Shown: one piece after another, positions 1 to 64,000 of the stretch
Layout of the letters: every line of letters begins with the position of its first letter
How positions within the stretch are numbered: position 1 is the first letter of the stretch
Source: Robiginitalea sp. SC105
GTDB lineage: Bacteria; Bacteroidota; Bacteroidia; Flavobacteriales; Flavobacteriaceae
NCBI RefSeq assembly: GCF_014243345.1
Contig: NZ_JACLZF010000001.1
Span: forward strand, 1,116,001 to 1,180,000
Length of the DNA: 64,000 bases
Direction: 5' to 3'
Translations under genes and position numbers: made by a program
The notes under the pieces: model-generated
What the model was told of the DNA's origin: nothing
The model's input: the letters and a program-made list of their open reading frames with translations, nothing else
Databases searched by the model: none

Positions 1-219
1 GAGGACATGACGGAGCTGAACCGGGAGGCCAGGGCGCATATCCGCGACAAAATCCCGGAAAGCGGTCTGATGGAATCGGCCCGGCACGAAGCCATTGAAG
101 CCATCCTGCTGATGGAAAAACTGGTGGAAACCATCGGCTGGAAACTTAATTTTGAAGCCCTGGAACTCGAGGAGGAGCGCGTGGCCCTCCCCAAGGTACC
201 CAGGGCCGGTAATGAATGA
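1..219 (+). CDS. C-terminal end of a possible DUF4230-family protein (partial)
   Basis: The frame is already open at the first base, so this is the last ~72 residues of a gene that begins outside the window; the ATG at base 7 is probably internal. The visible part is charged and helical. The pattern 'sgl-ESARHEA-10 residues-L-x3-GW' followed by a short strand resembles the C-terminus of DUF4230 proteins, which end in a helix leading to a conserved Gly-aromatic pair. The family has no established function. The match is from memory of the family pattern on a fragment, so it is tentative. The following gene starts 29 bases after the stop. Confidence 0.45.
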   Translation, partial: EDMTELNREARAHIRDKIPESGLMESARHEAIEAILLMEKLVETIGWKLNFEALELEEERVALPKVPRAGNE

Positions 220-247
220 CATATAAACGACTCTAAAAACAACCCTC

Positions 248-664
248 ATGAAAATCAGGACTTATTTATTCATCCTGGCAGCCGGCCTGCTATTTATGCC
301 GGGCCAACTGGCTGCCCAACAATCATCTGATATGCAAAACTTTGACCCGGCCTTTGCCCATACGGTCTATTTCTGGCTGCACAACCCGGACAACACTTCG
401 GACCGGCAGGCGTTTGAGGCCTCCCTCAAAAAATTCCTCTCCCTTTCGGGCTATGCGAAGACAAAATTCATCGGCACCCCGCCAAAAGCCAGCCGGGATG
501 TGGTGGACGGCTCCTTTACCTACTCACTCATCGTGAGTTTTGAGTCGGCCGAGGCCCAGGCTGCCTACCAGGCGGAACAGCCCCACCTGGATTTTATATC
601 CGAGTCCGAGCATTTGTGGAAGAAGGTAATCGTTTACGATTCCACCGGAATCCCCATGGATTAG
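248..664 (+). CDS. Exported Dabb (stress-responsive A/B barrel) family protein
   Basis: 138 residues. Residues 1-24 form a Sec signal peptide (MKIR, hydrophobic core, then LAAQQ). The mature part has the Dabb pattern: HTVYFWLHNP near the start, an FEASLKKF helix, a central FTYSLIVSFESAEAQAAY segment and a closing HLDFI. Dabb domains are small dimeric ferredoxin-like barrels; many have no known substrate. A signal peptide places this one outside the cytoplasm, as often seen in Bacteroidetes. It is followed by the YjbR gene after 13 bases and may share its transcript. Confidence 0.85.
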   Translation: MKIRTYLFILAAGLLFMPGQLAAQQSSDMQNFDPAFAHTVYFWLHNPDNTSDRQAFEASLKKFLSLSGYAKTKFIGTPPKASRDVVDGSFTYSLIVSFESAEAQAAYQAEQPHLDFISESEHLWKKVIVYDSTGIPMD

Positions 665-677
665 ATTTTCCGACGCC

Positions 678-1037
678 ATGCATATCGAGGAGTTCCGGGA
701 CTGTTGCCTCGCCCGAAAAGGGGTTACTGAGGGGTTTCCCTTTGGGGAGGATGTCCTCGTTTTCAAGGTGATGGGCAAGATGTTTGCCCTGGTGAGCCTG
801 GGGCGCAGGCCGTTGCAGGCCAACCTGAAAGCCGACCCGGAGCGTATCCCCGACCTGCGGGAGCAGTTTGACGGCCGCATCCTGCCCGGATACCACATGA
901 ACAAGGACCACTGGAACTCGGTGTTGCTGGAGCAGTTGCCCCGCGAATTGCTCCGGGAGTTGGTAGACCACTCCTACGAGTTGGTCGTGGCCTCCCTGCC
1001 CGCCAAAACCCGCCGCGAATGGGAAGCCCTCCCATGA
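678..1037 (+). CDS. MmcQ/YjbR family protein
   Basis: 119 residues, the usual length for the family. Visible hallmarks are the N-terminal EEFRDCCLARKGVTEGFPFG, the strand VFKVMGKMFALV, the motif LKADPE, and the C-terminal PGYHMNKDHWNSV followed by a helix with LVDHSYELVVASL. YjbR proteins have a CyaY-like fold and are proposed to bind DNA, but their role is unresolved. The stop codon overlaps the next start as ATGA at 1034-1037, which suggests translational coupling to the MutS-like gene. Confidence 0.93.
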   Translation: MHIEEFRDCCLARKGVTEGFPFGEDVLVFKVMGKMFALVSLGRRPLQANLKADPERIPDLREQFDGRILPGYHMNKDHWNSVLLEQLPRELLRELVDHSYELVVASLPAKTRREWEALP

Positions 1038-2809
1038 GCGCGTCCCGACAGGGCTACCTGGAACGCCTGGACGGGCTGAAGCAACAGTACGACCGGCAAC
1101 TCCGGCGCCTTCGCTGGCTCGCGCTGGTCCGGGTATTCACCTTCCTGGCCGCCGCTTCCTGCGGGTACATGGCTTTCACCCGGCATGGGGCCTTTGCGAT
1201 AGGCTGCCTATTGCTCCTGGCGCTTTTTGCCTGGATGGTTGGCAGGTACGAGGACTGGAAATACACCCTGCGCAAATTGCGGGAACTCAGACGGCTCAAC
1301 GAAACGGAAATCCGCGCCCTTGAACTGGAATTCAGTGACCTGCCGGATGGCGGCCGCTTCCGGGATGCCAGCCACGCCTTTAGCGAAGACCTCGAAATCT
1401 TCGGGCCCGGTTCCTTTTTCCAGTACATGAACCGGTGCGGCCTGGAGCCCGGGGAATCCCAGCTGGCAGCCTGGCTGACCGACAACGAACCAGGGGATGT
1501 GCCGGCAAAGCAGGAAGCCATACGCGAACTGGCACCCCAGGCAGGCTGGCGGCAGGATTTTTATGCAACCGGGAAGCTTTCGGGGCCGGAGATCCGGCTG
1601 GAGCCCATACTGGACTGGCTGGAGGGCTACCGGCACTTCACCCCTTCGTATTTCCGGTTTGTACCCTATGCGTTTGCCCTGCTATCCGTCCTGATCCTGG
1701 CGGGTTACTTTTCGGGTATGGTTACGGGCTGGGTCCTTGGGGGGATTTTCCTTTCCGGGCTTGGGATCTGTGGCCTGTACCTCGGGCGGGTGGGCCGGCT
1801 GGCTGCCGATGTGGCCCGGGTGCAATCGGTGTTTGAGCCCTGTTCCCGGCTGGTGGCGAAAATCGAGGCCCATGAATTCAAGGCCGGGTTGCTGCAGGAA
1901 CTGAAACAGGGGCTGGCCGCGGAGGGAACCCCCGTTTCGGCCAGGCTGCGGGAATTTTCCCGGTACCTGGCAGCCCTGGACAACCGGAACAACCTGTTGG
2001 TGGCCTTGTTCGGCAATGGGTTCCTGCTCTGGGACCTGATGCAGTCCCGGAACATTGAAAACTGGATTGCGGAAAACGGCAGGGACGTGCGCTCCTGGTT
2101 CGAATGTATTTCCGCAATGGATGCCTGGTGCAGCCTGGGGAATTTTGCCTTTAACCACCCGGGATATGCCTATCCCCGATTAGCCACGGGCCAGGGCGTG
2201 ATCCGGGCCCAGGCCCTGGCGCACCCGCTGCTGCAGGCCGCGGGTCGCGTAGCCAATGATTTTGCAATTGACTGGGGCAACTTCCATGTCATTACCGGGG
2301 CCAACATGGCCGGGAAGAGCACGTTCCTCAGGACACTGTCCCTGGCGATGGTCATGGCAAATTGCGGCCTGCCGGTTTGCGCGGCCGAATTCACCTATTC
2401 CCCCCTGCCCCTGGTCAGCAGCATGCGCACATCGGACTCCCTGGCCCGGAGCGAATCCTACTTTTTCGCCGAACTCAAACGCCTGCAGTTCCTGGTGGCC
2501 ACCCTGGAAGAGCGTCCCTGTTTTGTGGTGCTGGATGAAATCCTCAAGGGGACCAACAGCACCGACAAGGCCCGGGGCTCCCGCTTGTTCCTGCAGCGGC
2601 TGGTGCGCAGCGGCGCCACGGGGGTCATCGCCACCCACGACCTGAGCCTGTGTGAGGTGGCAGATACGGAACCCCGGGTGGCCAACTGGCATTTCGACGC
2701 GGAGGTGCGGGGCGGGGAACTGTATTTCGACTACCGCCTCAAACCGGGCATCTGTACAGGCATGAATGCCTCCTTCCTGTTGCGGAAAATGGGTATCGTG
2801 GATGAATGA
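1034..2809 (+). CDS. Membrane-associated MutS-family ATPase
   Basis: 591 residues from the ATG in the ATGA overlap at 1034; an upstream ATG at 1019 would give five extra residues and is less likely. The C-terminal third is a MutS ATPase: Walker A TGANMAGKST at about 421-430, a signature segment MRTSDSLARSESYFFAEL, and Walker B VVLDEILKGT with Asp501-Glu502, followed by ATHD. The N-terminal half lacks the mismatch-recognition domain. It has two hydrophobic hairpins, at about residues 20-65 and 205-255, separated by lever-like helical segments. Such short MutS relatives are common in Bacteroidetes, but their substrate is unknown. A role in canonical mismatch repair is unlikely without the mismatch-binding domain. 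Confidence 0.9.
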   Translation: MSASRQGYLERLDGLKQQYDRQLRRLRWLALVRVFTFLAAASCGYMAFTRHGAFAIGCLLLLALFAWMVGRYEDWKYTLRKLRELRRLNETEIRALELEFSDLPDGGRFRDASHAFSEDLEIFGPGSFFQYMNRCGLEPGESQLAAWLTDNEPGDVPAKQEAIRELAPQAGWRQDFYATGKLSGPEIRLEPILDWLEGYRHFTPSYFRFVPYAFALLSVLILAGYFSGMVTGWVLGGIFLSGLGICGLYLGRVGRLAADVARVQSVFEPCSRLVAKIEAHEFKAGLLQELKQGLAAEGTPVSARLREFSRYLAALDNRNNLLVALFGNGFLLWDLMQSRNIENWIAENGRDVRSWFECISAMDAWCSLGNFAFNHPGYAYPRLATGQGVIRAQALAHPLLQAAGRVANDFAIDWGNFHVITGANMAGKSTFLRTLSLAMVMANCGLPVCAAEFTYSPLPLVSSMRTSDSLARSESYFFAELKRLQFLVATLEERPCFVVLDEILKGTNSTDKARGSRLFLQRLVRSGATGVIATHDLSLCEVADTEPRVANWHFDAEVRGGELYFDYRLKPGICTGMNASFLLRKMGIVDE

Positions 2810-2824
2810 ATGCCTCTGGTACTA

Positions 2825-3925
2825 CTACAGGTGGCGGGATTGCAGTTCGTGGAATTTGTCGGCCTGCAGCCGCATGAGTTGCTGGGCCTTCTCCTTCTTG
2901 TAGGCGTACACCGCCTCCTCTTCCGCAATTTCCCCATAGATGCGCTCGTTGAGCACCCGGTCCGTATCGGCCAGCTTGAAGCGCTGGTCCACTTTCTGCT
3001 TTACCCAGGCGGCCACCGTGGTTTCCTCATCCTCCAGCTTCATGTCATAGGGGCCTTTGGGCGTCATCAGCTTGACCAGGATGGGGGCCGTCTCAATGGA
3101 GAGGAACAACAAAAAGATAAAAAAGGAAGGGAACCAGGGGAGTTCGCCCAGGGCATCGATGCGGGCCATCAGGCCATCGAAGCCGTCAATGACCGGTTGG
3201 GAATCGGTAACGGCCTGGCTGTACCCGGTTTCCAGCTGGGAAATCTCCTGTTCGATACCGGCTATCCGGGCGTTGTTGGCCTCTCGCAGGGCCACCAGTT
3301 CCGACAGGGATGCATCGTGTTTCTCGCGTTTTTCCGCGTACACCGGGCCCTTGCCGATGAGCAGCGTACCCTCGCGCCCCTCGGCCTCTGCGATATAGGT
3401 CTCATACAGGGCATCCGTAGCGGCTTCCTTGTCGGCGACCTCTTGTTTCAGCCCGGCGATTTCCGCTTGTTTTTCGGCGATCACCGGATCGTACTGCTGG
3501 GCGATCTGCTGCTGGTTGGCCAGGGTCATGTCGTTTTTCTGTTCCAGCAGGACCTGGTTGATTTCCTTTTCGAAGATCTTTAATTCAAGGGGTTTGGAAA
3601 TGACCACGGCGATGATGACCGCCAGTGCAATCCGCGGACTTGCCTGCAGGAATTCCTTCCCGAAGCTGTCCCGCTTCCTCATGGTCGAAACAATGTAGCG
3701 GTCCAGGTTGAAGATCAGCAGGCCCCAGACCAGGCCAAAAAGCACTGCGGCCCAGACAGCGTCAAAGACCGTGTAAAGCGCATACCCGGCGGCCAGGAAG
3801 GCCATCAGTGCGGTAAAGAAAATAGTTGCGCCGATGCCGGCGTATTTGTTTTGTTCCCCCTGGGAGCAGGTACCGAGCAGTTCCCGGTCCGCCCCGGAGC
3901 AAATGATAAAGAAGCGGCGTATCAT
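2825..3925 (-). CDS. DUF4407 domain membrane protein
   Basis: 366 residues from the ATG at 3925; a TTG at 3958 would add eleven residues. The N-terminus (IRRFFIICSGADRELL) leads into two transmembrane helices at about 30-75 with the typical LIFNLDRYIVSTMRK between membrane segments, then a third hydrophobic helix. A long coiled coil with runs of Gln, Glu and Ala follows, and a final hydrophobic segment near PWFPSFFIFLLFLSIETAPILVK. This is the standard DUF4407 layout. The function is unknown. It converges with the MutS-like gene, leaving 15 bases between the stops. Confidence 0.9.
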   Translation of the reverse strand: MIRRFFIICSGADRELLGTCSQGEQNKYAGIGATIFFTALMAFLAAGYALYTVFDAVWAAVLFGLVWGLLIFNLDRYIVSTMRKRDSFGKEFLQASPRIALAVIIAVVISKPLELKIFEKEINQVLLEQKNDMTLANQQQIAQQYDPVIAEKQAEIAGLKQEVADKEAATDALYETYIAEAEGREGTLLIGKGPVYAEKREKHDASLSELVALREANNARIAGIEQEISQLETGYSQAVTDSQPVIDGFDGLMARIDALGELPWFPSFFIFLLFLSIETAPILVKLMTPKGPYDMKLEDEETTVAAWVKQKVDQRFKLADTDRVLNERIYGEIAEEEAVYAYKKEKAQQLMRLQADKFHELQSRHL

Positions 3926-4160
3926 ATCAGTGTTCTGGTTTTGGTATGTAGTTAACAACGCAACTCCGGGGATATTTGGTGCCCTTTTCCGGGAAGTTTA
4001 ACAAAATGGGTTGACAAGTAGGGCCTGCAGGGCCGGAAAGTGGGCTACCGGCCGGGTTTGCCTGGAAGGATGCGGCCTGGCCCTAAAGCAGGCTGCAGGC
4101 CCTGGAAAGCAACCTGCACGCCCGTGAAAGGGATTTGTTTGATATGTACCTGCCTGCCAC

Positions 4161-5663
4161 TTACTTCTCCATAAGCCGTACCTGGGGGGTATCTTCCGCC
4201 TCCCCCTGCACGTCGATCTGGTGGACCCTGCCCCGATTGTATAAATCCAGGGCTTCTTTGGCGCTTACAGGTTTGTCGTTGTAAAAGAAATCGGCCCCGC
4301 GGGAAGCCAGGTGTTTCAGGTGTACCCCGGGATCAGGTGGCGGAGGGGGAGGGGGTACGGCTTCCCCGACTGACCCGGGAGGGGGTGCAGGCGCTGGCGG
4401 ATGAACCCGGGATACCTTTCCGGGGGAGGCAGGCTGAGCAGGTGGGGCAGGATGCCCCGCCGGTGCCGCATGGGATGCCGGATGTGCCCCCAGTGCCCCG
4501 GGAGCAGGGGGTGGAGGTGGCGGTGGCGGGAAATTCGGGAAGGGTTCGGTGTCTTCCCGTTGTTTGTCGCTCATCCTGGCGTAGATACGCTTCAGCAGTG
4601 CCACATCCTCCTTGCGGATTTCAATAGTGCCCCCTGCTTCTATCATTTGGTTGTACTTGCGCGCGAGCTTTTCGTACTGCCGCATTTCTTCCCGGGTGGC
4701 ACCTTTCTGGGGCTGTTCGGGATAAGCCAGGGAGTACAGGTCGGCGTTGTCAATTGCTTCCCGGGGATGGAAGACCGGGCTGGTTTCGGCTGCCGGTGGG
4801 TTGGTGTAAACCGTCCGGCGATCGCTGAAACTGTAGAACAAGAGGGCGCTCAGCGGGATGAGCACCAGGCAGGTCAGCCATTTACGGCTGGCAGAGGTGG
4901 AATTCTTCATGATTTTGATTCGTTTTTTGATTGATGAATAATGGATGGCATGTGTCAATGCCGGCTGATTCGATGAATGGGTAAATGCCAGCAGGGCGTG
5001 CTGGTAGGCTTTTTCCGGGTAGCCCTGCCTGAGGACTTCCCGGTCGGCCAGGAATTCGTGGTTCAGGCGTATCGCATGGCGGTACAGCCAGAGGACCGGG
5101 TTGATCCAGATTACCAGCAACAGCACCTCCGCAAAGATCAGGTCCAGGCTGTGCCGTTGGCGGATATGGGCTTCTTCGTGGGCGAGGACACCTGACGGGA
5201 TGGTTCCCTTCTGCCAGGCGGGCCCGTGGAGGTAGAGGTACCTGAAAAACGTATGGGGCGGTTCCTCCCGTTCCAGCAGGACTTTGGTATGCCCGTTCTC
5301 TGGGATTTGCTGGTTGTGACGGGTTTTTAGGATGAGCCGGTAAAGGTTCCGAAGGAAAAAGAAGCCAAAGAGGCCCACGCCCAGGGCATAGATACCCCAT
5401 GAGGCCACGGTGGCAATCCCAAAGGCGCCTGAAGTCACCAGGTCCTGCCCGCCAGGGGAGCCGCCGGTCCAGGCCGACAGCCCGGGCGGTACCACCGATG
5501 CGGTAGTGACCAGGGGCACCAGCGGGATGCCCAGTCCGGCCAGCAGGGTGCCAACCAGGTAAAAGCGCTTGAACCCATGGTTGCTCTGCCGTTCCAGCAA
5601 CAGGAGGTAGAACAGGTAGAAAACCAGCAGGCAGGCGGTGCTTTTGATCAGGTAGGGGACCAT
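4161..5663 (-). CDS. M56 family (BlaR1/MecR1-type) membrane metallopeptidase
   Basis: 500 residues. Four hydrophobic segments (about 4-22, 34-55, 80-105 and 176-196) surround a cytoplasmic zinc protease loop with H162-E163-x2-H166 (HEEAHIRQRHSLD) and a downstream NHEFLADREV. A further membrane helix at about 262-280 leads to a long periplasmic tail. The tail holds an unusual proline-rich stretch at about 374-446 with two runs of seven to eight prolines, then FFYNDKPVSAKEAL near the end. BlaR1-like proteins sense an envelope signal and cleave the cognate BlaI repressor. The BlaI gene lies just upstream with a 2-base gap, so they form an operon. No penicillin-binding sensor domain is visible, so the signal need not be a beta-lactam. 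Confidence 0.93.
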   Translation of the reverse strand: MVPYLIKSTACLLVFYLFYLLLLERQSNHGFKRFYLVGTLLAGLGIPLVPLVTTASVVPPGLSAWTGGSPGGQDLVTSGAFGIATVASWGIYALGVGLFGFFFLRNLYRLILKTRHNQQIPENGHTKVLLEREEPPHTFFRYLYLHGPAWQKGTIPSGVLAHEEAHIRQRHSLDLIFAEVLLLVIWINPVLWLYRHAIRLNHEFLADREVLRQGYPEKAYQHALLAFTHSSNQPALTHAIHYSSIKKRIKIMKNSTSASRKWLTCLVLIPLSALLFYSFSDRRTVYTNPPAAETSPVFHPREAIDNADLYSLAYPEQPQKGATREEMRQYEKLARKYNQMIEAGGTIEIRKEDVALLKRIYARMSDKQREDTEPFPNFPPPPPPPPAPGALGAHPASHAAPAGHPAPPAQPASPGKVSRVHPPAPAPPPGSVGEAVPPPPPPPDPGVHLKHLASRGADFFYNDKPVSAKEALDLYNRGRVHQIDVQGEAEDTPQVRLMEK

Positions 5664-5665
5664 GG

Positions 5666-6031
5666 CTATTTCCGTTTGATTTCTTCTTCGATCAGGGCTT
5701 TCAATTCTTCGAGCTGTTCTTTGCTGAGGTCTGCCTCCCGGGTAAAAAAGGAAGCAAACTGCGCGGTGCTGTCATTGAAGAAATTGCTGATGAGTTTGTT
5801 GAAATGCCCGGCGAAATATGCCTTCTTTGTCACCGTGGGAAAGTACTCCCGGGACCGGCCATGGGTGTGGTAATCCACATATCCTTTTTCGGACATCCGC
5901 TTGAGCAACGTGGCAATGGTGGTAGGGGCGGGCCGGGGTTCGGGATGCGCTTCCACCAGGTCCTTGAGAAAAGCGCGTTTGCGTTCCCACAGCATATTCA
6001 TCAGGGCTTCTTCGGTTCGGGAAAGTTTCAT
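5666..6031 (-). CDS. BlaI/MecI/CopY family transcriptional repressor
   Basis: 121 residues, the normal family length. The N-terminal winged helix is clear (LSRTEEALMNMLWE, then TTIATLLKRMSEKGYVDYHTHGRSREYFP), followed by the dimerisation helices. These repressors bind TACA/TGTA dyads and are inactivated by cleavage by the partner M56 protease, encoded immediately downstream. Two such dyads lie over the promoter of this gene (see 6047-6086), which fits autoregulation of the pair. Confidence 0.95.
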   Translation of the reverse strand: MKLSRTEEALMNMLWERKRAFLKDLVEAHPEPRPAPTTIATLLKRMSEKGYVDYHTHGRSREYFPTVTKKAYFAGHFNKLISNFFNDSTAQFASFFTREADLSKEQLEELKALIEEEIKRK

Positions 6032-6046
6032 TTCTCAGGAATGTTT

Positions 6047-6086
6047 CTACAAACATAGAACACAATCTTCAATTCTACAAGTGTAG
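6047..6086 (-). promoter_or_regulatory. BlaI-type double operator overlapping the promoter of the repressor-protease operon
   Basis: On the minus strand, CTACACTTGTAG (6075-6086) and CTATGTTTGTAG (6047-6058) are two related dyads with CTA and TGTAG edges. A Bacteroidetes promoter fits exactly inside them: TTG (complement of 6078-6080), 20 bases, then TATGTTTG (complement of 6050-6057), about 19 bases before the ATG at 6031. A repressor bound at either dyad would cover the -33 or -7 element. The dyad match to the BlaI consensus (TACA-n2-TGTA) is seen directly; the binding itself is inferred. Confidence 0.75.
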
Positions 6087-6166
6087 TAGAGTTAAAATTT
6101 TCCCAAGCGGCTGCTTCCCGGTTCCTGGTCGCTACGGAATACCCGTTGTAAGTTACCTCCCCGGAG

Positions 6167-7561
6167 TCACTTACCCGCGGAGAGTTCCGTAAAATATTTG
6201 TAGAAATAGGGGATGGTCTCGATGCCTTTCAGGTAATTCCACACCCCGAAGTGTTCGTTGGGGGAGTGGATGGCATCGCTGTCCAGCCCGAAGCCCATCA
6301 GGATGATCTTGCTTTTGAGTTCCCGCTCGAACAGGGCCAGGATGGGGATACTCCCGCCGCCCCGCTGGGGGACCGGCGTTTTCCCGAAGGTGGCCTCGAA
6401 AGCTTTGCTGGCGGCCTGGTACCCGATATGGTCGATCGGGGTCACATAAGGCTCGCCCCCGTGGTGCGGTTTGACCGAGACCCGGACCCCCGGGGGGGCG
6501 ATCCGCTCGAAGTGCTCCCTGAACAACTGCATGATTTCCTGCCAGTCCTGGTGCGGGACCAGGCGCATGGAGATCTTGGCGTGGGCTTTTGACGGGATGA
6601 CGGTCTTGGCCCCCTCGCCCGTATATCCCCCCCAGATACCGTTTACATCCAGGGTGGGCCGTATGGCATTCCGCTCGTTGGTCACATATCCCTTTTCCCC
6701 GTAAACTGCATCGATATCCAGGGCCTTTTTATAGGCTTCCAGGTCAAAAGGTGCCTCGGCCATCAGGTCGCGCTCCTTCCGGCTGAGTTCCTGCACCCGG
6801 TCGTAAAAACCGGGGATGGTAATATGGTTGTCCGCATCGTGGAGGGAGGCGATCATTTTAGCCAGCACATTGATCGGGTTGGCGACCGCCCCCCCGTACA
6901 GGCCGGAATGCAGGTCCCGGTTGGCCCCGGTAACGGTTACCTCTGCATAGCTGAGGCCCCGCAGGCCAGTGGTGATGGACGGGACGTCTTTGGCAATCAT
7001 CCCCGTGTCGGATATCAGGATGATGTCGTTGGCGAGTTTTTCACGGTTCGCCTTGACGAATTCCCCCAGGCTCACACTCCCCACTTCTTCTTCCCCCTCG
7101 ATCATGAATTTGACGTTGCACGGCAGCTCGTTCTCCCGGATCATGTATTCCACGGCCTTCACGTGCATGTAAAACTGCCCCTTGTCGTCACAGGCGCCCC
7201 GGGCAAAGATGGCGCCTTCCGGGTGGGTTTCGGTCTCCCGGATCACCGGTTCGAAGGGAGGGGAATCCCAGAGTTCCAGCGGGTCCGGCGGTTGTACGTC
7301 ATAATGCCCGTATACCAGCACGGTGGGCAGCTGGGGGTCCAGGATTTTTTCACCGTAGACGATCGGGTACCCGCTGGTGTCGCATACCTCCACGTTTTCG
7401 CAGCCCGCATGCACCAAAGACTGGGCCACGGCCCCGGCGGTTTCCAACACATCCTGGGAAAATGCAGGGTCGGCGCTGACGGAAGGGAGTTGGAGAAGCT
7501 GGAGAAGTTCCTGCACAAGGCGGTCCCTGTGCTGTTCAATGTACGAACCGGGTGAGGGCAT
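6167..7561 (-). CDS. M20 family dipeptidase
   Basis: 464 residues from the ATG at 7561; an upstream in-frame start at 7633 would add residues not typical of the family. Metal ligands of the M20 fold are visible: GHYDVQPPDP with the His and bridging Asp region, ARGACDDKGQ, the general base and ligand in EGEEEVGS, LISDTGM, and a C-terminal HSPNEH. A dimerisation domain lies between, with DLHSGLYGG. The protein has no signal peptide, so it should hydrolyse dipeptides or small peptides in the cytoplasm. It is divergent from the large hybrid kinase gene and has its own -7 element. Confidence 0.93.
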   Translation of the reverse strand: MPSPGSYIEQHRDRLVQELLQLLQLPSVSADPAFSQDVLETAGAVAQSLVHAGCENVEVCDTSGYPIVYGEKILDPQLPTVLVYGHYDVQPPDPLELWDSPPFEPVIRETETHPEGAIFARGACDDKGQFYMHVKAVEYMIRENELPCNVKFMIEGEEEVGSVSLGEFVKANREKLANDIILISDTGMIAKDVPSITTGLRGLSYAEVTVTGANRDLHSGLYGGAVANPINVLAKMIASLHDADNHITIPGFYDRVQELSRKERDLMAEAPFDLEAYKKALDIDAVYGEKGYVTNERNAIRPTLDVNGIWGGYTGEGAKTVIPSKAHAKISMRLVPHQDWQEIMQLFREHFERIAPPGVRVSVKPHHGGEPYVTPIDHIGYQAASKAFEATFGKTPVPQRGGGSIPILALFERELKSKIILMGFGLDSDAIHSPNEHFGVWNYLKGIETIPYFYKYFTELSAGK

Positions 7562-7582
7562 GAATTCTTTTTTGTCGAATCC

Positions 7583-7590
7583 CAAACATA
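7583..7590 (-). promoter_or_regulatory. -7 element for the M20 dipeptidase gene
   Basis: The minus strand reads TATGTTTG, a perfect match to TAnnTTTG, about 22 bases upstream of the ATG at 7561. No clear -33 TTG is seen at the right distance. Confidence 0.5.
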
Positions 7591-7650
7591 CGAAAAAGAA
7601 GTTTTTTAAATACCTGCCCAAAATGACCGTCATATGGGACTTTTTCGTAT
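7588..7650. repeat. 11-bp perfect inverted repeat between divergent genes
   Basis: ATACGAAAAAG (7588-7598) and CTTTTTCGTAT (7640-7650) are exact reverse complements separated by 41 bases. The left arm overlaps the -7 element of the dipeptidase gene. The right arm runs into TATTTTTC, a near match to a -7 element for the hybrid kinase gene. It may be a shared regulator site or the trace of a duplicated promoter. Confidence 0.6.
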
Positions 7651-7699
7651 TTTTCTGCAGTCTCCCCCCTGAGCAACCTGCTTTAATAACTGACCAACC

Positions 7700-10600
7700 A
7701 TGCCTAGAAACTCCTTTTCCAAGGGCGCATACCTCTGGTATTGCCTCGCTGCCCTATTGCTTTTTACCTTCCAGTTTGCCGCCGCCCAGGAGCAGATCGG
7801 GAGGCCGCTCATCAACAATTTCAACTATCAGGACTACCAGGGCGCTCCCATCAACTGGTGGGCCCTGGAGGACGATAATGGAATCTTGTACTTCGCTAAT
7901 AACGTCCAGGTACTGCAGTACGACGGGGTTACCTGGAAAGGCATTGAAACGGAAGGGAATTCCCGCAGCCTTGCCCGCGGAGATGACGGTACGATTTACT
8001 CCGGTGGAATCGGAGATTTTGGATATCTGAAACCAAACGAGGTTGGGGAGCTGGATTATATTTCCTTAAAAGATAAAATTCCTGAAGAACACCAGGTATT
8101 TGAGGATGTATGGTTTATCCTATCCTATAAGGGTCGCATTCACTTTCGTACCGAGTATAAAATATTTATCTGGGACGGCGAGAAGATGGAGGTAGTGGTT
8201 TCAAAGGAAAGGATACATGTCAGCGCTGTGGTTCATGACACTTTTTATTCGCGGATATGGGACGTGGGTCTCTGCAAATTCACAGATGAAGGCACCTTTG
8301 AACTGGTGCCGGGGGGCGAGCTTTTTGCCAATGAACGAATCTATGTCATGCTGCCCTATGATGAGGAGCGCATGCTGGTCGGTACCCGAAACGAGGGTTT
8401 GTATATTTATGATGGGGAGACGTTTACCCCTTTTAAAACAGAGGTGGACCCCTATATCATTGGCAGGTTATACCTGCCGGGACTTGCCCTGGAAGATGGT
8501 CGTTTTTTGCTTAATACTTTTGGAGATGGGGCCTACCTGATTGACCACGACGGGAAACTGATCCAGAAATACACAACGGATAACGGACTGGAAGATGGAA
8601 GCGTGGACAATGTTTACCTCGATTCCCGGGGGGTACTCTGGTTGACATTGTTCAACGGGATTTCAAACATCAACCTGAATTCCAACTTTACCTCCCTAGA
8701 TTCTAACATGGGACTGACAACAGCTGTCTTTGGGGTTATCCGCCACAACGGGGTTGTTTATCTCAGTCTGAACAACGGTATCGCCTATGTTGACGAAACC
8801 GATATGAGTATAAAAAAAATACCGGGAACATTTGAACAGGCAGGGAATTTCCTTCAGTTCCGGGACCGACTCTATGTTTCCACTAACGGGATGGGACTCA
8901 TTGAGATTACTGGCACCACTTTTAAATATGTTCGCCAGGACGACAATTATGATTTCAGGGCTCGGTTTATCACCCAATCCGAATTAGATCCCAAGCGAAT
9001 CTATGTCGATCACCAGAGCGGTTTACGGATCTTGTATTTTGATGAAGCCCGTGACCAATTCTTTGAGGAAACCTCCACAGATAAGTTTATTCCGGGGAGC
9101 GCTAATTTTATCGAAATGGAAGATGGGTCTTTCTGGCTGGATACCTCTGCCGATGGGGAGGTGGTGAAGGTTTCCCCGAATTTTGTAGACGGGAAAATGG
9201 ATTTGGAATCTTCGGAGTTGAAATACTACAACACGGAAGATGGGCTGCCGGATGCCGCGATAGGAATGAATGAAGTCTTTGGCGAAATCATTGTGTTTTG
9301 CAGAAGCTTAGAGAAAACCTATGGGTATAATGCTGAGACAGACCGCTTTGAAGAACGCGATTTCTGGTTTGATAAATATCAGGTTTGGGATCGCGCAGGC
9401 ACTGCTCCATTTGAAACAGAAGAAGGAAAACTCTGGTTTAATGTCGGTTCGGGGATCATGGTTGCCGAGAAATCGGCCGATGGGGAAATCACCGTCAATA
9501 CTGATACTTTTAAAGAGCTTAAGAACTATCGGATCTTTACGGTTTACCCGGAAGCACCAGACGCCGATGGCAACGTAGTGGCCTGGTTTTCGACGCCTGG
9601 CGGAGTGATACGGTATGAAGGAAACCTCGATAAACCCACTTTCCCAGATTTTCATGTGAATATCCGCAACATCAGCATTGCCGGGGACTCCCTGGTCTAT
9701 GCCGGGAATATCGCCTACCCGGAGGATCTGGAAGTGGATTACGACAAGAATTCGGTTACCATAGGATATGCAGCCCCCTTATTTATCGGCCAGAAAGACA
9801 TGAAATACAGTACCCGGTTGGTAGGACTCGACGACGATTGGTCCGACTGGACTCTGCAGACATCCCGGGAGTATATCAACCTGCCCCCTGGGGGGTATAC
9901 CTTCGAGGTACGCGCCCAGAACATTTACGGGGATATTACTGACGAGACGGTTCTGCCCTTTTCGATCAACTACCCTTGGTTCCGCACCTGGTGGGCCTAT
10001 GCCCTTTACCTTTTCGGGTTCCTGGCCATCATCTGGTTTGCCGTGAAAACGCGGACGGGCATCCTGCTGAGCCAGCAGAAGGTGCTGGAGGACAAGGTGG
10101 AGGAACGCACCAAGGAGGTGCAGCAGCGCCTCAACGAACTGGCTACGGTGAATTCGGTGACCCAGGCATTGAACGACAAGCTGGAACTCAATGCGCTTAT
10201 CCGGCTGGTGGGCGAAAAGATGAAGGACGTCTTCAATTCGGACATCACCTACCTGGCCATTCTGGACGAGGACACCCAGATAATCAATTTCGTCTACCAG
10301 GACGGGGACGAGATGCCGCCCATGCAACTGGGCGAAGGCCTGACCTCCCGGATCATCCAGAGCGGGGAGCCCCTGCTGATCAACCGGGATGTGGACATCA
10401 TGGCCGAATACGACAAGCACGGCATCAAGCAGACAGGGAAGCAGGCGATTTCCTACCTGGGGGTACCGATCCCCGTGGAGGACAAGATCATCGGCGTGCT
10501 TAGCGTACAGAGCACCAAGCAGGCCAGCCGGTTTACGCAGGAAGACAAGAAACTCCTGTCTACCATTGCGATCAACGTGGGCGTGGCCCTGCACAACGCC

Positions 10601-12067
10601 GACCTGTTTGAACAGGCCAAGGAGGCCAAGGCCCGGGCCGAAGACGCCAACGAGGCCAAAAGCGCCTTCCTCTCCACGGTGAGCCACGAACTTCGTACCC
10701 CGCTGACCTCCGTGCTCGGCTTTGCCAAGATCATCCGCAAGCGCCTGGAGGAGAAAATTTTCCCCAACGTCAATGTGGACGACCAGAAAATCAAGCGCAC
10801 CATGAAGCAGGTAAGCGAAAACCTGAACGTGGTGGTTTCCGAAGGGGAACGGCTGACCAGCCTGATCAACGACGTGCTGGACCTGGCCAAGATCGAATCC
10901 GGACGGATGGAGTGGAACATCAAGCCCATCTTTTTGCAGGATGTGATCAGCCGGGCCGTATCGGCCACATCCTCCCTCTTTGACCAGAAAAAGCTGCAGC
11001 TCAAAAAGCGGGTGCCCGAAGATCTGCCACTGGTGAGCGGGGACGAGGACAAGCTCATCCAGGTGGTGATCAACCTGCTTTCCAACGCGGTGAAGTTCAC
11101 GCCCAAGGGCTCGGTTTCCATCGAGGCCTACCGGGAGAAGAACCAGCTGATCGTGGAAGTGCAGGATACCGGGGTCGGTATCGCCGAGGAAGACAAGAAC
11201 AAGATATTCGAGAGGTTCCGCCAGGCAGGCGACACGCTTACGGACAAACCGCAGGGGACCGGCCTGGGCCTGCCCATCTGCCGGGAGATCATCGAACACC
11301 ACGGGGGCATTATCTGGATGAAGTCCGAACCCGGTGTGGGGAGTACCTTCTACTTCTCCATCCCGCTGGTCGGGGAAGGGGGCGACCAGCCGATCCAGCT
11401 GGAGCGCATCCTGAAAAGCCTGAAAAAGCAGATCAAGCATTCCTCCCACAAGCTGGCCGACGAGTCGGCAACCATCCTGGTGGTGGACGACGATACGCCC
11501 ATCCGGTCGCTCCTGAACCAGGAACTCTCCGATGCCGGCTACAACGTGAAGGAAGCCGCCAACGGCAAGGCGGCCCTGGATATGGTGCGCATCAGCAAAC
11601 CGGACCTGATCATCCTGGACGTGATGATGCCGGAAATCAACGGGTTTGACGTGGCGGCCGTACTGAAGAACGACCCGGCCACCATGGACATCCCGATCAT
11701 CATCCTCTCGATTGTACAGGACAAGGAACGGGGACTGCGCATCGGGGTGGACCGCTACCTGACCAAACCCATCGATACAGAGAAGCTATTCCACGAGGTG
11801 GACGAACTCCTGGAACAGGGGGTTTCCCATAAACGGGTCCTGGTGGTGGACGAGGATATTTCCACGGTCAAATCGCTGAGCGATGTGCTCACCGCCCGGG
11901 GCTACAAGGTGGTGGAGGCCAACCCGGACAGGCTCATGGAGACGGCCTCGGAGGTCAAACCGGACATCATCATGCTGAAATCCATCCGGAACGGGGATGA
12001 AAAAAGCCTGAGAGAACTGAAATTAAAAGAGGGAATGGAGAACGTCATGTTCTTTGTCTACCATTGA
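7700..12067 (+). CDS. Hybrid two-component sensor kinase with propeller, GAF and two receiver-like domains
   Basis: 1455 residues. Residues 1-29 are a signal peptide ending in AAAQ. A periplasmic propeller of two-component-type repeats follows (for example LYFANNVQVLQYDGVTWKGI and DGSVDNVYLDSRGVLWLTLF), then a Y_Y_Y domain at about 700-763. One transmembrane helix lies at about 763-783, then a coiled coil. Next come a GAF domain (about 827-972), a HisKA domain with phosphorylated His996 (STVSHELRTPL), a HATPase domain with NAVKFTPKG and DTGVGIAEED, and a receiver with VVDDD and phosphoacceptor Asp1307 (LIILDVMMPE). A second receiver-like segment (about 1378-1455) keeps VVDED but has Lys1427 where the phosphoacceptor Asp is expected and is short. 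It is not a classic HTCS because no AraC DNA-binding domain is present. The next two genes probably act with it. Confidence 0.95.
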   Translation: MPRNSFSKGAYLWYCLAALLLFTFQFAAAQEQIGRPLINNFNYQDYQGAPINWWALEDDNGILYFANNVQVLQYDGVTWKGIETEGNSRSLARGDDGTIYSGGIGDFGYLKPNEVGELDYISLKDKIPEEHQVFEDVWFILSYKGRIHFRTEYKIFIWDGEKMEVVVSKERIHVSAVVHDTFYSRIWDVGLCKFTDEGTFELVPGGELFANERIYVMLPYDEERMLVGTRNEGLYIYDGETFTPFKTEVDPYIIGRLYLPGLALEDGRFLLNTFGDGAYLIDHDGKLIQKYTTDNGLEDGSVDNVYLDSRGVLWLTLFNGISNINLNSNFTSLDSNMGLTTAVFGVIRHNGVVYLSLNNGIAYVDETDMSIKKIPGTFEQAGNFLQFRDRLYVSTNGMGLIEITGTTFKYVRQDDNYDFRARFITQSELDPKRIYVDHQSGLRILYFDEARDQFFEETSTDKFIPGSANFIEMEDGSFWLDTSADGEVVKVSPNFVDGKMDLESSELKYYNTEDGLPDAAIGMNEVFGEIIVFCRSLEKTYGYNAETDRFEERDFWFDKYQVWDRAGTAPFETEEGKLWFNVGSGIMVAEKSADGEITVNTDTFKELKNYRIFTVYPEAPDADGNVVAWFSTPGGVIRYEGNLDKPTFPDFHVNIRNISIAGDSLVYAGNIAYPEDLEVDYDKNSVTIGYAAPLFIGQKDMKYSTRLVGLDDDWSDWTLQTSREYINLPPGGYTFEVRAQNIYGDITDETVLPFSINYPWFRTWWAYALYLFGFLAIIWFAVKTRTGILLSQQKVLEDKVEERTKEVQQRLNELATVNSVTQALNDKLELNALIRLVGEKMKDVFNSDITYLAILDEDTQIINFVYQDGDEMPPMQLGEGLTSRIIQSGEPLLINRDVDIMAEYDKHGIKQTGKQAISYLGVPIPVEDKIIGVLSVQSTKQASRFTQEDKKLLSTIAINVGVALHNADLFEQAKEAKARAEDANEAKSAFLSTVSHELRTPLTSVLGFAKIIRKRLEEKIFPNVNVDDQKIKRTMKQVSENLNVVVSEGERLTSLINDVLDLAKIESGRMEWNIKPIFLQDVISRAVSATSSLFDQKKLQLKKRVPEDLPLVSGDEDKLIQVVINLLSNAVKFTPKGSVSIEAYREKNQLIVEVQDTGVGIAEEDKNKIFERFRQAGDTLTDKPQGTGLGLPICREIIEHHGGIIWMKSEPGVGSTFYFSIPLVGEGGDQPIQLERILKSLKKQIKHSSHKLADESATILVVDDDTPIRSLLNQELSDAGYNVKEAANGKAALDMVRISKPDLIILDVMMPEINGFDVAAVLKNDPATMDIPIIILSIVQDKERGLRIGVDRYLTKPIDTEKLFHEVDELLEQGVSHKRVLVVDEDISTVKSLSDVLTARGYKVVEANPDRLMETASEVKPDIIMLKSIRNGDEKSLRELKLKEGMENVMFFVYH

Positions 12068-12103
12068 GAACCCTTCCCGAAACCTGCAATACCATACCAA
12101 AAA

Positions 12104-12481
12104 ATGAGTAAAAAATTATTGATAGTCGACGACGAGGCGCATATCCGCATGCTGATTGAGCAGACCCTGGAGGACCTGGAGGACGAAGGGGTGGAAATGC
12201 TGTTTGCCGACAACGGGGAAAAGGCCCTCAGCATCATACAGGAGGAACGCCCCAACCTGGTGTTCCTGGATGTGATGATGCCCAAGATGAACGGGATGGA
12301 GGTGTGCCAGCGCGTCAAGAAGGAATTAAAACTCGAAGGCATCTACATTATCCTTCTCACGGCCAAGGGGCAGGAAGTTGACCGGCAGAAAGGCCTTGAA
12401 ATGGGCGCAGACCGCTATATGACCAAACCCTTTGACCCGGACGAGATGTTCGAGATCGCCGAGGAAATCCTGATGAAATAA
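12104..12481 (+). CDS. Single-domain response regulator
   Basis: 125 residues, only a receiver domain: acidic pair VDDEAHIR at 9-10, phosphoacceptor Asp56 in VFLDVMMPKMNG, conserved Thr in LLTAKG, and switch Lys in MTKPFDPDE. It has no output domain, so it must act by protein contact or phosphotransfer. It lies 36 bases after the hybrid kinase and 10 bases before the GAF-cyclase. This suggests a relay from kinase to regulator that ends at the cyclase. Confidence 0.95.
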   Translation: MSKKLLIVDDEAHIRMLIEQTLEDLEDEGVEMLFADNGEKALSIIQEERPNLVFLDVMMPKMNGMEVCQRVKKELKLEGIYIILLTAKGQEVDRQKGLEMGADRYMTKPFDPDEMFEIAEEILMK

Positions 12482-12491
12482 GTATTGCTGC

Positions 12492-14177
12492 ATGAAGCTG
12501 TCCACTGCGTACAAAGCACTCAGGCAAATACTGAAACGGGATGCCGCTTCCCGCGGCCTCCTGAAGGACCTGTGCGAAAAACTGGAGGCTTCCTGCTGTT
12601 TTGAGGACCCGGAGGGCAACGTCCTTTGGGGGGAAACCGGGGAATTCCGGGAATCCGCAGCATTTGAACACGAAGGGGAGGTCCTGGGGACGTTCCGGTA
12701 TTCCCAACCGCAGGCCCTGTCGGTATTTGAAACCCTGAGGGTACTTTTCCTGAAGGAATGGGAAAAAAAGAAGATCGGCAAGGAGGTCCTGGGGCTCTAC
12801 CGGGAGATCAACATGATCTATGGCCTCAGCGAGATGATCTCCGAAAAGATCGATGCGGAGTCCATCGCACAGGTCACCCTGGAAGAGGCCTCCCAGATCA
12901 TCGATGCCACCCACGGGCTCTTCCTCATGTACGACCCGGAGAAGGACGAGGTGGCCGAAGTGGCGAACTTCGGGGACAACCCCAGGCGCGACACCTTTAT
13001 CCACGACCAGGAGACCATCCTGAAAGATATCATCCTCAAGGGGACCTCTGCCATAGTCCCGGCTTCCCGGGTGGCCGCCAACCCGGCCCTGCAGCACCTC
13101 AAGGCGGTGATGTACGCCCCTTTGAAGGTGAAGCACCGCACCCTGGGAATGGTGATGCTCGGCCATGAGGACAGTGTGGAATACACGGCTGCGGAACTCA
13201 AGTTGCTCACCACCATCACGCTGCAGTCCGCCACGGCCATCGAAAGTGCCCACCTCTACCAGAAAGGCCTGCAGGAGGTGCGGGAACGGGAGGAGGCCAT
13301 CCGGAAGATCCACGATGCCAGCCAGAAATTCGTGCCCTCCGAGTTTATCCGCTCCCTGGGCAAGGACCGCATTACCGAGGTGTACCTGGGCGACCACGTG
13401 GAGCGGGAGGTGACCGTGGTCTTTGCGGATATCCGCGGGTTCACCACCATTTCGGAAACCCTGGACCCCCGGGATAATTTCCTCTTTGTCAATGGCTTCA
13501 ACAACCGGATGGGACCCATTGTCCGCCGCAATGGCGGCTTTATCATGCAATACCTCGGGGACGGTTTTATGGCCCTTTTCCCGGACGGGGCCCAGGGTGC
13601 CCTGCGGGCTTCCGTGGAAATGCAGGAACTCCTTCGGGAGTACAACCTGGAGCGGAAACTCAAGGACCGGATGCCCGTTGAGGTGGGCGTGGGCATGCAG
13701 AACGGGAAGCTGATCATGGGCATTACCGGGGACGCCAAGCGGCTCGATGCTGCCATCATCTCGGATACAGTGAATACGGCTTCCCGGATCGAGGGGCTGT
13801 CCAAGCATTACGGCACCTCCATCCTCCTGACGGAAGAGTGCAGGAAGAGCCTCACCGACGCCGACCAGTTCGATTTCCGCTACCTGGGCCGGGTACAGCT
13901 CAAGGGAAAAAACAAACCCATTGACCTCTACGAATGCATCGACGGGGACGAACCCGGGTTGAAAAACCACAAACTCACCCACCTGGAACTCTTTGACCAG
14001 GCCATGGAGCAGTACTTCAACCGGGAGTTCGCCATGGCGGCGGTCACCTTCCAACAGGTTTACAAAATGGATGAAAGGGACCATCCTGCCAAGCTCTTCC
14101 TCAACCGCTCCGCCCACCTGATCACCCAGGAACTGGAGGAAAACTGGCAGGGGGTGGAAACCATGAGCACCAAATAG
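12492..14177 (+). CDS. GAF-domain class III adenylate/guanylate cyclase
   Basis: 561 residues. A region of about 90 residues precedes a GAF domain (about 95-255; INMIYGLSEMISEKIDAESI through ITLQSATAIESAHLYQKG). A short coiled linker follows, then a class III cyclase domain with metal Asp313 (VVFADIRGFTT) and Asp357 (QYLGDGFMALF), the usual 44 residues apart. The catalytic tail has SDTVNTASRIEGL, with Asn and Arg for transition-state binding. The purine-selecting Lys position (four before Asp357) is Gln353, so ATP or GTP preference cannot be read safely. About 80 C-terminal helical residues look TPR-like (EQYFNREFAMAAVTFQQVYK). It should make cyclic nucleotide in response to the GAF ligand or the upstream phosphorelay. 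Confidence 0.93.
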   Translation: MKLSTAYKALRQILKRDAASRGLLKDLCEKLEASCCFEDPEGNVLWGETGEFRESAAFEHEGEVLGTFRYSQPQALSVFETLRVLFLKEWEKKKIGKEVLGLYREINMIYGLSEMISEKIDAESIAQVTLEEASQIIDATHGLFLMYDPEKDEVAEVANFGDNPRRDTFIHDQETILKDIILKGTSAIVPASRVAANPALQHLKAVMYAPLKVKHRTLGMVMLGHEDSVEYTAAELKLLTTITLQSATAIESAHLYQKGLQEVREREEAIRKIHDASQKFVPSEFIRSLGKDRITEVYLGDHVEREVTVVFADIRGFTTISETLDPRDNFLFVNGFNNRMGPIVRRNGGFIMQYLGDGFMALFPDGAQGALRASVEMQELLREYNLERKLKDRMPVEVGVGMQNGKLIMGITGDAKRLDAAIISDTVNTASRIEGLSKHYGTSILLTEECRKSLTDADQFDFRYLGRVQLKGKNKPIDLYECIDGDEPGLKNHKLTHLELFDQAMEQYFNREFAMAAVTFQQVYKMDERDHPAKLFLNRSAHLITQELEENWQGVETMSTK

Positions 14178-14239
14178 CAACTCCCCTGGGGTTGGACCAA
14201 AGTTGCCCGAAAAACTCCCGGCCAAATCGAAAATTGCGC

Positions 14240-14247
14240 TATATTTG
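14240..14247 (+). promoter_or_regulatory. -7 element for tRNA-Leu(TAG)
   Basis: TATATTTG matches TAnnTTTG and lies 36 bases upstream of the tRNA 5' end. No well-spaced TTG is visible. Confidence 0.5.
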
Positions 14248-14283
14248 CAGTCCTTTTGCGCGGAATCCACGTGACGGGGCAAC

Positions 14284-14365
14284 GCAGGCGTGGTGGAATT
14301 GGTAGACACGCTAGACTTAGGATCTAGTGCCGCAAGGTGTGTGAGTTCGAGTCTCTCCGCCTGCA
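14284..14365 (+). tRNA. tRNA-Leu (anticodon TAG)
   Basis: The 82-base gene begins GCAGGCG and ends CGCCTGC plus discriminator A, giving a 7-bp acceptor stem. The D arm is TGGTGGAATTGGTAGACAC. The anticodon stem CTAGA/TCTAG encloses loop CTTAGGA with anticodon TAG. The long variable arm is TGCCGCAAGGTGT, typical of type II tRNAs, and the T arm holds GTTCGAGTC. CCA is not encoded. Confidence 0.97.
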
Positions 14366-14374
14366 CAGCAAGGC

Positions 14375-14402
14375 AAAGCCGACCTTTTGGGGTCGGCTTT
14401 TT
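14375..14402 (+). terminator. Rho-independent terminator after tRNA-Leu
   Basis: AAAGCCGACC (14375-14384), loop TTTTGG, and GGTCGGCTTT (14391-14400) form a perfect 10-bp stem running into further T residues. Confidence 0.9.
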
Positions 14403-14463
14403 CATTTGGCACCTTAATGGCTCCGATCATATTGAACCATTCCTGTACATCAGGTCAGTCGAT

Positions 14464-15879
14464 TTATGCCTGGACTTTGGGTTTGATATTCTGGTTGACC
14501 CGGAAGAGGTTCCCCGGATCGTATTGCTGCTTGATCCGTGTCAGGCGTTCGTAGTTCTCCTTGTAGCTGGCCTTGATGCGTTCCTGTCCCTCGTCCATGA
14601 TGAAGTTCAGGTAGGCGCCCCCCGAGGAATGCGGATGCAGGGCTTCTGAGTATTCCTTGCACCAATCCGTGATCTTACCGGCATTGGCGGGATCCGGGTC
14701 CACCCCCACAATCACCCCGGCGTATTTGGCATCCCGGTGTGCCCAGGGGGTGTCGGTCCTGCCAACCCGGGAGGCGGCCCCGCTGATCGGATACAGGTGC
14801 ATCTGCGAAAGGGGCGTGGGGATTTTGGAGCCGTATTCCCGGTGCACCGCCCTGATTTCGGGTCCCAGTTCCTTGAAATAGTCTGCCCGCCAGTACCACT
14901 GCAGGCCGGGGGGCATCATGCCGTCGAACAGGGTCTGGATGGCGGGGTAGGGCATCTCGCCCACATGGCTGAAAACGGGGTCCATCTCCATGACGGGACG
15001 GAACACCTCTTCCTGCTTCCCGGGATCCCCCAGGTAGCACCAGACGATGCCGCAGAACATTTTATTGTGCAATTCCGCGGGGAAAGGAGGTCCCGGGATC
15101 ACCATGGTCGCGATAAAGCCATTGAGTTCGTCCGGGGCATTATTGATGAAGCCGTGATACCATTCCATCACCTCTTCCACCCTTTCGATCGGCCAAAGGG
15201 TAGGCCCACCGATTACGTTCTTCACCGGGTGCGCCCGGAACTTGAAGGAAGTGACAATCCCGAAATTGCCCCCTCCCCCGCGGATGGCCCAGTACAGGTC
15301 CGGATGCTGCTTCTCATTTACGGTAACGAAGGATCCATCGGCCAGGACCATATCGGCTTCCAGCAAATTATCGATGGTCAGGCCGTACATCCTGGAAAGG
15401 TAGCCCACGCCTCCCCCCAGGGTCAGGCCGCCCACCCCGGTAGTGGAGATGATACCCGCCGGGACCGCCAGGCCAAACGGATGGGTGGCGTGGTCCACTT
15501 CCCCCCACAGGTTTCCGCCGCCAACCCGTACGGTGCGGTTTTCGGTATCCACGCGGACAAACTTGATGCCCGAAAGGTCGATGACCATTCCGTCTTCGCA
15601 GAGGCCCAGGCCGCCGCCATTATGGCCTCCCCCCCTCACGGCGACCAGGAGGTCGTGCTCCCTTCCGAAATTCACCGCGTACATCACGTCTGCGACGTCC
15701 ACGCACATGACGAACATGCCCGGGCGCTTGTCGATCATCGCATTGTAAACCTTCCGGGTTTTGTTGTACTTCTCATTATCGGGGAATATCACTTCCCCCC
15801 TGATCCGGCTTGCAAAAGCATCCAGTACGGACGCCTCCAGATCCTTTACCTTAACTGGTGTTGACATGGTTGTTGACAT
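14464..15879 (-). CDS. FAD-linked oxidoreductase of the berberine-bridge-enzyme-like family
   Basis: 471 residues. The N-terminal FAD-binding domain has VAVRGGGHNGGGLGL, whose His is the expected 8-alpha-histidyl FAD attachment site, then STTGVGGLTLGGGVGYLSR and YWAIRGGGGNFGIVTSF. The C-terminus has the BBE motif LTRIKQQYDPGNLFRVNQN. The Cys used by bicovalent members is not seen before GVGG, so a single covalent link is likely. There is no signal peptide; members oxidise alcohols, sugars or phenolics using O2 or another acceptor. The start region carries a duplicated unit encoding MSTTMST, so ATG at 15879 or 15867 may be used. It starts 21 bases after the ferredoxin-cyclase-globin gene on the same strand and is probably cotranscribed with it. 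Confidence 0.93.
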   Translation of the reverse strand: MSTTMSTPVKVKDLEASVLDAFASRIRGEVIFPDNEKYNKTRKVYNAMIDKRPGMFVMCVDVADVMYAVNFGREHDLLVAVRGGGHNGGGLGLCEDGMVIDLSGIKFVRVDTENRTVRVGGGNLWGEVDHATHPFGLAVPAGIISTTGVGGLTLGGGVGYLSRMYGLTIDNLLEADMVLADGSFVTVNEKQHPDLYWAIRGGGGNFGIVTSFKFRAHPVKNVIGGPTLWPIERVEEVMEWYHGFINNAPDELNGFIATMVIPGPPFPAELHNKMFCGIVWCYLGDPGKQEEVFRPVMEMDPVFSHVGEMPYPAIQTLFDGMMPPGLQWYWRADYFKELGPEIRAVHREYGSKIPTPLSQMHLYPISGAASRVGRTDTPWAHRDAKYAGVIVGVDPDPANAGKITDWCKEYSEALHPHSSGGAYLNFIMDEGQERIKASYKENYERLTRIKQQYDPGNLFRVNQNIKPKVQA

Positions 15880-15900
15880 GGTTGTTGAATTATTTGAATA

Positions 15901-17253
15901 TTAATTGACAGGTTCTTTTTGCATTGGATGTGCCGGGGGATGTGCCTGGGACTTCATGGCGTCGATCACAAAATCGAGTGCCGTGTGCCACGCCTGGAGC
16001 GTTTGGGGCGTTTTGTTTTCGCCCAGGACTTCATCGATGGTTTCCAGCATTGCCTTTTTGATGATGGGGTAGTACGCCGCCTTAACCCCGTACTGCACGT
16101 GGTTCTGCCCCAGTCTGGCCAGTCCCCTTTTCAGGTGTTCCGGCCTGGACAGGGAATACACGATCCCCCCGAGCATATGGGTGAGCAACCTCCCCTGGTC
16201 CGTCATATTTTTCCGGAACAGCGCCCGGACAAACGGTGCCTCCGCAAATACTTTTTCGTAGAAGATCGCGGCAAACTGGTCTTCGTCTTCCAGCATGGTA
16301 TTCATCGAAGCCTGCAGTTCCAGCTGCAGGTCCATGTTTTTGAACCCAAGCAGTTCATGCAGGTGTACTGGGTTGTCCTTCCCGGCCAGCTTGCTGTGGA
16401 AGCTCCGCCCGGTCAGGATGGTTTCCCGGTCGACGTTTTCCAGGATGGTTTCGGAAACCAGGATATTGGTCTGCGTGGCCTTGGTTTCATCCTGTATCCG
16501 GCTTGCGACGTTCACCGGATCGCCGATAACCGAAAACTGTTTGTGGGTGGGGTGCCCGAGATGGCCGATAAAGGCCGTGCCAAAATTGATGCCAATACCC
16601 GATTTGAGCTTTACTTGAATGTCCTTCAGGTCGGTGCGGTTCAGAGTGTCCAGGGCGTATTGCATGCCCAGGGCCGCCCGGATGGCATCCTCGCAATTCT
16701 TGCGTGCCGTACCCCCGGAGGTGCCAAACACCCCGATTATTTCGTCCCCCACATACTGATAGATCACGCCGTTGTTCATCAGGATGGGTTCCCCCAGGGC
16801 CGTGTAGAATTTGTTCAGCATGTAGGCAATATCAAAGTTCAGGTTGTGGGAGGAGAGGTTGGTGAAATTCCGGATGTCGCAGAAAATAATGGCAATGGGC
16901 CGTTCTTCTGCCCGCCCTTCGGGCGCCAGTTCCTTCTGCAGATTGTTCACCTCCCCGCTGGACCAGATCAGCCGCTGGATGGTTACGTCCCCTTTCGGGC
17001 GGGCCTGGCAGGCCAGCCGTATGGAGGGGTCCCATTTGCGGGCGTGGCAACTGGATTGTTCAAATGCGGTCTTGGGGCTCAGGTTCTGTATCCCGTCGAG
17101 CACCCGCACCCTGCAGGTGGTGCAAACGCCATTCCCCCCGCATTCGTGAAGGTGCGGGATGCCGTTCCCGATAGATATATCAAGGAGGGTCTGGCCGGTA
17201 TTTTTAAAGGCCACCTGCCGGTTGATCGCTGTATAGGTTATCTGGTGTTCCAT
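15901..17253 (-). CDS. Ferredoxin-class III cyclase-globin fusion protein
   Basis: 450 residues from the ATG at 17253; the frame stays open upstream to 17409, but that part has no ferredoxin-like sequence. Residues 1-95 are a [2Fe-2S] ferredoxin with C38-x5-C44-x2-C47 and C82. Residues ~118-300 are a class III cyclase with metal Asp126 (FCDIRNFT) and Asp170 (YQYVGDE), plus Asp245, Asn248 and Arg252 (IGDPVNVASRI); the purine-selecting Lys position is Gln166. Residues ~315-435 are a globin of the flavohaemoglobin type: proximal His385 and Tyr395 (HVQYGVKAAYYP), distal Tyr332 at B10 (IFYEKVF), Phe346 at CD1 and probable Gln353 at E7. No flavin reductase domain follows. Cyclic nucleotide synthesis is thus likely controlled by haem ligand (O2, NO, CO) and/or cluster redox state (inference). 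It is the first gene of an apparent operon with the FAD oxidoreductase. Confidence 0.92.
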   Translation of the reverse strand: MEHQITYTAINRQVAFKNTGQTLLDISIGNGIPHLHECGGNGVCTTCRVRVLDGIQNLSPKTAFEQSSCHARKWDPSIRLACQARPKGDVTIQRLIWSSGEVNNLQKELAPEGRAEERPIAIIFCDIRNFTNLSSHNLNFDIAYMLNKFYTALGEPILMNNGVIYQYVGDEIIGVFGTSGGTARKNCEDAIRAALGMQYALDTLNRTDLKDIQVKLKSGIGINFGTAFIGHLGHPTHKQFSVIGDPVNVASRIQDETKATQTNILVSETILENVDRETILTGRSFHSKLAGKDNPVHLHELLGFKNMDLQLELQASMNTMLEDEDQFAAIFYEKVFAEAPFVRALFRKNMTDQGRLLTHMLGGIVYSLSRPEHLKRGLARLGQNHVQYGVKAAYYPIIKKAMLETIDEVLGENKTPQTLQAWHTALDFVIDAMKSQAHPPAHPMQKEPVN

Positions 17254-17342
17254 TTGAATTGGTATTAATAAGGTAGTAGGGAAAGGTGATTTGGGATAAG
17301 TCCAAGGTAGGTCATGTTCTTTACTTATTTTACACTCATTTC

Positions 17343-17362
17343 TGTGATTTTTGAAATTCACA
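17343..17362. promoter_or_regulatory. TGTGA-N10-TCACA dyad
   Basis: A 20-base imperfect palindrome (8 of 10 pairs match) between the divergent fusion-cyclase and histidine kinase genes. The half sites TGTGA/TCACA look like CRP half sites, but the spacer is 10 rather than 6, so a CRP assignment is not safe. Confidence 0.5.
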
Positions 17363-17377
17363 CAATGGGGGGAGCTT

Positions 17378-17399
17378 GTATCACTGAATTGTGTGATAC
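17378..17399. promoter_or_regulatory. GTATCAC-N8-GTGATAC inverted repeat
   Basis: Perfect 7-bp arms at 17378-17384 and 17393-17399. It lies 21 bases upstream of the -33 TTG of the kinase promoter, a usual place for an activator, and about 125 bases upstream of the fusion-cyclase start on the other strand. Confidence 0.55.
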
Positions 17400-17420
17400 T
17401 GATAATCATTCTTTTAGGTC

Positions 17421-17450
17421 TTGCGGGAAGACCGGAATTGGATAACTTTG
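17421..17450 (+). promoter_or_regulatory. Promoter of the TPR kinase/LuxR regulator operon
   Basis: TTG (17421-17423), 19 bases, TAACTTTG (17443-17450) is a full match to the Bacteroidetes housekeeping promoter. The predicted leader to the ATG at 17534 is about 75 bases. Confidence 0.7.
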
Positions 17451-17533
17451 ATTGGGCGGGGTCACGGGTACAGGAAAAGGGCCGGAAACCGTACTATTCC
17501 CGGGGTTGACCCCCGGTTGCTAACACTATCGGC

Positions 17534-19405
17534 ATGCTCTCAAAACGGCTGTGCATTCTTGTATTTCTAACCGGCGTCCATTTCGCAAGCGGTCAAATAA
17601 GCGAAGTGGATAGTTTGCAGGTGGTCGTGCGTTCCATCCCCGATGATTCCCTGAAATGCGAAACCTATCTCCGGATTGCGTATTTGCTCTATGAGGGAGA
17701 TGAAGCCGAACGCTTTGCCGGGAGTGCGCTGGAACTGGCACGCCGGTTTAACAGCCCCGGGCTTATCGGCAAGTCCTTCCACCGGCTGGCCTGGTGTCTG
17801 GGCCTGGATGAAATGGATCGGAAAACCGCTTATCTGGATAGTGCCGCGTTCTATTTTACCCGGATCAACGACCTGTACGGCCTGGGGAACGTAGCGGACA
17901 CCCGGGGATCCATCCTCCTGGATTACGGTGCGGTTGAAGAGTCGCGCATCGCTTATGAAAAGGCCTACGGATTCTTTTCCCGGATCCCGGACGAAGAACG
18001 AAAGGCAGGTATTTTAAATAATTGGGCTATAGCCGAATACACCATGGGTAATACCGAAGAGGCGCTAAGGAAGTTCCAAAAGGCCCTGGCATACCGGTTA
18101 ACCGAAAAACCCATTGCCCATGTGGATATCGCCCGGCTCTACCAGGGGATGGGGGAGTGCCACCGGTTAAACGGGGACCTGCAGGCGGCCGTTTCCAACT
18201 ACCTCAAAGGGTATGAACACCGGAAGGAAGCCTCGGATGTCGGGGTTGTGGAATCCATGATGAGCATGGCTTCGATGCTGTATGCGGCCGCAGAAAAGGA
18301 CCTGGATACGACGGCCCTGTCCGATTCGCTGCGGGCACACGGTTTCAGGAATTCCGACGACCTGATCGTACAGGCCGAACAGACCCCCGGGCTTGCTGAC
18401 CGGATTGGTCTGCAGAACTACATCCTGGACGTCAGGCGGCAATTCTATCTGTTGAACAGGGACTATGAGGCGGCCTATCAGCTGTTACTGCGGCAGAAGC
18501 AAATGGAAGAAGACTATAAATTGAGCGAAAGCAGCCTGCAGGCCTATGCGGACATGAAGGTAAACTTTGAAAAGGACCAGCTGAAGATCCAGTTGCTGGA
18601 AGAAGAAGTTTCGAACCAGAAAAGCAGGAGGCGGGCGAACATTTTAATGGTTTCCCTGGGGGGGTTGTTCCTGGTTTCCCTAGTGGGCTTCCTCTATTAC
18701 AAAAACCGGGTGAAATCAGGGCAGATTGAGCTCCATGAGGCGCACCGGGAGCAACAGATCATCTCCATGCGCTCCATGTTGGAAGGGCAGGAAAATGAAC
18801 GCACCCGTATTGCCAGGGACCTGCACGACGGCCTGGGAAACCTCCTCTCGAGCCTGAAGGTGAACATCGGCAGTCTGCAGATCAATTTTGACGACACGAA
18901 TGCCGAGAAGATCTACGGCACGGCCAGCCGGATGATCGATGAGGCGTGTACCGAAGTGCGCAAGATCGCCCACGAAATGATGCCTCAGTCGCTGAAAAAA
19001 CTCGGGCTGCGGAAAGCCCTGGAGGACCTGGTTTTGAAAATGGATGTCATCCACGGCTTTGAAGCCAAATTCCAGGTGCAGGGGACGGAAAAAATCTTCG
19101 ACGACACCACCAATGTCATGTTGTTCCGGATCGTGCAGGAGGCCCTGAACAACATCGTCAAGTATGCCCGGGCGAAAGAGGTCTCCGTCCAGCTCACCTA
19201 TAGCGAGGATTGGTTTGACCTGACCATTGAGGATGACGGCGTGGGTTTTGACACGGATGCCCTGGAGAACGAGCGGGGGATGGGCCTCAAAAGCATGGCC
19301 TTCAGGGCCGAATTCATCGGGGGGACCCTGGACCTGAACAGCCGCCCCGGCGTGGGTACGCTGGTTACGATCAACATCCCCCTGGACGAAATCAATCAAG
19401 TCTAG
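17534..19405 (+). CDS. TPR-containing sensor histidine kinase (HisKA_3/NarX type)
   Basis: 623 residues. Signal peptide at 1-21 (ending FASGQ), then a periplasmic array of tetratricopeptide-like helices to about residue 340. A coiled coil follows, and a transmembrane helix at about 372-393 (ILMVSLGGLFLVSLVGFLYY). The cytoplasmic part has a HisKA_3 dimerisation domain with RIARDLHDGLGNLLSS, whose His is the phosphorylation site. The HATPase domain has NIVKYARA, EDDGVGF and GMGLKSM. This kinase class pairs with LuxR/NarL regulators, and one follows after 20 bases. The ligand is unknown. It is divergent from the ferredoxin-cyclase-globin gene. Confidence 0.95.
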   Translation: MLSKRLCILVFLTGVHFASGQISEVDSLQVVVRSIPDDSLKCETYLRIAYLLYEGDEAERFAGSALELARRFNSPGLIGKSFHRLAWCLGLDEMDRKTAYLDSAAFYFTRINDLYGLGNVADTRGSILLDYGAVEESRIAYEKAYGFFSRIPDEERKAGILNNWAIAEYTMGNTEEALRKFQKALAYRLTEKPIAHVDIARLYQGMGECHRLNGDLQAAVSNYLKGYEHRKEASDVGVVESMMSMASMLYAAAEKDLDTTALSDSLRAHGFRNSDDLIVQAEQTPGLADRIGLQNYILDVRRQFYLLNRDYEAAYQLLLRQKQMEEDYKLSESSLQAYADMKVNFEKDQLKIQLLEEEVSNQKSRRRANILMVSLGGLFLVSLVGFLYYKNRVKSGQIELHEAHREQQIISMRSMLEGQENERTRIARDLHDGLGNLLSSLKVNIGSLQINFDDTNAEKIYGTASRMIDEACTEVRKIAHEMMPQSLKKLGLRKALEDLVLKMDVIHGFEAKFQVQGTEKIFDDTTNVMLFRIVQEALNNIVKYARAKEVSVQLTYSEDWFDLTIEDDGVGFDTDALENERGMGLKSMAFRAEFIGGTLDLNSRPGVGTLVTINIPLDEINQV

Positions 19406-19425
19406 TGCATTAAATCAGATAACGC

Positions 19426-20070
19426 ATGGAGAAGATAAAAGTACTGCTGGCAGACGATCATCAGATCATGTTGGATGGGTTGAAGGCCATCCTCACCAGG
19501 GACCGGTCCCTGGACATTGTGGGAACGGCCCGGAACGGGCTAGAGGTGCTGGAGTTCCTTAAAAGGGAACCTGTGGATGTGCTCCTGCTGGACCTGCAGA
19601 TGCCTGTCATGGATGGGCTGGAAACAGCCATGCACGCCAAAAAATCCTACCCGGACCTGAAGATCATCATGCTTACCACCAATGACGAAGGCAGCATCAT
19701 TACTTCGTTGTTCAAGGTGGGCGCCACCGGCTACCTGCTGAAAAACGCATCCAAGGAATATCTGATACAGGGGATCAGGGATGCCTATGAGGGCAAAAAA
19801 GTCCTGAGTTCGCACCTGACCGAAAAGATGATCGAAAGCCTTTCCGATGACGGGGGTAAGGCCAAGGACGGGGCCGTCCCGATGATCACCAAGCGTGAAA
19901 TCGAGGTCGTGAAGCTGATCGCCCAGGAGTACACCACCCAGGAAATTGCGGATAAGCTGTTCGTAAGCACCAATACGGTTGCCACCCACAAGCGAAACCT
20001 GTTTGTAAAAATGGATGTTAAGAATTCCGTGGGGATGGTAAAAAAAGCGGTGGACTGGGGGTTGATCTGA
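19426..20070 (+). CDS. LuxR/NarL-family response regulator
   Basis: 214 residues. The receiver domain begins IKVLLADDHQIMLDGL, with phosphoacceptor Asp in VLLLDLQMPVMDG, Thr in MLTTND, and Lys in GYLLKNASKE. The C-terminal LuxR helix-turn-helix has ITKREIEVVKLIAQ, TTQEIADKLFVSTNTVATHK and a closing LFVKMDVKN. It should bind DNA as a dimer after phosphorylation by the upstream TPR kinase. Its targets may include the adjacent divergent operon, where two inverted repeats lie. Confidence 0.96.
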   Translation: MEKIKVLLADDHQIMLDGLKAILTRDRSLDIVGTARNGLEVLEFLKREPVDVLLLDLQMPVMDGLETAMHAKKSYPDLKIIMLTTNDEGSIITSLFKVGATGYLLKNASKEYLIQGIRDAYEGKKVLSSHLTEKMIESLSDDGGKAKDGAVPMITKREIEVVKLIAQEYTTQEIADKLFVSTNTVATHKRNLFVKMDVKNSVGMVKKAVDWGLI

Positions 20071-20165
20071 TGCCTTCTGCTTTTACATGCCGGAAGTTCC
20101 ATCTGCCATCCATCCCTGGTACGCGCGGGCAGAAGCCTCGGCGTCCGTTCCCGCAACAGCTGCTC

Positions 20166-20987
20166 TTACCTGCCTGACAGGAACCCGGTGACCGCAACCG
20201 CGAAATCTTCCTGCTTATACGTATTGTTGTGGTCCCCCGGGACAAGGATCAACTGGCTGATGGGCAGGGCCCGTTGCAGCTCCTCCGGGCTGCCGTTGTC
20301 CCGGTCCCGGTCCCCGCATATGACCAGGGTCTCCGTATGGATGCCTTTTAATGCTGTCAGGGTCGTTACGGGCTGGTGGTCCTGCAGATGACCGAGGATC
20401 TTCAGGTTGGCGCCGATGGATTTGGCGTAGTCGATGGCACCCCGGGTCAGATCATCCGGTTCCCTGCGCCCTGAAAAAGCATCGGCAAAGGCGACCCTGC
20501 GGTCCCAGTCCGGGTTGGTGAAGTCCGCTCCCATGCCCCCCAGGACTGCTTTGGAGATCCGGGTTTCCCTCGTGAGTAGCTTTGCCAGCACGATCGACCC
20601 GCGCGAATAGCCGACAGCCATAAAAGTGTCCAGCCCGAGGTGGTCGGCCAGGGCCACCAGGTCCTTTATCTCGGCATCGTCCTTATAAGCCTCTTCCGCT
20701 TCCGGCCTGTCCGATTTTCCATTCCCCCTGAGGTCCGGGATGATCACCCGGAAACCCTGTTCCAGCAGGGATTTCTTTAAGGCGGTTTGCTCCCAGTGCC
20801 CGCCATTCATAATAAACCCGTGGATCAGAAGTACTGCCGGGCCTGTTCCTTCATCCGAATAGGCGATCCGGGTAGCGTCAAAAGAGTTGAACCAGTTGTA
20901 CGGGGAAGCGTTTTCCTGGGCGCCCAGTAGTTGCATGCCCCCCAAGGAGAAAATAAGAATGAGCAGTGCTTTATGAACGTGTTTCAT
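20166..20987 (-). CDS. Exported alpha/beta hydrolase
   Basis: 273 residues. Signal peptide at 1-23 (KALLILIFSLGGMQLLGAQ). The alpha/beta hydrolase fold shows VLLIHGFIMNGGHW with the oxyanion region, IIPDLRGNGKSDRP, the nucleophile elbow VGYSRGS, acid region VICGDRDRDN, and catalytic His in VPGDHNNTY. The fold is common to esterases, epoxide hydrolases and haloperoxidases, so the substrate cannot be named. It is convergent with the LuxR regulator and downstream of the small membrane gene on the same strand. Confidence 0.9.
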   Translation of the reverse strand: MKHVHKALLILIFSLGGMQLLGAQENASPYNWFNSFDATRIAYSDEGTGPAVLLIHGFIMNGGHWEQTALKKSLLEQGFRVIIPDLRGNGKSDRPEAEEAYKDDAEIKDLVALADHLGLDTFMAVGYSRGSIVLAKLLTRETRISKAVLGGMGADFTNPDWDRRVAFADAFSGRREPDDLTRGAIDYAKSIGANLKILGHLQDHQPVTTLTALKGIHTETLVICGDRDRDNGSPEELQRALPISQLILVPGDHNNTYKQEDFAVAVTGFLSGR

Positions 20988-21039
20988 GATAAATGGGTTT
21001 CATGGCGATGATTTGCATGTTCCAGCCCTGGAAGCAGGA

Positions 21040-21381
21040 TTATTGCAGAAAGCTGCGATAGCATACGATGACCACCGCGACAACGAAGATCGAGGTGAAG
21101 ATCAGCTTATTGTGCTTTGCCAGCCAGTTGGGCAGGAAGATATCGAAATTATCCTTTTGCGAATCCGAATATTTCCGGGCGATCAGGGTGAGGGGGCAGA
21201 ACATCCTGAAGATCAGCAGGGTCACCCCCTCCCCGATAACCAGGGCGATACCCACCCAGGTATAGGGGGTCACCCGGTCGGCAACCCCGGAATACAGCAC
21301 ATAGCCTATGACTGCCACAAAAAATGCCCAGATGAGCGTGTGAATGATTTTGATAGTTAAAAGTTTACCTGCCGGATCCAT
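21040..21381 (-). CDS. Small membrane protein of unknown family
   Basis: 113 residues from ATG 21381; a TTG at 21405 would add eight. It has three hydrophobic helices, at about 8-28, 39-58 and 92-110, with MFCPLTLIARKYSDSQKDNFDIFLPNWLAKHN between the second and third. No family is recognised with certainty. The start overlaps the end of the CPBP gene by 17 bases, so the two are translationally linked. Confidence 0.75.
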   Translation of the reverse strand: MDPAGKLLTIKIIHTLIWAFFVAVIGYVLYSGVADRVTPYTWVGIALVIGEGVTLLIFRMFCPLTLIARKYSDSQKDNFDIFLPNWLAKHNKLIFTSIFVVAVVIVCYRSFLQ

Positions 21382-22246
21382 AACAGTTTTCTCTTTGGCG
21401 GTCAATTCCCGCCAAATTTCCGGGTTTAAAATACAGGATCGCCAGGATACCCCAAAGGGTGATCAGGAATCCCATATAATTTGCAATATTCTGATCCGCA
21501 TAGTCGGCGGTGAAGGCGATATCGATGGTGGCGTGGAAAACGGCACAGACCAGGATGCTTCCGCGTGAAGCATTGAACAACCAGGTCAGCAACACACTTC
21601 CCGTGAGCAGGCTGAATAACCACCCGATGATGCCGCCAATGTCCATGGAGGTGTACCCGGGCCTGTAAAAAAAGAGCGGCCAGTGCCACAGGGCCCAAAA
21701 AAATGTCAGGATAAGGGTCGAGGTAAGGGCATTGAATTTTGCCTGAATCCTCGGCAGGGCAAAACCACGCCATCCGGCTTCTTCGCCAAAACCGAAAAAT
21801 ACCAGGTTGTAAACAAAAAATGCGGGCAGGCCAAAGTCGGGAAATTCCCTGTAAGTGAGGAGGCCCGAAAGTTCAAAGGGGGTCCCGTTGGCCAGTGAAT
21901 TGATGGCTGTGGCAAGGACTGCGAGTACAAACGGACTGAGCAGTGCAATGGCCAGGTACACCACGGGCCTTACCTGGAAACAACTTCTGAGCAGTTGCCT
22001 GATCCCGGATTGTTTTTTCCAAATCCAGGTGGTCAGGAAGGAGGCAATCAACGGGCCGAGCCCTCCAAGCCCATGATGAAAGGGCAATACGGGCAGATCA
22101 GCCAGCCCTAAAACAGGACCGTAAAGGGGTAGCCAGATCAGCCAGCTAATCAGGCAGGCCAGGGAGAAGTATGTTGCAAGCTGCTTCAACGGCTCCTGTT
22201 TTGGACACGCACTTTTGCCTTTTCCGCATTTCAAGCCCGGGTGCAT
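21365..22246 (-). CDS. CPBP family intramembrane glutamic protease
   Basis: 293 residues from ATG 22246 (a GTG at 22309 gives a longer form with no added family features). Eight or so hydrophobic segments are seen. The CPBP/Rce1 motifs are present: FGFGEEAGWRGFALPRIQ with the catalytic Glu pair and Arg, a downstream FWALWHWPLFF with the conserved His, and a final VCAVFHATIDIAF with His and Asp. CPBP proteins process prenylated or membrane peptides or act as immunity and stress factors. The ATG sits in the loop of a perfect 7-bp inverted repeat (22236-22254), which could limit initiation or indicate that another start is used. Confidence 0.92.
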   Translation of the reverse strand: MHPGLKCGKGKSACPKQEPLKQLATYFSLACLISWLIWLPLYGPVLGLADLPVLPFHHGLGGLGPLIASFLTTWIWKKQSGIRQLLRSCFQVRPVVYLAIALLSPFVLAVLATAINSLANGTPFELSGLLTYREFPDFGLPAFFVYNLVFFGFGEEAGWRGFALPRIQAKFNALTSTLILTFFWALWHWPLFFYRPGYTSMDIGGIIGWLFSLLTGSVLLTWLFNASRGSILVCAVFHATIDIAFTADYADQNIANYMGFLITLWGILAILYFKPGNLAGIDRQRENCYGSGR

Positions 22247-22360
22247 GACCCGGGCGGGGAGTGCCGGCAGGCCCCTGTTTAAAATTAGTGAAATTTCCTG
22301 CACCGGCACCCGCCATACCGCAGGGACCCCGGCAATGTGCGGGATTTTACCGGCCCCGCT

Positions 22361-23974
22361 TCAGAGGGCCGGTTCTGCCGATCTCCGGTTGTGGCCGAGC
22401 AATACTTTTACCAGTGCCTCGATCAGGATAAAAGCCACGAAGACCATGGCGGCATAGGGCAGGACGTCCCCGATGCGGTTATATAGGGTCGGTACCCCAT
22501 GGGTGGGGACTTCCACCAGCAGGGTCTTTTCTTCCGGGCCAAAGAAATCCGAGCTGCCCAGCAGGTTGCCATAGGGGTCTGTGGCAATGGAAGTCGCCCG
22601 GGAAACCGGCCGGAAGACCGAGGCGCCATTCTCGATGCCCCGAAGGCTGGCCATATGGGGATGGTATGGGTCAATGGCCTTCCAGTCCCCGGAGGGAATG
22701 ATCAGGATGTCCGTCCCGGCCTGCCCGGCCTGCTGCATGAACAGGGGGAAATCGGCGTCATAACAGATGACAGGGGAGAGTTTCCCATAGGGGCTTTCGA
22801 TGACGGGAATGATGTCGTCCGACCCGTAGTCCTGTTCTGCAAAAGGCACCGGGTTGCTTTTCAGGTATACATTGGCGACGGTACCCTCCGGGGTGAGGGT
22901 GACCGTTTTGTTGACGAGCAACAGCCGGTCCGGGTCGTAAGGCCCCGGGTTGATCACCCCGAGGGACATGAACAGGTAAATCCCTTTTTCCCGGGCCAGC
23001 GCTTTCCCGCGCTCCACCACCTCGCTTTCCTCCGGGGCGAGAATCAAACCGATGGCCTCAGACCAGACGACGATCCGGGCCCCGCGCCCTGCCAGGTCCG
23101 AGGTGCGGGCAAAGAGCTCGTCGAGGTTCCCCTGCATCACCGCGCGGGACCCCTTGAATGCTTCGGCATACGGGTCCTCGATAAATGACGGAAGCGCACG
23201 GCTGACCTCCCGGAGTTCGGGTGCGGTCTGGGAAGCCCCGGCAGGAATGGAGATGGATTTTCCAAAGGCCTCCTCATAAAGGGTTTCCCCAAAATTCGAA
23301 TTATTGAGGGTAACGCCCCCCATCGATACAGTCTCGGGGTGTTCGGCGGGCGGGAGGTATATGCGGGCGATTCCAAAGCCCAGCACCGCCAGGTAAACCG
23401 AACCGGCTAAGAGAACCCCGTTGCGGATCTGCGGCCATTGCCACCTGCGGTCGGCCATCCAGTTCAGCAGGGAGGCGAACCAGCCGATCAGGAAAGAGAT
23501 GCCCCAAATGCCGAATACCGAGGCAATCTGCCGGATGGGCTGAAAGCCGTACTGAGTATTGGCGATGGATCCCCAGACATCCCCGCTCGCCAGTACATTG
23601 AGGTATTCCAGGCTCACCAGGGCCGCAGGAAAGACCAGCGTGCCCAACAGGCCTTTCTCCCGGGCCCGGACCAGGCGGTCGACGAGATAGGGCAGGAGCG
23701 CCTTGGCAGATAGGATGAGCAGGATGATCAGGAGGAAGGGCATTGGGGCCGGGATGACCTGATCCGCACCCACCAGGCCGGAGAGGAATAACGCGAGAAA
23801 GCCGAATACGATGGCCTTCCAGGTAGTTACATTCCTGGTGAAATAGAGCATGGCAGCCAGGCCCAACCAGGGGGCGATGCCTACCGTCCACCGGGCAGAG
23901 CCTAGAATAAGCAGGAGGACCCCGGCAACCAGGATCCACCAGGGATTTGACAGTTTTGTTTTGAACGTTTCCAT
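22361..23974 (-). CDS. Apolipoprotein N-acyltransferase-like membrane nitrilase
   Basis: 537 residues from ATG 23974. The N-terminal ~210 residues form five or six transmembrane helices including the Lnt-like VSLEYLNVLASGDVWGSIANTQ. The C-terminal carbon-nitrogen hydrolase domain carries the triad Glu (VVWSEAIGL), Lys (VYLKSNPVPFAEQ) and Cys (VICYDADFP). In Lnt the residue after CY is usually Glu; here it is Asp. The family transfers an acyl chain to the N-terminus of lipoproteins. It could be a second Lnt or a related amidase acting at the membrane. It heads a run of minus-strand genes that includes the CPBP protease. Confidence 0.85.
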   Translation of the reverse strand: METFKTKLSNPWWILVAGVLLLILGSARWTVGIAPWLGLAAMLYFTRNVTTWKAIVFGFLALFLSGLVGADQVIPAPMPFLLIILLILSAKALLPYLVDRLVRAREKGLLGTLVFPAALVSLEYLNVLASGDVWGSIANTQYGFQPIRQIASVFGIWGISFLIGWFASLLNWMADRRWQWPQIRNGVLLAGSVYLAVLGFGIARIYLPPAEHPETVSMGGVTLNNSNFGETLYEEAFGKSISIPAGASQTAPELREVSRALPSFIEDPYAEAFKGSRAVMQGNLDELFARTSDLAGRGARIVVWSEAIGLILAPEESEVVERGKALAREKGIYLFMSLGVINPGPYDPDRLLLVNKTVTLTPEGTVANVYLKSNPVPFAEQDYGSDDIIPVIESPYGKLSPVICYDADFPLFMQQAGQAGTDILIIPSGDWKAIDPYHPHMASLRGIENGASVFRPVSRATSIATDPYGNLLGSSDFFGPEEKTLLVEVPTHGVPTLYNRIGDVLPYAAMVFVAFILIEALVKVLLGHNRRSAEPAL

Positions 23975-24093
23975 GATATGATGAATTTTCACCAAAGGAA
24001 ACCCATTAAACCGGGGGTGTCGACCGGATGCGTGAAGTCGAACGGATTTGATGCGTCCGACTTTACGCCCGGAATCCGCACCATCTGAATGGA

Positions 24094-25203
24094 TCAGGAC
24101 TGGCGGTCCTTGAAGGCCGAGGGAGTACTTCCGGTATATTTTTTGAACGCGGTATTAAAGCTGGACTTGGAGTTGAACCCAACCTCGTACATGACCTCCA
24201 GGATGGTCAGTTTCGGGTCGCTGGATTCCCGCAGGATCCTTTTGGCCTCTTCGATCCGGTATCCGTTGATCAGGTCAAAAAACGATTTGCCCAGTTCGGC
24301 ATTGATCAGGGTGGAGAGTTGGCGGGAGGGCATGCCCAGTTGGGCCGCCAGGTCTTTCAAAGTCAGGTGGGGATCCAGGTAAGGTTTGCCGGATGCCAGA
24401 TGGGAACGCAACCGCTCGAGCAGCGAATGGGTGGCTTCCGGGGAGGCCACTGATTCGTGGCGGATTTCTTCCGCTCCCAGGAAGATCTCGTTTTGATGCA
24501 GCCCTTTGAACAATACGCTGTTGATAAAGAACAACAGGCCAACCAGCCCGACGAGTATGGCCCCCTGGTCCATGGGGACGAGTTGACTGTGACGAAGGAT
24601 ATTTGCCAGGGCACTGGCCAGCACCGAGATGATAAACACATTTACCAGGAAATTGAGCCAGTTGAGGTTGATCTTATCGATATTCGAAAAGTGTTCCAGG
24701 ATGGTTTCCCGGTAACGGCGCAATTGCAATTTAATGGCTACCAGGTAGGAAATCTCGTAGATCAACCCGAAGACGGAGACCAGGATCGTGGACAGGTCTT
24801 CCCCCTTTTGGACATCCGCCAACACCTGTTGCTGCGTTTCCGGGGGCTGGGAATAATAAAAAACGGCCAGCATGGCCATTACCAGTGCAAAGGGCAGGGC
24901 GTGCAACAGGTGCACCGGCCTTAGACGGAAGTCCCGCCTGGTGAGGGATTGGGTATAGAGCAACAGGAGGGGGGCGTGGAAGATCACCAGGCTGTTGAGG
25001 AACAGGGCCAGTTCCGGTCGAAAGGCATAGAACCCCGAAGAAAGGAGGTAGTAGTCGAGCAGGCCAAAGGCGAGGCTCAGGAAGAAAAAGGCGAGCAGGT
25101 AATTGCTCAGCTTCCGCCCCTTCCTGGAAAAGAACAGGAATACCGCGATAAAGAAAAGCTGGAAAAGGACCAGCAAAGTCACTATTTGAAAGACTTCAGC
25201 CAT
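24094..25203 (-). CDS. AraC family regulator with membrane-embedded N-terminus
   Basis: 369 residues from ATG 25203; the longer frame to 25425 is antisense-like read-through into the bestrophin gene. About seven hydrophobic helices occupy residues 3-235. A cytoplasmic AraC DNA-binding domain follows at about 265-365, with LTLKDLAAQLGMPSRQLSTLIN as the first helix-turn-helix and LTILEVMYEVGFNSKSSFNTAFKKYTGSTPSAFK as the second. This layout is typical of Bacteroidetes and allows a membrane signal to reach DNA directly. It starts one base after the bestrophin stop, so the two genes form an operon. Confidence 0.93.
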   Translation of the reverse strand: MAEVFQIVTLLVLFQLFFIAVFLFFSRKGRKLSNYLLAFFFLSLAFGLLDYYLLSSGFYAFRPELALFLNSLVIFHAPLLLLYTQSLTRRDFRLRPVHLLHALPFALVMAMLAVFYYSQPPETQQQVLADVQKGEDLSTILVSVFGLIYEISYLVAIKLQLRRYRETILEHFSNIDKINLNWLNFLVNVFIISVLASALANILRHSQLVPMDQGAILVGLVGLLFFINSVLFKGLHQNEIFLGAEEIRHESVASPEATHSLLERLRSHLASGKPYLDPHLTLKDLAAQLGMPSRQLSTLINAELGKSFFDLINGYRIEEAKRILRESSDPKLTILEVMYEVGFNSKSSFNTAFKKYTGSTPSAFKDRQS

Positions 25204-25204
25204 A

Positions 25205-26284
25205 TTACATCTGCGAATCCCATTCTTCGGGGACGGGGGGCGGGATGCCTGCCGGGTCGTCCCCGACCATCTGCCGGATGTCGATCTCGATCCCCCGGGA
25301 CATGGTGGTGATGGGGACGTCGTTAGGCGTGCCCTCGAAAGGGTTCTCCGACACATCCCCGATCCGCTCCATGGACAGGAAAATCCAGGACAGCACCACG
25401 CTGATCGGGACGGAGCACCAGACAAAGTTCAAGGCGATAAACCGGTACACCGGGTGCCGGTTCCCCCCCTCCAGCAGCGCCTGGCCGATCTGGTCGAATT
25501 CGCTCATCAGCGCCAGGGGCAGCAGCAGGATGAACAACCAGACAAAATAGAGGTTCAGGGTGGCAAATTGCCTCGGGTAGGGAAAGTTCTTGATCCGTTC
25601 TGCCTGGCCCTGCAGGGTGAAGAGTTCGGTGAGCATGCCCTGCATTTCCATATGCCGGAAATCATCGATCAGCCCCTGCGCCCTGAGTTCCCCCAGGCAT
25701 TTCGATTGCAGTTTCAGGCAGGCAGCCTGTTTGTTGCCCATCCCGAGGACGTATTTTTTCTCCTCCTCCGAGAGGTAGCCATCCAGCTCCTCCTCCAGGG
25801 AATAGGTGTACTCCCATATGTTGATCCGTTCCGAATACTTTTTGTCGATCTCGTTGTAGTTGGTAGTTTCCCAGGATTTCTTGACCCGCAGGGCATGCCG
25901 GAGGGAGGTCATCCAGGCCACGTGCCTGAGGACCATGGTTTTGCGGATGGCGTGCAATTCCGCATCGCTTTTCGCATCGCTGGCAAACTGGTTGGTGATA
26001 AAGTCGTTGACCATCAGGGTGAAGGAACGGGATGCGTTGACGATACCGCCCCATATCTTACGGCCTTCCCACAGACGTCCGTAGGAGGCATTGTTTTTAA
26101 ACCCGATGATAAAGGCCAGGGCAGTGCCCACCAGCCCGACCGGCAACCAGGGAAGTTGCAGCCATTTCCAGTCCAGCAGGTGGTAGGGCACCACAGGGAT
26201 GACCGCGAGCAATATAAAGAAGATGATGTACTTCCGGGTCCAATTGAGGAAGGTGGGCAGGGGGTAGATGCGTTTGGTATACAT
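25205..26284 (-). CDS. Bestrophin family anion channel
   Basis: 359 residues. Starts MYTKRIYPLPTFLNWTRKY, followed by two transmembrane helices and the bestrophin signature FIIGFKNNASYGRLWEGRKIWGGIVN. Later come PYPRQFATLNLYFVWLFILLLPLAL and the end motif ENPFEGTPNDVPITTMSRGIEIDIRQMVG. Bacterial members form pentameric channels for anions or cations. It is directly upstream of the membrane AraC regulator. Confidence 0.95.
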   Translation of the reverse strand: MYTKRIYPLPTFLNWTRKYIIFFILLAVIPVVPYHLLDWKWLQLPWLPVGLVGTALAFIIGFKNNASYGRLWEGRKIWGGIVNASRSFTLMVNDFITNQFASDAKSDAELHAIRKTMVLRHVAWMTSLRHALRVKKSWETTNYNEIDKKYSERINIWEYTYSLEEELDGYLSEEEKKYVLGMGNKQAACLKLQSKCLGELRAQGLIDDFRHMEMQGMLTELFTLQGQAERIKNFPYPRQFATLNLYFVWLFILLLPLALMSEFDQIGQALLEGGNRHPVYRFIALNFVWCSVPISVVLSWIFLSMERIGDVSENPFEGTPNDVPITTMSRGIEIDIRQMVGDDPAGIPPPVPEEWDSQM

Positions 26285-26339
26285 AGGGTTATCTGTAAAA
26301 ATTCCGGGGACCTGTCGGCAGGATGATGCCTTCGGTCCC

Positions 26340-27539
26340 CTAGTTTGTCGGTTCAGGGTCCAGTTCTATGGTTTTTCCGGCTGCTGCACTCCGCATGGCC
26401 GCATCCAGGATTTCCATGACCACCAGGTTGTTTTCCAGGGAGGACAGGTCGTTGGGCCCCGGGTCCAGCTCCCCCCGGACCACGGCTTTCAGGTACAGGA
26501 AGGGGTCGTTGAGGGGCGCCTGCCGTTCGGGCAGGGTCTCGGTTGTTTCATCAAAGCCGTCATAGCCCCGGGCCATGCGAAGGCGCAGGTCGTGCCGGTT
26601 GTCTGCATAGACGGCGCCGTAAAGCCCATAGGCCACCAGGTCCTTCCGCCCGATGGGCCAGTTCCAGGAAGCCTGGATAATCCCTACAGCCTCGGGATAC
26701 CGCAGCAGGATGATGGCTTCATCATCCACCCGGGGGTTGTTTTCAGGCTGCAGCTGGGCGGTCAGGGCGGTTACGCTCCGGGGCCGTTGCCCTTCCATCA
26801 GCCAGGTGATGAGGTTGGCTCCGTAGCACCCGAAGTCGGTCAGGGCACCTGCGCCGTTTTGTCCCGGGTCGGTAAGCCAGCCCAGGAATTCCGGGGGGAC
26901 GCCAATTTTTTTCGGGCCACGGTGCCCATCCCGCACCACAATCTTGCGGACCGAGCCAAGGGTGGTATCGCGTTTGAGCAATTCATAAGCCCGGTGGTTG
27001 GTCGGGTACCAGGTGGTCTCGTAATTGGTCAGTAGCCGGATACGGTGTTTCCGTGCCAGCGCCGCCATCTCCCGGGCGTCTTCCAGGCTCATGGCCAGCG
27101 GCTTTTCCACCATTACGTGGATGCCGCGCGGGGCGCAGGCGGCCACCACGGCCCGGTGGTCCCGGATCGGACCGAAAGCGGCAACGGCTTCCGGGATGCC
27201 CGCCGCGAAAAGCTGCTCAAAGGTGTCGTATACCCGCGAGAGCGGGAATTTGTATTGTTCGCAATATTTACGGGCGACCTCCCGGTCGGGTTCCACGATC
27301 CCCGTAATCTCGACGTCCCCCCGGGCTGCACTGCCAAAGACCCAGCCCACGTGCCCGTGGGTAAGGCCGGCCACCCCCACGCGCAACGGGACATCGGACC
27401 TCGCACCTTGTTCCGGGCCGGGGGAAGGATCACCGTTCTGGGCCCAAGACGGGCCGGTGCAGAAGAGGAGGCAAGCCCCTAGCAGTAACGTAAAAACAGG
27501 ATGGTGGTATGGGACAGTCACGATAGGTTTGTAATGCAA
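26340..27539 (-). CDS. Exported Gfo/Idh/MocA family oxidoreductase
   Basis: 399 residues as drawn. No ATG is available near the start: TTG at 27539 or GTG at 27521 must be used. The first choice gives the signal peptide a Lys. A Sec signal ends near PSWAQ. The Rossmann domain has VGVAGLTHGHVGWVFGS and the EKP motif in VMVEKPLAMSLEDA; the C-terminal sheet domain has GGAL-like GAGALTDFGCYGANLITWLM. Such proteins oxidise sugars with NAD(P) or a tightly bound cofactor, and exported ones are linked to 3-keto sugar formation. It is divergent from the uronate operon. Confidence 0.9.
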   Translation of the reverse strand: MHYKPIVTVPYHHPVFTLLLGACLLFCTGPSWAQNGDPSPGPEQGARSDVPLRVGVAGLTHGHVGWVFGSAARGDVEITGIVEPDREVARKYCEQYKFPLSRVYDTFEQLFAAGIPEAVAAFGPIRDHRAVVAACAPRGIHVMVEKPLAMSLEDAREMAALARKHRIRLLTNYETTWYPTNHRAYELLKRDTTLGSVRKIVVRDGHRGPKKIGVPPEFLGWLTDPGQNGAGALTDFGCYGANLITWLMEGQRPRSVTALTAQLQPENNPRVDDEAIILLRYPEAVGIIQASWNWPIGRKDLVAYGLYGAVYADNRHDLRLRMARGYDGFDETTETLPERQAPLNDPFLYLKAVVRGELDPGPNDLSSLENNLVVMEILDAAMRSAAAGKTIELDPEPTN

Positions 27540-27697
27540 TTGGCTTTTCTAAGGTAGCAAAATCCTTCCAACGGGTATGAAGGGCATGTGGCATTTAGGA
27601 TTTCCACGGACTCCCGGGCAGAACCTCCCGGAGTTTTCCTATTTTAGTGGGTGTGCCCCGAACACGTATCACGGGTCATACACCTAACCCATCGACC

Positions 27698-29095
27698 ATG
27701 TCCTTTATAGGGGAAGACTTCTTACTGGAAACCTCCCATGCGCGCAAGTTATATTTTGACTATGCAGCCGACCTCCCGATCATCGATTACCACAACCACC
27801 TGTCCCCTGAGCAGATAGCCACAGACCACCAGTTCGAAAACATCACCCGTGCCTGGCTGGACGGGGACCATTATAAATGGCGGGCCATGCGGACCCTCGG
27901 GATCGGGGAGGCATTTATAACCGGGGATGCCCCGGACGCTGAGAAGTTTGCCAAATGGGCGTGGGCAGTCCCCCAGACCATCCGAAACCCCCTGTACCAC
28001 TGGACCCACCTGGAGCTTGCACGCTATTTTGGCGTGGAAGACCTCTTGTCTGAAAAAAATGCAGGCGCGGTTTACAGGCAAACCTCCGAACAGCTTGGAC
28101 AACCTTCCCACAGCGCCCGGGGATTGCTCAACCGGATGCGTGTGGAACTGGTCTGCACCACCGATGACCCGGCCGATTCCCTGGAATACCATCTGCAGGC
28201 CCGGTCCCTCAAAACCGGCCCGCGCATGCTACCGGCCTTCCGGCCCGATGCGGCTTATGGCATTGCGGACCCATCCGCCTTCCGCACCTACCTGGAACGG
28301 CTGGAACAGGTCACCGGCCACACCATCGCTACCTATGCGGATTTGTTGCAGGCCCTAGATACCCGCATGGATTTTTTCCACGAAGCCGGGTGCCGCCTGG
28401 CCGACCACGGCCTGAAACAGCTCGCCTCCTTCGAGGCGCCTTTTTGCGATATCGGACAGCTCTTTAAAAAAGTCCGTGAGGGCAGGACCCCCACGGCGGA
28501 AGAAACCCGCTACTTCCAGTTTGAAACCCTGAAACACCTTTGCCGGGGGTACCACCGGAAGGGCTGGGTACAGCAATTCCACCTGGGGGCGCTGCGTAAC
28601 GCCAATTCGCGGATGCGCCGGGCCCTGGGCCCGGATACGGGGTTTGATTCCATCGGGGACTTCCAGCAGGCCAGCGGCCTGGCGGGGTTCCTGGACCAAC
28701 TGGACGGGACCAACCAGCTCGCCAAAACCATCCTGTATACCCTCAACCCGTCCTGGAATGAGGTGTTTGCCACCATGGCCGGGAATTTCAACGACGGCAG
28801 CGTCCGGGGGAAGGTACAGTTCGGGTCCGGGTGGTGGTACAACGACCAGCTCCACGGGATGGAGCGGCAGCTCGACGCCCTCTCAAATATGGGGCTGCTG
28901 AGTTGCTTTGTGGGGATGCTGACCGACTCCAGGAGCCTGCTGTCCTTCCCCAGGCACGAATATTTCAGGCGCCTGCTGTGCAACCTGCTGGGGAGGGATA
29001 TGGAAAAGGGCCTGTTGCCGCAGGACCCGGGCCTGTTGGGTAAAACCGTCCGGGACATCTGTTATTTCAATGCAAAGGCGTATTTTGAATTCTGA
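27698..29095 (+). CDS. uxaC: Glucuronate/galacturonate isomerase
   Basis: 465 residues, normal for UxaC. It opens SFIGEDFLLETSHARKLYFDYA, with the metal-site DYHNHLSPEQIA, then the domain with RMRVELVCTTDDPADSLEYH and the end FSSG-like VQFGSGWWYNDQLHGMERQ. A late LTDSRSLLSFPRHEYFRRLLC is also diagnostic. It interconverts D-glucuronate with D-fructuronate or D-galacturonate with D-tagaturonate in the cytoplasm. The ATG at 27698 is chosen because it gives the family N-terminus. It is the first gene of a plus-strand operon reaching to 36419. Confidence 0.97.
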   Translation: MSFIGEDFLLETSHARKLYFDYAADLPIIDYHNHLSPEQIATDHQFENITRAWLDGDHYKWRAMRTLGIGEAFITGDAPDAEKFAKWAWAVPQTIRNPLYHWTHLELARYFGVEDLLSEKNAGAVYRQTSEQLGQPSHSARGLLNRMRVELVCTTDDPADSLEYHLQARSLKTGPRMLPAFRPDAAYGIADPSAFRTYLERLEQVTGHTIATYADLLQALDTRMDFFHEAGCRLADHGLKQLASFEAPFCDIGQLFKKVREGRTPTAEETRYFQFETLKHLCRGYHRKGWVQQFHLGALRNANSRMRRALGPDTGFDSIGDFQQASGLAGFLDQLDGTNQLAKTILYTLNPSWNEVFATMAGNFNDGSVRGKVQFGSGWWYNDQLHGMERQLDALSNMGLLSCFVGMLTDSRSLLSFPRHEYFRRLLCNLLGRDMEKGLLPQDPGLLGKTVRDICYFNAKAYFEF

Positions 29096-29114
29096 AAAGA
29101 CTGTCAGACCTACC

Positions 29115-30155
29115 ATGAAAAAAGTAATCACCTTCGGCGAGATCATGCTGCGGCTTTCCCCACCGGGCTTCCTGCGGTTTTCCCAGGCGAACTCCCTGGA
29201 TGTCGTCTACGGGGGCGGGGAGTCCAACGTGGCCGTTTCCCTGGCAAATTTCGGGGTCCCCGTGGATTTTGTGACCCGCCTTCCCGACAACCCCCTGGGG
29301 CAATGCGCCCTGATGGAACTCCGCAAACGCGGGGTGGGCACAGGCCGGATCCTTTTTGGCGGGGAACGGCTTGGGATCTACTTCCTGGAAACCGGGGCCG
29401 TCAGCCGGGGGAGCCAGGTGGTGTACGACCGGGCAAACTCCGCCATGGCCGAAATACGGCCCGGCATGGTCGATTGGGAAACCGTTTTCCGGGACGCCGG
29501 CTGGTTCCACTGGACGGGGATTACCCCAGCCATTTCCCAGGGTGCGGCAGATGCCTGCCTGGAAGCCGTAAAGGCCGCCCGGAAGATGGGGCTCACCGTT
29601 TCCACCGACCTGAATTACCGGGCCAAGCTCTGGAAGTACGGGGTGCCTTCGGAAGGCATCATGACGGAACTCACCGGCTATTGCGACATCATCCTGGGGA
29701 ATGAGGAAGATGCCGAAAAACACTTTGGCATCCGACCCGAAGGCCTCGACATCACCACCCAGGGGGAATCGGTACACGCCGACGCATTCAGGAGTGTCTG
29801 TGAGCAGATGATGGCCAAATTCCCGAATGCCCAAAAGGTGATCACCACCCTGAGGGGGTCTTTGTCAGCCTCCCACAACACCTGGGCCGGGATCCTGTAT
29901 GACGGGACCACCTTGTATACCTCCCCCCAGTACCAGATCACGCATATCGTGGACCGGGTGGGCGGGGGCGATTCTTTTATGGGCGGTCTCATCTACGGCC
30001 TGCTGAAATTCAAGGGGGACGACCAGCGGGCACTGGACTTCGCGGTGGCAGCCTCCTGCCTGAAACACACCATCGTAGGGGATGCCAACCTGGTCAGCGT
30101 AGCCGAAGTGGAGAAACTGATGGGGGGCGATGCCTCCGGCCGGGTGGTCCGGTGA
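29115..30155 (+). CDS. kdgK: 2-keto-3-deoxygluconate kinase (PfkB family)
   Basis: 346 residues from ATG 29115. PfkB features: VITFGEIMLRLSPPG, the glycine-rich YGGGESNVAVSLANFG, VSTDLNYRAKLWKYG, and the catalytic-base motif DRVGGGDSFMGGLIYGLL. KdgK phosphorylates 2-keto-3-deoxygluconate to KDPG. Context supports this: uxaC is 19 bases upstream and the KDPG aldolase follows after 107 bases. Confidence 0.94.
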   Translation: MKKVITFGEIMLRLSPPGFLRFSQANSLDVVYGGGESNVAVSLANFGVPVDFVTRLPDNPLGQCALMELRKRGVGTGRILFGGERLGIYFLETGAVSRGSQVVYDRANSAMAEIRPGMVDWETVFRDAGWFHWTGITPAISQGAADACLEAVKAARKMGLTVSTDLNYRAKLWKYGVPSEGIMTELTGYCDIILGNEEDAEKHFGIRPEGLDITTQGESVHADAFRSVCEQMMAKFPNAQKVITTLRGSLSASHNTWAGILYDGTTLYTSPQYQITHIVDRVGGGDSFMGGLIYGLLKFKGDDQRALDFAVAASCLKHTIVGDANLVSVAEVEKLMGGDASGRVVR

Positions 30156-30262
30156 ACCCAGGCGGCGGTTACCCGGAAAACCCAAACGCAGGTACGGGAA
30201 CCACGAGCACCTATAAAAATCGCCGGGGAATCCCGGCAGAAACAAATTAAAAAATTCAGTAC

Positions 30263-30940
30263 ATGGCGAAGTTCTCGCGAATCGAAGTGATTGACCTGAT
30301 GGAAACCACCGGGCTGGTCCCGCTGTTTTACCACCCGGATACTGCCCTCGGGAAGAAAGTGCTGGCGGCTTGTTACCGGGGCGGGGCGAGGTTGCTGGAG
30401 TTCACCGCCAGGGGGGATTTTGCGCATGAGGTTTTCGGGGAACTCCGGAAATTTGCAGCGGCGGAACTGCCCGGCCTTGCCATGGGCGTGGGATCCGTGA
30501 CGGACGCCCCTGCGGCCTCCCTCTATATGCAGCTCGGGGCGGATTTTGTAGTCACGCCCTCCTTCCGGGAGGACATCGCCCGGATTTGCAACCGCAGGAA
30601 GGTACTCTGGTCCCCGGGATGCGGGACGCTTACCGAAATCAACCAGGCAGAAGAACTGGGCTGTGAACTTATCAAACTCTTCCCGGGGTCCGTGTACGGG
30701 CCGGAATTTGTGAAGGCCGTCCGGGGTCCGCAGCCCTGGACCCGGATCATGCCCACCGGCGGCGTAAGTACCGATGCCGCCAACCTGGCATCCTGGTTTT
30801 CGGCCGGGGTTACCTGTGTGGGGATGGGTTCCGGCCTGATCTCCTCCCAGGTGCTGAAACAGCAGGACTTCAATACGCTCGAACAAACCGTGGCCGGGGT
30901 ACTCGATACCATCCGCTCTGTCAGAAACCCCGGGGCGTGA
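30263..30940 (+). CDS. eda: KDPG/KHG aldolase
   Basis: 225 residues, a class I aldolase of the Entner-Doudoroff type. Visible sites: TGLVPLFYHPD, Glu in LLEFTARGDF, PGCGTLTEI, the Schiff-base Lys in CELIKLFPGS, and phosphate-binding RIMPTGGVSTD with VGMGSGL. It splits 2-keto-3-deoxy-6-phosphogluconate into pyruvate and glyceraldehyde 3-phosphate. The stop overlaps the next start (GTGA at 30937-30940). Confidence 0.96.
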   Translation: MAKFSRIEVIDLMETTGLVPLFYHPDTALGKKVLAACYRGGARLLEFTARGDFAHEVFGELRKFAAAELPGLAMGVGSVTDAPAASLYMQLGADFVVTPSFREDIARICNRRKVLWSPGCGTLTEINQAEELGCELIKLFPGSVYGPEFVKAVRGPQPWTRIMPTGGVSTDAANLASWFSAGVTCVGMGSGLISSQVLKQQDFNTLEQTVAGVLDTIRSVRNPGA

Positions 30941-31914
30941 TCCGCATGCTCGCCATAGGGTGCATGGTTTTCTTTCTGGCTGGCAGCTGCCGGCAGGCAA
31001 GCAGCGTGCGTACCGTGCGCCTGGCACACGGCCTGGACGTTACCCATTCCGTGCATATCGCCATGGTCCGGATGGGGGACGACATGGCCCGGATTTCCGG
31101 CGGCCGCCTCCGCCTGGAGATTTATCCGAACCAGCAACTCGGGAGCGAACGGGAGGTCCTGGAGCTCCTCCAGATCGGGACACTGGATATGACCAAGGTC
31201 TCGGCAGCAACCCTCGAAAATTTTGCCCCCAAGACCCGCATCCTGGGGCTGCCCTACCTGTTCCGCGACCGGGAGGCAGCTTTTTCCGCTCTGGACGGGC
31301 CCATCGGGCAGGAACTCCTGGACGACGGGCTGGAATTCTGGCTTAAGGGCCTCGGCTTTTACGATGCCGGCTTCCGGAGTTTCTACGCCATGGAAAAACC
31401 CATCAGGGACCCGGCCGACCTGGAGGGGATGAAGGTGCGGGTCATGGAAAGCGTGACGGCCATCAATATGATCCGCAGCATGGGAGGCGCCCCTACGCCC
31501 ATCTCCTGGGGCGAACTCTACACGGCCCTGCAGCAGGGGGTGGTGGATGCCGCCGAAAACAACCCGCCGAGTTTCTACCTGGCGCGGCACTACGAAGTTT
31601 GCAAATACTACTCCCTGGACGAACACACCTTTTCTCCGGATGTGCTGATTGCCGGCACTCGCTTCTGGGATGCCCTCACGGAACAGGAAAAGGGGTGGAT
31701 CCGGGAAGCTGCGGCCAACTCCATCGCCTACCAGCGGGAATTATGGGCACTGGCCGAAGCCGACGCCCTGGAGAAGGTCGCAGCGGCCGGGGTGGAGATT
31801 TCCCGTCCGGATAAGCAGCCCTTTGCCGAGAGCTCCCGGGAGGCCTACCAGCTCTACGAAGCCGATACGACCCTGGCCCGGCTGATCCGGGAGATAAAAG
31901 AACTGCAGCAATGA
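30937..31914 (+). CDS. TRAP transporter substrate-binding lipoprotein (DctP family)
   Basis: 325 residues from GTG 30937, which overlaps the aldolase stop; ATG 30946 is possible but would drop the only Arg of the signal peptide. A lipobox FLAGSC is present, so the protein is probably lipid-anchored. Family motifs: NQQLGSEREVLELLQIGTLDM, the substrate-carboxylate Arg region LEGMKVRVMES, GGAPTPISWGELYTALQQGVVDAAENN and YYSLDEHTFSPDVLIA. DctP proteins bind organic acids; the setting suggests a hexuronate or related sugar acid. The permease genes follow directly. Confidence 0.95.
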   Translation: MIRMLAIGCMVFFLAGSCRQASSVRTVRLAHGLDVTHSVHIAMVRMGDDMARISGGRLRLEIYPNQQLGSEREVLELLQIGTLDMTKVSAATLENFAPKTRILGLPYLFRDREAAFSALDGPIGQELLDDGLEFWLKGLGFYDAGFRSFYAMEKPIRDPADLEGMKVRVMESVTAINMIRSMGGAPTPISWGELYTALQQGVVDAAENNPPSFYLARHYEVCKYYSLDEHTFSPDVLIAGTRFWDALTEQEKGWIREAAANSIAYQRELWALAEADALEKVAAAGVEISRPDKQPFAESSREAYQLYEADTTLARLIREIKELQQ

Positions 31915-32372
31915 AAGCCATCCGCCACCGCCTCGATTCGGTACTTTCCCATGCCCTGGTCCTGCTGATGTCGGCCATGGTCCTGAACGTCCTCTGGCAG
32001 GTATTCAGCCGTTACGTGCTCGGCGCCCCCAGTTCCTTCACCGACGAACTGGCGCGCTACCTGATGATCTGGCTGGGGGTGCTGGGCGCGGCCTACGTTT
32101 CGGGCAGGAACATGCACGTGGCCATCGATATCCTGCCCCGCCGTGCGGCCCCGGCCCTGCAACTCCGGTTGCGGCAGGCGGTCAACTGGGTCATCCTGCT
32201 CTTCTGTTTCTTTGGCCTGGTAATCGGGGGCAGCCGCCTGGTCTACGTCACGTACCTCCTGGAGCAGTATTCCCCGGCCCTGCAGCTGCCACTGGCCTAC
32301 GTCTACCTGGTGATCCCGCTGAGCGGCCTGATCATCATCTTTTATAAAACCGACGATTTACTCGACCGATAG
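31911..32372 (+). CDS. TRAP transporter small permease (DctQ family)
   Basis: 153 residues with four transmembrane helices (about 14-32, 47-66, 85-106 and 122-145). Motif NVLWQVFSRYVLGAPSSFTDELARYLMIWLGVLGAAY is typical of DctQ. Its ATG overlaps the DctP stop as ATGA. The protein forms the membrane complex with the large permease that follows 3 bases later. Confidence 0.95.
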   Translation: MKAIRHRLDSVLSHALVLLMSAMVLNVLWQVFSRYVLGAPSSFTDELARYLMIWLGVLGAAYVSGRNMHVAIDILPRRAAPALQLRLRQAVNWVILLFCFFGLVIGGSRLVYVTYLLEQYSPALQLPLAYVYLVIPLSGLIIIFYKTDDLLDR

Positions 32373-32375
32373 CCC

Positions 32376-33671
32376 ATGGAATATATCCCCCTCCTCGTAC
32401 TGATCCTCAGCTTTGTCTGCCTGCTGGCCATCGGCACCCCGGTGGCCTGGAGCATCGTGGTTTCGGCCACCCTGACCCTGCTGGTCAGCATCCCGGCCCT
32501 CCCGGCCCTGACAACCGTCTCCCAGCGCATCGCGGCAGGCCTGGACAGTTTTGCCCTGCTGGCCATCCCGTTCTTTGTGCTTTCCGGGGAGCTTATGAAC
32601 CGGGGCGGGATTGCCTGCAGGCTGATCGCCTTTGCGAAAACCCTGGTGGGCGCAATGCCCGGGGGGCTGGCACTGATCAATATCATCTCGGCCATGCTGA
32701 TGGGTGCCATCGCGGGCTCGGCCCTGGCCTCTGCTTCCGCCATGGGGACCATGCTTGGCCCCGAAATGGAAAAACAGGGGTACGACAGGGAGTTCGGCGC
32801 AGCGGTAAATATTACCTCGGCGACCACGGGCCTGGTCATCCCACCGAGCAATATCCTGATTGTCTACTCCCTGGCCAGCGGCGGTGCATCCATCGCCGCC
32901 CTTTTCCTTGCGGGGTACATCCCCGGGATCCTCACCGGCCTTTTTCTGATGGTGGTGGCCTCCGTATGGGCCCGCCGCAAAGGCTACCAGACCGGGGAGC
33001 GCAGCAATTTCAGGGAAGTGCTCCGGACCTTTGTCGATGCCGTACCCAGCCTGTTGTTGCTGGTGGTGGTGATCGGCGGCATTGTGGCGGGGATTTTCAC
33101 GGCGACCGAGGCATCTGCCATTGCCGTGCTGTACAGCCTGGTCCTCGGGGTGATCTACCGGGAAATCTCCCTGGATAACCTGCCAAAAATCGCCCTGGAC
33201 GCCTCGGCCACCACGGCCATCGTAATGCTGCTCATCGGTGCGTCCATGAGCATGTCCTGGGCCCTGTCCTATGAGCACATCCCCCAGGAAATCAGCGAGG
33301 GCCTCCTCGGGATTACCGACAACAAGATCCTGATCCTCCTCCTGATCAACCTCATCCTGCTGCTGGTCGGTATCTTTATGGACATGACCCCGGCCGTTTT
33401 GATTTTTACCCCTATCTTTTTACCGGTGGTAACCAAACTGGGCCTGGACCCGGTGCATTTTGGGATCATCATGATCCTGAACCTGTGCATCGGTTTATGC
33501 ACCCCCCCGGTGGGATCCGTGCTTTTTGTGGGTGTGGGGATTGCCCGCACGAGCATCGAAAAGGTGGTCCGTCCCCTTTTGCCGCTGTTTGTGGCGATGA
33601 TCCTTGCCCTGTTCCTGGTAACTTACATCCCGGAACTCAGCCTGTGGCTGCCGTCGCTATTTGATTTGTAA
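32376..33671 (+). CDS. TRAP transporter large permease (DctM family)
   Basis: 431 residues with about twelve hydrophobic helices. Hallmarks are FALLAIPFFVLSGELMNRGGIA, LINIISAMLMGAIAGSALASASAMG, TSATTGLVIPPSNILIVYSLAS and a mirrored second half ending LCIGLCTPPVGSVLFVGVGIA. It carries the sodium-coupled translocation path of the TRAP system. Together with the two preceding genes it completes the transporter. Confidence 0.97.
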   Translation: MEYIPLLVLILSFVCLLAIGTPVAWSIVVSATLTLLVSIPALPALTTVSQRIAAGLDSFALLAIPFFVLSGELMNRGGIACRLIAFAKTLVGAMPGGLALINIISAMLMGAIAGSALASASAMGTMLGPEMEKQGYDREFGAAVNITSATTGLVIPPSNILIVYSLASGGASIAALFLAGYIPGILTGLFLMVVASVWARRKGYQTGERSNFREVLRTFVDAVPSLLLLVVVIGGIVAGIFTATEASAIAVLYSLVLGVIYREISLDNLPKIALDASATTAIVMLLIGASMSMSWALSYEHIPQEISEGLLGITDNKILILLLINLILLLVGIFMDMTPAVLIFTPIFLPVVTKLGLDPVHFGIIMILNLCIGLCTPPVGSVLFVGVGIARTSIEKVVRPLLPLFVAMILALFLVTYIPELSLWLPSLFDL

Positions 33672-33695
33672 ACCAAACCCTGTAAAACTAATTCC

Positions 33696-35087
33696 ATGAA
33701 GCTTAAAATTTCCATATCAAACTTCCCGGCCCGTTTCCTGGCACTGTCCGGGCTGGCCCTGTTCGCAGCATGCAGCGGGGAACCTGAGGACCCCACCCCC
33801 TGGGAAAAACCCTTTAACGGCCAGGACCTGACAGGCTGGACCCAATTGGGGGGCCAGGCAAATTATACCGTGCGGGAAGGGGCCATCGTGGGCAGCACGG
33901 TCCACGACACCCCGAATTCCTTCCTGACCACCGACCGGATGTACGGGGATTTCATCCTGGAACTGGCCTATAAGGTGGACTCCACCATGAATTCCGGCAT
34001 ACAGGTGCGCAGCAACAGCCATGATTATTATATGGATGGCAGGGTCCACGGCTACCAGATTGAAATTGACCCGTCCGACCGCGCATGGAGCGCCGGCATT
34101 TACGACGAGGCACGGCGCGGCTGGCTGGTGCCCCTGACCGGTAACCCGGCGGCCCAGCAGGCATTCAAACAGGGCGACTGGAACCATTACCGGATAGAGG
34201 CCATAGGGGATACCCTGAAAACCTGGATCAACGGGGTGCCCGCTGCCCACCTGGTCGACGACAAGACCCATGAGGGGTTTATCGCGCTGCAGGTCCACAG
34301 CATCGGGGACGATGCCCAGGCGGGCACGGAAATCATCTGGAAGGACATCAGGATACTGACGGACAGCCTTTCCAAATACTCCCGGCCCATACCACTGGAA
34401 CCGGTAGTTACCAAAAACCATCTGACCCAGGCCGAAAAAGATGCCGGATGGGAGCTGCTGTGGGACGGGAAGACCACCGAGGGCTGGCGGGGTGCCCGAC
34501 TTGACTCCTTCCCGGAGCAGGGTTGGGTCATCGAGGACGGGGTACTCACGGTACTCGCTTCCGGCGGGGGCGAGTCCGAAGCCGGGGGGGATATCGTCAC
34601 GGAAAACCTGTACGGGGATTTTGACCTTCAGGTGGATTTCAGGATCACCGAAGGCGCGAACAGCGGGATCAAATACTACGTGGATACCGAATTGAACAAG
34701 AGGGAAGGCTCGGCCATCGGCCTGGAGTACCAGATCCTGGACGATGCCCGCCACCCGGACGCCAAACTGGGCAACCACGATGGGAGCCGGACCCTGGCAT
34801 CCCTCTACGACCTGATGCAGGCAGCGCCATCGAAACCCGTCAACCCCATCGGGCAGTGGAATACCGCGCGGATCCGTTCCGAGGACGGGCATGTGGAGCA
34901 CTGGCTGAACGGGGTGAAGGTCCTGGAGTACGAGCGGGGCAGCGATGCCTACCGGCAACTGGTGGCCGAGAGCAAATACAAGGTGTGGCCGGGCTTCGGG
35001 GAAGCCGAAAAAGGCCAACTCCTGTTGCAGGACCACGGCAACCGGGTAAGCTTCCGGAATATCAAAATCAAAACCTTAAACGACTAG
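33696..35087 (+). CDS. Lipoprotein with two DUF1080 (3-keto-disaccharide hydrolase) domains
   Basis: 463 residues. Lipobox LFAACSGE after a signal peptide. Domain 1 (about 30-225) has PFNGQDLTGWTQLGG, GDFILELAYKVDSTMNSGIQVRS, HGYQIEID and WNHYRIEAIGDTLKTWING. Domain 2 (about 245-460) repeats the pattern with WDGKTTEGWRG, GDFDLQVDFRITEGANSGIKYY, LEYQILDD and WNTARIRSEDGHVEHWLNGVKV. DUF1080 members include hydrolases of 3-keto glycosides, and the family lies next to Gfo/Idh/MocA oxidoreductases in many Bacteroidetes, as here. It probably acts in the periplasm or on the outer membrane. It begins 24 bases after the TRAP permease. Confidence 0.93.
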   Translation: MKLKISISNFPARFLALSGLALFAACSGEPEDPTPWEKPFNGQDLTGWTQLGGQANYTVREGAIVGSTVHDTPNSFLTTDRMYGDFILELAYKVDSTMNSGIQVRSNSHDYYMDGRVHGYQIEIDPSDRAWSAGIYDEARRGWLVPLTGNPAAQQAFKQGDWNHYRIEAIGDTLKTWINGVPAAHLVDDKTHEGFIALQVHSIGDDAQAGTEIIWKDIRILTDSLSKYSRPIPLEPVVTKNHLTQAEKDAGWELLWDGKTTEGWRGARLDSFPEQGWVIEDGVLTVLASGGGESEAGGDIVTENLYGDFDLQVDFRITEGANSGIKYYVDTELNKREGSAIGLEYQILDDARHPDAKLGNHDGSRTLASLYDLMQAAPSKPVNPIGQWNTARIRSEDGHVEHWLNGVKVLEYERGSDAYRQLVAESKYKVWPGFGEAEKGQLLLQDHGNRVSFRNIKIKTLND

Positions 35088-35090
35088 CAA

Positions 35091-36419
35091 ATGGCAACAA
35101 GACGAGATTTTATCCGAACAACTTCCGTATCTGCTGCGGCGATTGGCCTCCACGGGTCGCTCTTCCCTAAAAGCGCCCTGGCTGACGTCCTGGGGGCGAA
35201 TGAAAAGGTGGTATGCGCCTGTATCGGGATCCGCAGCCGGGGCAAGGCCCATGTCCTTGCGATCAATGCCTACCCGGATGCCATCCTGAAGTACAATTGC
35301 GATGTGGACGATACCATCCTGGAGGAGCACAACGCCTGGTGCGAAAAAAGGCTGGGCACGGTCCCGAAGGTGGAAAAGGATTTCCGCAAAATCCTGGACG
35401 ACCCGGAGGTGGATGCCGTTTTTATCGCCACCCCGGAACACTGGCATGCGCCCATGGCCATCATGGCGCTGCAGGCCGGGAAACACGTCTATGTGGAAAA
35501 GCCCTGCAGCCATAACCCGGCGGAGAACGAGATGCTGGTGGCGGCCCAGAAAAAATACGGCAAGGTGGTGCAGATGGGCAACCAGCAGCGGTCTGCCAAA
35601 ACCTCCATCCAGGCTATTGCCGACATCCGCAGCGGGGCCATCGGAAACGTCTACAAGGGGGAAGCCTACTATTCGAACAACCGGGGTTCCATCGGGACCG
35701 GAAAGGAGGTGCCCGTACCCGGCACCCTGGACTGGGAGCTCTGGCAGGGGCCTGCGCCCCGTACGGCTTACCGGGATAACATCCACCCGTATAACTGGCA
35801 TTGGTTCCGCCGCTGGGGAACCGGGGAGATCCACAACAACGGCACCCACGAAATCGATATCTGCCGCTGGGCGCTCGGGGTGGACCTTCCGGAGCGGGTC
35901 AGTTCCTTTGGGGGGAAATTCACCTACGACGACGACTGGGAGTTCCCGGACAACCAAGAGGCGACTTTTTCCTTTGCCGGCGGGAAGTTTATTACCTGGA
36001 CGGGGCACAGCCGGGGCATCATGAAGCCCGAGCGGCCCGGCCGAGGGATCACGATCTACGGCGATAAGGGGACCATCGAACTCAGCCGGAATTTTTACAA
36101 GCGCTACGACCTGGGGGGCAACCCGGTGCAGTTCGAATTCGAGCCTGAACTAAGCGCGACCACCGACACCCAGGGCATCGGCAGCCTGGACGTCGCCCAT
36201 GTCGCCAATTTCTTCGATGCGATCCGCAAGGGGGATACCCTTGCCGCCCCCATCGCGGATGCCAGCAAATCGACCATGCTCTGCCACCTGGGGAACATGG
36301 CCCAGGATGCGGGCCACGACCTGTCGGTAGACCCGGCCAGCGGGAAGGTGCTCAACAGCCAGGAGGCGATGAAGTCCTGGGGCCGCACCTACGAGAAGGG
36401 GTGGGAACTGAAGGTCTGA
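35091..36419 (+). CDS. Tat-exported Gfo/Idh/MocA family oxidoreductase
   Basis: 442 residues. The N-terminus MATRRDFIRTTSVSAAAIGL is a Tat signal (twin Arg). The cofactor domain contains ACIGIRSRGKAHVLAI and the EKP motif VEKPCSHNPAE; later NQQRSAKTSIQ, YNWHWFRRWGTGEIHNNGTHEIDICRWAL and PGRGITIYGDKGTIEL. A Tat route suggests export with the nucleotide cofactor already bound. It follows the tandem DUF1080 gene by 3 bases, which supports joint action on a glycoside through a 3-keto intermediate (inference). Confidence 0.94.
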   Translation: MATRRDFIRTTSVSAAAIGLHGSLFPKSALADVLGANEKVVCACIGIRSRGKAHVLAINAYPDAILKYNCDVDDTILEEHNAWCEKRLGTVPKVEKDFRKILDDPEVDAVFIATPEHWHAPMAIMALQAGKHVYVEKPCSHNPAENEMLVAAQKKYGKVVQMGNQQRSAKTSIQAIADIRSGAIGNVYKGEAYYSNNRGSIGTGKEVPVPGTLDWELWQGPAPRTAYRDNIHPYNWHWFRRWGTGEIHNNGTHEIDICRWALGVDLPERVSSFGGKFTYDDDWEFPDNQEATFSFAGGKFITWTGHSRGIMKPERPGRGITIYGDKGTIELSRNFYKRYDLGGNPVQFEFEPELSATTDTQGIGSLDVAHVANFFDAIRKGDTLAAPIADASKSTMLCHLGNMAQDAGHDLSVDPASGKVLNSQEAMKSWGRTYEKGWELKV

Positions 36420-36479
36420 AAGGCTGGGAGCTGAAGTTCTGAACAGGCGCCCAAGGTGGGGGCCTAAGGTCTGAAAAGG
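36402..36479 (+). repeat. Degenerate triplicated segment spanning a gene end
   Basis: Three related units start at 36402, 36425 and 36457, each close to TGGGAACTGAAGGTCTGAA. The first encodes the C-terminus WELKV and stop of the oxidoreductase; the other two lie after the stop and each bring a further in-register TGA. Slippage duplication is the simplest explanation. Confidence 0.6.
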
Positions 36480-36485
36480 ATCGCC

Positions 36486-37322
36486 CTAGGCGGGAGCCAC
36501 CGTATTGACCAGCGTGCCCACAGGGGGGATGGTGATCCGGATCTCATCCCCGGCCCGGAGGGTGAATTCGTTGGGGGGCACGATGCCCGTACCGGTCATC
36601 AGCAGGCATCCGTAAGGGAAGGAAAGTTCCCGGTACAGCCAGGATGCCAGTTCGTCAAACTGCCTTTTAATCTGTGAGATGGGCACCTGTCCTCCGAAGG
36701 CCTCCTTTCCCTGGCGGAAGATGGCAATTTGGATTTCCGTTTCTGCCGGGAGGGGTTCCTCCGGCAGGTAGATACAGGGTCCCAGGGCCGTGGAACCGTT
36801 ATAGCTCTTGGCCTGGGGCAGGTAGAGGGGGTTTTCCCCCTCAATGCTGCGCGAACTCATGTCGTTGCCAATCGTATACCCGGTAATGGTCCCCTTTGGG
36901 CTCAGGAGCAGGGTCAGTTCAGGCTCCGGTACATTCCAGGCGGAATCCTTGCGGATCCGCACCTGTCCCCCATGCCCCACCACGCGGTACGGGGCGGCCT
37001 TGAAAAACAACTCCGGCCTTTCTGCCTCGTAAACGCGGTCGTAAAACGTCCCCCCGCCGGCATCCCTGGATTCCTCCATGCGGGCGCTCCTGCTACGCAG
37101 GTAGGTGACCCCGGAGGCCCATACCTCCTGCCTGCCTATCGGTGGCAACAACTTCCCCAGGTCGCCCAGGGGATCCGCGGTTTCCCCGGACCGGCCGATC
37201 CAGTCCAAAGCGCGTTGCCTGGGTTGTGCGTCGCAGACCAGTTCATCCCAGTCGGCCCCGGTCCGGTAAAAGGCCTCCCGGTAACCGATTACGGTGCCTT
37301 GAGTAGTTTTGAAGAGTTTCAT
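36486..37322 (-). CDS. Fumarylacetoacetate hydrolase family protein, probable sugar-acid enzyme
   Basis: 278 residues. The FAH fold is clear in the C-terminal two thirds: metal ligands in [45 protein letters not shown], and the closing [21 protein letters not shown]. The N-terminal part with [19 protein letters not shown] resembles 2-keto-3-deoxy-D-arabonate dehydratases and related enzymes of non-phosphorylative pentose pathways. It lies downstream of an arabonate-type dehydratase and a GntP permease. A role on a 2-keto-3-deoxy sugar acid is therefore likely; the exact reaction (dehydration or C-C cleavage) is not determined. Confidence 0.88.
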
Positions 37323-37352
37323 ATCCAGCAGGTTTTTCGTGTTTGTTCTTTT

Positions 37353-38687
37353 TTAATTCAGGAAAAAGCTCAGCAGGCTCAGCACGGTCATGGCGGTAAA
37401 CCCCAGTATGGCGGTACCGGCCGTGTGGCCCAGGTAGCCCTGTTTGGTGTCCAGGCCAATCAGTTGGGTGACCACCCAGAAGAAGCTGTCGTTAGCGTGG
37501 GAGACCACCGCCGATCCGGCACCGATGGCCACCACGGCGAGTGCCTGGGTCGCCGGGGCATCAAAGCCGAGGGAGGCCTGCAGAGGGGCGATGATGGAAG
37601 CTGTCGTGATCAGGGCAACCGTGGAGGAGCCCTGTGCGGATTTGATGGCCGCCGCCGTCAGGAATGGGAGCCACAGCCCGAGGGAGGCCGATTGAACCTG
37701 TGTCCCGATAAGGTCGCCGATCCCGGCTTGCTGCAATACCTTCCCGAAGGCCCCGCCCGCCCCCGTAATAAGGATGATGATGGCGGCGGCCGACAGCGCC
37801 TCCCCCACCCAACCCGTGGTATCCAGCATGCGCTTTTCGAATTTGGCGGGCAGGGTCAGGGCAAAGAGCAGGCCGATGCCGAGGGCGGCAACCGGCGTCC
37901 CGGCAACCTCCAGCGCACGGCTCAGGGCCCCCTCCCCGAACGGATGGAAGGGCATGCGGGATACCGAATTCAGCAGGATGAGTACAATGGGGATAAGGAT
38001 GGGCAGGAGGGCTTTGAAAGCCCCGGGCGGATCCTGGGGCGCTGCAGAAACCCCGTGATCGGTCGCCAGCTCCGGCCGGATGACCAGCCGCGGCCCCACC
38101 CAGCGGGCATAGAGGATGCAGGCCATCAGGGCAATGGCACTGGTGAGTAGCCCGAAACCGACCACCAGGCCGAGGTCTGCCCCCATGATTCCGGCTGCTG
38201 CAATGGGCCCGGGGGTGGGGGGAACCATGGTGTGGCTGGCCGTAAGCCCCAGTCCCAGGGCAATACACGCACCGGCAACCGGAGCACCTGCCTTCTTTGC
38301 CATGGCACGGGCCAGGGGGTGCAGGATGATAAAGCCGCTGTCCGCGTACACCGGGATGGAGACGATATAGCCTACCAGGCCCAGGGCGGTATGTACCCGG
38401 TTGGCCCCGATAATTTGCAGGACGCGGCGCGCCAGCACCGCTGCCCCCCCGGATTTTTCCAGGAAAGTACCGATAATGATCCCCAGAATGATGAGGAGCC
38501 CGATGTTGCCAATAGTGCTTCCGAATCCCTGGTTGATGGTGGCAATCACGTCTGCAACGGGCATGCCGCTGAGCACGCCGAAGCCCAGGGCGGCCACCAG
38601 CAGGGAAAGGATGGGGTGCCACCGGAGCCGGGTGCCGGCAAGAATGATGAAGGCAATACTGAGCAGGATGAGCAATACCAGGTACAT
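37353..38687 (-). CDS. GntP family gluconate/sugar-acid permease
   Basis: 444 residues and about twelve hydrophobic helices. GntP features include LRWHPILSLLVAALGFGVLSGMP, INQGFGSTIGNIGLLIILGIIIGTFLEKSGGA, SHTMVPPTPGPIAAAGIMGADLG and SHANDSFFWVVTQL near the end. The family imports gluconate and related aldonates with protons. It starts 10 bases after the dehydratase gene, and the FAH-family gene follows 30 bases downstream. Confidence 0.95.
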   Translation of the reverse strand: MYLVLLILLSIAFIILAGTRLRWHPILSLLVAALGFGVLSGMPVADVIATINQGFGSTIGNIGLLIILGIIIGTFLEKSGGAAVLARRVLQIIGANRVHTALGLVGYIVSIPVYADSGFIILHPLARAMAKKAGAPVAGACIALGLGLTASHTMVPPTPGPIAAAGIMGADLGLVVGFGLLTSAIALMACILYARWVGPRLVIRPELATDHGVSAAPQDPPGAFKALLPILIPIVLILLNSVSRMPFHPFGEGALSRALEVAGTPVAALGIGLLFALTLPAKFEKRMLDTTGWVGEALSAAAIIILITGAGGAFGKVLQQAGIGDLIGTQVQSASLGLWLPFLTAAAIKSAQGSSTVALITTASIIAPLQASLGFDAPATQALAVVAIGAGSAVVSHANDSFFWVVTQLIGLDTKQGYLGHTAGTAILGFTAMTVLSLLSFFLN

Positions 38688-38697
38688 GGATTCCGGG

Positions 38698-40416
38698 TTA
38701 GTGCAGGTTACGGGTTACCTCGCTGCCGGAGCCGCCTTTCAGGAAACCGAAATCACAGCCCTGGTCCGCCTGTTCCACTTCCCGGATGTACAGGCTGGCA
38801 TATCCGCGATCCGCCCGGGGTGCCGGGGGTTTCCAGTGTTTCCGGCGCTCACTGAGTTCCTCATCCGGGACGCAAAGGGTCAGGGAGCGGGCCGGCACGT
38901 CCAGTTCGATCAGGTCCCCGTCCCGGACCAGGGCCAGGTTCCCGCCGATGGCCGATTCCGGGGCGACATGCAGGACCACCGTCCCGTAGGCCGTACCGCT
39001 CATCCGGCCGTCCGAAATCCGCACCATGTCGGTTACCCCGGCTTTGATGAGCTTGGCGGGCAGGGCGAAATTCCCCACTTCCGGCATGCCCGGGTAGCCC
39101 ACCGGGCCCACGCTTTTCAGGACCAGTACGCAGTCTTTGTCCACATCGAGTTGCGGGTCGTCAATCCGCCGGTGGTAGTCTTCGATATCCTCGAACACCA
39201 CGGCCCTGCCTTTGTGCGTAAGCAATTCCCGCGTGGCAGCCGCGGGCTTGATGACCGCTCCCTGTTCGCAGAGGTTCCCGGTGAGCACCGCAATGCCGGC
39301 CTGCTCCTGCACGGGTTGCCCCATGCGGGCGATCACTTCCCGGTCATAACAGGGGATGCCCGTATTGTTCTCCCCCAGGGTCTTTCCATTTACCGTCAGG
39401 CAATCCGTATGGAGTTCCCCGGCCAGTTCCTCCAGGATTACCGGCAGCCCCCCGGCATAGAAATAGTCCTCCATCAGGTATTTGCCTGAAGGCATGAGAT
39501 TGAGCAGCAGGGGCAGGTTGCTCCCGAGGCGGTCGAAATCCTCCAGGGTGAGCTTTACGCCTGCGCGCCCGGCGATGGCCGTCAGGTGCAGGATGAGGTT
39601 GGTGGACCCCCCCACGGCCGAATTGACCTTGATGGCATTTTCGAAGGCTTTCCGGGTAAGGATTTTGGACAGCTTCAGGTCTTCCTCCACCATTTGGACG
39701 ATCCGGTTGCCGGAGAGGTGGGCCATTACCTTCTTTCGGGAATCCACGGCCGGGATGGCAGAGGCACCGGGTAGGGTAAGCCCGAGGGCCTCCACCATGG
39801 TCGCCATGGTGGAGGCCGTACCCATGGTCATGCAGTGGCCTGCGGAACGCGACATGCAGGCTTCCGCTTCGGCGAATTCCTCCCGGGTCAGCGTACCCGC
39901 TTTGCGGGCTTCATCCAGTTGCCAGGTAGCCGTCCCCGATCCGATATCCTTGCCCCGGAATTTTCCGTTGAGCATGGGCCCGCCCGGGACCACTATGGTG
40001 GGCAGGTCCACGCTGGCAGCACCCATCAGGGTGGAAGGGGTAGTCTTGTCGCACCCCGTCAGCAGGACGATTCCGTCCAGGGGGTTGGCGCGAATGGTCT
40101 CCTCGGCATCCATGCTGACCAGGTTCCGCCAGAGCATGCTGGTGGGCTTCATGAGTGTTTCCCCGAAGGACATCACCGGGAATTCCAGCGGGAACCCCCC
40201 GGCTTCGTACACCCCCCTCTTTACGATCTCGGCAAAATCCCTCAGGTGTGCGTTGCAGGGCGACAGGTCCGACCAGGTGTTGCAAATCCCAATTACGGGC
40301 TTCCCCCGGAACATATGGTCCGGGTGCCCCTGGTTGCGCATCCAGCTGCGGTGGACGAAGCCCATTTTATCGTCCCGGCCAAACCATTGCTGGCTTCTAA
40401 GTTTTTTTGGGTCCAT
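38698..40416 (-). CDS. IlvD/Edd family dehydratase, probable L-arabonate/pentonate dehydratase
   Basis: 572 residues. The sequence RSQQWFGRDDKMGFVHRSWM near the start is characteristic of the sugar-acid branch rather than of IlvD. Three Cys for the Fe-S cluster are seen in TWSDLSPCNAHL, LLTGCDKTTPS and SAGHCMTMGTAS. The C-terminal domain has RISDGRMSGTAYGTVVLHVAPES. It should convert an aldonate such as L-arabonate or D-xylonate into the 2-keto-3-deoxy acid. It is the first gene of the minus-strand operon with the permease and FAH enzyme. A weak -7-like TATATTTA lies upstream on the minus strand at about 40468-40475. Confidence 0.92.
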   Translation of the reverse strand: MDPKKLRSQQWFGRDDKMGFVHRSWMRNQGHPDHMFRGKPVIGICNTWSDLSPCNAHLRDFAEIVKRGVYEAGGFPLEFPVMSFGETLMKPTSMLWRNLVSMDAEETIRANPLDGIVLLTGCDKTTPSTLMGAASVDLPTIVVPGGPMLNGKFRGKDIGSGTATWQLDEARKAGTLTREEFAEAEACMSRSAGHCMTMGTASTMATMVEALGLTLPGASAIPAVDSRKKVMAHLSGNRIVQMVEEDLKLSKILTRKAFENAIKVNSAVGGSTNLILHLTAIAGRAGVKLTLEDFDRLGSNLPLLLNLMPSGKYLMEDYFYAGGLPVILEELAGELHTDCLTVNGKTLGENNTGIPCYDREVIARMGQPVQEQAGIAVLTGNLCEQGAVIKPAAATRELLTHKGRAVVFEDIEDYHRRIDDPQLDVDKDCVLVLKSVGPVGYPGMPEVGNFALPAKLIKAGVTDMVRISDGRMSGTAYGTVVLHVAPESAIGGNLALVRDGDLIELDVPARSLTLCVPDEELSERRKHWKPPAPRADRGYASLYIREVEQADQGCDFGFLKGGSGSEVTRNLH

Positions 40417-40557
40417 GTAGGTTGTTTGGTGGTTTTGCGATCCGGCAGCGGCCCGCAGGTCTTTCCCATAAATATAGTCTATATCTTTTAGTGTGAAAGG
40501 CGCCCGTGGGTAGCGGCATAAAAAATCCGATGCCCGGGAGCAAAACGATTTTTTTCT

Positions 40558-40588
40558 TTGTGCACCTATTTAAAAAATATTACATTTG
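40558..40588 (+). promoter_or_regulatory. Promoter of tRNA-Leu(CAG)
   Basis: TTG (40558-40560), 20 bases, TACATTTG (40581-40588). A small inverted repeat, CCCGATTT (40592-40599) and AAATCGGG (40605-40612), starts just after it in the tRNA leader. Confidence 0.7.
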
Positions 40589-40644
40589 CCACCCGATTTG
40601 ACCAAAATCGGGCCCGGTTTTTCCTCCGGGGCAACCACAGGAAT

Positions 40645-40726
40645 GCAGGTGTGGTGGAATTGGTAGACACGCTAGTTTCAGGTACTAGTGCCGCAAGGCT
40701 TGGAGGTTCGAGTCCTCTCACCTGTA
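40645..40726 (+). tRNA. tRNA-Leu (anticodon CAG)
   Basis: 82 bases, starting GCAGGTG and ending CACCTGT plus A, with a G-T first pair in the acceptor stem. Anticodon stem CTAGT/ACTAG with loop TTCAGGT gives CAG. The variable arm is long (TGCCGCAAGGCTT) and the T arm has GTTCGAGTC. CCA is not encoded. It is closely similar to the tRNA-Leu(TAG) at 14284. Confidence 0.97.
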
Positions 40727-40728
40727 CA

Positions 40729-40760
40729 AAGAAAGCCCCTCCGTCTGGAGGGGCTTTCTT
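40729..40760 (+). terminator. Terminator after tRNA-Leu(CAG)
   Basis: A 14-bp perfect stem: AAGAAAGCCCCTCC (40729-40742), loop GTCT, GGAGGGGCTTTCTT (40747-40760). T-rich on both strands at the stem ends, so it could also stop transcription from the minus-strand gene at 40781-40948. Confidence 0.9.
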
Positions 40761-40780
40761 ATTCCGGACCATCTGGCCGT

Positions 40781-41023
<243 letters not shown>

Positions 41024-41059
41024 TTAGCCTTAAACGTTTCCCGGGAAACGAGTTGCTGT

Positions 41060-41093
41060 AAAAAAAAATCCCCGGCCGGATACGGGCGGGGAT
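41060..41093 (-). terminator. Terminator for the small gene at 41151-41279
   Basis: On the minus strand ATCCCCG and CGGGGAT form a stem (41087-41093 and 41068-41074) with extra inner pairs, followed by nine T residues (complement of 41060-41068). Confidence 0.8.
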
Positions 41094-41150
41094 GGCAGGA
41101 ACCGGCTGTTGATCTGCCGATTCGCGGTTGATTTATGAGCAGGACCTATG

Positions 41151-41279
41151 TTATAAGACGCCAAATGCGGCCAGGATCAGCGAAATGATTACCGCCGCAA
41201 GTACCAGCACAAGGAGGGCGACCATCACGATCAGAAAACCGTTCAGAAAGCGCGTTCCCACGGATAAGTGTTCTTCCAT
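41151..41279 (-). CDS. Very small membrane peptide (42 residues)
   Basis: An ATG at 41279 (or 41285 for two more residues) opens a frame reading MEEHLSVGTRFLNGFLIVM, then one long hydrophobic helix of Val, Leu, Ala and Ile to AAFGVL and TAA. It has a charged N-terminus and one membrane span. A rho-independent terminator follows 60 bases downstream on the same strand, which supports a real transcript. No family is recognised. Such peptides are often missed by length cut-offs. Confidence 0.65.
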   Translation of the reverse strand: MEEHLSVGTRFLNGFLIVMVALLVLVLAAVIISLILAAFGVL

Positions 41280-41478
41280 AATCATACAGTGTTTCCAACA
41301 AGATACTAAATTACAGGGCAATAAAGGGGAAATTCCGGTCGGAAATCGACCAACATCCGCAATTTCCGGAAGAAGTGAGGGATCCTCCGCCTGCCTTCAG
41401 ACCGGTCTTCCAGTTCCCCGTAAAGCCAACCGGGCAGATGCCTGCCTGCCGCCGCAAAGCCTTTGGCGGGTTGGTTAT

Positions 41479-42801
41479 CTAGTGCCGCAAGAGGCGTTTG
41501 CTGAGTTCCTCCAGGGAGATTCCTTTGGTCTCGGGCATCATAAAATGGACGAACAGTAGCTGAAGCACCATCATAAAGGCAAAGAAACCAAAGACGGGCC
41601 CGGGCCCGATCCAGGACATTAAAAAGGGCACGGAGGAGGGGATCAGCCAGGCGAGTACCCAATGGACCGAACACCCGAATGCCTGCCCGGAACCGCGGAG
41701 GTGGTTGGGGAAAACCTCCGAAATAAATACCCAGATGACCGCGCCCTGCCCGATCGCATGGGACGCTATAAAAAGGAAGAGGAAAATGGGCACGACCAGC
41801 CCCGTCCAGTTGAAGATAAAGGCGGCCGCCACCAGCGCCAGGGACACGATATAGCCCACCGAGCCAAAATACATAAGAGTGCGCCTGCCAAGCCGGTCGA
41901 TCAGGTAGATGCCCAGCATGGTAAAGACCAGGTTGGTCACCCCGATCCCGATGCTGCTCAGCAGGGCGGTGCTCTCTTCCAGCCCGGCCAGTTCAAAGAT
42001 GCGGGGCGCATAATAGAGGAAGGCGTTGATTCCCGAAAACTGGTTGAAGAAAGCAATCAGGAAAGCCAGGATCACCGGGAACCGGTATTTTTTCATAAAG
42101 ATGGTTTCGGCACCGGCACGGAGGTTTTCCTTCAGGTCCCTGACAATGTCGGCCACGGTGAGCTCCAGACCCAGTTTCTGCAGGATGGTTTCGGCTTCCG
42201 CCTCCCTTTGCTGGGTGACCAGCCAACGCGGGCTTTTGGGGATGCCAAACGCAAAGGCGGTATAGATGAGGGCCGGGAAGGCCTCTACCCCCACCATCCA
42301 GCGCCAGTCGTTATCGCCGATCCCATTGAGGAGGTAATTCGAGAAATAGGCCACCAGGATGCCGAAAACGATATTGAACTGGTACATGCCAACCAGACGG
42401 CCCCTGCTTGCTGCCGGGGCGATTTCAGAGATATAGGTGGGTGCGGCCACAGTGGAGGCGCCTATGCCGATGCCCCCGAGGAAGCGGAAGATGCCAAAAG
42501 CCACAGGGTCATTGGCAAGGGCGGAACCGATGGCGGAAACCGAATAGAGCACCCCGATCCAGATCAGGGTGCGCTTTCGCCCGAATCGGTTGGTGGGGAA
42601 GCCGCCGAACATGGCGCCGATCACCGTGCCGAACAGGGCCATGCCAATGACCACCGTACCGTGGAAGGCATCCGAGGTTTCCCAAAGCAACTGGAGTTTT
42701 TTTTCCGCCCCGCTAATCACGACGGTGTCAAAACCAAATAGGAAACCAGCCAGGGCGGCGATCAGGGAAATCTTTAAAATTCTTGAATCCATTGCGGGCA
42801 T
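41479..42801 (-). CDS. MFS sugar porter family transporter
   Basis: 440 residues (ATG 42801, or 42792). Twelve transmembrane helices. Sugar porter motifs: GFLFGFDTVVISGA in helix 1, TNRFGRKRTLIWIG after helix 2, YISEIAPAASRGRLVGMYQFNIVFGIL, IDRLGRRTLMYFGSVG in the second half, and the end motif MPETKGISLEEL. It should import a monosaccharide or polyol with protons. It stands alone on the minus strand. Confidence 0.95.
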   Translation of the reverse strand: MPAMDSRILKISLIAALAGFLFGFDTVVISGAEKKLQLLWETSDAFHGTVVIGMALFGTVIGAMFGGFPTNRFGRKRTLIWIGVLYSVSAIGSALANDPVAFGIFRFLGGIGIGASTVAAPTYISEIAPAASRGRLVGMYQFNIVFGILVAYFSNYLLNGIGDNDWRWMVGVEAFPALIYTAFAFGIPKSPRWLVTQQREAEAETILQKLGLELTVADIVRDLKENLRAGAETIFMKKYRFPVILAFLIAFFNQFSGINAFLYYAPRIFELAGLEESTALLSSIGIGVTNLVFTMLGIYLIDRLGRRTLMYFGSVGYIVSLALVAAAFIFNWTGLVVPIFLFLFIASHAIGQGAVIWVFISEVFPNHLRGSGQAFGCSVHWVLAWLIPSSVPFLMSWIGPGPVFGFFAFMMVLQLLFVHFMMPETKGISLEELSKRLLRH

Positions 42802-42858
42802 GCAGTTTAGTCAGTTGCAGTAAAGCTACTGAAAAAATCGCGTGCCGGCAGGTGATGC

Positions 42859-43086
42859 TTATTTGTGCCGGAAAAATGCGTAATCCGGCAGGAGGGTATC
42901 CCTGGGGTTGCCGGGTTGCCAGAGGGTATCCTTCCCGGGTTGGTTTTGGCGGAGGCCTGCCGTATCGGGCATGAGGGGAAGGGAATCCCCGGGGTTACCC
43001 CGGGATTTTTCCCGTGGATCCGGAAGGCAGCCGGCAACCAGTAAAACCAGGCAGGATAAAACCAGCCCGTAAGCGAATCGAACCAT
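42859..43086 (-). CDS. Small lipoprotein of unknown function
   Basis: 75 residues from ATG 43086. Signal sequence VRFAYGLVLSCLVLLVAGC with lipobox LVAGC, then a polar, Pro- and Asp-rich tail (for example PRDTLLPDYAFF). It starts 13 bases after the waaA stop and is likely cotranscribed with it. No domain is recognised. Confidence 0.7.
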   Translation of the reverse strand: MVRFAYGLVLSCLVLLVAGCLPDPREKSRGNPGDSLPLMPDTAGLRQNQPGKDTLWQPGNPRDTLLPDYAFFRHK

Positions 43087-43099
43087 GGAGAATTGGGGT

Positions 43100-44341
43100 T
43101 TATCCAATTAATTTACGGATCCCGTCGAGTATCCGGATGCTTGCCCCTGCATTTTTCTCCACAAATGCCCGGTTGATTGCCCCCAGGCGGGAACGTTCAC
43201 CGGAATCCCGCAAAAGCGTTTCCGCCACCTGCCGGAATTCTTCCGGCCCGGAAACGGGCAGGACGCCGCCTGCTTCCACCAGGCCCCGTGCTTCCACGAA
43301 GGCGTGGTACCGGGGCCCGATAAGCACGGGGATCCCGAATACGGCGGGTTCCAGGGTGTTGTGGAGGCCCGTGGCGAAGCCTCCCCCCACATATGCGAGG
43401 TCCGCGTAGGCGTAAACCCGGGTCAGCAGGCCGATGGTATCCAGAACGAGGATGTCCGCACGGCCCGGGGACGCCCTTTCCCATTCCGTGTAACGGACTG
43501 CCCCGGGCCCCAGTAGCCCCATCAGGCTGGCGATGGTTTTTTCATCTGTTTTATGGGGGGCAATGACCGTGCATTGTGTTTGCCCGTTGAGCGTCCGGAG
43601 CAGGGGAAGGAGGACCTTTTCATCCTCCGGCCAGGTACTCCCGGCCACCAGGCAGGTCCGGCCAGCCGCAAATCCCTCCATAAAGCCCAGGTGGTTTTCC
43701 CGCTCCCGGATTTCGAGGACCCGGTCCAGCCGGGTATCACCGCTTACCGTAATCTGCTGCAATCCTATTGCCGAGAGCAGGTCCCGCGACTGCACGTCCT
43801 GCACGAAAAAGTGTGCGACATGCTGCAGGGCGTGTCGCATAAAACCGCCATACCACCGGAAGAATACCTGTTTTTTTCGAAACCGGGCAGAAAACATGAC
43901 AATGGGGATTCCCTTGCTTGCGAGCCCCTCAAAATAATTGGGCCATACCTCGTATTTTACAAAGAGGGCGATTTGGGGCCTGGCAAGTTGGAGGAACTCC
44001 CGGACGTTTTTCCGGGTATCCAGCGGCAGGTAACAGGTGCCCGCCCCCGGCACCTTCCCTTTTTTGACTTCATACCCCGAGGGCGAAAAAAAAGTGACCA
44101 GGAACTGGTGTCCCGGATATTCCGACCTGAGGCGCTCCAATACGGGCAGGCCCTGCTCGAACTCGCCCAGGGAAGCAGTGTGCATCCAGATGAGGGGTTG
44201 TTCCGTCTGGCGGAAATCCTGGAGGTAAGCCGCAACTCCTTGCCGCCCTTCCAGGAAGAGCCTGATTTTTTGGGAAAAAAGGGCCGGGATATGCAGGAAT
44301 GCCGCCGTCAGGCGAACGACCAAATCGTACAGGAAAAACAA
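43100..44341 (-). CDS. waaA: 3-deoxy-D-manno-octulosonic acid transferase
   Basis: 413 residues. WaaA (KdtA) features: an N-terminal membrane anchor (LYDLVVRLTAAFLHIPALF), MHTASLGEFEQGLPVLERL with the catalytic Glu, VKYEVWPNYFEGL, VAGSTWPEDEKVLLP, IAPHKTDE and LAYVGGGFATGLHNTLEPAVFGIPVLIGP. It transfers Kdo from CMP-Kdo to lipid A precursor at the inner membrane. There is no ATG: a TAA lies just upstream in frame and TTG at 44341 is the only reasonable start. A small lipoprotein gene follows. Confidence 0.95.
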   Translation of the reverse strand: MFFLYDLVVRLTAAFLHIPALFSQKIRLFLEGRQGVAAYLQDFRQTEQPLIWMHTASLGEFEQGLPVLERLRSEYPGHQFLVTFFSPSGYEVKKGKVPGAGTCYLPLDTRKNVREFLQLARPQIALFVKYEVWPNYFEGLASKGIPIVMFSARFRKKQVFFRWYGGFMRHALQHVAHFFVQDVQSRDLLSAIGLQQITVSGDTRLDRVLEIRERENHLGFMEGFAAGRTCLVAGSTWPEDEKVLLPLLRTLNGQTQCTVIAPHKTDEKTIASLMGLLGPGAVRYTEWERASPGRADILVLDTIGLLTRVYAYADLAYVGGGFATGLHNTLEPAVFGIPVLIGPRYHAFVEARGLVEAGGVLPVSGPEEFRQVAETLLRDSGERSRLGAINRAFVEKNAGASIRILDGIRKLIG

Positions 44342-44400
44342 CGTGCGCGGGTTTTATGCTAAATTACGGTTCTTTACCAAATACATTGTCCGAGGGGGCT

Positions 44401-44408
44401 TAATTTTG
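44401..44408 (+). promoter_or_regulatory. -7 element for the DegT aminotransferase gene
   Basis: TAATTTTG matches TAnnTTTG, 26 bases upstream of the ATG at 44435. No good TTG is found at 19-21 bases. Confidence 0.5.
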
Positions 44409-44434
44409 TAAGTTTGCCAGCAATACGCAAGCCT

Positions 44435-45613
44435 ATGCGAAAGATACAAATGGTCGACCTGACGGGCCAGTACCAGGAGATCCGAGACGAAATACGTAAG
44501 GCATTCGACGGCATCCTGGAGTCTGCAGCCTTTATCAACGGCCCGGAGGTCAGGGCCTTCCAGGAAGAACTCGAATCCTATCTGGGGATCAAACACGTGA
44601 TCCCCTGCGCCAACGGGACGGATGCCCTCCAAATCGCCATGATGGGCCTCGGGCTCAAACCCGGGGACGAGGTGATAACCGCGGACTTCACCTTTGCAGC
44701 CACCGTGGAAGTCATTGCCCTCCTCGGCCTGACCCCGGTACTGGTGGATGTGGATCCCGATACCTTCAACATCGATACGGAAGCTGTCCGCAAGGCCATC
44801 ACACCCAAAACCAAAGCCATTGTCCCCGTTCACCTCTTCGGCCAGTGTTCCGATATGGAAACGCTGCTGGATATCGCCAGGGAGAACGATTTATTCCTGA
44901 TCGAGGACAATGCCCAGGCGATCGGGGCCAATTACCGGTTCCGGGACGGACGCACCCAGAAAGCAGGCACCCTCGGGCACGTGGGGGCCACCTCGTTCTT
45001 CCCCTCCAAGAACCTCGGCGCCTATGGGGACGGGGGTGCTATTTTCACGGACGATGACGCCCTGGCCCACCACATCCGGGGAATCGTAAACCACGGGATG
45101 TACCAGCGCTATTACCACGACGTGGTCGGGGTGAATTCCCGCCTGGACTCCCTCCAGGCAGCTGTCCTGCGGGCCAAGCTGCCCCACCTGGATGGGTACT
45201 GCGAGAAGCGCCGCAATGCAGCCCGCCACTATAACCGTGCCTTTGAAGGCCATGATGGGATTACCGTGCCCACGACGGTGCGCCAATGCGAGGGGATATG
45301 TGATACCTGCGACTGCCATGTGTTCCACCAGTATACCCTCCGGATTGCCGACGGCAAAAGGGATGCCCTGGCCAGTCGCCTCACCGAGGCCGGGATCCCG
45401 CACGGGATTTATTATCCGGTGCCCCTGCACCGCCAAAAGGCCTATGCGGATGTCCGGTACAAGGAATCGGATTTTGCGGTGACCAACCAATTGTCGGAGG
45501 AGGTGATCTCCCTGCCCATGCACACGGAACTCGACGGCGAACAGCTGGACTACATCTGCCGTACGGTACTCGAATTCATGGAACAGGCAGAACCAATGGG
45601 CGGCATGGAATAA
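44435..45613 (+). CDS. DegT/DnrJ/EryC1/StrS family PLP aminotransferase
   Basis: 392 residues from ATG 44435. Family motifs: MVDLTGQYQEIRDEI, GIKHVIPCANGTDALQIAM, PVHLFGQC, EDNAQAIGA, the PLP Lys in SFFPSKNLGAYGDGGA, and GVNSRLDSLQAAVLRAKL. These enzymes put an amino group on nucleotide-linked keto sugars for surface polysaccharides. An unusual C-x3-C-x2-C-x-C cluster (Cys285, 289, 292, 294) precedes HVFHQYTLRI. It is divergent from waaA and followed by galE after 32 bases, which supports a role in envelope sugars. Confidence 0.93.
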   Translation: MRKIQMVDLTGQYQEIRDEIRKAFDGILESAAFINGPEVRAFQEELESYLGIKHVIPCANGTDALQIAMMGLGLKPGDEVITADFTFAATVEVIALLGLTPVLVDVDPDTFNIDTEAVRKAITPKTKAIVPVHLFGQCSDMETLLDIARENDLFLIEDNAQAIGANYRFRDGRTQKAGTLGHVGATSFFPSKNLGAYGDGGAIFTDDDALAHHIRGIVNHGMYQRYYHDVVGVNSRLDSLQAAVLRAKLPHLDGYCEKRRNAARHYNRAFEGHDGITVPTTVRQCEGICDTCDCHVFHQYTLRIADGKRDALASRLTEAGIPHGIYYPVPLHRQKAYADVRYKESDFAVTNQLSEEVISLPMHTELDGEQLDYICRTVLEFMEQAEPMGGME

Positions 45614-45645
45614 CCGGGGCGCACAGCACCCAAAACTTATAAGGA

Positions 45646-46665
45646 ATGAAAATACTGGTTACAGGCGGGCTCGGGTTTATAGGGTCCCACACGGTAGTTG
45701 AATTGCAGGAGGCGGGCCATCAGGTAGTTATCATCGACAACTGCTCCAATGCCTCCGAATCCGTCCTGGACGGCATCGAATCCATCACCGGCATACGCCC
45801 GGATTTTGAACATATCGACCTGAGGGAAAAAGGTGCGGTTGATGATTTTTTCAACCGCTATCCGGAGGTACATGGGGTTATCCACTTTGCCGCTTCCAAG
45901 GCGGTCGGGGAGAGTGTTGAAAAACCTCTGCTGTATTACGAGAATAATATCGGCACCCTGGTGTACCTGCTCCAGCAACTGGTTGCCCGGGGAGGCAGCT
46001 CATTTATATTCAGTTCCTCCTGCACGGTCTACGGCCAGGCCGACCACATGCCCATCACGGAGGATGCCCCTATTAAACCCGCGGAATCCCCCTATGGAAA
46101 CACCAAACAGATCGGGGAGGAGATCATCCGGGATACCTGCCGGGTGGAGCCCGGGCTGCAGGCGATTTCCCTGAGGTATTTCAACCCGATCGGTTCCCAC
46201 CCCTCGGCGGAGATCGGAGAATTGCCCCTGGGGGTACCGGCCAACCTGGTCCCCTTTATCACGCAGACGGCCGCCGGCCTGCGGACGCAATTGTCTGTTT
46301 TCGGCGACGATTACCCAACGCCGGATGGCACCTGCATCCGCGACTACATCCATGTGGTGGATCTGGCCAGGGCCCATGTGGTGGCCCTGGAGCGGCTGCT
46401 CAAAGGACGCAGCAAATCCAATTACGAAGTATTCAATGTCGGGACCGGCAAAGGCAGTTCTGTCTTGGAGGTCATCCGTAGTTTTGAGCGGGTTTCGGGC
46501 AAAAAGCTGAATTATAGAATTGTCGGGAGGCGCGAAGGTGATGTCGTGGAAGCCTATGCGGATACCACCCGGGCGAACGGGGAACTCGGATGGAAGGCTG
46601 CCTCTTCCCTGGATGATGCCATGCGCTCTGCATGGGACTGGGAGAAAAAAGTCCGGGGCCTGTAG
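45646..46665 (+). CDS. galE: UDP-glucose 4-epimerase
   Basis: 339 residues, the normal GalE length. NAD-binding VTGGLGFIGSHTVVEL at the start, VIIDNCSNAS, HFAASKAVGES, the active-site Ser region FSSSCTVYG and the catalytic Tyr-x3-Lys in SPYGNTKQIGEE. Also RYFNPIGSHPSAEIGE and GTCIRDYIHVVDLA. It interconverts UDP-glucose and UDP-galactose (or the N-acetyl forms) in the cytoplasm. Confidence 0.96.
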   Translation: MKILVTGGLGFIGSHTVVELQEAGHQVVIIDNCSNASESVLDGIESITGIRPDFEHIDLREKGAVDDFFNRYPEVHGVIHFAASKAVGESVEKPLLYYENNIGTLVYLLQQLVARGGSSFIFSSSCTVYGQADHMPITEDAPIKPAESPYGNTKQIGEEIIRDTCRVEPGLQAISLRYFNPIGSHPSAEIGELPLGVPANLVPFITQTAAGLRTQLSVFGDDYPTPDGTCIRDYIHVVDLARAHVVALERLLKGRSKSNYEVFNVGTGKGSSVLEVIRSFERVSGKKLNYRIVGRREGDVVEAYADTTRANGELGWKAASSLDDAMRSAWDWEKKVRGL

Positions 46666-46667
46666 CC

Positions 46668-47063
46668 ATGCTGGAAGCTTTCCGGGACAGCCAGGACTTG
46701 CTTTCTTTTGCAGAACAGGCCGGCGGGTATACCCTGCTTATCGACCAGGTCCGAAAGGATTTCAACAGGGCGGGCCTGGCGGATCCTTTGGGGTCCAGGG
46801 CGGTTTCTGCGAATACCGATAACCCCGCGGAAACCCCGGGATATCCGGATGCCGAGCAGCTGGAGCAACTCCTCCGGGAAACCATCTACAGGTTGCTGCT
46901 GGAGGATTTTGACGGATACCTGAACCTGATGTACGCCGTTGACATCCCGGAAAATGCCTTTAAAAACCTCCGCGTAACGGATGCGGTCGAAGTGGCCGGT
47001 CAGGTGGCGCTGCTCCTGCTCATGCGGGAATGGCAAAAGGTGAGAACCCGGTTGTCCCCTTGA
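46668..47063 (+). CDS. Hypothetical helical protein
   Basis: 131 residues from ATG 46668, two bases after the galE stop, so probably cotranscribed and coupled. Mostly helical and acidic (LLSFAEQAGGYTLLIDQVRKDF, LEQLLRETIYRLLLEDFDGYLNLMYAVDIPE, VAGQVALLLLMREWQKVR). No signal peptide or known domain. The DYLNLMYAVDIPE-like segment suggests a conserved family, but I do not recognise it. Confidence 0.75.
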   Translation: MLEAFRDSQDLLSFAEQAGGYTLLIDQVRKDFNRAGLADPLGSRAVSANTDNPAETPGYPDAEQLEQLLRETIYRLLLEDFDGYLNLMYAVDIPENAFKNLRVTDAVEVAGQVALLLLMREWQKVRTRLSP

Positions 47064-47092
47064 ATCCTGTAAGGAAGCCTTCCTTAGGTATT

Positions 47093-47602
47093 TCAGAAGT
47101 ATACCCGGACAAACGGGAGCCAGGGGCTGGAGTAGAGACTCCGGCTGGACCGGTACAGCACATCGTAGCGGATCCCGAAAGTTACCGGGCCGGTGCGGTA
47201 CCCGGCGCCCAGGTAAAGGGCGGGCAGCCAGTAACTGTCCCGGAGGTCTTCCGGCACGGCCTCCAGGGTACGTTTCACGCGCAACTGTTCGAATTCGGCA
47301 GACAACTGCACCTGTGGAATCGGGTTGACCAGGCTGATCAGGCTGCCCCCGAAAGCCGAAAGGCGGGCATCGTCGAACCGGGCATAGGTGTAGTTGGCGC
47401 CCACGCCGAAGGCCAGGATGTCGCTGGCCATATAAATGGCGCTTGGGGCCAGGCTTATCTGGGTAGACCGGTTGCCAAAGGCCAGGCCAAGGCCGCCACC
47501 GAAGCGCACCCGGTCAAGGAAATCGCCCCCCGCCGGGGATTGCTGCCCCTGGAGGGCAATGGCCGTCAGTAGGAGCCAAAGTGTTGCCACCAAACGCTTC
47601 AT
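47093..47602 (-). CDS. Probable outer-membrane beta-barrel protein
   Basis: 169 residues from ATG 47602. Signal peptide KRLVATLWLLLTAIALQGQ, then alternating amphipathic strands (VRFGGGLGLAFGN, TQISLAPSAIYMA, LAFGVGANYTYARFD, VQLSAEFEQLRVK, LYLGAGYRTGPVTFGIRYDVLYR) and a terminal aromatic residue (FVRVYF). This fits an eight-stranded barrel. Similar flavobacterial proteins next to sucA have sometimes been labelled alpha-ketoglutarate decarboxylase (from memory); nothing in this sequence supports an enzyme of that type. It is divergent from sucA. Confidence 0.8.
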   Translation of the reverse strand: MKRLVATLWLLLTAIALQGQQSPAGGDFLDRVRFGGGLGLAFGNRSTQISLAPSAIYMASDILAFGVGANYTYARFDDARLSAFGGSLISLVNPIPQVQLSAEFEQLRVKRTLEAVPEDLRDSYWLPALYLGAGYRTGPVTFGIRYDVLYRSSRSLYSSPWLPFVRVYF

Positions 47603-47685
47603 GGATGGCCCGGACTCATTTTTCATAACCTTCCGTTTTCGTGCAATTTAAACAGTCTGGCTGTTTTTATCCATTTGAAATGTTG

Positions 47686-47693
47686 TATTTTTG
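47686..47693 (+). promoter_or_regulatory. -7 element for sucA
   Basis: TATTTTTG matches TAnnTTTG, 36 bases upstream of the sucA ATG at 47730. Confidence 0.5.
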
Positions 47694-47729
47694 GGAAACT
47701 ATTTTGCCGGAGGCACAGAAATACAGTGG

Positions 47730-50552
47730 ATGGATAAGTATTCCTTCTTAAACGCGGCTCATACCGCTTTTTTTTCAGACCTATACGATCGTTACCTCAC
47801 CCACCCGGATAGTGTGGAGCCCAGTTGGCGCGCTTTTTTCCAGGGTTTTGACTTCGGGATGGAAAGCGCCCTGCAGGAGGTCGGCATTGACGCCGAACGC
47901 GGGGTGGTGCATGCCGGGGAACAGGAAACTGCCATGCCCCTGTCCCTCAAAAAGGAATTCCAGGTGGTACGGCTTATCGACGGCTACCGCAGCAGGGGGC
48001 ACTTGTTTACACAGACCAACCCGGTAAGGGAAAGGCGCACCTATACCCCCTCCCTCGATATCGATAATTTTGGCCTGGAGCAGGCCGACCTGGACACCGT
48101 ATTCAGCGCCGGGGATATCCTCGGGATCGGGCCGAGTTCCCTCCGTAAAATCATCGATCACCTCAGGAGCATCTACTGCGATGCCATCGGGGTAGAGTAT
48201 ATGTACATCCGGAGCCCCGAGCGGGTGGAGTGGATTCAGCACTGGCTCAACGTCAACGACAACCACCCGAACTTTGATGCGGACCGGAAAAAATACATCC
48301 TGCGGAAACTGAACGAGGCCGTTTCCTTTGAGGGTTTTTTGCACACCAAATACGTCGGCCAGAAACGGTTCTCCCTGGAGGGGAACGAATCGCTGATCCC
48401 GGCAGTGGATGCCATCGTGGAACGGGCCGCCGAAATGGGGGTGCAGCAATTCGTGATGGGCATGGCACACCGGGGACGGCTCAATGTACTGACCAACATC
48501 TTCGGGAAACCGGCCACGGATATCTTCAGTGAATTCGAAGGCAAGGACTACGAACAGGAAATCTTTGACGGGGACGTCAAGTACCACCTGGGCTGGACTT
48601 CCATGCGCAAGACCAATTCCGGCGACTCCATCAATATGAACATCGCGCCCAACCCCTCCCACCTGGAGACGGTCGGTGCCGTGGTGGAAGGGATTACCCG
48701 CGCCAAACAGGACCGCCTTTTCCCCGAAGACTTCTCCAGGGTGCTCCCCATCGTGGTCCACGGGGATGCGGCGATTGCCGGGCAGGGCATCGCCTACGAA
48801 GTGGTGCAGATGGCCGGGCTGGACGGCTATGGCACGGCCGGGACCATACATATTGTTGTAAACAACCAGATCGGCTTTACCACGAACTACCTGGACGGGA
48901 GGACGTCCACATACTGTACGGATGTCGGGAAGGTAACACTGAGCCCCGTACTCCACATCAACGCGGACGATGCCGAAGCCGTGGTGCACGCCGCCCTCTT
49001 TGCGCTGGAGTATCGCATGACCTTCAAACGGGATGTCTTCCTAGATTTGCTGGGCTACCGCAAGTACGGGCACAACGAAGGGGACGAGCCGCGCTTTACC
49101 CAGCCCAAGCTCTACAAGGCCATTGCCAACCATAAAAACCCCAGGGACCTGTATGCCGAACGCCTGATGCGTGAAGGGATCATCGACGAGCACTTTGTCC
49201 AGAAACTGGAGGATGACTACAAGGCAAAACTGGAGGAGGAACTCCAGGACAGCCGCAAGGAAGACAAAACCCGGATCACGGCCTTTATGGCCGATGAATG
49301 GGACGGGTTTGAAAATGTCCGGGAATGGGAGATGATGGAAAAGGTCGATACCCGGGTGCCCCGTAAAAAACTGGAGGAAGTGGCGGCGGTCATTACCAAA
49401 CTGCCCGAGGATAAAAGCTTTTTGCGCAAAGTAGACCGGCTGGTCAGGGAGCGCCACAAGATGTTCTTTGAGACCAACAACCTGGACTGGGCCATGGGGG
49501 AACTGCTCGCCTACGGCACGCTGTTGCAGGAAGGGTTTGACGTCCGGATCTCCGGCCAGGATGTGGAACGCGGGACCTTCTCCCACCGGCATGCGGTCAT
49601 GAAGGTGGAGGAGAGCGAGGAGGAAGTGCTGCTGCTCAACCATATCTCGGAAGACCAGGGGGATTTCCAGATCTACAATTCCCTGCTGTCCGAATACGCG
49701 GTGGTAGGATTTGAATACGGGTATGCCATGGCGAGCCCGAACACGCTGACCATCTGGGAAGCCCAGTTCGGGGATTTCAGCAATGGCGCCCAGATCATGA
49801 TCGACCAGTACCTGTCCGCAGCCGAAGACAAATGGAAGCTGCAAAACGGGCTGGTGCTTTTCCTGCCTCACGGGTACGAGGGCCAGGGTGCCGAACATTC
49901 CTCTGCCCGGATGGAGCGCTACCTGCAACTCTGCGCCCGGGACAATATGTACGTCGCGGATGTCAGCACCCCGGCCAACCTGTTCCACCTGCTGAGGCGG
50001 CAGATGAAGGTGAATTTCCGCAAACCCCTGGTGGTATTCACCCCCAAAAGCCTGTTGCGGCACCCCAAATGCGTGTCCACCGTGGAGGACCTGGCAGACG
50101 GGCAGTTCCAGGAGGTGATTGACGACCCAGGCGCCGAGGTCGGGAAAATCAAATCCCTGGTGTTTTGCACCGGGAAATTCTATTACGACCTGTTTGCCGC
50201 CCGGGAGGAGCTCAACAGGGACGATGTGGCCCTGGTCCGGCTGGAGCAGCTTTTCCCATTGCCCATCCCGCAGATCGAAGAGATCATAGATAAATACAAG
50301 GGGGCTGACGACCTGGTCTGGGCCCAGGAAGAGCCCAGGAACATGGGGGCCTGGGGCCACCTGATGATGCACCTCCCGGATGCCTCGAGGTTCCGGGTGG
50401 CGTCGCGCCGCATTTACGCTTCCCCGGCAGCCGGCAGCCCGGCCCGGTCCAAGATGCGGCACCAGCAGGTCATCGATTATGTTTTTGACAGGAGCAAGGA
50501 CAACATGACCCGGCCGAAACCGGCTGAGGCGGCGACCGAGAATTCAAAATAA
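47730..50552 (+). CDS. sucA: 2-oxoglutarate dehydrogenase E1 component
   Basis: 940 residues from ATG 47730, the size of bacterial OGDH E1. Visible features: N-terminal FLNAAHTAFFSDLYDRYL, FSLEGNESLIPAVDAIVERAAE, GMAHRGRLNVLTNIFGKP, HLGWTSMRK, thiamine diphosphate site VHGDAAIAGQGIAYEVVQMAGLDGYGTAGTIHIVVNNQIGFTT (GDA..NN type), FSHRHAVMKVEE, LSEYAVVGFEYGYAMASPNTLTIWEAQFGDF and FLPHGYEGQGAEHSSARMERYLQLC. It decarboxylates 2-oxoglutarate in the TCA cycle. The E2 gene follows after 57 bases. Confidence 0.98.
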   Translation: MDKYSFLNAAHTAFFSDLYDRYLTHPDSVEPSWRAFFQGFDFGMESALQEVGIDAERGVVHAGEQETAMPLSLKKEFQVVRLIDGYRSRGHLFTQTNPVRERRTYTPSLDIDNFGLEQADLDTVFSAGDILGIGPSSLRKIIDHLRSIYCDAIGVEYMYIRSPERVEWIQHWLNVNDNHPNFDADRKKYILRKLNEAVSFEGFLHTKYVGQKRFSLEGNESLIPAVDAIVERAAEMGVQQFVMGMAHRGRLNVLTNIFGKPATDIFSEFEGKDYEQEIFDGDVKYHLGWTSMRKTNSGDSINMNIAPNPSHLETVGAVVEGITRAKQDRLFPEDFSRVLPIVVHGDAAIAGQGIAYEVVQMAGLDGYGTAGTIHIVVNNQIGFTTNYLDGRTSTYCTDVGKVTLSPVLHINADDAEAVVHAALFALEYRMTFKRDVFLDLLGYRKYGHNEGDEPRFTQPKLYKAIANHKNPRDLYAERLMREGIIDEHFVQKLEDDYKAKLEEELQDSRKEDKTRITAFMADEWDGFENVREWEMMEKVDTRVPRKKLEEVAAVITKLPEDKSFLRKVDRLVRERHKMFFETNNLDWAMGELLAYGTLLQEGFDVRISGQDVERGTFSHRHAVMKVEESEEEVLLLNHISEDQGDFQIYNSLLSEYAVVGFEYGYAMASPNTLTIWEAQFGDFSNGAQIMIDQYLSAAEDKWKLQNGLVLFLPHGYEGQGAEHSSARMERYLQLCARDNMYVADVSTPANLFHLLRRQMKVNFRKPLVVFTPKSLLRHPKCVSTVEDLADGQFQEVIDDPGAEVGKIKSLVFCTGKFYYDLFAAREELNRDDVALVRLEQLFPLPIPQIEEIIDKYKGADDLVWAQEEPRNMGAWGHLMMHLPDASRFRVASRRIYASPAAGSPARSKMRHQQVIDYVFDRSKDNMTRPKPAEAATENSK

Positions 50553-50609
50553 AAAATAGAAAATGGCTGGCATGGTGTCCGGCATAAGCGCATTTTAAAT
50601 ACCATACGC

Positions 50610-51878
50610 ATGATTCTAGAAATGAAAGTACCCTCCCCTGGGGAGTCCATCACCGAAGTGGAAATTGCCCAATGGCTGGTTGCCGATGGCGATTATGTGG
50701 AAAAGGACCAGGCCATTGCAGAGGTGGATTCCGACAAGGCCACCCTGGAACTGCCGGCCGAGGAAAGCGGGGTCATCACCCTCAAGGCCGAGGAAGGGGA
50801 TGCCGTAGCGGTGGGTGAGGTGGTTTGCCTCATCGACACGGATGCCAAAAAGCCTGAAAGTTCCGGGGCCGGCACCGAATCCGTGGGCAAGGGAGACGAA
50901 GGATCCGGCGGCAAGGCAGAGAAGGAACTGGACCAGCAGTCCAAACAGGCAGGGGACAGCGGCAAGAAGGCCCCCCAGCCCGCCCAGGCCAAGGAGACCT
51001 ATGCTTCCGGGGTAGCCTCCCCGGCAGCGCGCAAGATTTTGGACGAAAAAGGAATTGACCCGGCCTCCGTACCCGGGTCGGGCAAAGACGGGCGAATCAC
51101 CAAGGAAGATGCTGTCCGCGCGGTTCCCTCCATGGGGTCCCCGGGAGGAGGGTCCCGGGGCGAGTCCAGGAGCAAGCTCTCCATGTTGCGCCGCAAAGTG
51201 GCGGAACGGCTCGTTTCCGCGAAGAACGAAACAGCCATGCTGACCACCTTCAACGAAGTGGATATGTCGGCCGTTTTCGAAATCCGGGAAGCGCACAAGG
51301 AAGCCTTTAAGGAGAAACACGGGGTTGGCCTCGGCTTTATGTCCTTTTTCACCAAAGCGGTAATCCGCGCCCTGCAGCAATACCCGGCAGTCAATTCAAT
51401 GATCGACGGCAAGGAGATGATCACCTACGATTACTGCGATATCAGCATAGCCGTATCCGGGCCCAAGGGCCTGATGGTGCCTGTCATCCGCAATGCCGAA
51501 AACCTCAGTTTCCGCGGGGTTGAATCCGAAGTGAAACGGTTGGCCATCCGGGCGCGCGACGGGCAGATCACCGTGGATGAAATGACGGGGGGCACCTTTA
51601 CCATTTCCAATGGGGGGGTCTTCGGGTCCATGCTTTCCACGCCCATCATCAATCCGCCCCAGAGCGGTATCCTCGGGATGCACAACATCGTGGAGCGGGC
51701 AATTGTCCGGGACGGGGCCATCGCCATTGCCCCGGTCATGTACGTGGCCCTTTCCTACGACCACCGGATCATTGACGGACGCGAATCCGTCGGCTTCCTC
51801 GTGGCGGTCAAGGAGGCAATCGAAAACCCGGTGGAACACCTGATGGATGGCAACCTGGAAAAGGCGCTTGAACTTTAG
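50610..51878 (+). CDS. sucB: Dihydrolipoamide succinyltransferase, E2 of 2-oxoglutarate dehydrogenase
   Basis: 422 residues. Lipoyl domain at 1-75 with lipoylated Lys43 (EVDSDKATLEL). A flexible Gly/Ser/Glu/Lys linker leads to the E3-binding domain with ASPAARKILDEKGIDPASVPGSGKDGRITKEDA. The C-terminal acyltransferase domain has KTFNEVDM-like LTTFNEVDMSAVFEIR, GGTFTISNGGVFGSMLSTPIINPPQSGILGMH and catalytic His385 and Asp389 in SYDHRIIDGRE. It acts with the E1 product upstream to make succinyl-CoA. (Also named odhB in flavobacteria.). Confidence 0.98.
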   Translation: MILEMKVPSPGESITEVEIAQWLVADGDYVEKDQAIAEVDSDKATLELPAEESGVITLKAEEGDAVAVGEVVCLIDTDAKKPESSGAGTESVGKGDEGSGGKAEKELDQQSKQAGDSGKKAPQPAQAKETYASGVASPAARKILDEKGIDPASVPGSGKDGRITKEDAVRAVPSMGSPGGGSRGESRSKLSMLRRKVAERLVSAKNETAMLTTFNEVDMSAVFEIREAHKEAFKEKHGVGLGFMSFFTKAVIRALQQYPAVNSMIDGKEMITYDYCDISIAVSGPKGLMVPVIRNAENLSFRGVESEVKRLAIRARDGQITVDEMTGGTFTISNGGVFGSMLSTPIINPPQSGILGMHNIVERAIVRDGAIAIAPVMYVALSYDHRIIDGRESVGFLVAVKEAIENPVEHLMDGNLEKALEL

Positions 51879-51927
51879 GGGTATCGGCAGCGACCCCCTC
51901 TGCACCGATTGGGTGTTTATGAAACAT

Positions 51928-51956
51928 AGGCCCAGGCGATAAGCCCGGGCCTTTTC
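51928..51956. terminator. Terminator between sucB and the convergent protease gene
   Basis: AGGCCC (51928-51933) pairs with GGGCCT (51947-51952), with an inner GGC/GCC stem around GATAA and a short T run (TTTT) on the plus strand. Confidence 0.6.
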
Positions 51957-51976
51957 AGTTGGGGTCGGGACGCGGG

Positions 51977-52414
51977 TTACCGCAGGTAGAGGCTGCAGGT
52001 TTCATAGTCGATCACCGCCCGGGCACCATGCAGGATGTCCGCACCCAGAATACCATCCACCGGGGGCTCCTCCTGGCTTTCCAGTGCCTGGTTCACATGG
52101 CTGAGGTCAAAGAGGACCACCTGCAGGTCCGCACATTCCCATTCCTCAAAGACCAGGACGTTTCCCTCGGATACGAGGGTTTCCATGTCGGTGGCACCCG
52201 CCCCGGCAGCACGGATTTCCGACACCTCGGACAGCAGTCCGAAATACTCCATGCGGTGCAGGCCCACGCAGGTATTCGAGGCCCCGGTATCGAGGATAAA
52301 CCTCCCCCGGAACCCGTTCAGGGTCCCTTCCAGTGCCAGGTGGTCCGTGCGGGTGCGTTGCAGGGGCAGCTCCCGGAATCCATTGCCGACCAGGAACTTT
52401 TTAAGTGAGGCCAT
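51977..52414 (-). CDS. Retropepsin-like aspartic protease family protein
   Basis: 145 residues from ATG 52414. The frame continues upstream to 53290, but that part is antisense to tatD and is not coding. Active-site motif GRFILDTGASNTCV (Asp-Thr-Gly-Ala), then SVSEIRAAGAGATDME, a central strand region and the second conserved hydrophobic-Gly motif VDGILGADIL, ending IDYETCSLYLR. This matches single-domain clan AA proteases that work as dimers. No signal peptide is present. It converges with sucB and is divergent from tatD. Confidence 0.88.
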   Translation of the reverse strand: MASLKKFLVGNGFRELPLQRTRTDHLALEGTLNGFRGRFILDTGASNTCVGLHRMEYFGLLSEVSEIRAAGAGATDMETLVSEGNVLVFEEWECADLQVVLFDLSHVNQALESQEEPPVDGILGADILHGARAVIDYETCSLYLR

Positions 52415-52438
52415 GAGAATTTTTGATAAAGATAATCC

Positions 52439-52446
52439 TATTTTTG
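52439..52446 (+). promoter_or_regulatory. -7 element for tatD, close to the start codon
   Basis: TATTTTTG ends four bases before the GTG start of tatD at 52451. With usual spacing, transcription would begin at or within a few bases of the start codon. Confidence 0.5.
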
Positions 52447-52450
52447 TCCT

Positions 52451-53218
52451 GTGACCCTCACCGATACACACGCGCACCTCTATGTGGAAGCCTTCGACGA
52501 AGACCGGGCCGGCATGATGGAACGCGCGCGTGCAGCCGGGGTGGAGCGCTTTTTCATCCCGGCGATCGACTCCGGGTATACCCAGCGCATGCACGACCTC
52601 CGGCAGGCGTACCCCGATGAGGTTTTCCTCATGTGCGGGCTGCACCCCACCCATGTGAAGGAAAATTTCGAGGAGGAGCTCCGGCATGTGGAACGGGAAC
52701 TCGGCAGGGGCGGCTACGTGGCCGTCGGGGAAATCGGCATTGACCTGTACTGGGACCAGAGCAGGCTTGCCCTCCAGCAGGAAGCCTTCCGCCGGCAGAT
52801 CCGGCTTGCCAAAACCCATGGGCTGCCCATTGTGATCCATTGCCGCGAATCCTTTGATGAAATATTTGAAATCCTGTCGGAGGAAAAGGGGCCGGATCTG
52901 CGCGGGATTTTCCATTGTTTTACAGGGACCCTGGAGCAGGCGCGCCTGGCCATTTCCTGTGGGATGAAGCTTGGGATCGGCGGTGTTCTGACCTTCAAAA
53001 ATGGCAGGATCGACCAGTTTATGGACCAGGTGCCCCTGTCGTCCGTCGTGCTGGAAACCGACTCGCCCTACCTGGCCCCGAAACCTTTCCGGGGAAAGCG
53101 GAACGAGCCGGCCTATCTGGAATATGTGCTTGCGCGACTCGCAGAAATATACGGCCTGCCCCGGGCGCAAATTGCCGAGACCACCACCCTGAATTCCCGG
53201 GAGGTTTTCGGGGTTTAA
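52451..53218 (+). CDS. tatD: TatD family metal-dependent hydrolase
   Basis: 255 residues with a GTG start; the essential TDTHAHLY motif is at residues 4-11, so no later start is possible. Metal ligands and motifs: YVAVGEIGIDLYWD, IVIHCRES, GIFHCFTG and VVLETDSPYLAPKPFRGKRNEPAYL. TatD proteins are cytoplasmic 3'-5' exonucleases or deacylases involved in DNA or D-aminoacyl-tRNA quality control. It is followed by ansA after 22 bases. Confidence 0.96.
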   Translation: MTLTDTHAHLYVEAFDEDRAGMMERARAAGVERFFIPAIDSGYTQRMHDLRQAYPDEVFLMCGLHPTHVKENFEEELRHVERELGRGGYVAVGEIGIDLYWDQSRLALQQEAFRRQIRLAKTHGLPIVIHCRESFDEIFEILSEEKGPDLRGIFHCFTGTLEQARLAISCGMKLGIGGVLTFKNGRIDQFMDQVPLSSVVLETDSPYLAPKPFRGKRNEPAYLEYVLARLAEIYGLPRAQIAETTTLNSREVFGV

Positions 53219-53240
53219 CCTTTTAATCCAAAGCGATACC

Positions 53241-54278
53241 ATGGCCAAAAACGGCGCCCGCATTTTGCTCATATACACCGGGGGTACCATCGGGATGGTC
53301 CGGGATTACGGTTCCGGTTCGTTGCGGGCCTTCGATTTCAACAACCTGCTGCAACAGATCCCGGAACTCCATCAGATCGACTGCCGCATCGATACGGTGG
53401 CCTTTGCCAATCCGATCGATTCCTCCAACATGGACCTTCCTCACTGGCAGCAGCTGGCCCGGCTGATCGGGGAGCATTACCACAGCTACGACGGTTTCGT
53501 GGTGCTCCACGGGAGCGATACCATGAGCTATACGGCTTCGGCACTCAGCTTTATGCTGGAAAACCTGGCCAAGCCGGTCATCCTGACCGGCTCCCAGCTC
53601 CCGATTGGCGACCTGCGCACCGATGCCAAGGAGAACCTGATCACGTCCATTCAACTGGCTGCCCTTACCGAGGAAAGCCGCCCCCTGGTCCGGGAGGTAT
53701 GCCTCTATTTTGAGCACAAGCTGTTCCGGGGAAACCGGACCACGAAGATCAACACGGAGCATTTTGAGGCCTTTGATTCCCCGAACTATCCTGCCCTGGC
53801 AGAATCCGGGGTGCACCTGAACCTGCACCGCGAGGCGCTGTGGCGGAGCCCCGGCCGCGGGCAGCTGAAGGTGCACCTGGAACTCGACAACCGGGTCGGG
53901 GTATTCCGGCTGTTCCCGGGGATGCACCCGGACTGGCTCCGCTATCAGCTGGCGGCCCCGGGCCTGAAGGGCCTGGTGCTGGAAACCTTCGGGGCGGGGA
54001 ACGCCCCCTCGGCTTCCTGGCTGCTGGACTCCCTGGCCGATGCGGTGAAAGGGGGGCTGCACGTCGTAAATGTCACCCAGTGCAGGGGGGGTGCGGTATT
54101 GATGGGACAATATGAGACCAGTTCAGGCCTGCTGGACATCCCGCTCATAGACGGGCGGGACATCACCACCGAAGCAGCCCTTGCAAAGCTCATGTACCTG
54201 CTCGGATCCGGGGTAGCGCCTAAGTCCTTCAAAACCATATTTGAAGCGCCTATACGCGGTGAAATGTCCGAAAATTAA
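53241..54278 (+). CDS. ansA: Type I asparaginase
   Basis: 345 residues without signal peptide, as for cytoplasmic type I enzymes. N-terminal catalytic Thr13 in IYTGGTIGM. The second catalytic motif is VVLHGSDTMSYTASALSFML: Ser replaces the Thr that is usual at this site, with Asp kept. Other motifs are KPVILTGSQLPIGDLRTDAKEN and LKGLVLETFGAGNAP. It hydrolyses asparagine to aspartate and ammonia. Confidence 0.95.
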   Translation: MAKNGARILLIYTGGTIGMVRDYGSGSLRAFDFNNLLQQIPELHQIDCRIDTVAFANPIDSSNMDLPHWQQLARLIGEHYHSYDGFVVLHGSDTMSYTASALSFMLENLAKPVILTGSQLPIGDLRTDAKENLITSIQLAALTEESRPLVREVCLYFEHKLFRGNRTTKINTEHFEAFDSPNYPALAESGVHLNLHREALWRSPGRGQLKVHLELDNRVGVFRLFPGMHPDWLRYQLAAPGLKGLVLETFGAGNAPSASWLLDSLADAVKGGLHVVNVTQCRGGAVLMGQYETSSGLLDIPLIDGRDITTEAALAKLMYLLGSGVAPKSFKTIFEAPIRGEMSEN

Positions 54279-54342
54279 CGGGGCAAAATTTCATATAATC
54301 CTAAATTTTTTGTTTATTGGGCACCCCCATTTTGGGGTATTT

Positions 54343-54430
54343 AGAGAGGTGGCCGAGTGGTCGAAGGCGCACGCCTGGAAAGTGTGTATGCACCAAAAGT
54401 GCATCGAGGGTTCGAATCCCTTCCTCTCTG
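54343..54430 (+). tRNA. tRNA-Ser (anticodon GGA)
   Basis: 88 bases. Acceptor AGAGAGG pairs with CCTCTCT, followed by G. D arm GGCCGAGTGGTCGAAGGC. Anticodon stem CACGC/GTGTG with loop CTGGAAA gives GGA. Long variable arm with TGCACCAAAAGTGCA, typical of tRNA-Ser, and T arm GGTTCGAATCCC. CCA is not encoded. Confidence 0.97.
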
Positions 54431-54699
54431 CACAAAAGGGAATGACCGCCGCTGGTCCATTCCCATGCTTGTCCGGCAACCTGAAAGAGTTCGGGGATCC
54501 GCGCAACCTATCGAGGTGATCACGAGCACCCTGTTATTGAAAGATCCGCAAGGAATACCCGACCACGCATAGAAATGTGCTGAAATACCGAGTGTTTTTT
54601 AAGGATTCAGGGGGGTTGCCGCCCTTAATTTAATTTTTTAATTCTAATTTTTTGTTATCTTTAACCCTAATAACTAATCTAAATTTAAGTTTGAAAAAA

Positions 54700-55488
54700 A
54701 TGAAAAAATTATTCTCATTCCTGGCTCTGGCTGGGCTATTTGTCCTCGGCACAAATACGGTAAGCGCAAAAGCGCCGGCAATTCTTTCAAACCTGTCCAC
54801 AACCCTGACCACCGCCACCACCATGCTTCAGGACGAGGCTGCGGCTGCCGCGGACGACAGGGGCTTCACCCAGGTTCTCAAAGAACAATTCATCCAGGGG
54901 GGCGCAGGATTCATGGGAATCGTACTGCTATGTCTGATCCTTGGGCTGGCAGTGGCCATTGAGCGGATTATTTTCCTGAACCTGGCCAGCACCAATACCA
55001 CCAAGCTGAAAAATCAGGTAGAGGAAGCCCTTGCCACCGGGGGTGTTGAAGCGGCCAAAGAAGTTTGCCGTAATACCAAGGGGCCCGTCGCCTCCATCTA
55101 TTTCCAGGGCCTCGAGCGCGCTGGTGACAGCATCGAATCTGCCGAAAAGGCCGTGGTTGCCTACGGTGGGGTGCAAATGGGACAACTCGAGAAAAACGTA
55201 TCCTGGCTATCCCTCTTTATCGCCATTGCCCCGATGCTTGGGTTCATGGGAACGGTAATTGGTATGATCCAGGCATTCCAGAAAATTAGTGCAGTGGGTA
55301 ACCTGAGTGCCTCGCTGATTGCCGGCGATATCCAGGTAGCACTTCTCACCACGGTATTCGGTCTGATTACTGCGATTATCCTGCAAATCTTCTATAACTA
55401 CATCATTGCGAAGATCGACAGCATCGTCAATGACATGGAAGATTCATCGATCGTCCTGATCGATATGCTGGTTGATCACAAAAAGTAA
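54700..55488 (+). CDS. exbB: MotA/TolQ/ExbB proton channel family protein
   Basis: 262 residues from ATG 54700. An N-terminal signal-like helix (KKLFSFLALAGLFVLGTNTVSA) precedes a polar segment and the ExbB core: a first helix FMGIVLLCLILGLAVAIERII, a cytoplasmic region with VASIYFQGLERAG, and two helices WLSLFIAIAPMLGFMGTVIGMIQAF and SLIAGDIQVALLTTVFGLITAIILQIFY. It forms the proton channel with the ExbD proteins downstream and powers TonB-type or gliding/secretion machinery. The 269 bases between the tRNA and this gene are AT-rich near the start and contain a weak TATCTTTA -7 candidate. Confidence 0.95.
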   Translation: MKKLFSFLALAGLFVLGTNTVSAKAPAILSNLSTTLTTATTMLQDEAAAAADDRGFTQVLKEQFIQGGAGFMGIVLLCLILGLAVAIERIIFLNLASTNTTKLKNQVEEALATGGVEAAKEVCRNTKGPVASIYFQGLERAGDSIESAEKAVVAYGGVQMGQLEKNVSWLSLFIAIAPMLGFMGTVIGMIQAFQKISAVGNLSASLIAGDIQVALLTTVFGLITAIILQIFYNYIIAKIDSIVNDMEDSSIVLIDMLVDHKK

Positions 55489-55512
55489 GTCGGACGCCTA
55501 ATACCATAGAGC

Positions 55513-55956
55513 ATGCATAAGATTGTAAAAATATTATTAGTAGTTCTGGGAGCGATTGCAGCCATACTGTGGTTTATGCTTCCCGAAACTGAGATGCCGG
55601 CATCCGAGGCGATTGACAGCGGAGCGATGAACGGGATGTTCATTATCATGTACCTCCTGTTAGGAATCGCCGTCCTGTTCAGCCTCGTGTTCGCACTCAA
55701 AAACCTGTTTACCAACCCTGAGAGCCTCAAGAAAACGCTTTTTGTCGTGATCGGTTTCCTCGTGGTCGTTGGCCTTTCTTACGTCCTTTCGGACGGAGCT
55801 GACGGCACGGTCGAGGAAATGGCCGGAAGGGGGGTTGCTACCACCGAAAGCACCGTGAAGAATATTGGGGCTGGCCTCAATATGTTCTTCCTGCTGGTGA
55901 TCATTGCCATCCTGGCGATGCTCTGGGGTGGGATCAAGAAAATGTCGAATAAGTAA
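55513..55956 (+). CDS. Four-helix membrane protein of the exb operon
   Basis: 147 residues, four hydrophobic helices at about 3-21, 37-58, 74-92 and 118-140, with a short periplasmic loop (PETEMPASEAIDSGAMNG) between the first two. No conserved catalytic residues and no recognised family. Its position between exbB (24 bases upstream) and exbD (11 bases downstream) implies a structural or regulatory part in the same proton-driven complex. Confidence 0.85.
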   Translation: MHKIVKILLVVLGAIAAILWFMLPETEMPASEAIDSGAMNGMFIIMYLLLGIAVLFSLVFALKNLFTNPESLKKTLFVVIGFLVVVGLSYVLSDGADGTVEEMAGRGVATTESTVKNIGAGLNMFFLLVIIAILAMLWGGIKKMSNK

Positions 55957-55967
55957 ATTCAAGGAAT

Positions 55968-56573
55968 ATGCCTAGAAGAGGAGCACCACCGGAAGTTAAC
56001 GCAGGATCCATGGCGGACATCGCCTTCCTGTTGTTGATATTTTTCCTGGTAACCACCACCATAGAAACGGACGCGGGGCTGGACCGTATGTTGCCGCCCA
56101 TCGAACCACCGGAAGAGGATGTGGTCATCAAACAGAAAAATATCTTTACCGTAAACATCAACAAGAACGGCCAGTTGCTCGTCGAAGAGGAACTTACCGA
56201 ACTCAAGGACCTCCGGGAAAAGGCCATGGCCTTCCTGGACAATGGTGGTGACGGTACCTGCAACTATTGCAAGGGGGCCAAGGATGAATCCTCTTCGGAC
56301 AACCCTACCAAGGCTATTATTTCCCTGAAGAATGACCGGGAGACGCGTTATGGCACCTATATTACCGTTCAGAACGAACTGGTGGGGGCCTATAACGAAC
56401 TCAGGAACCGGGAAGCCCAAAGGCTTTACGGCCGGGACTTCACGGACATGGAAGCGGAGTACCTCAATCCGGAAACCGATGAGGATGTTCGGGAAGAACT
56501 GAAAGAAAAGGTACTGCGGATTCAGGACCTCTTCCCTCAGAAACTTTCGGAAGCCGAGACTACTTCAAATTAA
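55968..56573 (+). CDS. exbD: ExbD/TolR family protein, first copy
   Basis: 201 residues. One N-terminal transmembrane helix with the essential Asp17 (NAGSMADIAFLLLIFFLVTTT). The periplasmic domain is longer than usual and includes an FTVNINKNGQLLVEEE strand, a Cys pair in CNYCKGAKDESSS and NPTKAIISLKNDRETRYGTYITVQNELV. It should couple proton flow through ExbB to an outer-membrane partner. It lies 12 bases before the second copy. Confidence 0.95.
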   Translation: MPRRGAPPEVNAGSMADIAFLLLIFFLVTTTIETDAGLDRMLPPIEPPEEDVVIKQKNIFTVNINKNGQLLVEEELTELKDLREKAMAFLDNGGDGTCNYCKGAKDESSSDNPTKAIISLKNDRETRYGTYITVQNELVGAYNELRNREAQRLYGRDFTDMEAEYLNPETDEDVREELKEKVLRIQDLFPQKLSEAETTSN

Positions 56574-56585
56574 AAAAGAGAAAAG

Positions 56586-57068
56586 ATGGCCAAGTTTACT
56601 AAGAAAAAAGACGGAGACCTCCCGGCGGTATCCACGGCATCATTGCCGGATATCGTGTTCATGCTGTTGTTCTTCTTCATGACGGTTACCACCATGAAGG
56701 ACAATACGCTGATGGTGGACAATACCCTCCCGAATGCAAGCGAAACCAAGAAGCTGGAAAAAAAGGACCGCGTGATCTATATCTACGTGGGGAAACCGAC
56801 GAGCCAGTACCAGAAGACCTTTGGTACGGAGCCGAAGATCCAGCTCAACGATAAGTTCGCCAGCGTTTCCGAGGTAGGGGATTACATCCTCCAGGAGCGG
56901 GCCAAAAAACCCCAGGACATCCAGAATGTGCTGACAACCGCCCTGAAGGTGGACAAGGAAGCCAATATGGGCCTCATTTCCGATATAAAGGGAGAGCTGC
57001 GCAAGGTGAACGCCCTGAAGGTCAATTACACGACCTACGAAGGGGATGCCTTCCGCAATATCCAGTAG
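56586..57068 (+). CDS. exbD: ExbD/TolR family protein, second copy
   Basis: 160 residues. Transmembrane helix with essential Asp22 (TASLPDIVFMLLFFFMTVTTM), then a periplasmic domain with RVIYIYVGKPTSQYQ, IQLNDKFASVSEVGDYILQERAKKP and a C-terminal ALKVNYTTY. Two differing ExbD proteins in a row are common in Bacteroidetes and may form a heterodimer. A strong terminator follows at 57101. Confidence 0.95.
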   Translation: MAKFTKKKDGDLPAVSTASLPDIVFMLLFFFMTVTTMKDNTLMVDNTLPNASETKKLEKKDRVIYIYVGKPTSQYQKTFGTEPKIQLNDKFASVSEVGDYILQERAKKPQDIQNVLTTALKVDKEANMGLISDIKGELRKVNALKVNYTTYEGDAFRNIQ

Positions 57069-57100
57069 CGTATATTTTTTCAAATCCTATTTAGATTTAA

Positions 57101-57131
57101 AAAACGCTTCAGCAATTGAAGCGTTTTTTTT
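57101..57131 (+). terminator. Terminator after the exb operon
   Basis: AAAACGCTTCA (57101-57111), loop GCAAT, TGAAGCGTTTT (57117-57127), then further T residues. The PorT-like gene starts 12 bases later, so it relies on read-through or on its own promoter. Confidence 0.9.
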
Positions 57132-57142
57132 ATGTTTCATGT

Positions 57143-57847
57143 ATGAAGGTCCGCATTGCCATACTGATCCTGACCCTGGGATTTTCCGCCGCACGGGGGC
57201 AGCAAACTGCTTCCGGGGAACCCGCTGAAAACCAGATAGACTCCCTTTATCTGGAGGACCAGTTTTATGTCGGGCTTTCCTACAACCTGTTGCTCGATCG
57301 CCCGGAAGGAGTATCCCAGAACAACCTCTCTTACGGGATCCTGTTCGGGTTTATCAAGGACATGCCCATAAACCGGGAGCGGACCCTGGCCATCGGCGTT
57401 GGCCTGGGTTACGGGGTAAATTCCTATTATTCCAACCTCCGGGCCCTGCGCAATGGGGACGACTACCAGTACGCAGTCCTCAGCAGTGCAGATTCCTATA
57501 AGCGGAATAAGATCGAAACCCACCTGATCGAACTCCCGGTACAGTTCCGCTGGAGGAACTCCACACCCACAGACTACAGTTTCTGGCGTATCTATGCCGG
57601 CTTTAAGCTCGGGTATGTGGTCGGTTCCCGTTCCAAGTTCGTGACCTCCGAATTCAAGGATAGTTTCTACAATACGGACACGGAGAATTTCCGGTACGGC
57701 CTCACCCTCAATGTGGGCTACAACACCATCAATTTCCACGTCTATTATGGCCTGAACAACCTATTTGAGAGCGGGGTACAGGGTCCGGGGGACGGAGATC
57801 TCAACATGATCCCGCTGCGGGTGGGCCTTATGTTCTATATATTGTAG
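57143..57847 (+). CDS. PorT-like outer-membrane beta-barrel protein
   Basis: 234 residues from ATG 57143. Signal peptide KVRIAILILTLGFSAARGQ. Repeated amphipathic strands: DQFYVGLSYNLLL, NNLSYGILFGFIKDMPINRERTLAIGVGLGYGVNSYYSNL, HLIELPVQFRWRNS, WRIYAGFKLGYVVGS, FRYGLTLNVGYNTINFHVYYGLNNLF and a C-terminal RVGLMFYIL. The spacing resembles PorT, an outer-membrane protein of the type IX secretion system, and other outer-membrane barrels of the same superfamily. The gene order exbB-exbD-exbD-porT-like supports this assignment, but a general porin-family barrel is also possible. Confidence 0.82.
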   Translation: MKVRIAILILTLGFSAARGQQTASGEPAENQIDSLYLEDQFYVGLSYNLLLDRPEGVSQNNLSYGILFGFIKDMPINRERTLAIGVGLGYGVNSYYSNLRALRNGDDYQYAVLSSADSYKRNKIETHLIELPVQFRWRNSTPTDYSFWRIYAGFKLGYVVGSRSKFVTSEFKDSFYNTDTENFRYGLTLNVGYNTINFHVYYGLNNLFESGVQGPGDGDLNMIPLRVGLMFYIL

Positions 57848-57865
57848 GGTCCCTGTCCTGACGGG

Positions 57866-58471
57866 CTAGAACCAGAACTGAACCAGGATCAGCTGGGAGA
57901 CCAGGCCAATCAGCCATCCCGTAAGTACAGCTGCCCGGCCGTGGGCCTTCAGGTAGAGGCGGGCGGAACCGAGCAGCCCGGTACCCAGGGTGCAAAGGCT
58001 GATGGCAATTACAATGTTTTTTTCGAAGTGGATGCTCAGGGTAATCAGGAACATAAGCAGCGTGCCTGCCCCCGCCAAATGCAGGCTGACCGCCTTGCCC
58101 GCAAGGGCCAGCAGCAGGCAGGCGGTTGTGGCGACGATCATCCCCAGGAAAAAGTAATACAACTCAGAGGAATAGTTATTGGGGATGACCCGGAAGAGGA
58201 CCATCAGCAAAAGTACCAGGAAAATCAGCAGGGGGTAGATCCGGTCCCGCGGCCGGCTCAACAGGGCCGTGGGCAGCATCCCCAGGTTCCGCAGGATGAG
58301 CATGCTAATTACCGGGATGATCACCGTGAGGATAAAAACAGGCAGGATGTTGCCGCTCTGCATCCCGAGCGGGCTGTATTTGGGTGTGATTCGGAAGTAG
58401 AGGAAGGTCCCGTATAATGGGACCAGCAACGGATGGAAGAGGTAGGTTAGAATCTTGCTGATCAGCCGCAT
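57866..58471 (-). CDS. Integral membrane protein of unknown function
   Basis: 201 residues with about six transmembrane helices (first YLFHPLLVPLYGTFLYF, last AAVLTGWLIGLVSQLILVQFWF). The motif SRPRDRIYPLL and the internal SIHFEKNIVIAISL recur in Bacteroidetes membrane proteins related in layout to PAP2 phosphatases, but the phosphatase residues are not evident. The start overlaps the rpoN stop (TAATG), so translation is coupled. Confidence 0.78.
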   Translation of the reverse strand: MRLISKILTYLFHPLLVPLYGTFLYFRITPKYSPLGMQSGNILPVFILTVIIPVISMLILRNLGMLPTALLSRPRDRIYPLLIFLVLLLMVLFRVIPNNYSSELYYFFLGMIVATTACLLLALAGKAVSLHLAGAGTLLMFLITLSIHFEKNIVIAISLCTLGTGLLGSARLYLKAHGRAAVLTGWLIGLVSQLILVQFWF

Positions 58472-59928
58472 TATATCTCCTTTCGCAGCCGGGCAACCGG
58501 GATGCCGAGTTGTTCGCGGTATTTGGCAATGGTCCGCCTTGCGATGGGGTACCCCTTTTCCTTGAGTATTTTGGCCAGCTTGTCGTCTGTCAGCGGTTTG
58601 CGTTTGTTTTCTTCATTGATGACTGTTTCCAGGATTTTCTTGATCTCCTTGGTGGATACATCCTCCCCCTGTTCATTCTTGATGGATTCTGAGAAATAGT
58701 CCTTGATCAGCCGGGTCCCGTAAGGGGTATCCACATACTTGCTGTTGGCCACCCGGGATACCGTGGAAACGTCCATGCCGATGCGGTCTGCAATGTCCTT
58801 GAGTATCATCGGCTTCAGGTTGCGTTCATCCCCGGTCAGGAAATATTCCCTCTGGTACTCCATGATGGCGTTCATGGTCACGTACAGGGTTTGTTGCCGC
58901 TGCTTGATCGCATCGATAAACCACTTGGCGGCATCGAGTTTCTGTTTGATAAACATCACGGCATCTTTCTGTTCCCTGGATTTGTCCTTGGCGTTTTTGT
59001 AGCCGGCCAGCATGTTGTTGTACTCCCGCGATACATGGAGTTCGGGGGCATTCCGCCCGTTGAGGCTCAGCTCGAGTTCCCCGTCGGCAATGCGGATGGT
59101 AAAATCCGGGACCACGTGTTCCACGATTTTGGTGCCACCCGAGTAGGAACCCCCGGGTTTCGGGTTCAGCTTCTCGATTTCCGCAATGGCATCGCGCAGC
59201 GCCTCCTCGTCGATATCGTGTTTCTGCAGCAGCTTCTTGTAGTGCTTCTTGCTGAAGTGTTCGAAGGATTTACGGAGTATTTCAATGGCCAGGTCCACGG
59301 ATGGCGTCGGGTCTTTCCGGTCCAGCTGCAGCAACAGGCACTCCTCCAGGGAACGGGCGCCCACCCCGGGCGGATCCAATTGCTGCACTTTCCGGAGCAC
59401 CTTCTCGATGGTGGCCTCGTCGGTGTATACATTCTGGGTAAAGGCCAGGTCGTCCATGATATCGGAGACCGGGCGGCGGATGTACCCGCTCTCGTCCACG
59501 CTGCCAACCAGGAATTCCGCAATGGTCCATTCTTCCTCATCCAGGTATTCGGTATTCAGCTGGTTCAGGAGGTACTGCGTAAAGGAGATGCCCGCGGCGT
59601 AGGGTACCTGCCGGTCCGAGTCGTCCTCGCTGTAGTTGTTGGACCGGGTCCGGTAATCGGGGATCTCGTCATCGCTCAGGTAATCGTCGATGTTGATATC
59701 CTCCGCTTCGATCCGCTCGTTGTCCAGCCCTTCGTCGTAGGCATCGTCGAACTCCTCTTCCAGGTTGCCGGAATCCTCCTTGCCGGTTTCCAGGGCCGGG
59801 TTTTCCTCCAGTTCCTGCTTGAGTCGCTGTTCAAAGGCCTGTGTCGGCAGCTGGATCAGCTTCATGAGCTGGATCTGCTGGGGCGACAGCTTTTGTGACA
59901 GTTTTAATTGGAGGTGTTGTTTCAGCAT
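58471..59928 (-). CDS. rpoN: RNA polymerase sigma-54 factor
   Basis: 485 residues. Region I is Gln/Leu-rich (QHLQLKLSQKLSPQQIQLMKLIQLP), region II is very acidic (about 50-95), then the core-binding domain with LDPPGVGARSLEECLLLQL. The DNA-binding part contains SRVANSKYVDTPYG and ends with the RpoN box ARRTIAKYRE at 463-472. It directs polymerase to -24/-12 promoters and needs an AAA+ activator; none is encoded in this window. It is cotranscribed with the membrane protein downstream. Confidence 0.98.
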   Translation of the reverse strand: MLKQHLQLKLSQKLSPQQIQLMKLIQLPTQAFEQRLKQELEENPALETGKEDSGNLEEEFDDAYDEGLDNERIEAEDINIDDYLSDDEIPDYRTRSNNYSEDDSDRQVPYAAGISFTQYLLNQLNTEYLDEEEWTIAEFLVGSVDESGYIRRPVSDIMDDLAFTQNVYTDEATIEKVLRKVQQLDPPGVGARSLEECLLLQLDRKDPTPSVDLAIEILRKSFEHFSKKHYKKLLQKHDIDEEALRDAIAEIEKLNPKPGGSYSGGTKIVEHVVPDFTIRIADGELELSLNGRNAPELHVSREYNNMLAGYKNAKDKSREQKDAVMFIKQKLDAAKWFIDAIKQRQQTLYVTMNAIMEYQREYFLTGDERNLKPMILKDIADRIGMDVSTVSRVANSKYVDTPYGTRLIKDYFSESIKNEQGEDVSTKEIKKILETVINEENKRKPLTDDKLAKILKEKGYPIARRTIAKYREQLGIPVARLRKEI

Positions 59929-59984
59929 GGATCGGATGGCAGTTCAGAGCCCGTTGGGGTTTCCCCTAAATTACACAAATCCGG

Positions 59985-61412
59985 TCAGAATTCTGCGCTG
60001 AGGGGTGTCCTGGGGAACGGAATCACATCGCGGATATTGCCCATCCCCGTTGCAAATTGCACCAGGCGCTCGAAGCCAAGGCCGAAACCGCTGTGCACGG
60101 CCGTGCCGAATCGCCTGAGGTCCAGGTACCACCAAAGCTCCTGTTCATCCACCCCGAGGTGCTGCATTTTTTGCTGGAGGACTTCCAGCCGTTCCTCCCG
60201 CTGGGAGCCCCCGACGATTTCGCCGATTCCGGGAAAGAGGATGTCCATGGCCCGCACGGTTTTGCCGTCTTCGTTCAGCCGCATGTAGAATGCCTTGATC
60301 TCTGCGGGGTAATTGAAAAGGATTACCGGGCATTTAAAGTGCTTCTCCACCAGGAACCGCTCGTGCTCGCTCTGGAGGTCGGCGCCCCAGTCCTCGATGG
60401 GATACTGGAATTTCTTTTTCTTGTTGGGCTTGCTGTTGCGCAGGATGTCGATGGCCTCCGTGTAGGTCACCCTTTTAAAGGGCTGGTCGGTGACAAAGCG
60501 GAGTTTCTCCAGCAGGCCCATTCCGGACCGCTCTGCCTGCGGCTTTTTCTTTTCCTCCTCCTCCAGGCGCTTGTCAAGGAAGGCAAGGTCTTCCCCGCAA
60601 TTTTCGAGGACGTACCGCAACACATCCTGTATGAAATCCTCTGCCAGGTCCATATTGGCATCCAGGTCGTAAAAGGCCATTTCGGGCTCGATCATCCAGA
60701 ATTCCGCCAGGTGCCGGGATGTATTGGAGTTTTCGGCCCGGAAAGTGGGCCCGAAGGTATAGACCTTCCCCAGGGCCATGGCGTAGGCTTCGGCTTCGAG
60801 CTGTCCGGAGACCGTCAGGTTGGTCTCCTTGCCAAAAAAATCCTGCCGGTAGTCCACCGCCCCCTCCTCGTTTTTGGGTGGGTTCAGGGGGTCCAGCGTG
60901 CTCACCCGGAACATTTCCCCTGCGCCTTCCGCATCCGTCCCGGTAATGATGGGCGCGTTGAAGTAGTAAAACCCATTTCCGGTGAAATACCGGTGCACGC
61001 CAAATGCCAGGGCGGAACGCACCCGCATGACCGCCGCAAAGGTATTGGTGCGGATCCTCAGGTGCGCCTGCTCCCTCAGGAATTCCATGGAGTGCTTTTT
61101 GGGCTGTATGGGGTAGCGTTCCGGGTCGGCGTCCCCGAGGATTTCCAGCTGCTTTACCTGTACCTCTACCCGTTGTCCGCGGCCCTGGCTTTCCACCAGG
61201 GTACCGTGTACGGTGAGGGCCGCACCTGTGGTGATACGGCGCAGGGTCTCCTCGCTGAAATTCTCAAAATCCACAACGCATTGCAGGTTCTGCAGGGTGG
61301 AACCGTCGTTGAGGGCGATAAATCGGTTGGACCGGAAGGTCCGGACCCAACCGGATACACGGACTTCCTGGAGCAGGGGGGCTTCGTTCAGGATGGATTT
61401 TATACGCGTCAT
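59985..61412 (-). CDS. asnS: Asparaginyl-tRNA synthetase
   Basis: 475 residues from ATG 61412. N-terminal OB-fold anticodon domain (VRVSGWVRTFRSNRFIALNDGST), then a class II core with ITGTDAEGAGEMF, FGPTFRAENSNTSRHLAEFWMIEPEMAF (motif 2) and motif 3 GFGLGFERLVQFATGMGNIRDVIPFPRTP. The EMAF region and FEWM-type residues match AsnRS rather than AspRS. It charges tRNA-Asn in the cytoplasm. Confidence 0.97.
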   Translation of the reverse strand: MTRIKSILNEAPLLQEVRVSGWVRTFRSNRFIALNDGSTLQNLQCVVDFENFSEETLRRITTGAALTVHGTLVESQGRGQRVEVQVKQLEILGDADPERYPIQPKKHSMEFLREQAHLRIRTNTFAAVMRVRSALAFGVHRYFTGNGFYYFNAPIITGTDAEGAGEMFRVSTLDPLNPPKNEEGAVDYRQDFFGKETNLTVSGQLEAEAYAMALGKVYTFGPTFRAENSNTSRHLAEFWMIEPEMAFYDLDANMDLAEDFIQDVLRYVLENCGEDLAFLDKRLEEEEKKKPQAERSGMGLLEKLRFVTDQPFKRVTYTEAIDILRNSKPNKKKKFQYPIEDWGADLQSEHERFLVEKHFKCPVILFNYPAEIKAFYMRLNEDGKTVRAMDILFPGIGEIVGGSQREERLEVLQQKMQHLGVDEQELWWYLDLRRFGTAVHSGFGLGFERLVQFATGMGNIRDVIPFPRTPLSAEF

Positions 61413-61443
61413 ACTAGCTGCTGGTCTATCGGTTTTCAAGTGG

Positions 61444-61451
61444 CAAAGATA
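61444..61451 (-). promoter_or_regulatory. -7 element for asnS
   Basis: The minus strand reads TATCTTTG, a perfect TAnnTTTG, 31 bases upstream of the ATG at 61412. Confidence 0.55.
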
Positions 61452-61497
61452 GGGCATTGAAGTAAATTCCGGGCCGAAAATCGGGCGGGTATTGGGC

Positions 61498-63897
61498 CTA
61501 ATCCCGGTCTTTTGACGAACCTTCCCCTTCGGTGAGGATATCGATCTGGGGTTTTTTCAGGACTTCCTTGTTGGCGATGTTCCGCTCCAGGGAGAGCAGG
61601 AGGGAAGGCAACAGGATCAGGTTGGCCAGCATGGCGAACAACAGGGTAGCCGAAACGAGGGCCCCCAGGGCCACGGTTCCCCCGAAATTCGAGATCGTAA
61701 ACACCGAGAAGCCAAAGAAGAGGACGATCGAGGTATAAAACATGCTGATGCCGGTTTCCCGCAATGCCGCATAGACAGACTTCCGGATCCGCCAGTGGTT
61801 GCTGATGAGTTCCTGCCGGTACTTGGCCAGGAAATGGATGGTGTCATCCACCGAGATGCCGAAGGCGATGCTGAAAACCAGGATGGTGGACGGCTTGATC
61901 GGCACTCCCAGGAAACCCATGACACCTGCCGTGATCACCAGGGGAAGCAAGTTGGGGATCAGGGAAATGACGATCATCCGGAAGGATCGGAACAGGTAAG
62001 CCATGAGCAGGGCGATCAGTCCGATGGCCAGGGCCAGGGAAAGGACCAGGTTGCGGACCAGGAATTTGGTGCCTTTCAGGAAAAGCAGTGCCTTCCCGGT
62101 AATAAAGACGTCGAAACGGTCTGCCGGAAAGATTTTTGCGGCCTCCTCCTGCAATTCCTGTTCGATCTCCTCCATGCGGTCCGTTTTCATGTCCTTCATA
62201 AAGGTGGTGATCCGGGCGACCTGCCCGGTGGAATCCACAAAGCTTTCCAGCAAATTCCCGTTGTCCTTCGACTTGCGGGCAATGTCCAGGATAAAGTTGC
62301 TCTCCTGGGAAGTGGGGAGCTGGTAGTACTTGGGGATGCCGTTGTAGTAAGCCTGTTTGGAATATTTCACCAGTTCCACCACCGAAATGGGCCGGGACAG
62401 TTCCGGCGTATCCTTTATAAACTCGCCGAGCTGGTCCATCCGCCGGAGGGTCGGCGGCTTGAGGATGCCATTGCGCCTGCGGGAATCGACCACGATCTCC
62501 ACCGGCATGATCCCGTCGAATTCCGATTCAAAAAAGCGGATGTCCCTGAAGAACTCGGCATTTTTGGGCATGTCCTCGATGGGGCTGCCGGAAATCCGGA
62601 TCTGGTAAATCCCTATGATGCTTGCCACCAGCAGGCAGATCGCCACGATGTAGACGGCAATCCGGTGGTGGCGCACGATGCGTTCCATCCCCCTGACAAA
62701 GGCGTCGATCCACCGCTTGTTCAGGTGCTTCAGGTGCTTGGTCTTGGGCAGGGGCATAAAACTGTACAGGATGGGGATGATCAGGAGCGAAAGGACAAAT
62801 ATCCCCAGGATGTTGATGGAGGCCACGATACCGAATTCCGACAACAGCCGGCTGTCCGTGATGATAAAGGTGGCAAAGCCGGATGCCGTGGTCACGTTGG
62901 TCATCAGGGTGGCATTTCCGATCTTGGAAATGACACGTTGCAGGGACAGGGCCTGGTTGCCGTGTTTTTTGACTTCCTGCTGGTATTTGTTGATCAGGAA
63001 AATGCAGTTTGGTATCCCGATCACGATGATCACCGGGGGGATGAGTGCCGTCAGTACGGTAATTTCATATTGGAGCAATCCCAGGGTGCCGAAGGCCCAC
63101 ATGACCCCGATCACCACCACGCAAATCGAAATCAGGGTGGCCCGGATGGAGCGGAAAAAGAAGAAGAAGATCAGGGAGGTGACGGCCAGGGCCGCAAAAA
63201 TGAATTTGCCGATCTCGTCGATGATGTTCTGGGAATTCATCGTCCGGATGTAGGGCATGCCGGAGACGTGTACATCCAGGCCGGTGTCCTGCTCAAATTC
63301 CGATACCAGGGTGCGCAGGTCGTTCAGTACAAAGTCCTTGCGGACCTTGGTGTTTACCAGGTCCTGGTCCAGGTACACCACCGTCTGCATCGTCTTGTGT
63401 TCCTTGTTATAGAGCAGCTTGTCGTAGAACGGCATGCGGTTGAAAAGCTCATCGGTGAGGCTGTCCAGCTCCTGCTGGGTCTGCACGCTGTCCCGCAGCC
63501 AGGGTTCCAGCACAAATTGCTGTGCCTCGTTGTCCTTGACCAGCCTTTGGAGGTTGTCCGTCGAGAGAGCGAAATCGACCTCGGGGAAGGCCTCAAGCTG
63601 TTCATTGAAGATGTTCCAGCGGTTAAAAGTATCCGGGCTGTAGAGGCGTTCATCGCTGACGGCCAGTACAATCGTATTGCCCTCTTCCCCGAATTGTTCC
63701 AGGAAAGCGCTGTATTCCATAGTTGCCGGGTGGTCGTTGGGAAGGAGGTTGGCTTCGGTATTGGAAAACTGCATGTTCTTCCACTGGGTGGCGAGCAATA
63801 CCGTAACCAAGGCAATCCCGATAAGGATCAGGATGCGGTTGCGCAGAATGATGCGGGCCATTGCAGCCCAGAAGCCCTGTGTGAGTTTGAATGCCAT
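61498..63897 (-). CDS. MMPL/RND superfamily exporter
   Basis: 799 residues from ATG 63897. Twelve transmembrane helices in two halves, each preceded by a large periplasmic domain. First half: IILRNRILILIGIALVTVLLA, then a periplasmic part with EANLLPNDHPATMEYS, and helices around FAALAVTSLIFFFFF and ITVLTALIPPVIIVIGIPN. The second half repeats this with RFDVFITGKALLFLKGT, FSIAFGISVDDTIHFLAKYRQ and SIVLFFGFSVFTISNFGGTVALG. The SVDDTIH motif carries the proton-relay Asp pair. The family exports lipids, hopanoids or drugs; the substrate is not known. The C-terminus is short and charged. Confidence 0.94.
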   Translation of the reverse strand: MAFKLTQGFWAAMARIILRNRILILIGIALVTVLLATQWKNMQFSNTEANLLPNDHPATMEYSAFLEQFGEEGNTIVLAVSDERLYSPDTFNRWNIFNEQLEAFPEVDFALSTDNLQRLVKDNEAQQFVLEPWLRDSVQTQQELDSLTDELFNRMPFYDKLLYNKEHKTMQTVVYLDQDLVNTKVRKDFVLNDLRTLVSEFEQDTGLDVHVSGMPYIRTMNSQNIIDEIGKFIFAALAVTSLIFFFFFRSIRATLISICVVVIGVMWAFGTLGLLQYEITVLTALIPPVIIVIGIPNCIFLINKYQQEVKKHGNQALSLQRVISKIGNATLMTNVTTASGFATFIITDSRLLSEFGIVASINILGIFVLSLLIIPILYSFMPLPKTKHLKHLNKRWIDAFVRGMERIVRHHRIAVYIVAICLLVASIIGIYQIRISGSPIEDMPKNAEFFRDIRFFESEFDGIMPVEIVVDSRRRNGILKPPTLRRMDQLGEFIKDTPELSRPISVVELVKYSKQAYYNGIPKYYQLPTSQESNFILDIARKSKDNGNLLESFVDSTGQVARITTFMKDMKTDRMEEIEQELQEEAAKIFPADRFDVFITGKALLFLKGTKFLVRNLVLSLALAIGLIALLMAYLFRSFRMIVISLIPNLLPLVITAGVMGFLGVPIKPSTILVFSIAFGISVDDTIHFLAKYRQELISNHWRIRKSVYAALRETGISMFYTSIVLFFGFSVFTISNFGGTVALGALVSATLLFAMLANLILLPSLLLSLERNIANKEVLKKPQIDILTEGEGSSKDRD

Positions 63898-63913
63898 CCC
63901 TTGGGGTCGGCCG

Positions 63914-63945
63914 CAAAGGTAGAAAACAATCCGCGACGAACCCAA
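63914..63945 (-). promoter_or_regulatory. Promoter of the MMPL/RND gene
   Basis: On the minus strand TTG (63943-63945), 21 bases, TACCTTTG (63914-63921), 17 bases upstream of the ATG at 63897. Confidence 0.6.
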
Positions 63946-64000
63946 ATAAATGGCTTCCGGCCCGAAAGTTTAGTAGCTTGCAGGAAAGGGCCTTTGCCAT

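Follow-up and report, generated by a model that had tools for sequence, protein, structure and literature searches.

Which signals could a bacterial cell read with a protein that carries a ferredoxin, a nucleotide cyclase and a globin in one chain? This question is raised by a gene of the marine bacterium Robiginitalea sp. SC105 that lies in a stretch of 64,000 nucleotides, referred to here as the window. Haem-switched cyclases are known as two forms, namely a membrane form with two haems and a [2Fe-2S] cluster (CyaC) and a soluble form with a globin (HemAC-Lm). A first-pass annotation of the window had proposed that the gene encodes a single protein of 450 residues joining all three parts and acting as a haem- and redox-gated second-messenger enzyme.

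Gene structure and domain build

Three Pfam domains were matched above their curated cut-offs in the 450-residue protein, in the order Fer2 (residues 14-87, E 7.6e-10), Guanylate_cyc (118-292, E 1.9e-17) and Globin (331-433, E 9.7e-14), which bears out the proposed three-part build. The gene is on the minus strand, a detail missing from the first-pass annotation. Table 1 summarizes the features of the locus. The ATG at 17253 is the start shared by the aligned relatives, and the starts agree across 22 aligned rows, which were trimmed to the nearest Met. An alternative longer frame of 502 residues extends upstream; its extra part was not taken as protein, since the intergenic stretch that it overlies shows conservation at the level of the DNA. 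No FAD/NAD(P)H (flavin) reductase domain was recognized by Pfam in the 450-residue protein, as the first-pass annotation had stated, and the globin forms its C-terminal end. An N-terminal 6TM di-haem membrane anchor is likewise absent, and the ferredoxin opens the protein.

Table 1. Coordinates of the ferredoxin-cyclase-globin gene, its domains and the surrounding features in the window.
Feature	Position	Strand	Basis or remark
Ferredoxin-cyclase-globin protein	15901..17253	-	450 aa; coding 15904-17253, stop codon 15901-15903
[2Fe-2S] ferredoxin domain, residues 1-95	16969..17253	-	Fer2 match; ferredoxin 1i7h match; four Cys
Class III nucleotide cyclase domain, residues 118-304	16342..16902	-	Guanylate_cyc; Foldseek to CyaC of S. 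platensis and Cya2
C-terminal globin domain, residues 305-450	15904..16341	-	Globin (Pfam); globin-only AF2; alignment to 3s1i
EncM-like FAD-dependent oxygenase (FAD_binding_4 and BBE), 471 aa	14464..15879	-	Downstream, 21 bp from cyclase gene
TPR sensor histidine kinase (HisKA_3, HATPase_c), 623 aa, divergent	17534..19405	+	Pfam; 15/15 module loci
LuxR/NarL-type response regulator, 214 aa	19426..20070	+	Pfam; 14/15 module loci (all but L014)
Operator-like palindrome	17380..17397	.	2 mismatches to the module's 18-base consensus
Further conserved intergenic blocks	17435-17451, 17345-17357, 17325-17337 (span 17325..17451)	.	15 intergenic regions aligned

A full-length AF2 model built from 20 sequences reached a mean pLDDT of 74.5 and a pTM of 0.64, with the five models ranging from 56.1 to 74.5. 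Values below 50 were found at residues 39-42 (cluster loop), 96-112 (linker between ferredoxin and cyclase), 155-160 and 232-240 (cyclase loops) and at the C-terminus. Being only moderate, this model is uninformative on contacts between the domains. The 50 Foldseek matches listed for it were all cyclases, with CyaC of S. platensis at the top and Cya2 among the others, and the globin was therefore folded and searched alone.

Conservation and distribution

A pattern scan of the genome_contigs set, which finds close relatives only, returned 19 loci, all full length and 54-82% identical, so the three-domain protein is not a chance product. The hosts include Flavobacteriaceae (Robiginitalea, Maribacter, Allomuricauda, Eudoraea), three Algoriphagus, and MAGs of Saprospiraceae, Cytophagales and other Bacteroidota. 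The search for the full architecture across genomes, which had been suggested with the first-pass annotation, gave 32 distinct three-domain proteins, all from Bacteroidota. These comprise the protein of the window, the 19 from the scan and 12 further ones (L078-L089), after duplicates of the same places (L025, L026, L029-L031, L059-L070, L075-L077) had been dropped.

Genome samples at different ranks, which overlap, revealed a patchy occurrence. Within the family, 15 of 397 genomes encode the protein at E 1e-60, and matches at E 1e-20 occurred in 4 of 296 genomes of the order, 3 of them full length. At the level of the phylum, 33 of 395 genomes matched at E 1e-30, with 3 full-length proteins, 2 matching through ferredoxin and cyclase and 28 through the cyclase. 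The class of the outlier genome G591 contributed one match among 244 genomes at E 1e-50; the G591 protein is 40% identical and carries all three Pfam domains. Beyond Bacteroidota, the profile searches covered plasmids and phages: 550 plasmid records matched at E 1e-5 and 7 phage records matched, and in no record of either kind did a single place span 80% or more of the query. Ferredoxin-cyclases that have no globin also exist, both as proteins with the two Pfam domains (L032/L090) and as proteins placed by alignment only (L033/L091). The three domains are conserved as one unit with their key residues intact, and all residues named in the first-pass annotation sit at the numbers given there and are identical in 32/32 three-domain proteins.

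Residues of the three domains

The cysteines of the ferredoxin part, C38, C44, C47 and C82, are unchanged in 32/32 three-domain proteins, which together with the Fer2 match supports the predicted [2Fe-2S] ferredoxin. Their spacing, C38-x5-C44-x2-C47-x34-C82, is one that we take to be adrenodoxin/ISC-type; the fdx_isc model matched the domain far below its cut-off. In 22 aligned rows, 35 of 95 columns of the ferredoxin are invariant. Judging from the family and from the invariant ligand residues, the domain would bind a [2Fe-2S] cluster.

Membership of the middle part in the class III cyclases, also predicted earlier, is supported by the match to PF00211 (E 1.9e-17) and by the metal-binding D126 and D170 and the N248/R252 pair, which are present in 32/32. 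Among solved structures, bacterial class III cyclases are closest to it in sequence, and 67 of 187 columns are invariant in the 22 aligned rows. Like other members of the family, the enzyme would be dimeric. Position 166, which we take to be a substrate-specifying site that is usually lysine or glutamate, is glutamine in 32/32, and position 241, a serine in the window protein, is S in 18, A in 13 and T in 1. Class III adenylate cyclases carry Lys plus Asp, Thr or Ser at the substrate-specifying positions. The combination of Q166 with S/A/T241 departs from this signature, which weakens the claim of a signature adenylate cyclase and leaves that of a cyclase unaffected; to our knowledge, it fits no standard signature of adenylate or guanylate cyclases.

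The globin part matched PF00042 and, at E 0.01, no other globin family. Haemoglobin-like proteins (3s1i, 3wfw, 3ubc) are its sequence matches among solved structures. When folded alone, it gave an AF2 model with a mean pLDDT of 80.7, and the top Foldseek match was 3s1i, O2-bound Hell's Gate globin I (HGbI), with a TM score of 0.81 on the query and an rmsd of 1.4. Both checks that had been suggested for the C-terminus, an HMM search and a structure prediction, thus returned a globin, and the assignment to the flavohaemoglobin type (F-family) holds. The alignment to 3s1i pairs Y332 with residue 29 and Q353 with residue 50, named Tyr29(B10) and Gln50(E7) in the part of the literature drawn on here (PMC4476040), in line with the positions that the first-pass annotation had given. 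F346 and H385 are assigned in this analysis to the putative CD1 and F8 (proximal) positions, and these four residues together with Y395 are unchanged in 32/32 three-domain proteins. The family and the invariant ligand residues suggest that the domain binds haem, and the pocket, with Tyr B10 and Gln E7, that the ligand could be O2 or NO. Of the three domains, the globin shows the smallest proportion of invariant columns (34/133 in 22 rows), which counts against the main reading set out below.

In S-family globin-coupled sensors the globin is an N-terminal protoglobin-type domain; here it is C-terminal and of the PF00042 type. The F-family globin, Tyr B10, Gln E7, the proximal His and the Tyr are common to this domain, to flavohaemoglobins and to single-domain F globins, HGbI among them, and flavohaemoglobins differ from the window protein in having a FAD/NAD(P)H reductase, whereas in the latter the globin is C-terminal and a cyclase is attached. 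HGbRL of Methylacidiphilum, a globin-Roadblock/LC7 protein and the second-best sequence match of the globin, also combines an F-type globin with a putative signalling domain; according to part of the source, however, its globin is N-terminal and its partner domain is another one (PMC4476040).

Could such a globin serve to destroy NO rather than to sense it? The ferredoxin would then feed electrons to the globin haem, the haem would detoxify NO as a dioxygenase, and the cyclase would merely report turnover. This takes the first-pass idea of the ferredoxin as electron source to its furthest point. The globin is of the F-family, with Tyr B10, Gln E7, the proximal His and Tyr395 in 32/32, and its best NCBIfam match is the NO-inducible flavohemoprotein, although its 51.7 bits stay below the cut-off of 432. 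For single-domain and truncated globins, part of one source (PMC3820574) puts forward ferredoxin reductases and FNR-like proteins as donors. This explanation seems quite unlikely: detoxification needs no cyclase with conserved catalytic residues, and the ferredoxin-cyclase core also occurs without a globin. In addition, one globin position, which we take to be that of the flavohaemoglobin H-helix Glu, is Ala in 25/32 and Glu in 1/32 three-domain proteins.

Relation to CyaC and proposed mechanism

The closest precedent is CyaC of Sinorhizobium, rather than a flavohaemoglobin. S. meliloti CyaC, as portrayed in part of the published account, belongs to the class III cyclases and has a 6TM anchor that holds two haem B, as well as a [2Fe-2S] cluster; redox state sets its activity, which rises once quinones have oxidised the protein (PMC10463352). 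Another account describes 30 class IIIb cyclases that form a cluster and have a ferredoxin placed between a cytochrome-b-like anchor and the cyclase (sections of PMC4821796). A Rhizobium plasmid protein matches the ferredoxin and cyclase of the window protein as one stretch (residues 3-295, 36.1% identity, E 5e-49). Four such plasmid proteins, three from Rhizobiaceae/Phyllobacterium and one from Burkholderia, show by eye a long hydrophobic, His-bearing N-terminus before the core, and in the two that were submitted to Pfam, Fer2 and Guanylate_cyc were the sole domains named. This build fits the description of CyaC.

The window protein resembles CyaC and the cluster of ferredoxin-bearing class IIIb adenylate cyclases, as far as these are described in the sources, in uniting a haem module, a [2Fe-2S] cluster and a class III cyclase in one chain, with the ferredoxin directly preceding the cyclase. 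It differs in having no membrane part and a C-terminal globin, whereas CyaC has the 6TM di-haem-B anchor and responds to quinones; the globin of the Bacteroidota proteins thus sits at the opposite end of the chain from the cytochrome of CyaC. The substrate position aligned with Q166, which is Q in 32/32 here, is K in two and Q in one of three CyaC-like proteins, which stood in for S. meliloti CyaC in the residue alignment. The residue directly before the metal-binding D126, C125 (window 16879-16881, minus strand), is invariant in 32/32 and has an equivalent in two of the same three proteins; it might be redox-sensitive.

Since the key residues of ferredoxin, cyclase and globin are retained in the relatives examined, the protein is probably a soluble switch that turns O2, NO or redox state into a chemical signal. 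With a soluble globin in place of the membrane haem, it can be read as a gas- and redox-gated cyclase of the CyaC type in which haem and cluster are coupled, a reading to which we assign a probability of about one half. The globin haem would take up O2 or NO or change its redox state; the [2Fe-2S] ferredoxin beside the cyclase core would relay or report the redox and ligand state of that haem; and the state of haem and cluster would set the activity of the cyclase, where redox gating is drawn by analogy from CyaC. The main argument is that a haem module accompanies the ferredoxin-cyclase core in both lineages, which suggests that haem and cluster work together. The two-domain forms in which no haem module was recognized count against such cooperation. 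The first-pass idea of a haem/redox-gated enzyme therefore stands as the best reading, given the intact residues and the precedent described in part of PMC10463352. Its further suggestion of the ferredoxin as electron source for the haem is less secure: if the haem reads redox state for the cyclase as in CyaC, electrons may run the opposite way, from haem to ferredoxin, or the oxidation states alone may matter.

A globin can also act on a cyclase by conformation. A partial text of the source (PMC4534343) describes the Leishmania enzyme HemAC-Lm, a globin-coupled adenylate cyclase whose cAMP production responds to O2. It likewise combines a globin and a class III cyclase in one soluble protein. 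It is eukaryotic, has an N-terminal globin and lacks a ferredoxin, whereas the ferredoxin and a C-terminal globin belong to the window protein. By this precedent, or that of globin-coupled sensors, the globin here would be a plain O2 sensor, the ferredoxin an independent sensor of redox or Fe-S status, and no electrons would pass between them. The pocket residues are as in the O2-binding HGbI, and globin-less two-domain ferredoxin-cyclases exist; both speak for this reading. The co-occurrence of haem and [2Fe-2S] in CyaC, predicted also for its cluster in the portions of the literature used here, is easier explained by redox coupling, and independent sensing appears possible but rather doubtful.

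The component fusions are known separately, as had been noted at first, from ferredoxin cyclases (PMC4821796, PMC10463352) and the globin cyclase HemAC-Lm (PMC4534343), each in the parts of these papers cited above. A census of 2006 states, in the part consulted, that chimeric globins generally carry the globin N-terminally and that globins are mostly absent from Bacteroidetes/Chlorobi (PMC1457004). No description of the three-part form was found in the titles and abstract openings of the literature matches listed, a survey that covers subscription reviews thinly, and none of globin with ferredoxin in the part of the main text available for PMC2447327. The present family has a soluble globin and a ferredoxin together on one cyclase. 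A soluble protein of 450 residues should purify far more easily than a membrane cyclase, and it would allow testing whether a cyclase is set by electrons that a globin haem exchanges with a [2Fe-2S] cluster, and what effect O2 or NO has on it.

Two-component and oxygenase module

In 15 loci, that of the window included, the cyclase gene belongs to a conserved module with the divergent kinase and response regulator genes of Table 1. Neither this module nor the PycTM link described below appears in the first-pass annotation. These loci group in the tree with support 81/95, their inner order being open. The kinase of L014 is a fragment, because the contig ends inside its gene. EncM-like relatives lie downstream in 12 of the 15; the match to EncM itself was tested on the copy of the window, which is matched by chain 6fye with E 3e-102 over residues 13-468.

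All 15 module loci carry the palindrome upstream of the cyclase gene within 2 mismatches, 137-146 bases before the start codon, and 11 of them carry it exactly; none of the 19 other loci has it within 2 mismatches. In the window, where one arm of the copy is degenerate, it is the sole site within 3 mismatches against 0.02 expected, and it is the sole place within 2 mismatches in the genome. Three of the 4 genomes searched within 2 mismatches have a single place, and G977 has a second one with 2 mismatches. Across the 15 regions, the further conserved blocks stand out in otherwise poorly alignable intergenic DNA. A scan of the intergenic region for sigma-70-type promoters gave 1 against 0.8 expected by chance. 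In the clade of the window, the divergent two-component system would probably control expression of the cyclase gene, together with that of the EncM-like oxygenase, by way of the palindrome.

The module is absent at L018, L019 (A. lutimaris), L020, L021 and L022. Two Algoriphagus, which belong to another family (Cyclobacteriaceae), carry it with a cyclase protein 76% identical to that of the window; a third Algoriphagus (66%) branches outside the module group and has no module. The Algoriphagus module and the patchy spread point to a possible transfer between lineages, as read from the tree and the distribution. No neighbour is common to the deeper clade and outliers (L078-L091), where close relatives share some, and hence no partner there confirms a cyclic-nucleotide signal.

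Several smaller observations concern these neighbourhoods. An ICMT/PEMT-like small membrane methyltransferase gene follows the cyclase gene in L020 and L021, the copy in L020 having Pfam matches under the cut-off; in L018 such a gene lies near the end of the locus. Beyond the EncM-like gene, the window carries on the opposite strand, at 7700-14177, a Y_Y_Y hybrid histidine kinase of 1455 residues, a lone receiver and a GAF-class III cyclase of 561 residues, in which the substrate position is also Q. In L078 a fusion of kinase, receiver and cyclase (1125 aa, by eye) adjoins the three-domain gene.

Association with PycTM

A PycTM gene follows the cyclase gene in 5 of the 15 module loci, all from Muricauda, Allomuricauda or Flagellimonas, directly in three and after the EncM-like gene in two. 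The distance to the cyclase gene is 15 bases in L015 and L024, and in L012 the frames overlap with an unclear start. All five pass the Pfam cut-off of PF18967 (three also as proteins), and the two tested in PADLOC match PycTM. Relatives of the Muricauda PycTM occur at E 1e-20 in 17 of the 25 genomes searched. Seven further PycTM neighbourhoods were inspected: four have a cyclase by motif alignment, L112 and L117 look similar and none was seen in L114, and in five inspection by eye revealed HD-like proteins. PycTM thus accompanies several cyclase types, its link to the three-domain cyclase is lineage-specific, and its position behind the Muricauda-type cyclase genes suggests a membrane output there.

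The five aligned cyclases near a short PycTM (L073, L111, L113, L115, L116) carry K/D or K/T at the substrate positions, the signature of adenylate cyclases; L073 lies in the genome of the window and the other four in related genomes. On this ground cAMP would be the likeliest product of the three-domain enzyme, provided that the linked PycTM reads the same signal. Overall the product is uncertain, most likely cAMP and less surely cGMP.

In the Muricauda-type loci, where the cyclase and PycTM genes form an operon-like array under the two-component system, the globin and the cluster might read O2 or NO and the cyclase open a membrane pore of PycTM that is gated by the cyclic nucleotide, with ferredoxin-cyclase cores pairing with different haem modules. 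This extension of the scheme is unlikely as it stands. If true, it would describe a gas-sensing, Pycsar-like branch that serves respiratory or nitrosative stress, instead of or beside phage defence, and a ferredoxin-cyclase core that acts as a redox transducer accepting either a membrane di-haem cytochrome or a globin. The PycTM link would then hint that an effector family which owes its name to a role in immunity also takes an input other than phage.

An output in Pycsar-like immunity or membrane stress, in which the cyclic nucleotide opens the PycTM effector, is highly improbable as the main role. The five Muricauda-type loci resemble Pycsar in the adjoining genes of a class III cyclase and PycTM, in an operon-like array, and PycTM relatives adjoin other cyclases elsewhere. 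By contrast, PycTM is found beside merely 5/32 three-domain loci, sensor domains are attached to the cyclase, and neither PycTM nor PycTIR lies beside the gene of the window, whose neighbours are the EncM-like enzyme and the histidine kinase, so that no Pycsar gene pair is formed there. The short PycTM of this genome lies on another contig with a TPR cyclase. The pyrimidine-selecting sets given for BcPycC (F100/R142/Q144), EaPycC (F60/K104/F109) and AnPycC (Y50/D94/R97) in the available part of PMC11224242 do not recur in the window protein, which has F124, Q166, V168, E171 and I173 when the positions are matched by hand, counting from the metal Asp instead of by structure alignment. Assignment to PycC through PADLOC was discarded, since the PycC models match the other cyclase of the window as well. 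We know of no defence phenotype for a three-domain cyclase.

Two loci of the window's genome contain PycTM. At L073 (G000:C2:64500-73000), the short PycTM just mentioned stands beside the TPR cyclase and an HD-like protein that is under the Pfam cut-off, and at L074 (G000:C1:207000-214500) an HD-PycTM fusion of 400 residues is found. PycTM may therefore serve ordinary cyclic-nucleotide signalling in these bacteria. L114 belongs to an Algoriphagus genome in which the module is present as well; here a ferredoxin-like frame of 108 residues (6930-7256) is seen by eye, at 1-2 kb from the genes for PycTM and the HD-like protein.
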